DNA of 36,344 bases from Candidatus Peregrinibacteria bacterium RIFOXYB2_FULL_33_20 (GTDB taxonomy: Bacteria; Patescibacteriota; Gracilibacteria; UBA1369; GWF2-33-10), in assembly GCA_001788835.1 (NCBI GenBank), contig MFXK01000035.1:1-36344 (forward strand), given 5' to 3'. Below are positions 1 through 36,344 of this stretch, piece after piece (within the stretch, counting starts at the first letter, position 1; the number at the start of each line of letters is the position of its first letter). The position numbers and the translations under genes are program-made. The notes below the pieces were generated by a model, which was not told the DNA's origin, ran no database searches, and worked only from the letters and a program-made list of their open reading frames with translations.

Positions 1-700
1 CAGAACAACTTACGGCAGGATCTCCTGGATTAGTCACGTACACACTTCCATCGCACATCCCACTTATCATCCAATTCACAACTATTTGATTGTTAAAATC
101 ACCTGAAATTTCGTATCTGCCATCATTACATTTGCCTTCACTATTATAAGCAGTTTTACATGGAGCCCTGACAATTATTCTTATTTCACTTAAATTATCT
201 AAGATGTTGTGAATATTTCCATCTTTGTCTTTGATATAAAGTGGTATTGCAATTGACTTACCTGGATATAATTTGTTCCAGTTGCAGGGATGATCCCAGC
301 TATCATATTGCTCATCATTTTTATTAATAATTGTGCAAGTATCAAAAGCATCGCCATTGCCCTTGCGGGGGATTGGATAATAGCCCGTGCCATCATCTAA
401 TTTAACGGTGGCATCAGATAAGCCCTTGATCCACCATTTTGCTGTGGCATGATTAAGAGCCACAATATTTGGACTTGCTTCTGAACCGCTATCGTATCCA
501 GGACCGGCAGATTTGAGTTGATATTTGGCAAGAGAAATTGCTGACTGCGCTGCGTAATATGCCTGTACTGATTCCACTGATTCGTTGGTCCTGGTAAGAC
601 TATTGATGATAATATCGCTCAAAGTCAGAGCCACGATGCTGATGGCGGTGATAATCGAAATGGAAATAAATAAGGAAAAAGCTTTATTTTTGTTTTTCAT
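1..700 (-). CDS. PilX-like minor prepilin, partial (3' end outside window)
   Basis: The frame is open from the ATG at 698-700 to the window edge, giving 233 codons with no stop. The N-terminus is MKNKNKAFSLFISISII, a short basic leader followed by a hydrophobic helix to about residue 30. This is the shape of a type III prepilin signal. The predicted -1 residue is Ala rather than Gly, and there is no Glu at +5. The rest is hydrophilic, with several Cys (DTCTI, PCNW, APCK, KCND, MCDG), as in exported domains that form disulfides. It is the third prepilin-like gene in the same direction, so it is probably a minor pilin or PilX-like subunit assembled by a type IV pilus machine. The operon context is solid. 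The PilX assignment rests on gene order and N-terminal shape only. Confidence 0.65.
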   Translation of the reverse strand, partial: MKNKNKAFSLFISISIITAISIVALTLSDIIINSLTRTNESVESVQAYYAAQSAISLAKYQLKSAGPGYDSGSEASPNIVALNHATAKWWIKGLSDATVKLDDGTGYYPIPRKGNGDAFDTCTIINKNDEQYDSWDHPCNWNKLYPGKSIAIPLYIKDKDGNIHNILDNLSEIRIIVRAPCKTAYNSEGKCNDGRYEISGDFNNQIVVNWMISGMCDGSVYVTNPGDPAVSCS

Positions 701-888
701 TGATGGAGTTTTAATTATTTAAGCGAGAGTTATTTTAAGAAATTTGTCAAAAAACACAATATATAAATTTTTTTTCAAATGACAGATTTTGGATGTTTGG
801 TGTAATTCGAAATGGCTACAAATTATCATCAGTGAGATCAAAATCAGAGTGTTCTTAAAGAAGTGTTGAATCTGAAGCTCACGGCTTT

Positions 889-1527
889 TTAATAATTACT
901 AATGACACTTTCAATCTCAACCTTGCTGTAATTCGTTCTATTTTTGAAATAAATAATGGCAGTTAATTTCAATAAATCCCCTTCTTGAATATTTGATGAA
1001 TTTTGCATTTCTGCGACGCTGGGATCATTATTGGAAATTTTTTCGACCTTTACTGCTCGAAAAAAATTTGTGGGATCAGTTGTAACAGTCTGTACATACA
1101 TATCATTAATTTTGTAAATTCTAAATTCTTCTGCTGGTGTAGAATTTGCCTCTATCAAACTTTGCATTTTTTTTATCTTCCAACTGAAATTGCTGGGATT
1201 TAAAATAGTAATATAATTATTTTTATTAACATCATCGCCCCAAAGTTCACCTGAACTTATACTGCAGTTATCAATATCTATAGCTCTCCAGCATTTAGGA
1301 GCGGCGTTATAATTAGCACTGCGTACATTAGCTTCTCTAGTATTGATAAAGACCTCCAATCCTTCGCGTGCCAGATTTAATGCAATTAATCTATCTCGCG
1401 CCGCTTGATTGCCCCGAACCGCGCTACTGATAATTCCAAGTGAGGCGGAAGCACCAATCCCAACAATCACTATTGCCACAATAATCTCCAATAAAGTTTC
1501 GGCCGAATTTTGAAATATTTTTTTCAT
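889..1527 (-). CDS. PilV/GspI-like minor prepilin
   Basis: This 212-aa protein begins MKKIFQNSAETLLEIIVAI, a basic leader, a processing site before ETLLE and a hydrophobic helix to about residue 33. ETLLE corresponds to the FTLLE motif of PilV/GspI-type minor pilins. The -1 residue is Ala and the aromatic at +1 is replaced by Glu, both unusual. The pattern AARDRLIALNLAREGLE (about 42-58) is the conserved alpha1-C region of this group. The C-terminal part looks like a beta-rich pilin head. It lies 17 bp downstream of a GspH/FimT-like gene in the same direction. A 188-bp gap separates it from the partial prepilin gene below. Its likely role is priming or tip assembly of a type IV pilus or pseudopilus used for adhesion or DNA uptake. 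Confidence 0.75.
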   Translation of the reverse strand: MKKIFQNSAETLLEIIVAIVIVGIGASASLGIISSAVRGNQAARDRLIALNLAREGLEVFINTREANVRSANYNAAPKCWRAIDIDNCSISSGELWGDDVNKNNYITILNPSNFSWKIKKMQSLIEANSTPAEEFRIYKINDMYVQTVTTDPTNFFRAVKVEKISNNDPSVAEMQNSSNIQEGDLLKLTAIIYFKNRTNYSKVEIESVISNY

Positions 1528-1544
1528 TAACAGTTAATAGTTTT

Positions 1545-2099
1545 TTATTTTATTTCCACTGGCACGCCAGCCAAGGCATTAATATATATTTTTTTTTCTC
1601 GCGCCGCCACTTCCTTGTCTTTTAAGGCAATGACTATTGCAGATAAAGCTCCCGAACTGGCATCTTGAATAGCTACTCCATTTTTAAACGGCTGAAAATT
1701 AATTGTCAGACTATTTGTATTAAGTGGATTTTGCGAACCGTCAACATCTGATATTTCTAAAAAATCAAATGAATAACGGCTATTAATAGAAATAGTATCT
1801 AAATTAAGGTTGTCAGCTTTAAAAAATATTTGATTATTGCTTTTATCAAGAAAAACGGAAAAGTTATTGGCATTAACCAAATTATCAGTACTGTCTTTGA
1901 TTTTAGTGTTGGTCAAAGCATACTGTCGCGCATTATTTAAATATTTCAAAAGTATTTGATAATTGGATTCAAAACTATATCGATATTTTAAGTTCTGATA
2001 CGCCCCAACCCCAGATGCCGTTAAAATACCAATTATAGTTATAACTATAATAATTTCAATCAAGGTAAAAGATTTTTGTCGGCACTTACAAAAAAACAT
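1545..2099 (-). CDS. GspH/FimT-like prepilin
   Basis: This 184-aa protein begins MFFCKCRQKSFTLIEIIIV. FTLIE with Glu at +5 and the following hydrophobic helix (about 11-33) are the classic type IV prepilin N-methylation signal. The -1 residue is Ser where Gly is normal. The next part (YRYSFESNYQILLKYLNNARQYAL) matches the GspH/FimT pattern of a helix leading into a small beta head. It is the first gene of the minus-strand prepilin operon and starts 24 bp downstream of a good promoter. A prepilin peptidase and assembly ATPase would be required but are not in this window. The two Cys in the leader are unusual. The family call is firm; the exact subunit is not. Confidence 0.8.
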   Translation of the reverse strand: MFFCKCRQKSFTLIEIIIVITIIGILTASGVGAYQNLKYRYSFESNYQILLKYLNNARQYALTNTKIKDSTDNLVNANNFSVFLDKSNNQIFFKADNLNLDTISINSRYSFDFLEISDVDGSQNPLNTNSLTINFQPFKNGVAIQDASSGALSAIVIALKDKEVAAREKKIYINALAGVPVEIK

Positions 2100-2122
2100 A
2101 GGATACTAATAAAACTAATTAA

Positions 2123-2151
2123 ATTTTAACCGCAAGGTAGGTAAATTTCAA
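2123..2151 (-). promoter_or_regulatory. Sigma-70 promoter for the prepilin operon
   Basis: On the minus strand, TTGAAA (2146-2151) and TAAAAT (2123-2128) are separated by exactly 17 bases. Each hexamer matches consensus at five of six positions. The -10 box ends 24 bases before the ATG of the first prepilin gene, giving a very short leader. Confidence 0.6.
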
Positions 2152-2376
2152 ATAGAATTATAAAAAATACTGAACGAATAAATAATCGTGACCCCGAAGA
2201 TATAATCTTTGATATGCTTTGTACGCCAACAAATAGGAAAATTTGATTTAAGATTTTCATTTAGACTTTTTATCCCACATTTTTTCGAGAAGCGGCTCAA
2301 GATAAATTTATTAAAAAAATTATCTTAATGGAGATGATGATAGTAGGTTTATGATTTGTTAATAAATAGAAAATAT

Positions 2377-2406
2377 TTGACATAAGTAGATTTAATTGTT
2401 GATAAT
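2377..2406 (+). promoter_or_regulatory. Sigma-70 promoter for the wHTH/kinase-like pair
   Basis: TTGACA (2377-2382) is a perfect -35 box. After an 18-base spacer comes GATAAT (2401-2406), which matches five of six -10 positions. The start codon is at 2438, so the leader is about 25 bases. No Shine-Dalgarno sequence is visible before that ATG. Confidence 0.7.
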
Positions 2407-2437
2407 AAAATACTGTACAAAATAATATTTTATACTT

Positions 2438-5362
2438 ATGCCGATAACAGTCCTTGAAAGTGTTGATTTACAGGAAAAATTCCAAAAAGCAGAAGAAGCT
2501 AATGATGTAATTCAGCAGGCTTATATCTTACAAGAGATTGTTCAGCAAGTAAGAATAGAATTGACTGCTGAAAAAAGACCAAAAATTAATGAACGAGTTA
2601 GTGCCCTTACAGGCCTTACACCTCCACAAATATACGATTTATTAGCTGTTTTGGAAATTCCAGAAGAAATATTAACTTTACTTAATTTTAAAGAAGCTAA
2701 AATTAGCTCTTTAGGTGCGCTAATAATTGCTTTTGCGATGAGGAGAGTAAGAAATTTTGCGGGGGAGGTCTTAAATCAAACTGTTATCATAAGTCGTGTA
2801 ATTGAAGTATTGGAATTAAAGGAAAATTATAATTATGTGGGTGGTCAAGCTAAAGGAAACAGTGTAACCGATAGATTAGATGCTTTTTTTGAGGCTTTAT
2901 ATAATGAAAGTCCAGAAAATAGCGAATTAAGACTACATATATTATTGAGCATAATGCTAATTTCAATAAGACCGGGCCAAAAACGTTTTACCAGTGCTGT
3001 AACAGATAGGTTTCGACAATTGCAAGGTTTCGATGGTGTCATGATAGAAAAAGCCTTAAGAGAAAAAGATTATCCTTTTGATAGGGTGGCAAGATTTATT
3101 AATGATTGTAAACAACAATTTACTTCTGTAGAAGATCAGCTTACAATTGCGCATCTTGAAACAGCCTTTCAAAGATCGAAAAGACCTCCAAAATTTCAAC
3201 CTGTTGCAGGCGCTCCTGATTTAATCAGAAGACATGCTGATATTTTTGGAAATGACAAACGTCACCACATGGCTACGAAATTAGCAGAAGCAGCTGCGCA
3301 AGGTGAATGGTTAACTCCAAGTGAAATTGAAGCTTATTTAAAAAACCAAGGTTTTGAATGTAATTATCCAATTAGGGATATGAGATTTCTAAAGGATGAA
3401 TTAGCACAAATTGGAATTGAAGTTGAAAGAGTGGAAAACGCGGCAGAATATTTTTTACGATTTAAAACAAGTGATAATAAAGAACAGATTTCCTGTCGTA
3501 GTATAGACGAAATTTTAATGGTTAGCGAGTATCCAAGAATAGAAGGTCTTATAACTATGGTTTTATCTCAAGCAGATAGATTTTCTTATGTACCACATTT
3601 GCTAATAGCTTATTGGTTAGCTGAGGCGACTGAAAACGGGCAAATTATGAGTACTGAAGATATTTTAAAAAAATTAAATGGATACTACCAGCAGGGAATA
3701 TCTTCTTTACCAAATCCATTACAAGCGGTTATAAATAAAAACAAATTTAAACCATCTAAAATAATATCTAAAGCCATAGAATTAAAAGTAGTAATGAAGT
3801 TTATGGATTGTAATCTCCAGGGATTACGTTTACAGCACTTCACTGGTTCTAGGGCCGAAACTAGAACAATGTGCCACTATTATCGTTTGTATCCAAGTGA
3901 TCATAAAGCTGTCTTAGCGCAAGAAAGGAGCTCATTACCAGAACATATATTGAAAAATTTTAAAAAATTTGATAATGACAGTTTAAGAGTGGTAATTGGA
4001 TATGCAATGGCTAACATCCAAACTGGTAAATTTACTCATGAAGTAATTACTCTATTAATTGAAGCACTTATAAACGGCTCATTAACAGTGCCAGAAGGCC
4101 TCCAATCTGATATTGCGGTAGTAACTAAAGAAAATATCAGATTTAGCGATAGGGTGTATGCTTTAAATTTAGATTTTATTAAGAAAGCTTTTGATATGTT
4201 GGGCTTAGAAATAGTAAAAGTACAATTATCACATTCTCAACAAAGAAAAACAGCATATGAAGTTCGTTGTAAAGATTCAACAAGCTTACAGGTTAACTCG
4301 CGTTTAGTTCAAGATGAAAATGAAAATTATAAACGGGATTTTTCTAAACATATAAGAGCTAATCTTGATGTCTTTTCTGATAATGATGTCTTGAGATATT
4401 TCATCGCTATAAAAATTGCAGAATCTACAGAACCTCTTACCGCAAGAGAAATTACAAAAGCTTTAGGTTTAAATCAGACCTATAGTTTTATGGTGTCTAG
4501 TATTTTGAGAGAACTTGCTGATTCGCTTTCATATATCGGAATTGGTCTTGATCAAGCAAAAGGAAGTAAAGTTAAATATTCACTTAAATGGGTAAATAAA
4601 AGTGAAACAAGTTACGGATCAATTTCCTATCGCCGGATAAGCGATTATCAAAGAAGAGGAGCAGAGACGGATAGAAATGTCCGAGAAGTGATAGACATAC
4701 AGGCAATATCTGCTGATATAAAATTAGTTAGAGGAGGATTAACAGGAGGAGTTTTAGAAGATATAGGCGGAGTAAAATTTGTAAAACCCGTAGCGTTACG
4801 CGTGCCTGAACAACAAAGAGTTAATATCCCTACAGAAGAAATTTGGCCAGTAGCTCCAAAACCAATACCTGTATTTTATTCAGTGCAAGAAAATGATGGA
4901 GTGTTAATCCTTACCGAAAGTGGAGAAAAAGAACAAGAAGTATTAAGAATAACACAAGGGACATTAATAGTTACTAAAAGCGATCATAAATCTAGTCCTT
5001 TATTCACTATTTTTCCCATACAAGTACTAGGAATAGATATCATAGATAAGAAACCATTTATTATAGGCTCAGTGATGGGAGTTAATAACAGGACCAATAT
5101 TTTTTTACCTTTAAATTCTTTTGAAGCTTTATCGCCAGAATCAACGTATATAAGAGAAATGGATGCTCCTGCTATATGGCATGTCATTAATCGATTAACA
5201 GGAATTATTGATTACAAGGGACAAAGAACGAATAAGTTAATGGAAATAATTTCTATATTTATGCCAAAATATAAAGAATGGATTTCTACTCATTCTGATA
5301 GGGCAATCTCTACCAAGGAAATTGAAGAGATGTGTAAAAAAACCTTTACCGCTGTCCCTTGA
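2438..5362 (+). CDS. Large protein with ParB-like HTH and repeated winged-helix-like modules, function unknown
   Basis: This 974-aa protein has no signal peptide or membrane segment. Residues about 47-85 (LTGLTPPQIYDLLAVLEIP, then EEILTLLNFKEAKISSLG) have the pattern of the ParB/Spo0J central HTH, a recognition helix, LxxLxLPEE and then a GHA-like segment. Four later stretches share one pattern: a helix with IAxxLAEA, a TxxEI helix, a recognition-like helix ending LxxELxxIG, then a charged beta hairpin. They lie at about 263-345, 385-490, 512-612 and 645-720. I read these as winged-helix modules. The part from about 750 onward is beta-rich and ends in a helical tail; I do not recognise it. 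No ParB CTPase motif (GERRxRA) is visible. It is the first gene of an operon with a kinase-like protein. It may be a DNA-binding regulator or scaffold. The DNA-binding reading is inference from sequence pattern. Confidence 0.6.
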   Translation: MPITVLESVDLQEKFQKAEEANDVIQQAYILQEIVQQVRIELTAEKRPKINERVSALTGLTPPQIYDLLAVLEIPEEILTLLNFKEAKISSLGALIIAFAMRRVRNFAGEVLNQTVIISRVIEVLELKENYNYVGGQAKGNSVTDRLDAFFEALYNESPENSELRLHILLSIMLISIRPGQKRFTSAVTDRFRQLQGFDGVMIEKALREKDYPFDRVARFINDCKQQFTSVEDQLTIAHLETAFQRSKRPPKFQPVAGAPDLIRRHADIFGNDKRHHMATKLAEAAAQGEWLTPSEIEAYLKNQGFECNYPIRDMRFLKDELAQIGIEVERVENAAEYFLRFKTSDNKEQISCRSIDEILMVSEYPRIEGLITMVLSQADRFSYVPHLLIAYWLAEATENGQIMSTEDILKKLNGYYQQGISSLPNPLQAVINKNKFKPSKIISKAIELKVVMKFMDCNLQGLRLQHFTGSRAETRTMCHYYRLYPSDHKAVLAQERSSLPEHILKNFKKFDNDSLRVVIGYAMANIQTGKFTHEVITLLIEALINGSLTVPEGLQSDIAVVTKENIRFSDRVYALNLDFIKKAFDMLGLEIVKVQLSHSQQRKTAYEVRCKDSTSLQVNSRLVQDENENYKRDFSKHIRANLDVFSDNDVLRYFIAIKIAESTEPLTAREITKALGLNQTYSFMVSSILRELADSLSYIGIGLDQAKGSKVKYSLKWVNKSETSYGSISYRRISDYQRRGAETDRNVREVIDIQAISADIKLVRGGLTGGVLEDIGGVKFVKPVALRVPEQQRVNIPTEEIWPVAPKPIPVFYSVQENDGVLILTESGEKEQEVLRITQGTLIVTKSDHKSSPLFTIFPIQVLGIDIIDKKPFIIGSVMGVNNRTNIFLPLNSFEALSPESTYIREMDAPAIWHVINRLTGIIDYKGQRTNKLMEIISIFMPKYKEWISTHSDRAISTKEIEEMCKKTFTAVP

Positions 5363-5401
5363 AACGTTCTATTATAAAAGAATATATTGTTATTTGTTTT
5401 T

Positions 5402-6460
5402 ATGTCTGAGAGATATTTGCTTGTTAAGTCAAATTCTTCACCGGATTTGCTGCGTGAATGTTTAGAATTTGATCCAAAAGACCCGGCAAAATGTAGAGTG
5501 CATGTCTTACCAGCGGCAAAGATAGGAGAGGATAGAATAAAAATAGATATATTGCTTGATTCAGATGATATAAAAAATAACATAACTGTTCGACAAAAGC
5601 ATTCTCATCATCAGGTAATTGTCACTTTATTAAAAGATAGAGGTTTAGGTTTAGTTTACGATCTTGAGGATGGAATTTTGAAAATAATAAACTTAGAAAG
5701 ATTAAAGACGCTTGATAATATGCACATACTTAATGGGAAATTAAGAGAAATTGACCATAAACATTTAGGAAAAGTGTTTGGGATAAGGGATATAATTTTG
5801 ATTGATGAGGAAAATGAAAAAAGAATAATAGGAATTTTATCAAGAAAAGAGCGAGTGGTGGAAAATTTACACACATTAATAAAAGAAAGAAACTCAGAAA
5901 CTGATTTACCTCAATTAGCAATTTTTCTTTTACAATCACTACAAGGCTTGCAAGCACTCCATAATGAAAAATTGATATTTGGTGATTTTAAATTGCCTAA
6001 TATTGAAATTGTCAAAGAAGGCGAAGAAAAAATAGCAAAATTATTGGATTTTGACACTATTCAAGAAGTAGATAAATGTGTTATATATCAATGTTTCTCC
6101 TGTGGTTACACCCCTTCGAGTGCTCAATTAGATCGCACCTCTTTTTCTAATGACGTGCTTTCTGTTGGCAGGGGATTAATTGGACTCTTAGCTCCAGAAA
6201 TGCTGGCAATTTATAGTTTTGCTGATAAAATGCGATTAATGTTTGGCGATAGTGAACATGATAATTTAGATGAAGTTTATGAAGAATTATTAAGTAGTAG
6301 AAATAAATTTATTGAAACTTATGAATATCCAGAAGAATTAGTTGATATTATGATTGCCGCGAACCATCCAGAACAAATTCAAAGACCTTCTTTGGCGGAT
6401 ATTATGGATGTGATTGAAAAATCTATTCCGAAATTGCCTTTGCGATATCCAGAATTTTAA
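5402..6460 (+). CDS. Divergent Ser/Thr protein kinase-like protein
   Basis: The ATG at 5402 gives 352 aa; an upstream TTG at 5387 is in frame but less likely. The second half shows a kinase C-lobe. LHNEKLIFGDFKLPNIEI stands for the catalytic loop: Asp195, Lys197 and Asn200 of HRDxKxxN are kept, but HR is replaced by FG. LLDFD stands for DFG, with the metal-binding Asp216 kept and Gly changed to Asp. CGYTPSSAQ resembles the GYxAPE segment, and SNDVLSVGRGLIGLL the DxxSLGxxLxELL helix. IQRPSLADIMDVI matches the RPS/T ending of the fold. A candidate VAIK lysine is in ILKIINLE (about 94). No glycine-rich loop is clear. It follows the HTH protein by 39 bp with no promoter between, so the two are probably co-transcribed. 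It could be an active kinase with a variant loop or a pseudokinase sensor. Confidence 0.65.
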   Translation: MSERYLLVKSNSSPDLLRECLEFDPKDPAKCRVHVLPAAKIGEDRIKIDILLDSDDIKNNITVRQKHSHHQVIVTLLKDRGLGLVYDLEDGILKIINLERLKTLDNMHILNGKLREIDHKHLGKVFGIRDIILIDEENEKRIIGILSRKERVVENLHTLIKERNSETDLPQLAIFLLQSLQGLQALHNEKLIFGDFKLPNIEIVKEGEEKIAKLLDFDTIQEVDKCVIYQCFSCGYTPSSAQLDRTSFSNDVLSVGRGLIGLLAPEMLAIYSFADKMRLMFGDSEHDNLDEVYEELLSSRNKFIETYEYPEELVDIMIAANHPEQIQRPSLADIMDVIEKSIPKLPLRYPEF

Positions 6461-6487
6461 TAAATTATACTAATCCACTTTTAAATT

Positions 6488-6829
6488 TTATGAACCCACC
6501 GCCACAAATACCGTAACATACCAGGATTCAACTTTGGCGTAATGCAGATGACCTGAGGCTGTTTGGCCATTTTCTCGGCCTAAATTTATGTGGATGTGAG
6601 GTTTGCCTTCTCTAATTTCGCCAACACCATTAATTTCCAAAGGCTCGCTATATTCTGTAAAAAAATCTTCCATTGGATCATCTTTAGCCATGGTTGAAAT
6701 GCGACAATAATCAATTGCACCAACCACAGAAATAATTGCGCCGCTTTTTAAATTTTGTTCTGCAAATTTTTTTGCCAAAACATCTATCATTTCCTCACCT
6801 TTGTTGATGGTAAACTTTAAAAGTTGCAT
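6488..6829 (-). CDS. PPC/DUF296 domain protein
   Basis: This is a 113-aa protein starting MQLLKFTINKGEEMID. The frame extends further upstream, but only over the pdxS 3' end, so the ATG at 6827-6829 is the sensible start. It matches the single-domain PPC (plant and prokaryote conserved) fold. It has a helix with an LAxxFAEQNLKSG pattern, then GAISVVGA and the metal-site-like HIHINLGRENGQTASGHLH with three spaced His. It ends in a beta strand (WYVTVFVAV). Prokaryotic PPC proteins form trimers; their function is poorly known, with DNA binding proposed from plant AT-hook relatives. It sits 22 bp downstream of pdxS in the same direction, in the place where pdxT would often be found, and is probably co-transcribed. 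Confidence 0.8.
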   Translation of the reverse strand: MQLLKFTINKGEEMIDVLAKKFAEQNLKSGAIISVVGAIDYCRISTMAKDDPMEDFFTEYSEPLEINGVGEIREGKPHIHINLGRENGQTASGHLHYAKVESWYVTVFVAVGS

Positions 6830-6851
6830 AAAAAAATAAAAATTAAAGGTG

Positions 6852-7727
6852 TCACCACCCTCTTTCCGCGTATTTATTTTCCAATTTGGAAATTTCAAGA
6901 CTTTCCATACATTCGCCGAGGCCTTCAGATACCTTGGCAATGATTTCAGGTCTATCAAAATGAAGAGTGGCCTCAACAATAGCGCGAGCTCTTTTGGCGG
7001 GATCAGCTGATTTGAAAATCCCTGAACCAACAAAAACTCCATCACAGCCAAGCTGCATCATCATGGCCGCATCAGCTGGAGTTGCGATTCCTCCTGCCGC
7101 AAAATTTACAACTGGCAGTCTTTTTAAATTTTTTACTTCTTTTACTAATTCTACCGGAACGCGAATTTCTTTGGCGTAAGTTTTTAATTTAGCTTCAGTC
7201 ATATTTTGCAGAGAGTCAATTTCTTCCTTAATTTTGCGCCAGTGTTTGACTGCTTCCACGACATTGCCAGTCCCGGCTTCACCTTTGGTCCTGATCATCG
7301 CCGCCCCTTCATCAATTCTCCGTAAAGCTTCACCAAGATTTGTCGCTCCACAGACAAAAGGAATTTTAAATTTAGATTTATCAACATGAAATTTTTCATC
7401 AGCAGGGGTTAAAACTTCGCTTTCATCAATATAATCCACTCCAAGCGCTTCCAAAATTTGAGCTTCTACAAAATGTCCAATTCTCACTTTAGCCATCACT
7501 GGAATGGAGACGGTTTTCATGATTTCTTTGATCATTTTCGGATCACTCATTCTGGCCACTCCACCATGTTTACGAATATCAGACGGGACTCTTTCCAAAG
7601 CCATCACCGCTACGGCTCCAGCTTTCTCAGCAATTTTAGCTTGTTTGGCATTAACGACATCCATAATTACTCCACTTTTCAGCATTTGAGCTAAGCCTTT
7701 TTTTAATTTTGGGGTGTTTTTTTGCAT
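6852..7727 (-). CDS. pdxS: Pyridoxal 5'-phosphate synthase lyase subunit PdxS
   Basis: PdxS makes pyridoxal phosphate from ribose 5-phosphate, glyceraldehyde 3-phosphate and ammonia. The 291-aa protein covers the full (beta/alpha)8 barrel; family members are usually about 290-300 aa. The key residues are in place: Asp23 (IMDVVNA), Lys80 in [15 protein letters not shown], which binds the pentose, and Lys148 in [16 protein letters not shown], the second imine lysine. Phosphate-binding glycines are in [13 protein letters not shown] and VGSGIF. The start is placed at MQKNTPKL (ATG 7725-7727); the 15-codon extension is Phe-rich and unlike the family. The glutaminase partner PdxT is not adjacent. 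Either it lies elsewhere or the enzyme uses free ammonia. The next gene is a PPC-domain protein. Confidence 0.95.
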
Positions 7728-7799
7728 TAGTCGAAAGGTAAAGAAAAAATAAAGATGAGAAAATAAAAACACTCTAATTTTATAAAAATAAAACTAACT

Positions 7800-7828
7800 A
7801 TGCTAGTCTTTTATCTCCTTCTTGACAA
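7800..7828 (-). promoter_or_regulatory. Possible pdxS promoter, overlapping the divergent promoter
   Basis: On the minus strand, TTGTCA (7823-7828) and TAGCAT (7800-7805) are spaced by 17 bases. The -35 box occupies the same bases as the -35 box of the plus-strand promoter at 7822. The -10 match is only four of six, so this is tentative. Confidence 0.4.
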
Positions 7829-7850
7829 AATTAGACAAATTGATTATAAT
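7822..7850 (+). promoter_or_regulatory. Consensus sigma-70 promoter
   Basis: TTGACA (7822-7827), 17 bases, TATAAT (7845-7850): a perfect match to the housekeeping promoter consensus. It drives the four-gene operon starting at 7948 and leaves a leader of about 90 bases. Confidence 0.85.
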
Positions 7851-7871
7851 CACTTCCTTTGTAAACATAAT

Positions 7872-7900
7872 CAAATATTAACTTCGCTGTAAAATATTTG
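7872..7900 (+). promoter_or_regulatory. Inverted repeat in the 5' leader
   Basis: CAAATATT (7872-7879) pairs perfectly with AATATTTG (7893-7900) around a 13-base loop. It lies about 15-45 bases after the predicted transcription start of the 7948 operon. It could be an operator or an mRNA hairpin; there is no T-tract, so it is not an obvious terminator. Confidence 0.35.
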
Positions 7901-7947
7901 CATTTGAGGGCTTAAATTATTAATATATTTATACTTAAATTACCATT

Positions 7948-8268
7948 ATGAATTATCCTGATCTTAAATTGGTTATTAAGGAAGTGTGTGGTCAAACAGC
8001 TTGTCCTTCATGTAGTAATAAATATCAGGAAAATGATATTCATATTGTGGGAACAACAAAAAACGAAGGCGTGTTGATGGCCAGATGTCAGAAATGTCAT
8101 TCTAATGTGGTAATTAACGTCTCTGTTACCAGGAAATCAGGGAACGACATTAAAGCTCATGAGCGAGACTGGAAACCAATTTTTACCAAAGTGACGGCAG
8201 ATGAAGTTCTGGATGTTCATAATTTTCTGAATACTTATAATGGAGATTTAACCAATCTTTTTAAATAG
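7948..8268 (+). CDS. Small zinc-ribbon protein, function unknown
   Basis: This 106-aa soluble protein has two CxxC knuckles: CPSC (about 19-22) and CQKC (about 47-50), separated by beta-rich sequence ending GVLMARC. This is the layout of a zinc ribbon. The remainder, including TKVTADEVLDVHNFLNTYNG, looks like a helix-loop-helix tail. It is the first gene of an operon with a lipoprotein, a TsaB-like protein and a Cys-rich protein, and the next start is only 4 bp after its stop. I do not recognise a characterised family. A nucleic-acid-binding or structural zinc role is possible but not shown. Confidence 0.65.
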   Translation: MNYPDLKLVIKEVCGQTACPSCSNKYQENDIHIVGTTKNEGVLMARCQKCHSNVVINVSVTRKSGNDIKAHERDWKPIFTKVTADEVLDVHNFLNTYNGDLTNLFK

Positions 8269-8272
8269 CCGC

Positions 8273-8581
8273 ATGGTAAAAAAAATTTTGACTTTAACTT
8301 ATATTGCAATATTTTTATTTTTTTATAGTTGTTCTTTCCTAAACGAAGCACAAAAATCGGCCGAAAATATTCAAAAAGAATTTACGGATAAAAAAAACAA
8401 AGTCGAGGAAGCCAGTCGGGAAATTAATGAAGCCGCTAACAGTGTAAAGGAAGCGGCTGATGCTACTTCGAAGGCGGTAGATAACGTTTTTGGAGCGCTT
8501 GATGCTTTGGGAAACGTAACTCAAAGCAGTAATGCCGAGCCTTCTGACACAAATCCCAGCCAGGAGGACTCTAGTAAATAA
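8273..8581 (+). CDS. Small coiled-coil lipoprotein
   Basis: The 102-aa product starts with a lipoprotein-type signal, MVKKILTLTYIAIFLFFYSC, with the likely lipidated Cys at 20. The residues before it (FYS) are a loose fit to the lipobox. The mature part (about 25-80) is a continuous charged helix with heptad character, rich in Lys, Glu and Ala. It ends in a Ser/Pro/Asn-rich tail. This resembles short envelope lipoproteins that form coiled-coil trimers. It starts 4 bp after the zinc-ribbon gene and ends 8 bp before the tsaB-like gene, so it is inside the operon. Lipid attachment is predicted, not certain. Confidence 0.65.
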   Translation: MVKKILTLTYIAIFLFFYSCSFLNEAQKSAENIQKEFTDKKNKVEEASREINEAANSVKEAADATSKAVDNVFGALDALGNVTQSSNAEPSDTNPSQEDSSK

Positions 8582-8589
8582 TCAATCAG

Positions 8590-9195
8590 ATGCTAACTTT
8601 GGCCATTAATACCGCGACGAATTTAAATGAATTAGCGCTTTTTGACGATATGGAGCTTTTAACTTCTAAATCTTGGTTAAATTCCAAAAAAAATGACGAT
8701 GATTTATTTCAAAATTTAGATAGCCTTTTTAAAAACGAAATCTGGCCAAAAAAAGATTGGAAGAGAATTTTCGTTCTGAATGGGCCAGGACCGTTTACTT
8801 CTTTACGGGTGGGGGTGGTAGCCGCCAACGCACTTAGTTACGCTTTGAAAATTCCAGTTTATGGATCAAACGTTTTTGATTTTGTGAAATTAACTAATGC
8901 TTTTGAATTCTTTGATGGTTTAATTCTCAATGCTTCGCAAGGACAAGTACATGTCTCTGATAAATTCACTGGTTATCGCCGACTAGATCTGGCTGATTTT
9001 TTGCAAAGCACTGATTTGAAAAAAATGAAAAAATGTTTTGTGTCTTTAAGTAATAAAAATTTTGACAAATTTAAATCGGTTTATAATGGACAAATCGTGA
9101 ATTTGCCATTTGCTGAACTTTTAGCTAGACTTGATTTTAAGCGCTTAAAAAGCAGTTCAGTCATTGAGCCTGAGTATTTTGGGGAAGCGATATAA
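8590..9195 (+). CDS. tsaB: TsaB-like tRNA N6-threonylcarbamoyladenosine biosynthesis protein
   Basis: TsaB is a catalytically inactive ASKHA-fold partner that supports TsaD in making t6A37 in tRNAs reading ANN codons. The 201-aa protein begins MLTLAINTATNLNELALF, which is the family start (LAIDTS). It has the hallmark NGPGPFTSLRVGVVAANALSYAL (about 65-87), corresponding to GPGSFTGLRVG, and then IPVYGSNVFDF. It is slightly shorter than typical TsaB (about 220-235 aa), with a reduced C-terminus ending VIEPEYFG, a common closing motif. TsaC, TsaD and TsaE are not in the window. It is translated 8 bp after the lipoprotein gene. Confidence 0.85.
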   Translation: MLTLAINTATNLNELALFDDMELLTSKSWLNSKKNDDDLFQNLDSLFKNEIWPKKDWKRIFVLNGPGPFTSLRVGVVAANALSYALKIPVYGSNVFDFVKLTNAFEFFDGLILNASQGQVHVSDKFTGYRRLDLADFLQSTDLKKMKKCFVSLSNKNFDKFKSVYNGQIVNLPFAELLARLDFKRLKSSSVIEPEYFGEAI

Positions 9196-9221
9196 ATAAA
9201 CGCATAATATTATTGAGATAT

Positions 9222-10961
9222 ATGTTCAAAACTTGTAAAAATTGTCAGCAAAATCTTGAAATCACTGACGAGGATTTGAAATTTTATGACAAAATCTCGC
9301 CGATTTTTACTGGAAAAAAATATTCACTCCCTCCGCCAAATTTATGTCCTGATTGCAGAAGTCAGCAAAGAATGCAGTTTAGAAATTTTCGTAATTTATA
9401 TAACGCTAAATCCGCATTATCAGGAGAAAAAATTATATCCATGTATCATCCACAGCTTAATTATAAGGTTTATTCCATTAATGAATGGTGGAGTGATCAA
9501 TGGGAAGGCCTGAATTTCGGACAGGAATATAGCTTCGATAAAGATTTTTTTGAACAATTTTATGATTTGCAATTAAAAGTTCCTAAACTGCCATTGAAGC
9601 AATTACAATGTGAAGCTTGTGAATACTCTAATTTTGCTTTTAAATCACAAAATTGTTATTTGGTGTTTGGTTGTGTGGAAAATCAAGATTGTCTATATGG
9701 ACACATTGTCTGGCGTTCCAAAGATTGTCTAGATGGACTGTATATTTATGAGTGTAATTTTTGCTATGAATGTCTTGATTGCGTTGGTTGTTATAAATCT
9801 TATTTTTCTACTGAATGTGTGAATTGTGCTGAAACATGGTTTTGTCATGATTGTTTAGGATGCAATAATTGTTTTGGCTCTACCAATCTTAAACAAAAAA
9901 GCTGGTACTGGAATAACGAATATCTTGGTAAAGAAAAATATCTGGAAAAATTTAAAAAAATTTCCCCTTTAAACTATAAAACTATTAAACAAGCAAAACA
10001 GGATTTATCGCTTAGAAAAAAAAATCAAACTGTTTTTCCGGAAATATTTGGCAATTTGAATGAAAATGTGACCGGTAATCACATTTATTTTTCCAAAAAT
10101 TTAACTAATTGTTTTGACGCTAAAAGATGTGAAAACTGTAAATTTTTATACACCTCTCAAACATTCACAGATTGCTATGATTGTAATTTTACACCAGGTA
10201 ATTGCGAGTTATCATACAACTGTTTGGCAGTTGGAGATAGCCGGAATTTAATTAATTGCCGCGAAATTAGCAACTCGACTAATTTAATTTATTGTTATGA
10301 ATGTCAGAATTGTCATGATTGTTTTGGTTGTGATGGTTTAAAATATAAAAATTATTGCATTTTAAACAAACAATACAGCAAAGAAGAATATGAAAAATTA
10401 GTGCCAAAAATTATTGAAGCGATGAAATCCCCTAAATCCCCTTTAACAAGGGGACTTGGACACCCCCTTGACAAAGGGGGCTTGGGGGATTGTGAGTGGG
10501 GAGAATTTTTCCCATCTTCAATTTCTCCTTTTGGCTACAATGAAACCGTGGCGCAGGAATATTTCCCTTTGACCAAAAATGAATGTTTAAAAAAAGGATT
10601 TAAATGGTCAGATTACGAGCCGGAATTTCCAAAAGTTGAAAAAATTATTCCAGCTAATCTTTTACCAGATGCAATTTCAGAAATCCCTGATGATATTTTA
10701 AATTGGGCGGTGCAATGCGAAATCACCAAAAAACCTTTTAAAATCATCAAACCAGAATTAGATTTTTATCGCGAACATAATCTGCCAATTCCGCATTTGC
10801 ATCCCGATGAACGGCATAAACAAAGAATGGCTCTTCGAAATCCAAGAAAACTGTGGAAAAGAAGTTGTATTAAATGTAATGCTGAAATTCAAACTACTTA
10901 TTCTCCTGATCGACCTGAGATGGTTTATTGCGAAAAGTGCTACTTAGAAATTGTATACTAA
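9222..10961 (+). CDS. Cys-rich multi-zinc-ribbon protein, function unknown
   Basis: The ATG at 9222 gives 579 aa starting MFKTCKNCQQNLEITDED; a TTG nine bases upstream is in frame but less likely. The N-terminal zinc ribbon (CKNC ... CPDC, about 5-45) is followed by FRNFRNLY. The middle has many short repeats with paired or single Cys, such as CNFCYECLDCVGCYKSYFS and CHDCLGCNNCFGSTNL. Each block ends with a KxYWNxxYLGKEKY-like or YCILNKQYSKEEYEKLV unit; these look like stacked solenoid turns. The C-terminus has a second ribbon (CIKC ... CEKC, about 554-575). I have seen this architecture as unannotated proteins in Patescibacteria but know no function. Residues about 402-423 are encoded by a palindromic DNA element in frame. 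It is the last gene of the operon. Confidence 0.65.
   Translation: MFKTCKNCQQNLEITDEDLKFYDKISPIFTGKKYSLPPPNLCPDCRSQQRMQFRNFRNLYNAKSALSGEKIISMYHPQLNYKVYSINEWWSDQWEGLNFGQEYSFDKDFFEQFYDLQLKVPKLPLKQLQCEACEYSNFAFKSQNCYLVFGCVENQDCLYGHIVWRSKDCLDGLYIYECNFCYECLDCVGCYKSYFSTECVNCAETWFCHDCLGCNNCFGSTNLKQKSWYWNNEYLGKEKYLEKFKKISPLNYKTIKQAKQDLSLRKKNQTVFPEIFGNLNENVTGNHIYFSKNLTNCFDAKRCENCKFLYTSQTFTDCYDCNFTPGNCELSYNCLAVGDSRNLINCREISNSTNLIYCYECQNCHDCFGCDGLKYKNYCILNKQYSKEEYEKLVPKIIEAMKSPKSPLTRGLGHPLDKGGLGDCEWGEFFPSSISPFGYNETVAQEYFPLTKNECLKKGFKWSDYEPEFPKVEKIIPANLLPDAISEIPDDILNWAVQCEITKKPFKIIKPELDFYREHNLPIPHLHPDERHKQRMALRNPRKLWKRSCIKCNAEIQTTYSPDRPEMVYCEKCYLEIVY
10426..10491. repeat. Nested palindromic repeat element inside a coding sequence
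   Basis: Two arms of 29 bases are inverted relative to each other and agree at 23 of 29 positions. Outer ends are AATCCCC (10426-10432) and GGGGATT (10485-10491). Each arm also folds on itself: CCCCTTTAACAAGGGG on the left and CCCCCTTTGTCAAGGGGG on the right. The element is far richer in G+C than its surroundings. It is read in frame as SPKSPLTRGLGHPLDKGGLG. Its shape suggests a small non-autonomous palindromic mobile repeat. Confidence 0.75.
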
Positions 10962-10965
10962 AATT

Positions 10966-11000
10966 GCCTGCCTACCCATAGTTTCAGCGAAGGTAGGTGA
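10966..11000. terminator. Hairpin between convergent genes (repeat-like)
   Basis: CCTACC (10971-10976) pairs with GGTAGG (10992-10997) around a 15-base loop, in a 73-bp gap between two genes that converge. There is no long T-tract on either side. It resembles dispersed GCCTGCC...GGCAGG hairpin repeats more than a textbook terminator; a role in ending both transcripts is inference. Confidence 0.4.
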
Positions 11001-11034
11001 AAAATGCTATTTGGCAGCGATTTATTTCTAATCA

Positions 11035-12522
11035 TCAGCCATTCCACTGGCTGTGGAAAGCGCCTTTTTTATCAATTCTTTCATAGGTATGCGCACCGAA
11101 ATAATCACGTAATCCTTGAATAAAATTTGCTGGAAGTTTTTCTGATGTAATTGAATCAAAATAACTTAAAGCTGTAGTTAAACTTGGCATTGCAATTCCG
11201 TTCAAAATTCCAAACGCACAAAGTTCACGTAAATCTGGAACAGAATTTTCCATTGCTTGTTTAATTCCATCAATTTCAAAAAGATGAGGGCTATTAAAAT
11301 TCGTGCCCCCGTAGGAATGACAGGAAAGGAAAGCTTTATGTAAAAAATTTAAAATTTCTGCTCTGATAATGCATCCCCCTTCCCAGATTCTGGAAATTTC
11401 CGCTAAATCAATCTGCCAGTTTTCTTCTGTCATGGCGTTCTGAATCAAATCAAAACCTTGAGCATAAGAACTGAGCATACCGCAATATAAGGCATTTTCA
11501 AGAATTGCAACAAATTTATCGAGCGAAATAATAAATTTTGAATTTTGTCCCAGACTTGATCTGGAATTGAATTTTGAATTATTTTGAAATATCTTTGAAA
11601 GTTTCATCCTTTTATCCTTTTGACCTGAAACACATCTTGCAAAAACCGATTCAGCAATTGAACTTAAATTTACTCCTCTTTGTAATGCGTCAATTGCCGT
11701 CCAGCTCCCAGTTCCTTTTTGAGAAGCTTTGTCCAAAATCATATCAATTAAATTATTTTCTGACAGTTCATCTTTTTTAGATAAAACCGTCATAGAAATG
11801 TCAAAAAGATATGAATTTAATTTCCCTTTGGAAAGTTTTTGAAAAATTTTCGCAATTTTTGGAGCTTTTAACTTATACACTTTTCGTAGAATATCATAAG
11901 CTTCACTCATCATTTGCATGACGCCGTATTCAATACCATTATGGACCATTTTCACGAAATGACCGGCGCCATTATCGCCAATATAAGTGACGCAAGGATT
12001 GCCGCTAAAATCTTTTGCGGAAATTTTTTCAAAAATATCTTTAATTTGAAGCCAACTTTTCCTGTCTCCTCCCGGCATTAAACTTGGCCCATTTAAAGCT
12101 CCTTCCTCACCGCCTGAAACTCCTGACCCAATAAATTTGAAACCTTGTTTTTGAATTTCCAAAAATCTTCTTTGAGTATCTTTATAATAAGAATTACCTA
12201 AATCAATAATAATATCATTTGAATCAAGCAAGGGTTTTAAATTTTCAATCACAGCATCAACAGGTTTTCCAGCTTGTACTAACAAAATTATTTTCCGGGG
12301 TTTTTCCAAACTGTCAACAAATTCTTTTAAATTTTTTGCTCCAACTAAATATTCATTCCCAAATTCTTTAATAAATTTATTTGTTGTTTCAGTTGTGCGA
12401 TTAAAAACAGAAATTCTGAATTTATTGCGGGCAATATTGCGGGCCAGATTTTGTCCCATAACTGCAAGACCGATAAGGCCGATTTTAGAACTTATAAAAT
12501 TCATAAAGTTTGCAAAATTCAT
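11035..12522 (-). CDS. gnd: 6-phosphogluconate dehydrogenase, decarboxylating
   Basis: This enzyme oxidises 6-phosphogluconate to ribulose 5-phosphate with NADP in the pentose phosphate pathway. The 495-aa protein has the N-terminal Rossmann motif IGLIGLAVMGQNLARNIA (14-31) and DLGNSYYKDTQRR. The substrate loop is GSGVSGGEEGALNGPSLMPGG (132-152), the catalytic Lys191 is in GHFVKMVHNGIEYG, and KGTGSWT and the C-terminal YFGAHTYERID are also present. Typical bacterial enzymes are about 470 aa. The excess sits at two loops encoded by repeat-like DNA, residues about 314-330 and 400-410. An alternative start is Met7, and no Shine-Dalgarno sequence separates the two. The catalytic residues look intact, so it is probably active. 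Confidence 0.95.
   Translation of the reverse strand: MNFANFMNFISSKIGLIGLAVMGQNLARNIARNKFRISVFNRTTETTNKFIKEFGNEYLVGAKNLKEFVDSLEKPRKIILLVQAGKPVDAVIENLKPLLDSNDIIIDLGNSYYKDTQRRFLEIQKQGFKFIGSGVSGGEEGALNGPSLMPGGDRKSWLQIKDIFEKISAKDFSGNPCVTYIGDNGAGHFVKMVHNGIEYGVMQMMSEAYDILRKVYKLKAPKIAKIFQKLSKGKLNSYLFDISMTVLSKKDELSENNLIDMILDKASQKGTGSWTAIDALQRGVNLSSIAESVFARCVSGQKDKRMKLSKIFQNNSKFNSRSSLGQNSKFIISLDKFVAILENALYCGMLSSYAQGFDLIQNAMTEENWQIDLAEISRIWEGGCIIRAEILNFLHKAFLSCHSYGGTNFNSPHLFEIDGIKQAMENSVPDLRELCAFGILNGIAMPSLTTALSYFDSITSEKLPANFIQGLRDYFGAHTYERIDKKGAFHSQWNG
11301..11321 (-). repeat. GTCATTCC-type repeat fragment inside gnd
   Basis: On the coding (minus) strand the bases read GTCATTCCTACGGGGGCACG. It shares its first eight bases with the hairpin elements near the O-antigen ligase gene but lacks their second arm. 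It encodes SCHSYGGTN, a segment that makes this loop about seven residues longer than I recall for E. coli Gnd. It is possibly a decayed repeat. Confidence 0.35.
11534..11576 (-). repeat. AATTTTG units flanking a degenerate GTC hairpin element, inside gnd
   Basis: On the plus strand two AATTTTG units (11534-11547) run into GTCCCAGACTTGATCTGGAA, whose CCAGA (11550-11554) and TCTGG (11560-11564) pair. Another AATTTTG follows at 11570-11576. Together they encode NSKFNSRSSLGQNSKF in frame. Confidence 0.6.
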
Positions 12523-12639
12523 AAAAAATCAGGAACAAGAAAAGAATAAAGGAAAATATCGGAAATTTAAAGTGATGATCAGGTTATTACTTGTTTGATA
12601 ATCTCTTTTAGAGTTTTAACGAATTATAAGCCGATATAA

Positions 12640-13026
12640 TTACTCTTTCACTAAATAATAATGATAATTTGTGAATTGCTGATCGGTGCTAATTTGAAAT
12701 TGTCTGGTTTGAGAAATTTTTAAATCCGCCATATTCAGAGTAGCGCTTTTTTTATCCACCATTAGTCCTTTATTATAAAATTCCACCATGACTATCACAT
12801 ACGGCTCTTTAATATGCTCACTCCCTTTAATTACCTTGCCGGTGATAGTGGTGTGATTATTATTATCAAAATTTTTATCGACAGTGATGTCAGTAATTTG
12901 ATATAAAGAAATGTTTTTCAAAGCATCAAAAACGTCAAAAATACTCAACTTATAATTACTGGACGCACATGTCCCAAATAGCATTACCGCCAATATTACC
13001 ATCAAATAAACTAAATTCTTCTTCAT
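12640..13026 (-). CDS. Small exported protein, possible lipoprotein
   Basis: The 128-aa product begins MKKNLVYLMVILAVMLFGTC, a clear export signal. Cys20 might be lipidated, but the preceding FGT is a poor lipobox, so cleavage by signal peptidase I near CASS is an alternative. The mature part is beta-rich (ITDITVDKNFDNNNHTTITGKVIKG and EPYVIVMVEFYNKGLMVDKKSATLNMADL). This resembles small immunoglobulin-like envelope domains such as FxLYD proteins, which describe how a ligand-exposed domain is tethered. I do not recognise a specific family. It lies between comM and gnd, and a TATAAT -10 box just upstream suggests its own promoter. Confidence 0.6.
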   Translation of the reverse strand: MKKNLVYLMVILAVMLFGTCASSNYKLSIFDVFDALKNISLYQITDITVDKNFDNNNHTTITGKVIKGSEHIKEPYVIVMVEFYNKGLMVDKKSATLNMADLKISQTRQFQISTDQQFTNYHYYLVKE

Positions 13027-13051
13027 AAGTAAAATTTATATCTTTTGTTAA

Positions 13052-13057
13052 ATTATA
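13052..13057 (-). promoter_or_regulatory. Putative -10 box for the small exported protein
   Basis: On the minus strand the sequence is TATAAT, 25 bases before the start codon. No convincing -35 box is seen at 16-18 bases, so this is a weak call. Confidence 0.35.
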
Positions 13058-13089
13058 CCCGATTATTAATTAAATTTTTATTAAAAACT

Positions 13090-14613
13090 TCATAATTCTT
13101 CATCTCCTCTATATTGCAAAGCTTCTGCGACATGAGAACTTAAAATATTTTCACTCTCCTCCAAATCAGCAATAGTTCTAGCCACTTTCAAAATTCGGAA
13201 ATAAGCCCGACCGGAAAGCTGAAATTTGTTAACCGCTTCTTTCATCAAACCCCCCCCTTCCTCCTCCAAAATACAAAATTTTTTAACTAAAGCACTGTCC
13301 ATTTCGCTATTGGAGAAAATATTAAAATTTTTAAATCTTAAATATTGAATATTCCTGGCTAATTGAATTTTATTTAATAAATCCTGAGAAGAGGCGGTTT
13401 TTTCTTGAGAGGTTAATTTTTGAAAATTTAATCTTGGCACCTCCACAATCAGATCAATTCTATCCAAAAGCGGTCCGGAAATTTTTTTCTGGTAATTTTT
13501 AATTTGCTGACTGGTGCAGATACATTGTTTCTGAGGATCAGAATCATAGCCACACGGACAGGGATTCATGGCCGCGATAAACATAAAATGAGCCGGGTAA
13601 GTAAGAGTGCTTAAAGCTCTACCAATCGTAATCTTCCTGTCTTCCAAAGGTTGACGCAATAATTCCAGCACTTTGACAGGAAATTCCGGCAGTTCATCAA
13701 AAAACAACACCCCCCGATGCGCCAGAGATATCTCACCAGGGCGCGGAATTCTGCCGCCACCGACAATTGATGCTCCTGAAGCCGTATGATGAACAGCACG
13801 AAAAGGTCGAATGATCTTCAAGGGCTTATCTTTTGGCAACATACCGGCTACTGAATAAATTTTAGTCACCTCTAAACTTTCTTCAATAGTTAACGGCGGC
13901 AAAAGCGATGGCAATGTTCTAGCTAACAAAGTCTTTCCAGACCCTGGTGGTCCAGAAAACAAAATATTATGCGATCCGGCCGCCGCCACCATCAAGGCTC
14001 TTTTCGCCTGATAATGACCCTGGATATCAGAAATATCAGAAAAATAACTTTTTTCTTCTTGGTACTCAGCAAAGTCTTGAGCTGCAATCGGCGAAATCAG
14101 TTTAAAAGCATTAAAATGCTCACAAAGTTGGCGTAAAGATTCCACTCCAAACACCTCAACGCCTTTAATCAAAGCGGCCTCTTTGGCATTGCATAAAGGC
14201 AAAAATAACTTTTTAAAGCCTTGTTCTTTCACAAAATTAGCCATCAGCAAAGCACCATTAATATGTCGCAATGCTCCGTCCAAAGCTAACTCTCCAACAA
14301 ACAAACTATCTTCAATGTCCTCAATGTTGATTTGCCTAGACGCGGTAAGCAAACCCAAAGCAATTGCCAGATCAAAATGTGGTCCTTGTTTTTTCAAGTC
14401 CGCCGGCGCTAAATTTACAATTTTTTTACGTCTGGGAAAAATAAAACCAGAATTGCGGATGGCTGGAAAAACACGTTCTCTGGCTTCCTGAATCGCCGTA
14501 TCTGTCAGCCCTACCACCTCAAAAGCACTCATGCAATTCATAATTTCCGCTTCCACCTCTACCAAATGACAATCTAAGCCATTAATAGCACACGAATAAA
14601 TTTTAGAGGACAT
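13090..14613 (-). CDS. comM: ComM/YifB-family AAA+ ATPase (Mg-chelatase-like)
   Basis: ComM is a hexameric helicase that promotes branch migration during natural transformation. The 507-aa protein has the three expected parts. Residues 1-170 form the N-terminal ribosomal S5-like domain, starting IYSCAINGLDCHLVEVEAEI and including NLAPADLKKQGPHFDLAIA. The AAA+ core has Walker A GPPGSGKT (221-228) and Walker B GVLFFDELPEF (301-311). The C-terminal helical domain follows NPCPCG and a CIC motif that probably bind zinc. LLDRIDLIVEVPRL and SGRAYFRILKVARTIADLE are typical of the family. The length is normal (about 500 aa). With the prepilins at the left end, it suggests DNA uptake competence. It lies downstream of a sigma factor gene in the same direction. 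Confidence 0.93.
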   Translation of the reverse strand: MSSKIYSCAINGLDCHLVEVEAEIMNCMSAFEVVGLTDTAIQEARERVFPAIRNSGFIFPRRKKIVNLAPADLKKQGPHFDLAIALGLLTASRQINIEDIEDSLFVGELALDGALRHINGALLMANFVKEQGFKKLFLPLCNAKEAALIKGVEVFGVESLRQLCEHFNAFKLISPIAAQDFAEYQEEKSYFSDISDIQGHYQAKRALMVAAAGSHNILFSGPPGSGKTLLARTLPSLLPPLTIEESLEVTKIYSVAGMLPKDKPLKIIRPFRAVHHTASGASIVGGGRIPRPGEISLAHRGVLFFDELPEFPVKVLELLRQPLEDRKITIGRALSTLTYPAHFMFIAAMNPCPCGYDSDPQKQCICTSQQIKNYQKKISGPLLDRIDLIVEVPRLNFQKLTSQEKTASSQDLLNKIQLARNIQYLRFKNFNIFSNSEMDSALVKKFCILEEEGGGLMKEAVNKFQLSGRAYFRILKVARTIADLEESENILSSHVAEALQYRGDEEL

Positions 14614-14673
14614 AAAAAAATTAAAAACTAATTTTGCCTAAATATTAGATATTACAAATAATCTTACTCACCA

Positions 14674-14705
14674 TTTCTGGCCTTTTGATGAATTTTCACC
14701 AGAAA
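14674..14705 (-). terminator. Hairpin just after the sigma factor gene
   Basis: TTTCTGG (14674-14680) and CCAGAAA (14699-14705) form a 7-bp stem starting two bases beyond the stop codon of the sigma factor gene. No T-tract follows on the minus strand, so it may attenuate or only stabilise the transcript. Confidence 0.3.
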
Positions 14706-14706
14706 A

Positions 14707-15501
14707 TTAATTATTGTCCTGAAAATCACTTACTAAACTTACAATATGTTCTTTAAATTTACCTTTAAGTCGTAGCTCTAATTGTCTAATCCTTTCCTTG
14801 CTCACTCCAAACTGCTCACCAATTTCCTCCAGGGATAATGGTTCTTCAGCTAATAAACGTTGATTAAATATAACTTTCTCCCTCTCGTTGGTTAATTGCG
14901 ATTGAAATTGCCTAATTAAATTAACAATTTTAGACTTATCCATCAACTCAATTAACCACTCATCACTTACCACCCCTGAAGTTAAAACCATATTATCATC
15001 ACCTTCTGGAGACAAAAAATCTAACAAATACCTCAGTTCAGTAACTTCGTTTAAGGTAAAATCGCCATTATCAGCTATTTCCTGATCAGAAGGTTCACGC
15101 CCTAAACTTATCAATAATTTTCGCATTATTCTTCTAAAAGAATTTATTTTACGCGAAACCCTATTATCACCAGTGAAACCTTGTCCCTCTTTAACACTTC
15201 GGAATAAAGCTCCTTTAATAAAAGCTCTAGCATAAGTTGTAAATTTCCCAATAGAGGCATTAAATCCTGATAAAGATTGTAAAGTTCCCAGAAGCACACT
15301 TTGTTCAAAATCTTGACGTCCCAACAAATATTCATATTGATGTAGCTCTTTATCTTTTCTAGCTAAAGCCAACAAGAAAACAATGTGCTCTGGATTATTC
15401 AATATAGTCGAATCCAAAACCTGTCCTTCTCTTGTTAATTGAAAAACCTGCTCATTAAGATCACTTTGTACGGGGGAATGCCCTAAGTTAATTCCTTTCA
15501 T
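14707..15501 (-). CDS. Alternative sigma-70 family factor, RpoH-like
   Basis: This is a 264-aa sigma factor. Region 4 is clear: LTNEREKVIFNQRLLAEEPLS then LEEIGEQFGVSKERIRQLE (about 203-242), with the GVSxERIRQLE recognition helix found in group 2 and RpoH factors. RLLAEEPLSL is close to the RpoH signature. Region 3 (about 118-160) has LGREPSDQEIAD. Region 2 (about 45-110) is divergent. GFNASIGKFTTYARAFIKGALF stands for the FDP..G.RFSTYA.WWIR pattern, but the aromatic pair that melts the -10 element is not obvious. Thus it may read an unusual promoter. There is no region 1.1. A TTGACA box lies upstream. Its target genes cannot be told from this window. Confidence 0.85.
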   Translation of the reverse strand: MKGINLGHSPVQSDLNEQVFQLTREGQVLDSTILNNPEHIVFLLALARKDKELHQYEYLLGRQDFEQSVLLGTLQSLSGFNASIGKFTTYARAFIKGALFRSVKEGQGFTGDNRVSRKINSFRRIMRKLLISLGREPSDQEIADNGDFTLNEVTELRYLLDFLSPEGDDNMVLTSGVVSDEWLIELMDKSKIVNLIRQFQSQLTNEREKVIFNQRLLAEEPLSLEEIGEQFGVSKERIRQLELRLKGKFKEHIVSLVSDFQDNN

Positions 15502-15522
15502 AAATTAAATTTTTAAGACTAT

Positions 15523-15551
15523 TAAATAACGTATAGAACAAAATATGTCAA
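15523..15551 (-). promoter_or_regulatory. Candidate sigma factor gene promoter
   Basis: On the minus strand, TTGACA (15546-15551) is perfect. At 17 bases the -10 position (15523-15528) reads TATTTA, a poor match. The promoter might need another factor or be read by a non-housekeeping sigma. Confidence 0.4.
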
Positions 15552-15571
15552 GCAAAACGATTTAATGAGGA

Positions 15572-15600
15572 TTGAATTGATTCCTGACTCTTGCTATAAA
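15572..15600 (+). promoter_or_regulatory. Extended -10 promoter of the DUF378 gene
   Basis: TTGAAT (15572-15577), 17 bases, then TATAAA (15595-15600), preceded by TGC, an extended -10. It lies inside the possible upstream part of the next reading frame. This supports the downstream ATG as the true start. Confidence 0.55.
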
Positions 15601-15657
15601 TTATCTTCAGTGAAGTGTTGTAAAAAAATATTATTTTATTATTTATTTTATATGTAT

Positions 15658-15909
15658 ATGAAAAAATGTTGTCCAGTTATGTGCACGGTCATAACTCTAC
15701 TTATTATTGGAGGCATCAATTGGGGCCTTGTCGGCGCTTTTCAATTTGATCTTGTCCAGTACTTGCTTGGCTCATGGCCAATTCTTGCCAGGATCGTATA
15801 CTGCTTAGTTGGTGTGGCTGGTATCATGGGCATTATCGGCGCCATCAAAATACACAGCTCTAAATGTTGTAAAGATGGTGAAAAAGGAGAGGATTGTTGT
15901 TGTAAATGA
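15658..15909 (+). CDS. DUF378-family small membrane protein
   Basis: The product is an 83-aa protein starting MKKCCPVMCTVITLLIIGG. An in-frame ATG at 15565 would add 31 residues, but it precedes the predicted promoter elements and those residues do not resemble the family. The DUF378 signature is evident: LIIGGINWGLVGAFQFDLVQYLLG, then RIVYCLVGVAGIMGIIGA. Together they form two membrane helices (about 8-27 and 43-66). The C-terminal tail is Cys- and Lys-rich (SKCCKDGEKGEDCCCK), and with CC and C near the N-terminus it could bind metal. The function of this family is unknown. It converges on trmB with a 3-bp gap. Confidence 0.85.
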   Translation: MKKCCPVMCTVITLLIIGGINWGLVGAFQFDLVQYLLGSWPILARIVYCLVGVAGIMGIIGAIKIHSSKCCKDGEKGEDCCCK

Positions 15910-15912
15910 TCG

Positions 15913-16548
15913 TTAAATACAAATAAATTTCAAATAATTTATCTTATCTCCTAAATTTAGGTGGGTTTTTTCATATTTAGTCTGTATCGACAAAACTTCA
16001 TCTCTCAGCTTACTGCTATCATAAATATCCCGATTCGTTTGAAGCGGCTGAATTTTCATCACTTTCAAAATATTTAAAGTATAATCAAAAAAAGCCGTAT
16101 GATCAGTTTTTAAATGAATAATCCCATTGGGTTTCAAAACTTTCTTATAAATTGCTAAAAATTTTGGATTAGTCAGACGATGCTTTTCATTTCTTGCCTT
16201 AGGTTGAGGATCTGGGAAGGTAATCCAAAGTTCAGAAATTTTGATGTTTTGAAAAAATTCTTCCAGTCTTTCAATTAAAATATTCAAAAAAATCACATTA
16301 TCAAGTTTTTTTTCCTTAGCTGATTTCGACCCAAACCAAATTCTATCAGCTTTTCTATCTACGCCAATAAATAACCTATCAGGATATTTCTCGGCTAAAG
16401 CGATACTATATTCACCTTTGCCACAACCCAACTCCAAAACAATTTCCTGATTCTGATAAGCTGACAAAAATGATACGAAAGGCTCAACCTCATAAAAAAC
16501 ATTAGCAAAATTTTTGACTTCCTCAATATGAATTTTCTTTTTTCTCAT
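15913..16548 (-). CDS. trmB: tRNA (guanine-N7-)-methyltransferase TrmB
   Basis: TrmB methylates G46 of tRNA using S-adenosylmethionine. The 211-aa protein carries the SAM motif VLELGCGKGEYSIALAEKYP (37-56) and FIGVDRKADRIWFG. It also has the family hallmark ELWITFPDPQPKARNEKHRL (about 106-125), with TNPKFLAIYKKVLKPNGIIHLKTDH. The N-terminal part is short, as is common in compact genomes. The ATG overlaps the TGA of the upstream membrane protein gene in an ATGA arrangement, so the two are translationally coupled. Confidence 0.93.
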   Translation of the reverse strand: MRKKKIHIEEVKNFANVFYEVEPFVSFLSAYQNQEIVLELGCGKGEYSIALAEKYPDRLFIGVDRKADRIWFGSKSAKEKKLDNVIFLNILIERLEEFFQNIKISELWITFPDPQPKARNEKHRLTNPKFLAIYKKVLKPNGIIHLKTDHTAFFDYTLNILKVMKIQPLQTNRDIYDSSKLRDEVLSIQTKYEKTHLNLGDKINYLKFICI

Positions 16549-16874
16549 TGATTCAAATCTGATTTGACAAGATTCTTTGCATCAGTGCCAGCAAAAAGCT
16601 GCTTGCCTTTTGATAATAAATTTTTAATATTTTCATAACCGCCGCTAGCCGCCAAACCAATAGCCAATCCTAATACAATTGCATCAATCCAGTCAATGTT
16701 TGGATACAAATCCAGTACATATTTTTTTAAAAAAATATAAATCAACCCAAAAGCCAAAGCCACAAAACAAGCATAATCATTATTTTCTGATTTCAGGAAT
16801 ATCCTTTTTATCAATTCCGTCAAGCCAGAAATCACTGCAATCAATAACAAAATATCTACACTGATTGTTTGCAT
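16545..16874 (-). CDS. Small membrane protein, holin-like
   Basis: This 109-aa protein has three hydrophobic segments: about 6-26, 35-53 and 62-80. The last is WIDAIVLGLAIGLAASGGYENIKNLL. A short amphipathic stretch, a small cluster of Gly/Ala and a soluble charged tail (KGKQLFAGTDAKNLVKS) resemble phage-type small holins, whose third segment often ends GLY(D/E)NIK. It is not next to any lysin or phage gene, so a lytic role is unproven; it could be a cellular membrane protein. It precedes trmB with a 4-base ATGA overlap. Confidence 0.5.
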   Translation of the reverse strand: MQTISVDILLLIAVISGLTELIKRIFLKSENNDYACFVALAFGLIYIFLKKYVLDLYPNIDWIDAIVLGLAIGLAASGGYENIKNLLSKGKQLFAGTDAKNLVKSDLNQ

Positions 16875-17034
16875 GTTTAAATAAAACTTATAAATTATAG
16901 TTAATTTAATTTAATTATACGCACTTTAAACAAGCTGTACACAATAATTTTTACCTTCGTCAACTTTATTTTACTTTTAAAATAAGGTAAAATTTGATAA
17001 AATCATATGAAATACTTTATTAATCATAATTAAT

Positions 17035-17439
17035 ATGAAAACCAATATGGGAAAAACCATTGTTCAGTTATCCGTAGTGATTGCCATGATCGTGGCAGCG
17101 CTAGGTGTCGGTTATGCGTTTAGCAATCCAGCTTTAGCGGCTGATGCTACTTCTGTTATCAATGCCAACGATCAAATTTTTCAAACCTCATCAGGAGGCA
17201 GTGTTAGAACTCTTATCCAGACTATTCTTAATTTCGTATTAGGATTTTTAGGCTTAGTGGCCGTTGGATATTTAATTTATGGTGGCTTCCTGGTTTTAAC
17301 TGGTGGTGCGGAAGATGCTATTGAAAAAGGCAAAACCGTTATGAAGAATGCGGTGATTGGTATTGTAATCATTGTTGTATCATTCGCAGTCGTAAACACT
17401 CTTATTTCAGGCTTGGCAACGGGTACCGAGGCGGCATAA
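17035..17439 (+). CDS. TrbC/VirB2-like small pilin protein
   Basis: The product is 134 aa. It has a signal peptide (MKTNMGKTIVQLSVVIAMIV, cleavage probably after ALA near 33-35). A short hydrophilic segment follows, then two membrane helices at about 62-86 (ILNFVLGFLGLVAVGYLIYGG) and 106-128 (VIGIVIIVVSFAVVNTLISG). Between them lies the charged loop LTGGAEDAIEKGKTVMKNA. This is the layout of VirB2/TrbC-type pilins, which form the conjugative T4SS filament. Similar genes are frequent in Patescibacteria without a full T4SS nearby, and none is seen here. It is monocistronic, with a strong terminator 24 bp downstream, which suits a highly expressed structural protein. Confidence 0.75.
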   Translation: MKTNMGKTIVQLSVVIAMIVAALGVGYAFSNPALAADATSVINANDQIFQTSSGGSVRTLIQTILNFVLGFLGLVAVGYLIYGGFLVLTGGAEDAIEKGKTVMKNAVIGIVIIVVSFAVVNTLISGLATGTEAA

Positions 17440-17462
17440 GAAAAAAACTTAACTTAATTTTT

Positions 17463-17493
17463 AAAACCCCATTCTACAAAAATGGGGTTTTTT
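17463..17493 (+). terminator. Strong intrinsic terminator after the pilin gene
   Basis: AAAACCCCATT (17463-17473) and AATGGGGTTTT (17481-17491) form a perfect 11-bp stem with a 7-base loop, and the descending arm continues as a T-run. It is the clearest terminator in the window. It may also serve the convergent PRC-barrel gene, since the A-tract makes it usable in both directions. Confidence 0.9.
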
Positions 17494-17513
17494 AATTGCC
17501 AGGTTTTTTAAAT

Positions 17514-18017
17514 CTAAGCTGGGACAAAATTAACCACTTTAATTTTTTCTTTTTCGTAAACATCCTTCACAATAATGACATTTTGTTTGACTTCCACAAT
17601 ATTTTCCCAGGGAATTCGGTGAGGTTTAGATTTAATAAATACAAAAACCTTCTTTATCACTTCCAGATGTTTAATAAATCCAGCTTCAGGCGATAAACAA
17701 ATTTCCGTAACCTTACCCAGATAGTCACCTTCATCAGTTAACACTTTTTTACCATAAATCTGACCTCTTTTGTTCATGATGTCTGCCTTTGGGAGTTCTC
17801 TAAAATTCTTAAAAGCAATTTGATTACCAACAGTAAAGTACTTTTTTCCATATTTCACGATATCTAGCGGCTCAATATAAGCTTTTTTTTGTTTCAAAAC
17901 AAAACCCGCAATTTTACCGTTATCAGGATCAAAAATTGCCGTTTTGACAGTGGCAATCACTTCATTATTAGAGTTCAACACTTTATATTTTGCCAAATTA
18001 CTGTAAGCAATATCCAT
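17514..18017 (-). CDS. PRC-barrel domain protein
   Basis: This 167-aa protein looks like two PRC-barrel units. The first (about 10-75) has VLNSNNEVIATVKTAIFDPDNGKIAGFVL and the second (about 85-160) has GKKVLTDEGDYLGKVTEICLSP. Each follows the pattern G..V....G..LGKV.D...D...G.I. The second also has the closing HRIPWENIVEVKQNVIIV. PRC barrels occur in RimM and in photosynthetic reaction-centre H subunits and often bind RNA, proteins or membranes; the role here is unknown. It starts 2 bp after the stop of the site-2 protease gene and is co-transcribed with it. Confidence 0.8.
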   Translation of the reverse strand: MDIAYSNLAKYKVLNSNNEVIATVKTAIFDPDNGKIAGFVLKQKKAYIEPLDIVKYGKKYFTVGNQIAFKNFRELPKADIMNKRGQIYGKKVLTDEGDYLGKVTEICLSPEAGFIKHLEVIKKVFVFIKSKPHRIPWENIVEVKQNVIIVKDVYEKEKIKVVNFVPA

Positions 18018-18019
18018 TT

Positions 18020-18643
18020 TTAAGTATTGGTATAAATAAAAGTGGCAATAAAATCATATACCAAACTAATAAATCGACTGATTAATGATCCGTGAAAAAT
18101 TGCCTTCAAAACATAAGCATCAAACAAAAGCAATAAAAGCACATAAACCACGCCTTTTTGCATAAACTCCTGATATTGATATTGATATCTAGAAGGAATA
18201 AACAAGGCCAAAATTTTGGAACCATCAAAAGGAGGCAAAGGGATTAAATTAAAGACTGCCAACACAATGCTCAAAGTAAAAATGCTGTTCAAAATTTCTA
18301 GTAGCCAATCAAAATTCGCACCAAAGCTCAGATATTTAAGAGGCAGAGCAATCAAAAAAGCTGTAGCCAAATTAGAAATTGGTCCGGCAATCGCAGTCAA
18401 AGCACTGTCTCGAATTGGTTTCTTAAAATTCCGATCGTTAATGATCACGGGTTTTCCCCAGCCAATATGGAAAATAAAAAGCGCCAATGTCCCCAGTAAA
18501 TCCATATGTCGAATAGGATTTAAACTAAGCCGGCCATCAATCTTTGGTGTTTTGTCTCCCAAAAGGTTTGCCACAAAAGCATGTGAAAATTCATGAATGG
18601 TCACTCCCACAATCAAAGCGATAAGAAAAGCTAAAAAAGACAT
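18020..18643 (-). CDS. Site-2 protease family (M50) membrane metalloprotease
   Basis: The 207-aa protein is mostly hydrophobic, with about five membrane segments. The zinc motif HEFSH (17-21) is in the first helix, and the third ligand lies in NLIPLPPFDGSKILALF, where Asp of PPFDG is the metal ligand. GPISNLATAF is the expected conserved loop. It lacks PDZ and CBS domains, so it belongs to the short S2P group (YwhC-like). Such proteases cleave within membranes, often releasing regulators or trimming signal peptides; the substrate is unknown. It precedes the PRC-barrel gene by 2 bp. Confidence 0.88.
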   Translation of the reverse strand: MSFLAFLIALIVGVTIHEFSHAFVANLLGDKTPKIDGRLSLNPIRHMDLLGTLALFIFHIGWGKPVIINDRNFKKPIRDSALTAIAGPISNLATAFLIALPLKYLSFGANFDWLLEILNSIFTLSIVLAVFNLIPLPPFDGSKILALFIPSRYQYQYQEFMQKGVVYVLLLLLFDAYVLKAIFHGSLISRFISLVYDFIATFIYTNT

Positions 18644-18671
18644 GGAAATTTAGTCATTAAAGATTATTTTT

Positions 18672-18700
18672 ATCATATAATTCAAAAAAAACTTTTACAA
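18672..18700 (-). promoter_or_regulatory. Promoter for the S2P/PRC-barrel operon
   Basis: On the minus strand TTGTAA (18695-18700) and TATGAT (18672-18677) are separated by 17 bases. The -10 box matches five of six and the -35 box four of six. It lies 28 bases upstream of the S2P start. Confidence 0.5.
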
Positions 18701-18930
18701 TGAAAAATTCTTATAGCTATGAGCTATTGACTGATGTTTATTATTAAAATCTGTACTTTTTACGAAAAAAGACTATAATGCCAACGTTAGGCTTAATTGA
18801 CTAATTTACCAAAATGTTGTTAAACAAGCAACAAACGGTAACTCTCCCATAAAATCATAATATTGAAAAGCTAATGTTCTTTAAGCGTTAGCTGTTTTCA
18901 GGTTTAGCCCTAAAAAAAACAAAATTTTTG

Positions 18931-18939
18931 TGCTAAAAT
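18931..18939 (+). promoter_or_regulatory. Extended -10 promoter close to the giant gene start
   Basis: TGCTAAAAT is an extended -10 element. It lies 17 bases before the ATG, so transcripts would have a leader of only about ten bases, close to leaderless. No -35 box is recognisable. Confidence 0.4.
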
Positions 18940-18956
18940 ATTAAGATTTAATCAAT

Positions 18957-21900
18957 ATGGGACAAATGTTTTTCCATAACATCAAGACTTGGATAAAAAA
19001 TAAATTTTCTTTTGGAGAAAAAAGAAGACTTTTTGCGAACACTGCTGGCGAAGGCGGACAGGGCGCTAGAGAAAATTTAGAGCGATTGACTAAGGCTGAG
19101 AGAATTATCTGGGAAATTTTACAGACTAAAGGAACCCGTAATCAGGAAGAACAATATGTTTATGAACAGTTAGAGCAAAAACAACATGCAGAAGCTAATT
19201 TAACCTACATCCATAACCCCATCGTTAAGGATTATTGTTTATGCTTACTACATAAAATTGAACATAAAGAAGGTCTGGCAGAATATGAAAAAATATTTTT
19301 GCGGGATAATGAAGAGGAAATTCAAAATTTAAGATTACAAAAAGGTCAAAATGAGAATTTTGGCTTGAAAGATGAAGAAATCAGAACCCTTTATGCCAAT
19401 GTGGTGGAGGAAGAAAAAGGCGCAGCGTATAGAATAAATAGAACCATACTGGCTTCTCGAAACAAAATGTATGCATTGCTGGCCAACGAAACTGAAAAAA
19501 TTGAGGATAGCACCAAGTTAGGCATTAGATCAATTTTTGACCTAGTCAAAGACAAAAAATTAATGAATAGGATGAGTAAAGAAAAATTAGCCACTGAAGA
19601 AGAAATGACCGCCAAATGGGAAGAGATTGAAAAGCAAATCGCTGACTTCATTCATAAATTTTTACCACAAGAACAGACAAGATTTAATCAATATTTAAAA
19701 TCTTTCCCTCACGATGTTCAAGATTCTGAGAAAAAAAAGAAATTTTTAAGTGGTGATATGCCTCATGGGACAGAAGCATTTCCTTACGCTTTGACTCAAT
19801 ATTTTTTGGATTTTAATCCTGTCTACAGCGGCGATGAAGATAAAATCGGCAAGGCTTATAAAAATTTGTTAAAAAAATATGAAATTCATAGCAATCTAAG
19901 CAATATCAGAGAGGCGTTAAGATTGCACAATCTCCAATTCAACTCAGAAAATTTAGACCGAAAAAAAAGAAATCTGGCCACAGCGGCTGAGCAAGCAAGG
20001 CGATATTTTGAGGAAAAAACGAAAGATCAAGCCCAAGGCGTGATTCACTTAGATGATCCGCAAGTACAAGCATTCATAGATAAGCAACAATTGGGCCCAA
20101 CGGTAAAAAAAATTCTGGCAGCAAAAGAAACAGGACAAAATACCAAAACTATCACGATTGAAGAGTTAACAGCCATGCAAACACAATTGGAAGGGCAAAT
20201 GAAAGATTCTGAAATTACAAGAGTAGAAGCGGCACAAGGAAGAGAGGCGGCTAGCGCTAAGCTTGGCGTGATGGGAAGATTGATGTCCGTCAAGAATCTC
20301 TTAGTAAATCAGCCTAGCAAAAAGAACGACCATGGCGAAATAATAGCAAAAGATAAAAGTTCCAAAACTATTTATCATAAGATAAAAATTTGGGCGGATA
20401 AACAAGCAAAGAAAAAAAATGACATTAGATCTAAAACAAAGCTAGAAGAACATAAGCAGCAACTACGAAGCGATATTGAAGATGTTAAAGGCAGTAAGAA
20501 ACTTTTGGAAGGCTTAACATCTAGCATAGGAAACTTTGATAATTACTTTTTATTTACTGAAGGCGTCTATGATACACGCTTTCACAGCAATATGGTTGAT
20601 GTAAGGTTTCAAGGTGAAAAACTTATAAATGCTGTGAATCAATATATTAATATTCAAGAACCAGGGGCTCAAAATTATTTAAGAAATATTATTTTACCTG
20701 AAATAAAAGAACAGGTAGCCAGCTGGGAAGAAAAAATAAATAGAATCAAGGGTTCTTCCCTTTCAATAAATGCTAAAAGCCATTTCCAAACTGAATACAC
20801 CAAATTTAAAGATAAGTTAAAACCTTCCACCCATCCAGGCCTTTTGAAAGAACTATCAGAAAGATTTCCTGGTCAAGAAGGGGAAGAAAATGAATTTGTA
20901 ACAATTTTTGATAAGGCTTTTGAAGCCGCTATAACAACTCCTGATGAGGGAAAACCAGATGAAGTGTTTTTTGATTCACAAAAATTTTTAAACCCATTAA
21001 AAGAATACATATTAACCCTGCCAAAAGATTTGCGAACTTATGCTGATGACGTGCAAACAGCTGATAAGTCTATGGAAAAAATTAACGAAGAAAGAAGCGA
21101 AATTTCCAAACAATTAATGGCCATTCAACAACTTCGGGATAATTTCGCGGAAACTGAAGACCAGAAATCCTTCAATTACCTGCAAAAACTTCAAGATGAA
21201 CTTAAAAGTCTTGATGATAATCCTGATCCAAGCGAAGAAGGTCAGCTCGCAAAGTTAATGAGAACGGAAACAATGGTACGCCAGCATGGAGACTTATTCG
21301 CCAAAATGGGTATTGATATCGAACGAAATTTGGAAGAAGGAACAGTAGCTCAAATCATTTCTCAACGTAATCAGGCTTCAGAAGAACAACTAAAACAAAC
21401 AGTAAAAGACTATAAGCAGGCTTTAGGACAAAATATGCCCACTTATCCGCCCAGAGCAGTTAATCCGGAAACATTCTTACTGCCTGAATCTATTCATTGC
21501 AAAGCGGTTGAAGGTCAGTGTCGTGTTTATCCGCAAACTTCTGCCATCATTGATAGGATTAAGAATGCTAATCAAACTCATTTTCGCGTGATCAGCAGAC
21601 AAACGGCCATGACCATCCCTGAAATAAAAACAGAACTTGAAAAAAGAAGCGATGGAACCATTAAGGGTTTTGATACTATCGATTGCCACAGAAATCAAAG
21701 CAATTCAAGTAAAATACAACCAATGGGTATCCAGGTCACCTATGGAGAAGACCCAAATAAGCAATATGCAATTTATGTGTTTGATGATTTCCAAAAGCAA
21801 CTACAAATTAGAAATATTGGAAACAATAAAGAAGCTGTTGATCATGTTTTAGCTAGTTTCTTGAGGGAGGAGCATATTCACAGCATCCAAGAAACAAAAG

Positions 21901-24380
21901 GCAAAACGTTAAGCCAATGGTTACAAAAATTTCAAAGTCATCAGGCGGAATGGAATGATATTGTTACTAATTTTCAGAATTTTTATGGTTATTCAAACCG
22001 GCCAGAAGACAGAAATGTTTTAAAAGAAATTTTAGCTCAGATCACAATTGCCGATGGACGCAACTTCAGTAAGGCTTACCAGCCAATGGTTGATACTGTT
22101 AACAACATTGCCCATCAAGAAGGAATTAATTTAGATCTGTTATCAGATAAAGTGACTAGCCGAACTGAAATGGAAATGGGAATACAAGAAGTATCCGCTC
22201 AACACGATATTGGCGCCAACGGATTAAATATCTTCGGTGATAATAATGAAACTAGTACGTCTCAAGAAACTGAAAATGAGGAAAATGTGGCTAAGAAAAA
22301 AAATGACATGATAGAGGAAATTGGAAGAATTACCCAAAGTCCTGACAAAGAATCTTCTGATGGACACGGTGGAGAGATAAAGCCTCATTATCTAAATATT
22401 GAAAATCTAAAAAAAAGGATAAAACAAGCTGACGTTGATTATGATTTTCAGATGCTCAATGACGCACAAAATGATTTGGAAGAATTGAAAAATGCCTTAA
22501 ATTTATTTAATACGAACACGGATAATGCAAAAAATGATTTTAAACCATTAGAACAACGTTACAAAGCCATTAAAACCGACTATTTGGAAAAATTAGAAAA
22601 ACACTTAAAAGAAGCCGAAGCGGTCAGTGCGCCATCAGTATCTTTTTTGCAAGATTTGTGGAATAATACCAGGTTTCTTTCTATACATAGCTGTGGCACC
22701 ATTATTAAGGAAGCCTGGGGACATTTCAAAGAAGAACACGAAACCAACGAAAATTTCAAATCTCACTTAGTTGGGCATCATATAGGCGGTGCCACTGCAT
22801 ACGGCAGTAAACAAAAAGCCAAGAAGCAAAGTGATGAACAACACAAAGTGCATGAATGGGTAGAGATGTTCAAAGGTATCAGCGAGGTGGAAATTGATGA
22901 ATTGATGTATAATTGTACGGATGAATTTCAGCTCAAAGCCTTATTGGAACATAAAGCCAATACCATCGGTGATTTGAGTTTTGGCGATAAGGCCGTATGG
23001 AGAGGTATAGAACGCACGCTTGGCAAAAGAATATATAGTCGTAGACAAGCTGAATATGCAATTGATGAACGTTATGGTAAAAACACAGCTTTAGAGCTGA
23101 ATAAATCAGCTAAAGCTAAATATAACGGCAAGGCTAATGAATTCAAAGAATTAGTACGAGCCCAGCAAAATCAAATGGACATTTGGAATGAAATGGTAGA
23201 GCACGTTGAGCATGCCAAACTTGCTAAACAAAGAAAACCATGGGTTGATTCCATGCACTATGACGCAGCTTTCCGATATTCCATTGACGATGGTAAGTCA
23301 ACGCCACAAAAAGCTTTTTATTATTTATTTAAAGGTTATAGCCTTGGCATATTGACACCTGAAGCAATGGAAGAACTGCAACAATCAAAATTAAACGACT
23401 TTCCTCCAATAGAAAATCTAGGCAAAGTACTGGAAGAACATGAAAAAGGTATTGTTTTCAAACCGCCAAAAAGAATTGCCGCTATGATGGATAAATTAGG
23501 TTATCACTATCATACGGAACTTGATTTTATATCTGCACTTAAGCCTTTCAAAAACCATGGCAGTCCCACTGATCCTGATTATTTAATTTGGGAATGGTGG
23601 CTGGCTGGAGAAAGATTTGGAGAATCTGACAAGGCAGCTGAACGTTTGAACAAGGCTTTCTCTAGAGCTAAAGCCAGCGCTGATCCTGATTGGTCAGAGG
23701 AAATGTTATGGCATTTGTCTGAAAGAGATTTCAAAACTGCTTTGGAAAAAACCGGATCCATGTCAGCTGATAAAATATCATCAAATTGTATGGCAAATTC
23801 CTATAAAACATTAATATATTATGCTAGTGTTCAAAATGACAATATATTCGAAAAAATGCTTAAAAAATTCGTAACTATAGATCGATATGTTTTTGAAGAT
23901 TCATATAAGTCTGATAAAGGCAATATCACGATAGATCAATCAGGCGGTCCAGTAAAAGACAGACCATCAGCTCCAGGATATTGGAAAACAGACCTTGATG
24001 TTAAATCAGTAATGCCTCCATCAACTGCATTTGGAACATATAGATATGTTTTATTCAAAGGAATGCAAGCTTATGCACAAGGTGGTCTTTCGGCTGCCAG
24101 AAAAGAAATAATCAGGTATGGAATGGCTCTAGGTGTTTATAATGATAATTCCGAAACAAAAGATTTTTTAGCAACTCAATGGGGAGCAGATTATCAAAAT
24201 ATTTTAACTAGGTCAGGAGAAAAAGAAATTTTATCAGGCGAAATCATGACAAAATATAAAGATATGCCATTAACACATTTAAATAAATTTGAAGGTAAAG
24301 CTCTTGCTGATTGGATGGGTGGTAACGAAAAATACAAATCATTAATTGGAAGCGCAAGCTCTTCTAAAACAACAGCATAA
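18957..24380 (+). CDS. Giant cytoplasmic-looking protein of unknown function
   Basis: This is a single uninterrupted 1807-aa frame. It has no signal peptide and no transmembrane segment. The first 30 residues (MGQMFFHNIKTWIKNKFSFG) are amphipathic and basic. Most of residues 40-800 and 1130-1270 is charged helix with coiled-coil character. A more globular part, about 840-990, holds Cys, His and aromatic residues and includes REEHIHS near 970. A second globular part (about 1280-1620) is rich in Trp and aromatic residues. An acidic spacer near 1090-1140 separates them. I recognise no domain. A second ATG three codons later is possible. It stands alone, convergent with thrS. It might be a structural or secretion-linked protein; this is speculation. 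Confidence 0.7.
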   Translation: MGQMFFHNIKTWIKNKFSFGEKRRLFANTAGEGGQGARENLERLTKAERIIWEILQTKGTRNQEEQYVYEQLEQKQHAEANLTYIHNPIVKDYCLCLLHKIEHKEGLAEYEKIFLRDNEEEIQNLRLQKGQNENFGLKDEEIRTLYANVVEEEKGAAYRINRTILASRNKMYALLANETEKIEDSTKLGIRSIFDLVKDKKLMNRMSKEKLATEEEMTAKWEEIEKQIADFIHKFLPQEQTRFNQYLKSFPHDVQDSEKKKKFLSGDMPHGTEAFPYALTQYFLDFNPVYSGDEDKIGKAYKNLLKKYEIHSNLSNIREALRLHNLQFNSENLDRKKRNLATAAEQARRYFEEKTKDQAQGVIHLDDPQVQAFIDKQQLGPTVKKILAAKETGQNTKTITIEELTAMQTQLEGQMKDSEITRVEAAQGREAASAKLGVMGRLMSVKNLLVNQPSKKNDHGEIIAKDKSSKTIYHKIKIWADKQAKKKNDIRSKTKLEEHKQQLRSDIEDVKGSKKLLEGLTSSIGNFDNYFLFTEGVYDTRFHSNMVDVRFQGEKLINAVNQYINIQEPGAQNYLRNIILPEIKEQVASWEEKINRIKGSSLSINAKSHFQTEYTKFKDKLKPSTHPGLLKELSERFPGQEGEENEFVTIFDKAFEAAITTPDEGKPDEVFFDSQKFLNPLKEYILTLPKDLRTYADDVQTADKSMEKINEERSEISKQLMAIQQLRDNFAETEDQKSFNYLQKLQDELKSLDDNPDPSEEGQLAKLMRTETMVRQHGDLFAKMGIDIERNLEEGTVAQIISQRNQASEEQLKQTVKDYKQALGQNMPTYPPRAVNPETFLLPESIHCKAVEGQCRVYPQTSAIIDRIKNANQTHFRVISRQTAMTIPEIKTELEKRSDGTIKGFDTIDCHRNQSNSSKIQPMGIQVTYGEDPNKQYAIYVFDDFQKQLQIRNIGNNKEAVDHVLASFLREEHIHSIQETKGKTLSQWLQKFQSHQAEWNDIVTNFQNFYGYSNRPEDRNVLKEILAQITIADGRNFSKAYQPMVDTVNNIAHQEGINLDLLSDKVTSRTEMEMGIQEVSAQHDIGANGLNIFGDNNETSTSQETENEENVAKKKNDMIEEIGRITQSPDKESSDGHGGEIKPHYLNIENLKKRIKQADVDYDFQMLNDAQNDLEELKNALNLFNTNTDNAKNDFKPLEQRYKAIKTDYLEKLEKHLKEAEAVSAPSVSFLQDLWNNTRFLSIHSCGTIIKEAWGHFKEEHETNENFKSHLVGHHIGGATAYGSKQKAKKQSDEQHKVHEWVEMFKGISEVEIDELMYNCTDEFQLKALLEHKANTIGDLSFGDKAVWRGIERTLGKRIYSRRQAEYAIDERYGKNTALELNKSAKAKYNGKANEFKELVRAQQNQMDIWNEMVEHVEHAKLAKQRKPWVDSMHYDAAFRYSIDDGKSTPQKAFYYLFKGYSLGILTPEAMEELQQSKLNDFPPIENLGKVLEEHEKGIVFKPPKRIAAMMDKLGYHYHTELDFISALKPFKNHGSPTDPDYLIWEWWLAGERFGESDKAAERLNKAFSRAKASADPDWSEEMLWHLSERDFKTALEKTGSMSADKISSNCMANSYKTLIYYASVQNDNIFEKMLKKFVTIDRYVFEDSYKSDKGNITIDQSGGPVKDRPSAPGYWKTDLDVKSVMPPSTAFGTYRYVLFKGMQAYAQGGLSAARKEIIRYGMALGVYNDNSETKDFLATQWGADYQNILTRSGEKEILSGEIMTKYKDMPLTHLNKFEGKALADWMGGNEKYKSLIGSASSSKTTA

Positions 24381-24406
24381 AGAATAATCAATTTCCCTTT
24401 CTCATC

Positions 24407-26152
24407 TTAACCTAGTCGATTCTTAATTTCCTCTGAAATATTTTTCAAAAAATCCTCAACCCTGTCTACCTTCTGCTCTTTAGTCTTATAATTTCGAGCG
24501 GCAACACTCTCGGCTTCAATTTCTTTATCACCGATTACCAGCATGTACGGAATTTTTTTCATTTCTGCATTTCGAATTTTTTTACCAAGCTTTTCATCGC
24601 TATCATCAATTTCTGCTCGAATATTATTGACTAGCAATTTTTGGCAAACCTGATTGGCATAATCTAAATGCTTAACTGAAACTGGAAGAATCATCGCTTG
24701 AATTGGAGCCAGCCAGGCTGGAAAAGCCCCAGCGTAATGCTCCAACAAGAAACCAATGAACCTTTCGTGAGTGGAAAGCGGTGCTCGATGAATACAAAGT
24801 GGAGTTTTTTCTTTACCATCATGATCAATATAAGTTAAATTAAATCTTTTCGGCACGGCAAAATCTAATTGATTGGTGGCTAAAGTGAATTCACGTCCAA
24901 TCGCGCTCCAAATCTGTACGTCAATTTTGGGACCATAAAAGGCTGCTTCACCGGCCACTTCCACAAATGGAACTTTGGAATCCTGCATTACCGCCCTAAC
25001 TTCTGCCTCAGTTTGTTTCCATAGCTCAGGCTCATCAACATATTTTTTCCCTAAACCTTCTTGGTTATGCAGGCTCAAGCGCATCTGATATTTTTCAATA
25101 CCAAACAAATTAAAATAATATTTATACATATCAATGACCGCCAAAAATTCAGCTTTAAACTGTTCAGGCGTACAATAAATATGAGCATCATTCATACAAA
25201 GCGATCTTACCCGCATTAATCCAAACAGAGCGCCACTGTCTTCATATCGGTAACAATGGCCATATTCCGCCAATCGCAATGGCAATTCACGGTAACTTCT
25301 TGGTCTGTTAGCGTATATCAAATGATGATGAGGACAATTCATGGCCTTAAGATAATATTTTTGATTATCAAGATCCATTGGCGGATACATAGAATCTTTA
25401 TAATACGGCAAATGTCCGGAAGTTAAATAAAGTTCTTCTTTGGCAATATGAGGAGTACGTACTCTTTTGTAGCCAAAAGAATTTTCTGTTTCTTTGGCTA
25501 ATCTTTCCAATTCTTCCACAATTATTGCTCCATTTGGCAACCACAAGGGAAGTCCTGGACCAACTTTGTCATCCATCATAAAAATTTCCAATTCCGCTCC
25601 TAATTTTCGATGATCTCTTTTTTTGGCTTCTTCTAAGTTTTTTAAATATTGTATCAACTCCTCTTTACTACCAAAAGCCACACCATAAACCCTAGTCAGC
25701 ATTTCATTTTTCTCATCGCCACGCCAATACGCACCAGACATAGACATTAATTTGAAAGCTTTAATTTGTCCAGTCCTTTCCACATGCGGTCCTTTGCAAA
25801 GATCAACATAATTATCACCAGTCTGATAAACCGTCAGAGTTTTATCTTCCGCCGCCCATTTCTCTACCCATTCTGATTTGAAATGATTATCTTGAAAAAT
25901 CTTTTTGGCTTCTTCCAAAGACACTTCTTTACGAACAATTGGTAAATCAGCATCGATAATCTGCTGCATTTTTTTCTCAATTTTCGGAAAATCCTCTTCC
26001 GAAAGCTGAATAGCCCATCTGGCATCGTTGGCGAATTGATCGTCAGAAATATGAGCCACCGCCAAAGCAATTTTATCGCCATAAAGTTCTTTGATGGCTT
26101 GAGCGTAAACATGCTCACAAGAATGTCTGATTTTATGTGCTTGGTCTTCCAT
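24407..26152 (-). CDS. thrS: Threonyl-tRNA synthetase lacking the TGS domain
   Basis: The product charges tRNA-Thr. From the ATG at 26150-26152 it is 581 aa; the ten-codon extension upstream is unlikely. It begins directly with the editing domain: KIRHSCEHVYAQA has the HxxxH pair, and YVDLCKGPHVERTG the CxGPH motif. The usual N-terminal TGS domain (about 60 aa) is missing. The class II core follows, with zinc ligands in MNCPHHHLI, NDAHIYC and CIHRAPL, motif 2 around HCYRYEDSGALFGLMRVRS, and motif 3 ERFIGFLLEHYAGAFPAWLAP. The anticodon-binding domain ends the protein (from about 475). TGS loss is known in compact genomes. A hairpin upstream may control it. Confidence 0.95.
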   Translation of the reverse strand: MEDQAHKIRHSCEHVYAQAIKELYGDKIALAVAHISDDQFANDARWAIQLSEEDFPKIEKKMQQIIDADLPIVRKEVSLEEAKKIFQDNHFKSEWVEKWAAEDKTLTVYQTGDNYVDLCKGPHVERTGQIKAFKLMSMSGAYWRGDEKNEMLTRVYGVAFGSKEELIQYLKNLEEAKKRDHRKLGAELEIFMMDDKVGPGLPLWLPNGAIIVEELERLAKETENSFGYKRVRTPHIAKEELYLTSGHLPYYKDSMYPPMDLDNQKYYLKAMNCPHHHLIYANRPRSYRELPLRLAEYGHCYRYEDSGALFGLMRVRSLCMNDAHIYCTPEQFKAEFLAVIDMYKYYFNLFGIEKYQMRLSLHNQEGLGKKYVDEPELWKQTEAEVRAVMQDSKVPFVEVAGEAAFYGPKIDVQIWSAIGREFTLATNQLDFAVPKRFNLTYIDHDGKEKTPLCIHRAPLSTHERFIGFLLEHYAGAFPAWLAPIQAMILPVSVKHLDYANQVCQKLLVNNIRAEIDDSDEKLGKKIRNAEMKKIPYMLVIGDKEIEAESVAARNYKTKEQKVDRVEDFLKNISEEIKNRLG

Positions 26153-26188
26153 ATAATTGTAGTAAAAAGTAAAAATACCCATCTTACT

Positions 26189-26226
26189 GTTAGTCAGATG
26201 AGTTAAGCTACCACCAACTGACTAAC
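26189..26226 (-). promoter_or_regulatory. Hairpin in the thrS leader
   Basis: GTTAGTCAG (26189-26197) and CTGACTAAC (26218-26226) pair perfectly over 9 bp around a 20-base loop. It lies 36 bases before the thrS start codon. In the RNA the loop contains UUGGUGGU, which includes GGU, a threonine anticodon sequence. A tRNA-mimic operator like that of E. coli thrS is a conceivable role, but the match is short. Confidence 0.4.
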
Positions 26227-26299
26227 CATTTACTGGATAGCTGTAGTTGTAGTGGTTTTTATGATTTGCAACATTTGATTTTTTTAAACTATATGAATA

Positions 26300-26875
26300 T
26301 TACTGGATGAAATTTGTTTTGGCAATTTTTTTATTAAATTTTAATCCATTCAATTTTACCTTCTTATATTTTGTCGCTACTAATTTGGCAATTGATAAAT
26401 TTGAAGTTTCGTACTCCCCTAAATCAAATTCCTTGATAATTTGGTCTAATTTTTGAGAATTTTTGATTTCTAATTCCACAAAAACTGGAATTCGGGGATG
26501 TTCGTCAATTTCAAATTTTACACCATCATATTCATATTGTAATCGTTTTTTTTCATAATAGATCGTTCGTTTGAGACCAGCTTTGATCAAAATTTGGCAA
26601 AGTAATTCAAAATTTTCTGACAAAACCTCCGATTCATCATATACTTTGCAACCATCTTTTATCCTGGGATTAGCTTTATAAGTTATTTCCACCTGTCCAT
26701 TGCCAATATCTCTTAAACGAAAAAGTTCATCAGCTTTTTTAATCCTCCCATCTGCTTGATCAAAATAAGCAACCTTCATCAGTCCCTCAAAAGTTTTTTT
26801 GGCTTTTTTAACTGTTAGTTTTTTGACTAAAGCTTCTTTATTAATTTCCAGAAACTTAAGTTCAATTTCTTGCAT
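26300..26875 (-). CDS. CYTH domain protein (class IV adenylate cyclase/thiamine triphosphatase type)
   Basis: The ATG at 26873-26875 gives 191 aa (MQEIELKFLEINKEAL); the TTG nine bases upstream is less likely. The ExExK signature is EIELK (3-7). The alternating charged strands of the CYTH tunnel follow: DELFRLRDIGNGQVEITYKANPR, YYEKKRLQYEYDGVKFEIDEHPRIPVFVELEI, and a final LSIAKLVATKYKKV. Members bind triphosphates and act as adenylate cyclases, thiamine triphosphatases or inorganic tripolyphosphatases. The ELEI ending with HPRIP is closest to the CyaB-like group, but the substrate cannot be read from sequence. It lies upstream of thrS in the same direction, about 150 bp away. Confidence 0.85.
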   Translation of the reverse strand: MQEIELKFLEINKEALVKKLTVKKAKKTFEGLMKVAYFDQADGRIKKADELFRLRDIGNGQVEITYKANPRIKDGCKVYDESEVLSENFELLCQILIKAGLKRTIYYEKKRLQYEYDGVKFEIDEHPRIPVFVELEIKNSQKLDQIIKEFDLGEYETSNLSIAKLVATKYKKVKLNGLKFNKKIAKTNFIQ

Positions 26876-26913
26876 AGAAAACAAAAAATAAAAAAAGTAT
26901 AAAGTATTATTAA

Positions 26914-28812
26914 TTATTTCTGGTACTCATAAGCCCCAATATCTATATTACCCTTATTTCTGCCTGTTACAATCCTTGGATTCCCATCTTTATCAGTGCT
27001 GGTGGGAGGTGCCAAATTATTATTGCCTTTATCAATGGCAAGAGAAAGTGCTCTCAAGTGTAAATCAAACGATTCTTTAACAGTATTGACATACAAAGGA
27101 TTTACCACGAAAGATGTTTTGTCATAACCCAAACCCTGCCACTGTGCTAAAGCATTATATACGCCCTGGATAATAAACTGTATATTTTTATTTCTATTAT
27201 AAAAAAGATTATTATCAGAAATCAATTTGGTGGCCCCATAACTTGCATCAGGTAAATCATATATTTCAATTGCCGCCAAATCACTATCAATAATCGAATT
27301 ATAGATATAAGTGTTAGGTGAATTTTCTATTAATACTGCTGATTTTGTAACGGTATAATCTGTTTTTGGATTGTAAATGGAATTATTCTTGAAATTAATT
27401 TTGCCCACCTGATTAATAACCACCGCGGTATTATTTGTAGTCAGTACATTATTATAAAATTCAACCGGCGCATTAATGGAGAATAATGAAATGCCATAAT
27501 AAGAATTAATAGAGTCATTATTAGCAATAGTTACAGTGCTAGAGGGCTTAGTAAACAATTGAGACACGAGAAGCCCTATACAAATGTCATGATTATCAGC
27601 CGGAATTTCAATTTTATTGTTAGTAATATTTTTGGGATTAGTATAATTAAGATAAACACTGTAAGGGCGGTTAGCTTGATTATAAATGCTGTTATTTTTG
27701 ATATCTTTTTCTTTAAGATCGGTGTATTGAATATTCATGCCATATCCCATATCATTTATATTCTGAGCTGATTGATTGGAAGCAATAGTTATTTGATTGC
27801 CAGAAATATCGCCAAAAATTTGATTTAAGATAAAATCGTTTGGATAATTAACAGGCATCTCAAACTCAATTCCGCTGATAATGGCATCAATATTGTTATT
27901 AGCAATAGATCCATTAAGGCTGGCAGAATTGCCATAAATAGCTTTGGCCATCATGGTAAAAGTATTACCGGCTATATCACCTTTAACTTGAGAATTTTCA
28001 GTAATTGAAATGCCATAAGCATATAAATCCTGATCAAAAAGATAACTATAAGGATTAATAAAATTATTATTTCGAATCGCACCGACTGTTGCGCCATTAA
28101 TTAATGATATAGCATTGCCGAATCTTCCAGTAAAAGTATTGCCTTCTATCACTATCTCTTTATTATCTGAATCTTCGCTAGTGTTATTAAATAATAAAAT
28201 TGTGCCATATTGAGGGACGTAAAAATCAAAAATATTATTAATAATTTTAACATTATGAGTAGTGCCAAAAATATTAAAATTAGCATAAGTTGAATCTATT
28301 TCTGTATCTGTCCAAGTAAATTCCAAGCCATCAATGGTTAGGTCGCTAGCATTATTTAAAGTTACGGTAGATAAAGTTTCTTTCAGTTCCATTTGAGGCA
28401 TTTCTGTCTGTTCCGGCCAGGCGGCGATAACTGTTTTTGGCGTATTAGAATCAACCGCAAACGAACAATGCCATCTATCAAAATTTAAATTTTCAGCTGG
28501 ACTGCAATTACCAGTTACAAATAGTACAAAAAAATAATTTTGCGCGTTTGGATAAACACTAATATAGTCCAAAGCTGACTGTATTGTGATAAATGGATGA
28601 GCTTGGCTCCCGTCTGAAAAAGTATCATTAACAACATCACGTTGATCATCAGTACCTTCCACAAAAGATTGAGGAACAGTTTGGTTTATATATAAACAAA
28701 TATTTTGACTGCAATCATATTCTGTAGTAGTGGTGGCATAACTGGTGCTTAAGATCAATAGAAACGAAGTCAAGCCAAAAGATAATTTAAACAAAAATTT
28801 AAAATTAAACAT
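26914..28812 (-). CDS. Secreted right-handed beta-helix protein
   Basis: This 632-aa protein starts with a clear signal peptide (MFNFKFLFKLSFGLTSFLLI, cleavage after SYA near 26). The body (about 130-560) is made of NosD/pectate-lyase-type turns. Each turn has an Asn- and Ile-rich step such as NVKIINNIFDF, IVIEGNTFTGRFGNAI, VGAIRNNNFINPYSY and INFKNNSIYN. The end, AIDKGNNNLAPPTSTDKDGNP then DIGAYEYQK, is the usual closing of secreted beta-helix proteins. This architecture serves polysaccharide binding or cleavage and surface display. No catalytic residue set is visible, and there is no sorting or anchor motif. A promoter lies directly upstream, so it is transcribed separately from queD. Confidence 0.85.
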   Translation of the reverse strand: MFNFKFLFKLSFGLTSFLLILSTSYATTTTEYDCSQNICLYINQTVPQSFVEGTDDQRDVVNDTFSDGSQAHPFITIQSALDYISVYPNAQNYFFVLFVTGNCSPAENLNFDRWHCSFAVDSNTPKTVIAAWPEQTEMPQMELKETLSTVTLNNASDLTIDGLEFTWTDTEIDSTYANFNIFGTTHNVKIINNIFDFYVPQYGTILLFNNTSEDSDNKEIVIEGNTFTGRFGNAISLINGATVGAIRNNNFINPYSYLFDQDLYAYGISITENSQVKGDIAGNTFTMMAKAIYGNSASLNGSIANNNIDAIISGIEFEMPVNYPNDFILNQIFGDISGNQITIASNQSAQNINDMGYGMNIQYTDLKEKDIKNNSIYNQANRPYSVYLNYTNPKNITNNKIEIPADNHDICIGLLVSQLFTKPSSTVTIANNDSINSYYGISLFSINAPVEFYNNVLTTNNTAVVINQVGKINFKNNSIYNPKTDYTVTKSAVLIENSPNTYIYNSIIDSDLAAIEIYDLPDASYGATKLISDNNLFYNRNKNIQFIIQGVYNALAQWQGLGYDKTSFVVNPLYVNTVKESFDLHLRALSLAIDKGNNNLAPPTSTDKDGNPRIVTGRNKGNIDIGAYEYQK

Positions 28813-28849
28813 AAAAAATGTGTATAAAAATATAAAAAACAGCCTAAAA

Positions 28850-28877
28850 ACTATAAAGTTATTTCAAAATATGTCAA
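28850..28877 (-). promoter_or_regulatory. Promoter of the beta-helix protein gene
   Basis: On the minus strand TTGACA (28872-28877), 16 bases, TATAGT (28850-28855). It begins five bases downstream of the queD stop codon, in the only gap available. Confidence 0.7.
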
Positions 28878-28881
28878 ATAT

Positions 28882-29346
28882 TTACCCCCGATAAATGATG
28901 CAATTTTCATCGGTCTCCCACAATTTAATCTCATATAATTTTATTCCTTCAGAATTCACTTCTTTTTTGATTGTTGATGAATCATTATTAATGATTTTTT
29001 TTAAATCTTCAGGCACATTTGGGTCACTTTGTTCTTGTTTTAATAAATTTCCAAAATCTTTTAATTTCCCCCAAATCCAAACCGCAATATTTTCCGCGCT
29101 AGGGTTTTTCAAAAAATCATTTAGGTTTTTGTGGTCTAACTTGTCAATAACTTTTTCTTTAACAACTTTTTTTAAAATCCCAAAATCAACCACCATCCCA
29201 TTTTTAAACTTCGGACCTTGAATGGTTACCTGCAATCTATAATTATGTCCATGCAAATATTCGCACTGGCCATGATATTGCGTTAAAAAATGCGCTGCCG
29301 AAAATTTAAATTCTTTTGTCACCAGCATATTACTTCGATTTTTCAT
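28882..29346 (-). CDS. queD: 6-pyruvoyl-tetrahydropterin synthase/QueD family protein
   Basis: The 154-aa protein has the PTPS/QueD fold. The zinc-binding histidines are in SAAHFL (His19) and LHGHNY (His32, His34), and the catalytic Cys28 is in HGQCEYLHGH. VVDFGILKKVVKEKVIDKLDHKNLND provides the next catalytic His/Asp. KLWETDENCIIYRG ends the chain just as E. coli QueD ends, with the pterin-anchoring Glu. Keeping the Cys argues against a PTPS-III folate enzyme. A 20-30-residue insertion (about 103-130) is unusual. QueD makes carboxy-tetrahydropterin for queuosine. No other queuosine gene is in the window, while folP is three genes upstream, so a folate link is possible. The start could be Met7. 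Confidence 0.88.
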   Translation of the reverse strand: MKNRSNMLVTKEFKFSAAHFLTQYHGQCEYLHGHNYRLQVTIQGPKFKNGMVVDFGILKKVVKEKVIDKLDHKNLNDFLKNPSAENIAVWIWGKLKDFGNLLKQEQSDPNVPEDLKKIINNDSSTIKKEVNSEGIKLYEIKLWETDENCIIYRG

Positions 29347-29355
29347 AGAATTTAT

Positions 29356-29631
29356 TTAAAATTTTGTTTTCAATTTATACCACACAGTAGCTAACAAAAT
29401 AATAGAAGCAAAAACCAAATTAAGTCCATTCAAAAAAATAAAAACCCTGTCCTTAATACTAATAGAATATATTAACAACATCAAATCAGCTAAAGCCCAA
29501 GTAAGCCAAGCAAAAGAACTGACCCCTGTTGAATCTTTTTCTTTAAAAATTTTAATAATTTGTGGTAAATGTGCCCCAGCTGATATCACAGTTCCGCCGA
29601 AACCAATCACTTCATAAATATAAAAGGACAT
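29356..29631 (-). CDS. SemiSWEET/PQ-loop small transporter
   Basis: This 91-aa membrane protein has three helices: about 4-21, 39-57 and 64-84. The PQ motif HLPQIIKIFKEKDSTGVS is at the end of the first helix (Pro23-Gln24). GVSSFAWLTWALADLML in helix 2 and GLNLVFASIILLATVWYK in helix 3 match the SemiSWEET layout, which dimerises to move small sugars. PQ-loop family members transport other solutes too, so the substrate is open. It lies in a minus-strand cluster with folP, an O-methyltransferase and queD, 9 bp upstream of the queD start. Confidence 0.85.
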   Translation of the reverse strand: MSFYIYEVIGFGGTVISAGAHLPQIIKIFKEKDSTGVSSFAWLTWALADLMLLIYSISIKDRVFIFLNGLNLVFASIILLATVWYKLKTKF

Positions 29632-29696
29632 AGGAAGAGGGATAAAAAAATAGAGGATAGCCGTACTATTAAGCGTTAATAATTGATTATTGATTG

Positions 29697-30266
29697 TTAG
29701 GTGGCTAGGGGTTTTATTTTTCTCGCAACTAATATGCCTTTATCAAAATCACGAAAAATATTCACTTCAAAATTTTCATCATTAACAATTGTTTCCAAAA
29801 AATTCTTCATCGCTTCTTTATGAGACTCAACATTATCAACAATGAGAAGTCCATGTTTTCTTAATTTATCTTTGATGGCCTGAAAATACAAAATATGTTC
29901 GCATTTGGTAGCGTCAAAAAAAACTAAATCCCATTTACCCTTAATCCGCGGAATATCTTCTGGCGCGTGTCCTTTTATCTGAACTATATATTTAGCTAAA
30001 CGACTTTTTTGAAAAAATTTTTCAGCACTGGCAAATCGATATTTATTAGACTCGATCGTGTACAAAATGCCATGATTTTTTTTCAAGGCCCAAGCAAACC
30101 ACAAACCAGAATAACCGATAGAAGTGCCAATTTCCAAAATCTTTTTGGCTTTGATTGCCAAAGCTTTCTTATACAAGAATTTGCCTAACTCTGGCGAGAC
30201 AATCCAACAAAGTTCTTTTTGGTTATATTCAATAATTTCAGCAAAAACCTGCGAGAGTTTAGTCAT
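29697..30266 (-). CDS. SAM-dependent O-methyltransferase (family 3 type)
   Basis: The 189-aa protein has a class I methyltransferase fold. Motif I is KKILEIGTSIGYSGLWFAWAL (about 41-61). ILYTIESNKYRFASAEKFF is the acidic strand, and KWDLVFFDATKCEHILYF and LLIVDNVESHKEAMKNF are the metal- and substrate-binding parts of the catechol/caffeoyl-CoA O-methyltransferase family. The substrate is unknown. Its ATG overlaps the TGA of folP by four bases (ATGA), so translation is coupled to folP. Confidence 0.85.
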   Translation of the reverse strand: MTKLSQVFAEIIEYNQKELCWIVSPELGKFLYKKALAIKAKKILEIGTSIGYSGLWFAWALKKNHGILYTIESNKYRFASAEKFFQKSRLAKYIVQIKGHAPEDIPRIKGKWDLVFFDATKCEHILYFQAIKDKLRKHGLLIVDNVESHKEAMKNFLETIVNDENFEVNIFRDFDKGILVARKIKPLAT

Positions 30267-31102
30267 TTGGGGAAATTAAAATTTTCCATTGTATCAATTA
30301 TTTTTTTCACTTCTTTAATATCATGAGCTCTGATGATATTTGCGCCATTATAGAGTGCTATTGCCGATGTCGCAAGTGTGCCTTCAAGTCTTTCTTTTGG
30401 CGATAATTTGCCGTCAAGGCTAAGAAAACTTTTTCTAGAAGTTCCAACCAGAACAGGCAAATCAAAATATTCTTTTAATTCTTTGAGTCTATCCAAAATT
30501 TGAAAACTATATTTTGATTTACCACTAATAAAAAATCCCATTCCAGGATCAATAATAATTTGTTCTTTTTTAATGCCTTGCGAAATTGCGAAGTCAATTC
30601 TTTCTTCAAAAAAAACTTTTAAAGTTAAAATAATATCTTCATAATCAATACAATCAATTGTGGTTCTGCCATTACTTTCTTTAGCATACATGATCACAAT
30701 CGGCACCTGATGTTTAGCAATAATTTTGGCCATGTCAGGGTCATATCGAAGTCCTGTTACATCATTAATAATATCAGCCCCATTTTTTATAACTTCTTCA
30801 GCAACACTAGCCCGATATGTGTCAACAGAAATCATTGTTTTTCTCAGTTCTCGGTTTTCAGCTCTCTTCACTAAATTTATCGCCCTTAAAATTCTTTTAA
30901 CTTCTTCTTTTTCTGAAATTTCTTTTCTATCAATAAAGGTAGATTGAGCTCCAATATCGATTATATCAGCCCCTTCATCAATAATGTCTTTAATTTTTTT
31001 CTCAATTGCTATTGTTTCTAAATATTTACCGCCATCATAAAAAGAATCTTCTGTAAGATTCAAAATCCCCATTAGTAAAGGTTTTCTAAAATTTAATGAC
31101 AT
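30263..31102 (-). CDS. folP: Dihydropteroate synthase-like protein
   Basis: DHPS joins p-aminobenzoate to dihydropterin pyrophosphate in folate synthesis. The 279-aa TIM-barrel protein shows MGILNLTEDSFYDGG (11-25), DIIDIGAQSTFID (47-59), SVDTYRASVAEEVIKNGADII, NDVTGLRYDPDMA, IIIDPGMGFFISG, PVLVGTSRKSFL and IIRAHDI. The second substrate loop is unusual: the DIGGESTRPG of most enzymes reads DIGAQSTFID, so the Arg and Pro of the STRPG turn are lost. PGMGF followed by FISG replaces PGIGFGKT. Thus sulfonamide sensitivity or even substrate may differ. folE, folB, folK and folC are not in the window; only queD is close. It opens the four-gene operon. Confidence 0.88.
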   Translation of the reverse strand: MSLNFRKPLLMGILNLTEDSFYDGGKYLETIAIEKKIKDIIDEGADIIDIGAQSTFIDRKEISEKEEVKRILRAINLVKRAENRELRKTMISVDTYRASVAEEVIKNGADIINDVTGLRYDPDMAKIIAKHQVPIVIMYAKESNGRTTIDCIDYEDIILTLKVFFEERIDFAISQGIKKEQIIIDPGMGFFISGKSKYSFQILDRLKELKEYFDLPVLVGTSRKSFLSLDGKLSPKERLEGTLATSAIALYNGANIIRAHDIKEVKKIIDTMENFNFPK

Positions 31103-31169
31103 GTTTATAAATTTTAATTCTGAGCATAAAGATGATATAATATAATGATAAATTATTTAAGTAAAAATT

Positions 31170-31979
31170 ATGACAATTGAAAGAATCATCTCAAATCATG
31201 AAATTACTGAGGGGGAAAGTCCACGGTCAGTTGCCGCCAAATATGTAAAAGGGAAAACAAACCGTGGCATATTTGCAAAGACGTTACAACTAGAATGGGA
31301 AAAATCTCATGATAAATGGGGTGCAATAGTAAAAAGAAATGGATCCAACAATCCATCTGATACAACCTTCTATTTAATAAGCGGAGCAGAAATCCCAAAA
31401 GATGTTTTAAATACTGCTACAAATGCGGTAATAACTTATCAGGAATATGAAGCCAGCAGGTTTAAACCAACAGAAATGACAAAAGAAAGAGAACAAAAAA
31501 TTAAGGATAGTTTTGCCAAGGCTGGATTTACTGTCCACTTATTGCCAGATACCAACAATTACATCAAAGCTTCTATTTTCAGTAATAATGGATTTACAGC
31601 AACTTGTTTAATAAACGGCCCGTATGCTACTTTTTACTTTCCAGATTCGCAACAAGGCTATCCTTTAACTGAACTCCCTTCTTCAGAAGTTTTAATATCA
31701 AAATTTTTAAATTCGCCATTAAATCACGGCGTATTAGTCAGAACAGACATAGAAGACATTAATCTAGCTGAAAATTACACAATTATTGGTTTATCGCCAA
31801 AACTCTACAGTAATAATACCGGAATTATTATCAGAAAAAATGGTTTTGATATCACCATATCAAATCCCCAGACCAATCAGTTTTACGCCAACCGGCAATT
31901 ACCAGAAAAAAATACTCTACTGGCTTTGTTTGGAAATAAAAACAAAAACCATACCGAAGCAATAGCTAGCAATAATTAA
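31170..31979 (+). CDS. Protein of unknown function (two-part)
   Basis: This 269-aa soluble protein has no signal peptide or membrane segment. Residues 1-60 (ITEGESPRSVAAKYVKGKTN) are helical and basic. Residues about 60-130 hold YLISGAEIPKDVLNTATNAV and a helix. The rest is a beta-rich domain with aromatic residues (KASIFSNNGFTATCLINGPY, TIIGLSPKLYSNNTGIIIRK). I do not recognise a family. A TATAAT-like -10 element lies in the short gap shared with folP, which is transcribed the other way. Its last 14 bases overlap the 3' end of rdgB. Confidence 0.5.
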   Translation: MTIERIISNHEITEGESPRSVAAKYVKGKTNRGIFAKTLQLEWEKSHDKWGAIVKRNGSNNPSDTTFYLISGAEIPKDVLNTATNAVITYQEYEASRFKPTEMTKEREQKIKDSFAKAGFTVHLLPDTNNYIKASIFSNNGFTATCLINGPYATFYFPDSQQGYPLTELPSSEVLISKFLNSPLNHGVLVRTDIEDINLAENYTIIGLSPKLYSNNTGIIIRKNGFDITISNPQTNQFYANRQLPEKNTLLALFGNKNKNHTEAIASNN

Positions 31980-32583
31980 TGCAAAAATTCATTTCACTCA
32001 AAAACCCTTTCAACATTTTTGCGGCTTTACCTCGGTGACTGACTTCCATACGTTTTTCAAGACTCAAACCGCTGTAAACGTGATCATATCCATTTGGCTT
32101 GAAGCATGAACTTAGAGGGATTCCTTCTTTTATTGGTGCTTCTAAAGTTTCAGTGATGACTCCTGAACATTCACCGTGAAAAATTTTTTCTAAATTTTCC
32201 CCAACTAAAGCAATACAACTTTGAAATTTTGCGGCCCTTTTTTCTTTAGGAAAATCTTTCATTTTTTCCAGAAAATATGCTATCCACTCTCCATCAGAAG
32301 CTTTTTCTCCTGCCCCCCAACGACGAGTTTTTACCCCCAATTCATTTGGGAAAGCATCAACCAGAATGCCAGAATCTTCGGCGATCACCGGAATTTTGGT
32401 TTTGGCAAAATAAAATTTAGCTTTAATCACAGCATTTTCTTCAAATGTTTTGCCATTTTCATCAGGAGATTCTTTGATGTCAAAATCTTTTAAATATAAA
32501 AAAATTAAATCAAGTCCAGATAAATATTCTTTCATCTGATTTAACTTGCCTTGATTGGAAGTGGCGATGAGGAGGGATGGCAT
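31966..32583 (-). CDS. rdgB: XTP/dITP diphosphatase RdgB (HAM1 family)
   Basis: This house-cleaning enzyme hydrolyses deaminated purine nucleotides to prevent their incorporation. The ATG at 32581-32583 gives 205 aa starting MPSLLIATSNQGKLNQMKEYL, the family start. The extension upstream runs toward a repeat and is not family sequence. Conserved parts are TFEENAVIKAKFYF, VIAEDSGILVDAF, GVKTRRWGAGEKASDG, SCFKPNGYDHVY and RMEVSHRGKAAKML. The usual FGYDP loop is replaced by FKPNGYD, a modest departure. The 3' end overlaps the convergent unknown gene by 14 bases. Confidence 0.93.
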   Translation of the reverse strand: MPSLLIATSNQGKLNQMKEYLSGLDLIFLYLKDFDIKESPDENGKTFEENAVIKAKFYFAKTKIPVIAEDSGILVDAFPNELGVKTRRWGAGEKASDGEWIAYFLEKMKDFPKEKRAAKFQSCIALVGENLEKIFHGECSGVITETLEAPIKEGIPLSSCFKPNGYDHVYSGLSLEKRMEVSHRGKAAKMLKGFLSEMNFCINYC

Positions 32584-32614
32584 GAGTGGAAAATAATGAG
32601 AAATTACTAAACGA

Positions 32615-32642
32615 GTCATTCCAGATTTAGTCTGGAATCCAG
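32615..32642 (+). repeat. GTCATTCC hairpin element, copy A
   Basis: The sequence is GTC then ATTCCAGA (32618-32625), loop TTTAG, TCTGGAAT (32631-32638), then CCAG. The 8-bp stem is perfect. It is head-to-head with copy B, 132 bp away. Confidence 0.8.
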
Positions 32643-32771
32643 TAGAGGACTTTAGTCGATAGAGTTGTTTCTTTATTTTGTATGGGGAATTAGTTAAAAA
32701 AAAGTAAGAGGATGCTATTTCATGATAGATTCTATTTATATAAAAAATTACTAAATAAATAATGAGTATGC

Positions 32772-34772
32772 TTACTGGATTCCAGTCTTCACTGGAATGA
32801 CATTCTCTATTTTTATCTTCTCCTCCTCTAGCATTTTTGTATGGATCAAATTTGTTCTTAGATCGCAGAATTCATTTTTTGTAGTGCGGCAATCAATTTT
32901 TAATTTTTCTAAAATTTTATCTGCAATCATTATTGCATATTTAGGATTATCGGTAAGGATTGTGTTGTGAGCATTTAAGCGTAATTGAGATAAATAATCT
33001 GATAAAAAAATTTTTATAAAAGTTAAATATCTGTTATTGAAATTTTCATCATTTAAAATTAAAAGTTCATTGTAATAATATTCTAAATTATTTTTTGGAT
33101 CCCTTTGGATGGCTGTTGAAAAATATAAATCATATTGCTCATCTTGAAATAAATTTTTATTATTAAAGATTAATTTTCCTAAATCATTGTAAGTTCTGGC
33201 ATTATAAAAATTATTATAAATAGCATTTTTGAAAATTTTATATGATTTTTTAAGATCATCTTCGTTTTTTGATTTTGCTAAAAGTTGTGCATAAGATAAA
33301 TCTAAATCTCGTTTAAGCCAAATATTTTCTGATTTGTTGTAATAAATTTTTGCCATTTCAATATTATTTGCCTGATCAAAGGCTCGAGCGTTTTGGAAAA
33401 TGTAACTGTAATAACCGTCGTGGATGGACCAGGATAGAAGGAATATGGAATAGAGAATATAAAATATGGGTATAAAATTTTGAATTTTGAATTTTGAATT
33501 TTGAATTGAAAAAAATGTGACAGGGTCAATGTTGTGAGATGTAATGCCCAACAAAAACCAGAACAAAATAATATTTGATGTAAAATTTAAGTTGTAATCG
33601 ATTAATTGATGAGTTAGAAATCCGATTAAACTTAAAAATATCAGCAATTTGATTTTATCTGTTTTTTTAAATTTTACTTTTAGCCAAAAATACAATTTTG
33701 GGATAAGAATAAATACTAAAAATAAAATGAAAAAAGCCACTGCAAAAATTCCATTTTCAACAGCAATCTTGAGAAAAATATTATGTGGATGATCAGATAA
33801 AGCTAAAAGTTTTTGTTGATACTGTGGATAAACAAATTTAAAACTATATGGTCCATAACCAAATATATAACTATAATCATTTGATTGCATCATTTTTATC
33901 GACCCTTTCCAGAAATCAAGTCTTTCGTTTTCAGAAACATTTTGTTCGAGATTTTTAACCTGATTATCATTTAAATTATTTAAATTTATTTCTGGAAATT
34001 TATATTTATGAAAACTTTTAAATCCAAAGTTTAAAGCAAAAGCAGTTAAAAATATTAAAATAATAATTGATAATTTTTTTATTTTAAATTTAGTGAAAAT
34101 AAAATATATAAATGTTAATCCCATCATTCCAATTAGCACAATCATTGCTCCTTGTGACTCCGCTAAAATAAATCCTGTTAAATTTAAAATAGCTAAAATA
34201 GAATAAAAAATCTTCCATTTAATATTTTTATTATCAAAAATTTTCCAAATTAAAAAAGGGGAAATTAAAATTAAAAAATCGCTATAAGCATTTGGATAAG
34301 CTGAAAAACTTTCTCGAAAATCCTGAAATGATCCTGCAAATCTTTCAAATGGTTTTGCAATATAAGCCCAAAATCCGATTAAGGTTGATAAAGTTGCAAT
34401 GTAGATTGTTACATTAATTAAATTATTTTGAGTTTTTTTATCAAAGATATTTTTAGTTAAAAAATAAACAATAAATCCTCCAATAATTCCAATAACCTCA
34501 AGAAGTCCATAGTTTTTGGTAGTGGAAAAGAAAAAAGAAAAAAGAAAAAAGATAATAAATAGAATTAAAAACAGATCCTGAATTTGAAATTTATTTTTTT
34601 TTGACTTAAAGATTTTATATATATTTAAAAGCCCACAAAGTCCAATAAAAAATGCAAATACAATATGTGCCTGCATACTTATTCCACCTCGATGAAGTAC
34701 TCCAATTAAAAGTGGAAGAATTATGAAAAAAAGTGAAAATTTTTCTAATGAATTTTGAAATATCTTTAGCAT
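32772..34772 (-). CDS. O-antigen ligase/polymerase-like membrane protein with TPR-like C-terminus
   Basis: The 666-aa protein has about 12 membrane helices in its first 450 residues. YGPYSFKFVYPQYQQKLLAL, then SDHPHNIFLKIAVENGIF, is the Wzy_C/O-antigen ligase hallmark: a large periplasmic loop with HPHN. Such enzymes join or polymerise lipid-linked surface sugars. After the last helix (near WSIHDGYYSYIF), residues about 460-620 form tetratricopeptide-like helices (MAKIYYNKSENIWLKRDLDL, YNDLGKLIFNNKNLF). The linker SIQNSKFKIQNF comes from an AATTTTG tandem repeat. The last nine residues, VIPVKTGIQ, come from a dispersed hairpin repeat. It is next to a sugar nucleotidyltransferase gene in the same direction, which supports a surface polysaccharide role. 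Confidence 0.85.
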   Translation of the reverse strand: MLKIFQNSLEKFSLFFIILPLLIGVLHRGGISMQAHIVFAFFIGLCGLLNIYKIFKSKKNKFQIQDLFLILFIIFFLFSFFFSTTKNYGLLEVIGIIGGFIVYFLTKNIFDKKTQNNLINVTIYIATLSTLIGFWAYIAKPFERFAGSFQDFRESFSAYPNAYSDFLILISPFLIWKIFDNKNIKWKIFYSILAILNLTGFILAESQGAMIVLIGMMGLTFIYFIFTKFKIKKLSIIILIFLTAFALNFGFKSFHKYKFPEINLNNLNDNQVKNLEQNVSENERLDFWKGSIKMMQSNDYSYIFGYGPYSFKFVYPQYQQKLLALSDHPHNIFLKIAVENGIFAVAFFILFLVFILIPKLYFWLKVKFKKTDKIKLLIFLSLIGFLTHQLIDYNLNFTSNIILFWFLLGITSHNIDPVTFFSIQNSKFKIQNFIPIFYILYSIFLLSWSIHDGYYSYIFQNARAFDQANNIEMAKIYYNKSENIWLKRDLDLSYAQLLAKSKNEDDLKKSYKIFKNAIYNNFYNARTYNDLGKLIFNNKNLFQDEQYDLYFSTAIQRDPKNNLEYYYNELLILNDENFNNRYLTFIKIFLSDYLSQLRLNAHNTILTDNPKYAIMIADKILEKLKIDCRTTKNEFCDLRTNLIHTKMLEEEKIKIENVIPVKTGIQ
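32775..32801 (-). repeat. GTCATTCC hairpin element, copy B, encoding a protein C-terminus
   Basis: On the minus strand: GTC, ATTCCAGT, loop GAAG, ACTGGAAT, CCAG. The stem bases are 32779-32786 and 32791-32798. Its CCAG is followed at once by the TAA stop of the O-antigen ligase-like gene, so the last codons of that gene (VIPVKTGIQ) are repeat sequence. Confidence 0.85.
33476..33508 (-). repeat. Heptanucleotide tandem repeat in coding sequence
   Basis: AATTTTG is repeated four times perfectly (33476-33503) with a fifth partial unit. On the coding strand it reads SKFKIQN-type peptides. The same unit flanks the hairpin in gnd. Confidence 0.85.
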
Positions 34773-34777
34773 ATATT

Positions 34778-34802
34778 GTCATTTCTGCGAAAGCAGAAAT
34801 CT
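34778..34802 (+). repeat. GTCATTTC hairpin element, copy C
   Basis: GTC then ATTTCTGC (34781-34788), loop GAAA, GCAGAAAT (34793-34800), CT. It starts five bases beyond the ATG of the O-antigen ligase-like gene, so it is in that gene's leader. Confidence 0.8.
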
Positions 34803-34820
34803 TATATGTTTGAAGAATTA

Positions 34821-34845
34821 AGATCCCTGTTTTCACAGGGATGAC
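34821..34845 (-). repeat. GTCATCCC hairpin element, copy D
   Basis: On the minus strand: GTC, ATCCCTGT, loop GAAA, ACAGGGAT, CT. Stem bases are 34823-34830 and 34835-34842. It faces copy C across 18 bases and begins one base after the stop of the nucleotidyltransferase gene. Confidence 0.8.
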
Positions 34846-34846
34846 A

Positions 34847-36184
34847 CTAGCGAACTAGTTTCCCTCTCATTTCATCTCTTTCATTTTTTATTGCAATTTT
34901 ATTTTCGGAAATTTTTAATTTAGTTTCTCCCCTTACGAAACTATTTTTTTCAATATCCTGAGTAACTGTGATGCCAGCGCCAATCATTGAATTAGAGCCA
35001 ATTTTAATTCCAGGCATGAAACTGACATTAATTCCGCATCGAATATTATCACCAGTCAGCAAGCCAAATTTATTTAAACCTGTATCAAGATTTCCGCATT
35101 TAATATTTTTTTCATCTAATCTTAAATTCCCAGTAACCGTTCCAGCACCAAAAGAAACATTATTGCCAATAATACTGTCGCCGATGTAATTACTATGAGC
35201 CCAAACATTATCACCAAGATGGCTTCTTGCTATTTCAGTTGCAAATCCAATAACACAATTTTCACCTATATTTGAATCTCGCACTAAAGCATTATTGGCA
35301 ATGATTGAATTTTTGCCAATATAGCATGGGCCTTGAATTATAGCGTTATCAAAAATTTTCACCCCATCTTCAATTATAACATCACCATTAATTATTGTCG
35401 TTTTTGCAATTGAAGTTTTTTTTGAAATTAAAGAAACTTTATCCTTTATCCTTTGTCCTTTATCCTTGTCCAAAAAATATCTTTGCAATTGAAAAATGTG
35501 CCATGGAAATTTAACTGCCTGCCAGAATCCTTTGTATGGAATAGCTTTAACTTTCAGTCCATCATTTATCAAATTTTGGATTGATCGTTCATAAATATCA
35601 TCTTTGGATTTGTTTTTTATTTCTTTTTTTAGATTTTCAATTAATTCCTGAACATCAGCAAAATAATGAATTACAATGTTTATCATATCACTTGGCTCTT
35701 TACCTTCTTTTGGTTTTTCAATAATTTCTGTAATATAGCCTTTTTTGTCTATTTGCAAATATCCACCTGGAAAATATTGCGAAACCTGATAGCCAATCAT
35801 GGCAGATTTTTCTTTTTTAGATGCTTCCTTGATTAATTCATAAGCTTTGACGTCAACAACATCATTTGAACTTATTATTACAACGTTTTTTTTGATTAAA
35901 CTTTGATTGTCTACTATTGCTCCAGCCATTCCCAAATCAAGATTTTTTTGTAATCCAAATTTGATATTTTTTGGTAAATTTTTGTTCTTGGAATTTTTTA
36001 CAAATATTTTGATTTTTTCTAAATTTAATTCATTACAAATAATCAAAATATCTTCAAGTTTAGCTTGTTTTAAAGTCTCCAATTGCCATTCAATCAAATA
36101 TTTACCACAAAATTTAATGAAATTTTTATCTTCAATTGGCTTCACTCTTTTACTTTGACCCGCAGCTAGAAGAATTATTTGCAT
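34847..36184 (-). CDS. Sugar nucleotidyltransferase with C-terminal left-handed beta-helix (GlmU-like)
   Basis: This 445-aa protein has two domains. The N-terminal part (1-240) begins MQIILLAAGQSKRVKPIEDK, the nucleotide-binding GxGxR..P loop of NDP-sugar pyrophosphorylases, with VVIISSNDVVDV as the metal-binding strand. The C-terminal part (about 265-425) is a run of hexapeptide turns, for example IIEDGVKIFDNAII, IGKNSIIANNALVRDSNIGENC and IKIGSNSMIGAGITV. The linker around 245-262, LDKDKGQRIKDKVSL, is encoded by a heptanucleotide repeat. It probably makes a UDP- or dTDP-linked sugar for surface glycan; the archaeal-type bifunctional GlmU is the nearest relative I know. The acetyltransferase catalytic His is not certain. 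It is upstream of, and probably co-transcribed with, the O-antigen ligase-like gene. Confidence 0.85.
   Translation of the reverse strand: MQIILLAAGQSKRVKPIEDKNFIKFCGKYLIEWQLETLKQAKLEDILIICNELNLEKIKIFVKNSKNKNLPKNIKFGLQKNLDLGMAGAIVDNQSLIKKNVVIISSNDVVDVKAYELIKEASKKEKSAMIGYQVSQYFPGGYLQIDKKGYITEIIEKPKEGKEPSDMINIVIHYFADVQELIENLKKEIKNKSKDDIYERSIQNLINDGLKVKAIPYKGFWQAVKFPWHIFQLQRYFLDKDKGQRIKDKVSLISKKTSIAKTTIINGDVIIEDGVKIFDNAIIQGPCYIGKNSIIANNALVRDSNIGENCVIGFATEIARSHLGDNVWAHSNYIGDSIIGNNVSFGAGTVTGNLRLDEKNIKCGNLDTGLNKFGLLTGDNIRCGINVSFMPGIKIGSNSMIGAGITVTQDIEKNSFVRGETKLKISENKIAIKNERDEMRGKLVR
35437..35471 (-). repeat. Second heptanucleotide tandem repeat, at a domain linker
   Basis: Four CTTT(A/G)TC units (35437-35464) plus a partial one. 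Three read CTTTATC and one CTTTGTC. In the coding strand they read DKDKGQRIKDK, exactly between the nucleotidyltransferase and beta-helix domains. Confidence 0.8.
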
Positions 36185-36298
36185 TGGATTATTTAATCAA
36201 GCTATTGTAGTTTACAAGATAGCGTTTTAAAAAAAAAGACAAAGCTAAATTTATTAGTAAAAAATTTTTAGCAGTAGTAGAATTTTTAGGCTTATTTA

Positions 36299-36344
36299 AT
36301 GAACATGAAAAAAAATCTATTTCTTTCAATAATTGTTGTTAATT
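36299..36344 (+). CDS. Family 2 glycosyltransferase start, partial
   Basis: The frame opens at ATG 36299 (MNMKKNLFLSIIVVN) and runs off the window. A second ATG is at 36305. TAGG lies 8 bases before the first ATG, a spacing that favours it. FLSIIVVN is the first strand of GT-A family 2 transferases (usually SIIVVNYN), but the window ends one residue before the expected YN. The divergent neighbours make sugar nucleotides and surface polymers, which supports this reading. Only 15 codons are visible. Confidence 0.5.
   Translation, partial: MNMKKNLFLSIIVVN

Follow-up and report, generated by a model that had tools for sequence, protein, structure and literature searches.

CTP-dependent clamping counts as a core property of ParB proteins, and to our knowledge only a few ParB-like proteins that do without it have been described. 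ParB/RepB/Spo0J proteins combine a ParB_N domain (PF02195), which in ParB binds CTP, with a ParB-type helix-turn-helix (HTH_ParB, PF17762). ParT, from the Streptomyces plasmid SCP2, is described as a ParB-like protein that has no CTPase domain and yet loads onto DNA and diffuses along it (PMC12260392). In Mycobacterium tuberculosis, Ser/Thr kinases phosphorylate ParB, and both DNA binding and interaction with ParA are lost in a phosphomimetic mutant (PMC4373775). A Pfam-based survey of fusions to the ParB CTPase fold names neither a winged-helix nor a kinase fusion under its domain fusions; because the survey rests on that fold, a protein without it would lie outside its scope (PMC12704722). 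No dedicated study of chromosome-partition machinery in the bacterial group treated below was found in the literature searched.

The locus considered here lies in Candidatus Peregrinibacteria bacterium RIFOXYB2_FULL_33_20, on a stretch of 36,344 nt (contig MFXK01000035.1, positions 1 to 36,344) hereafter called the window. An earlier note had described a two-gene unit, and both open reading frames were present where it had placed them: P0001 (2438..5362, 974 aa) and P0002 (5402..6460, 352 aa), on the forward strand, as are the features of the pair given below, and separated by the 39 nt it had reported. The length of P0002 is counted from the ATG at 5402; were translation to start at the TTG at 5387, which is in frame, it would be 357 aa. 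Pilin-like genes on the opposite strand (889-2099) lie upstream, and downstream, again on the opposite strand, a PCC-domain protein and a PdxS-like (SOR/SNZ) protein are encoded, so that P0001 and P0002 form an isolated co-directional pair. The strong promoter claimed ahead of P0001 was recovered as TTGACA-18-GATAAT (2377..2406), an 11/12 match; in random sequence of the same composition, a site as good would turn up in only about 0.65% of 340-bp stretches read on one strand. The accompanying claim, that no promoter lies between the genes, does not hold strictly, since a 10/12 match, probably due to chance, occupies 5359..5388. The scan found 50 matches of its grade in the region where 49.6 were expected, so the match in the gap tells little in either direction. 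Base composition carried no foreign signature (33% and 32% G+C in the pair, 33% in the rest), and no parA gene adjoined the pair. The defence role that the note had entertained found no echo in the surroundings: defence-island neighbours were looked for around the pair and none was found among what are ordinary chromosomal or housekeeping genes.

Three other features of the window are recorded here. The region 9213-10961 and a second locus (L076:10574-12319) encode paralogous cysteine-rich proteins of 582 and 581 aa; the stretch IIEAMKSPKSPLTRGLGHPLDKGGLGDCEWGEFFPSSISPFGYNETVAQEYFPLTK is almost identical between them while the rest has diverged, and it looks like an in-frame mobile repeat or the product of recent gene conversion. 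A 264-aa sigma-70-like protein, clear in regions 3 and 4 and weak in region 2, is encoded on the reverse strand at 14707-15501, and a 1807-aa protein is encoded on the forward strand at 18957-24380.

Searched alone, P0001 gave no usable match in Pfam, NCBIfam, PHROGs, PADLOC or PDB sequences. Full-length relatives were likewise absent from its own genome, 58 relatives of the same order, 380 genomes of the phylum and 353 of the class, and from GTDB contigs, IMG/VR, phages and plasmids. Internal repeats offered a way in. Two segments, R1 (residues 256-345; 3203..3472) and R4 (about residues 631-720; 4328..4597), are 31% identical, with an alignment score reached by none of 2000 shuffles. An AF2 model of R1, for which R4 was the sole aligned partner, reached pLDDT 85 and pTM 0.78 and displayed three or four helices with a two-strand wing, a winged-helix topology. 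Foldseek matches of this model to the PDB all had E > 0.02, and winged helices dominated them (Fur/PerR, SaeR, ScpB, Orc1). Between these segments lie two probable, degenerate winged helices, each with an insertion: R2 (residues 365-487; 3530..3898), the weaker case, with p 0.022 against R1 and 3-9 bits to the profiles, and R3 (residues 495-612; 3920..4273), with p 0.0005 against R1 and 0.021 against R4, which was missed by the profile of relatives introduced below. The several winged-helix-like modules announced by the note thus comprise two that are well supported, R1 and R4, and two for which the support is weaker. The C-terminal region (residues 735-974; 4640..5359) had no Pfam match at E 10. 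On contig C34 the repeat profile matched DnaK, which was discarded as a chance match.

When a profile of R1 and R4 was searched against the 353 class genomes, the proteins recovered proved to be ParB-like, and a second round added more. Four carry ParB_N, HTH_ParB and a single C-terminal winged helix, in that order: those of G055 (L081, 5844-7745), G631 (L080, 6490-8253), G656 (L098, 711-2606) and G655 (L099, 3920-5545). The ParB domains were confirmed by Pfam in G055, G656 and G655, and in G631 by ParB motifs in the alignment. The same architecture is spread over two open reading frames in G641, with a stop or frameshift between them. The winged helix also occurs without ParB domains, in proteins of 466 aa (G632) and 1064 aa (G013). 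The 1064-aa protein (L101:3878-7072) has one clear winged helix, at 94 bits to a nine-member profile, and no Pfam domain. A 1568-aa protein of G041 (L175:2852-7558) has several weak matches to the winged helix and a long coiled-coil-like region; smaller proteins with multiple winged helices are encoded in G637 (L102:6442-7476) and G016 (L104:323-1489).

Some neighbours of the ParB-like genes encode transcription factors. A sigma-70-like gene overlaps the G055 gene by 4 nt (L081:4882-7745), a divergent 854-aa protein with sigma-70 region 4 is encoded beside the G655 gene (L099:1333-5545), and a gene for an AAA+ protein of the sigma-54-activator type overlaps that of G641 (L082:385-3438). These neighbours hint that the ParB_N, HTH_ParB and winged-helix family has a part in transcription. 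Viral ParB matches were rejected as relatives, for they cover ParB_N and the HTH and lack the winged helix; weak winged-helix matches in other classes of the phylum, among them a ScpB-like protein, were set aside as generic winged helices. One viral contig (L118:6519-9350) holds a frame that, at 944 aa, is unusually long for a ParB protein and has a ParB domain near residues 588-655.

A profile built from the four intact relatives (L098, L099, L080 and L081), with P0001 excluded, allowed the remainder of P0001 to be placed. Residues 25-331 align in order to profile positions 154-448, through HTH_ParB, spacer and winged helix, and this colinear alignment scores 23.6 bits, where the highest of 500 shuffles reached 3.5. 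In an hhalign comparison, residues 52-331 matched the four-relative profile with probability 91.8 and E 7.4e-7. The winged-helix profile of these relatives gave R1 23.5 bits (best shuffle 4.3), and R4 obtained 16.7-19.1 bits against the relatives' profiles. The ParB-type HTH itself (about residues 25-85; 2510..2692) was absent by Pfam and was matched weakly, in its colinear context, by the profile of close relatives: within full-length P0001 it scored 9.1 bits, while a fragment of residues 1-130 scored 14.3 bits, which none of 5000 shuffles reached (maximum 12.7); among real open reading frames the match of the HTH alone had E of about 0.5. The colinear alignment bears out the note's call of a ParB-like HTH followed by winged-helix modules. 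It is also possible to regard P0001 as a generic regulator with multiple winged helices, whose N-terminal helices mimic the ParB HTH. The poor score of the HTH alone among real frames is in keeping with such a superficial likeness, as are the multi-winged-helix proteins without ParB domains in the same order (G637, G016, G041, G632 and G013). However, HTH, spacer and first winged helix match the ParB relatives in order and with the right spacing, and the HTH fragment outscores every shuffle; we therefore regard mere resemblance as unlikely.

What P0001 lacks is the other end of a ParB protein. Its sequence starts some 15 residues ahead of the ParB HTH, close to the point at which ParB_N stops in the relatives, and neither Pfam nor the relatives' profile found ParB_N in P0001; nor was a remnant detected upstream in any frame. 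The same domain was not found in the rest of the genome (1.5 Mb), by a search that was positive in 11 of 14 control genomes; at 96% completeness, the assembly could have missed a ParB. Without ParB_N, P0001 is missing the CTP-binding domain of ParB and, with no CTPase domain, would be unable to form a CTP-gated clamp like that of ParB. Its sequence is best explained by taking P0001 for a "headless" derivative of ParB from which the CTPase domain was lost; most likely it is a DNA-binding regulator or nucleoid protein, the binding of DNA being predicted from its domains. It shares with the relatives in the class the C-terminal winged helix of their type (R1 and R4). Unlike them and unlike canonical ParB/Spo0J, it lacks ParB_N and its CTP-binding motifs; unlike the relatives, it has the winged helix multiplied, an extra C-terminus of 240 aa and a kinase gene downstream. 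ParT resembles it by description, being likewise ParB-like and devoid of a CTPase domain; ParT differs in coming from a plasmid and in having ParA as its partner, and the abstract of the ParT report describes no kinase (PMC12260392).

The kinase-like nature of P0002 was confirmed. Its match to Pfam Pkinase (PF00069) scored 33.8 bits (cut-off 31.7, E 3.1e-8), and in an alignment with kinases of related genomes D195, K197, N200 and D216 are kept, leaving the key residues of the C-lobe intact. The catalytic loop, D195-F-K197-L-P-N200 (5984..6001), is of the non-RD type, with FGD in place of HRD, and D216-F-D (6047..6055) is the equivalent of the metal-binding DFG motif. A glycine loop, GLGLVY (residues 81-86), and a beta3 lysine, K94, can be placed only by eye, in a part of the alignment that is poor; the single-sequence AF2 model (pLDDT 36.8) was not usable. 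P0002 is a divergent non-RD protein kinase and is probably active. With bacterial Ser/Thr kinases, the PD-T4-6 defence kinases included, it has the catalytic D, K, N and DFx in common, while differing in its non-RD loop and high divergence. No full-length relative of P0002 was found in its own genome, the order, the phylum, the class, IMG/VR or GTDB contigs.

In HipBA, too, a kinase gene follows that of a DNA-binding protein, and the pair might accordingly be a defence or toxin-antitoxin unit, in which an abortive-infection or HipA-like toxin kinase is regulated by P0001. The PADLOC models PD-T4-6 and MkoA do match the kinase domain (about 1e-8), and the pair's occurrence is patchy. These matches, however, extend only to the generic kinase fold, and Pfam found no HipA domain in P0002. 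P0001, at 974 aa, is large and ParB-like, far above the size of an antitoxin, and without a PADLOC match; the housekeeping setting lacks defence neighbours. A defence or toxin-antitoxin function thus seems improbable.

The link between the two genes, and with it the note's suggestion that the kinase may sense or modify the HTH protein, rests on their adjacency in one genome, which is suggestive only. No kinase was found in the DNA flanking the nearest relatives of P0001, where the recognised neighbours are non-kinases; several flanks are short, and the motif scan applied to them picks up only 14 of 40 loci known to hold kinases. The converse search, by phmmer on the neighbours of about 40 kinase loci, found no relative of P0001. 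On contig C17 of G013 (L069:439-5727), several kinase-domain matches fall in neighbouring same-strand genes. P0002 may be an accidental neighbour with other targets, and P0001 a headless ParB-derived regulator or nucleoid protein acting without it. Besides the kinase-free flanks, this is favoured by G013, G016 and G055, in which the kinases recognised by Pfam models lie on contigs other than that of the winged-helix protein, and by the abundance of kinases in the order (33 of 59 genomes), which makes a chance neighbour possible. The shared strand, the 39-nt gap and the opposite-strand genes on either side argue the other way, and we consider an accidental pairing possible, if somewhat doubtful.

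The reading that we tentatively prefer is that of a two-gene unit, in which a headless, multi-winged-helix protein of ParB lineage is phosphorylated and controlled by a non-RD kinase. Its ancestor would have lost ParB_N, the CTPase domain at the N-terminus, and the winged helix that the relatives carry at the C-terminus would have been expanded to two clear and two degenerate copies. Together with the ParB-type HTH, the tandem winged helices would give P0001 a multivalent grip on DNA, as a regulator or as a nucleoid or partition protein. The kinase would be made from the same message, and by phosphorylating P0001 would alter its binding to DNA, standing in for the lost CTP switch. The clean arrangement of the genes (the narrow gap and opposite-strand flanks) counts for a two-gene unit. 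Against it count the single genome, with no full-length relative of either protein, the weakness of the ParB HTH when taken alone and the low confidence of the kinase N-lobe. M. tuberculosis ParB is a canonical ParB acted on by several kinases (PMC4373775), and phosphorylation of P0001 by P0002 is something that we infer. Together with ParT, the mycobacterial precedent renders both halves of the mechanism plausible and proves neither. A narrower version, which we think improbable, would make P0001 a segregation or nucleoid protein and the sole ParB relative in its genome, with phosphorylation replacing the CTP switch and the tandem winged helices replacing the clamp.

What the analysis adds is a ParB origin for the large protein P0001 and the loss of its CTPase domain, as best read from the alignments. 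The ParB_N, HTH_ParB and winged-helix lineage found along the way can itself be put to the test as a family. If the preferred reading is true, a ParB-lineage protein without a CTPase, with a multiplied winged helix and beside a kinase, would represent another route by which such DNA binders may be controlled.
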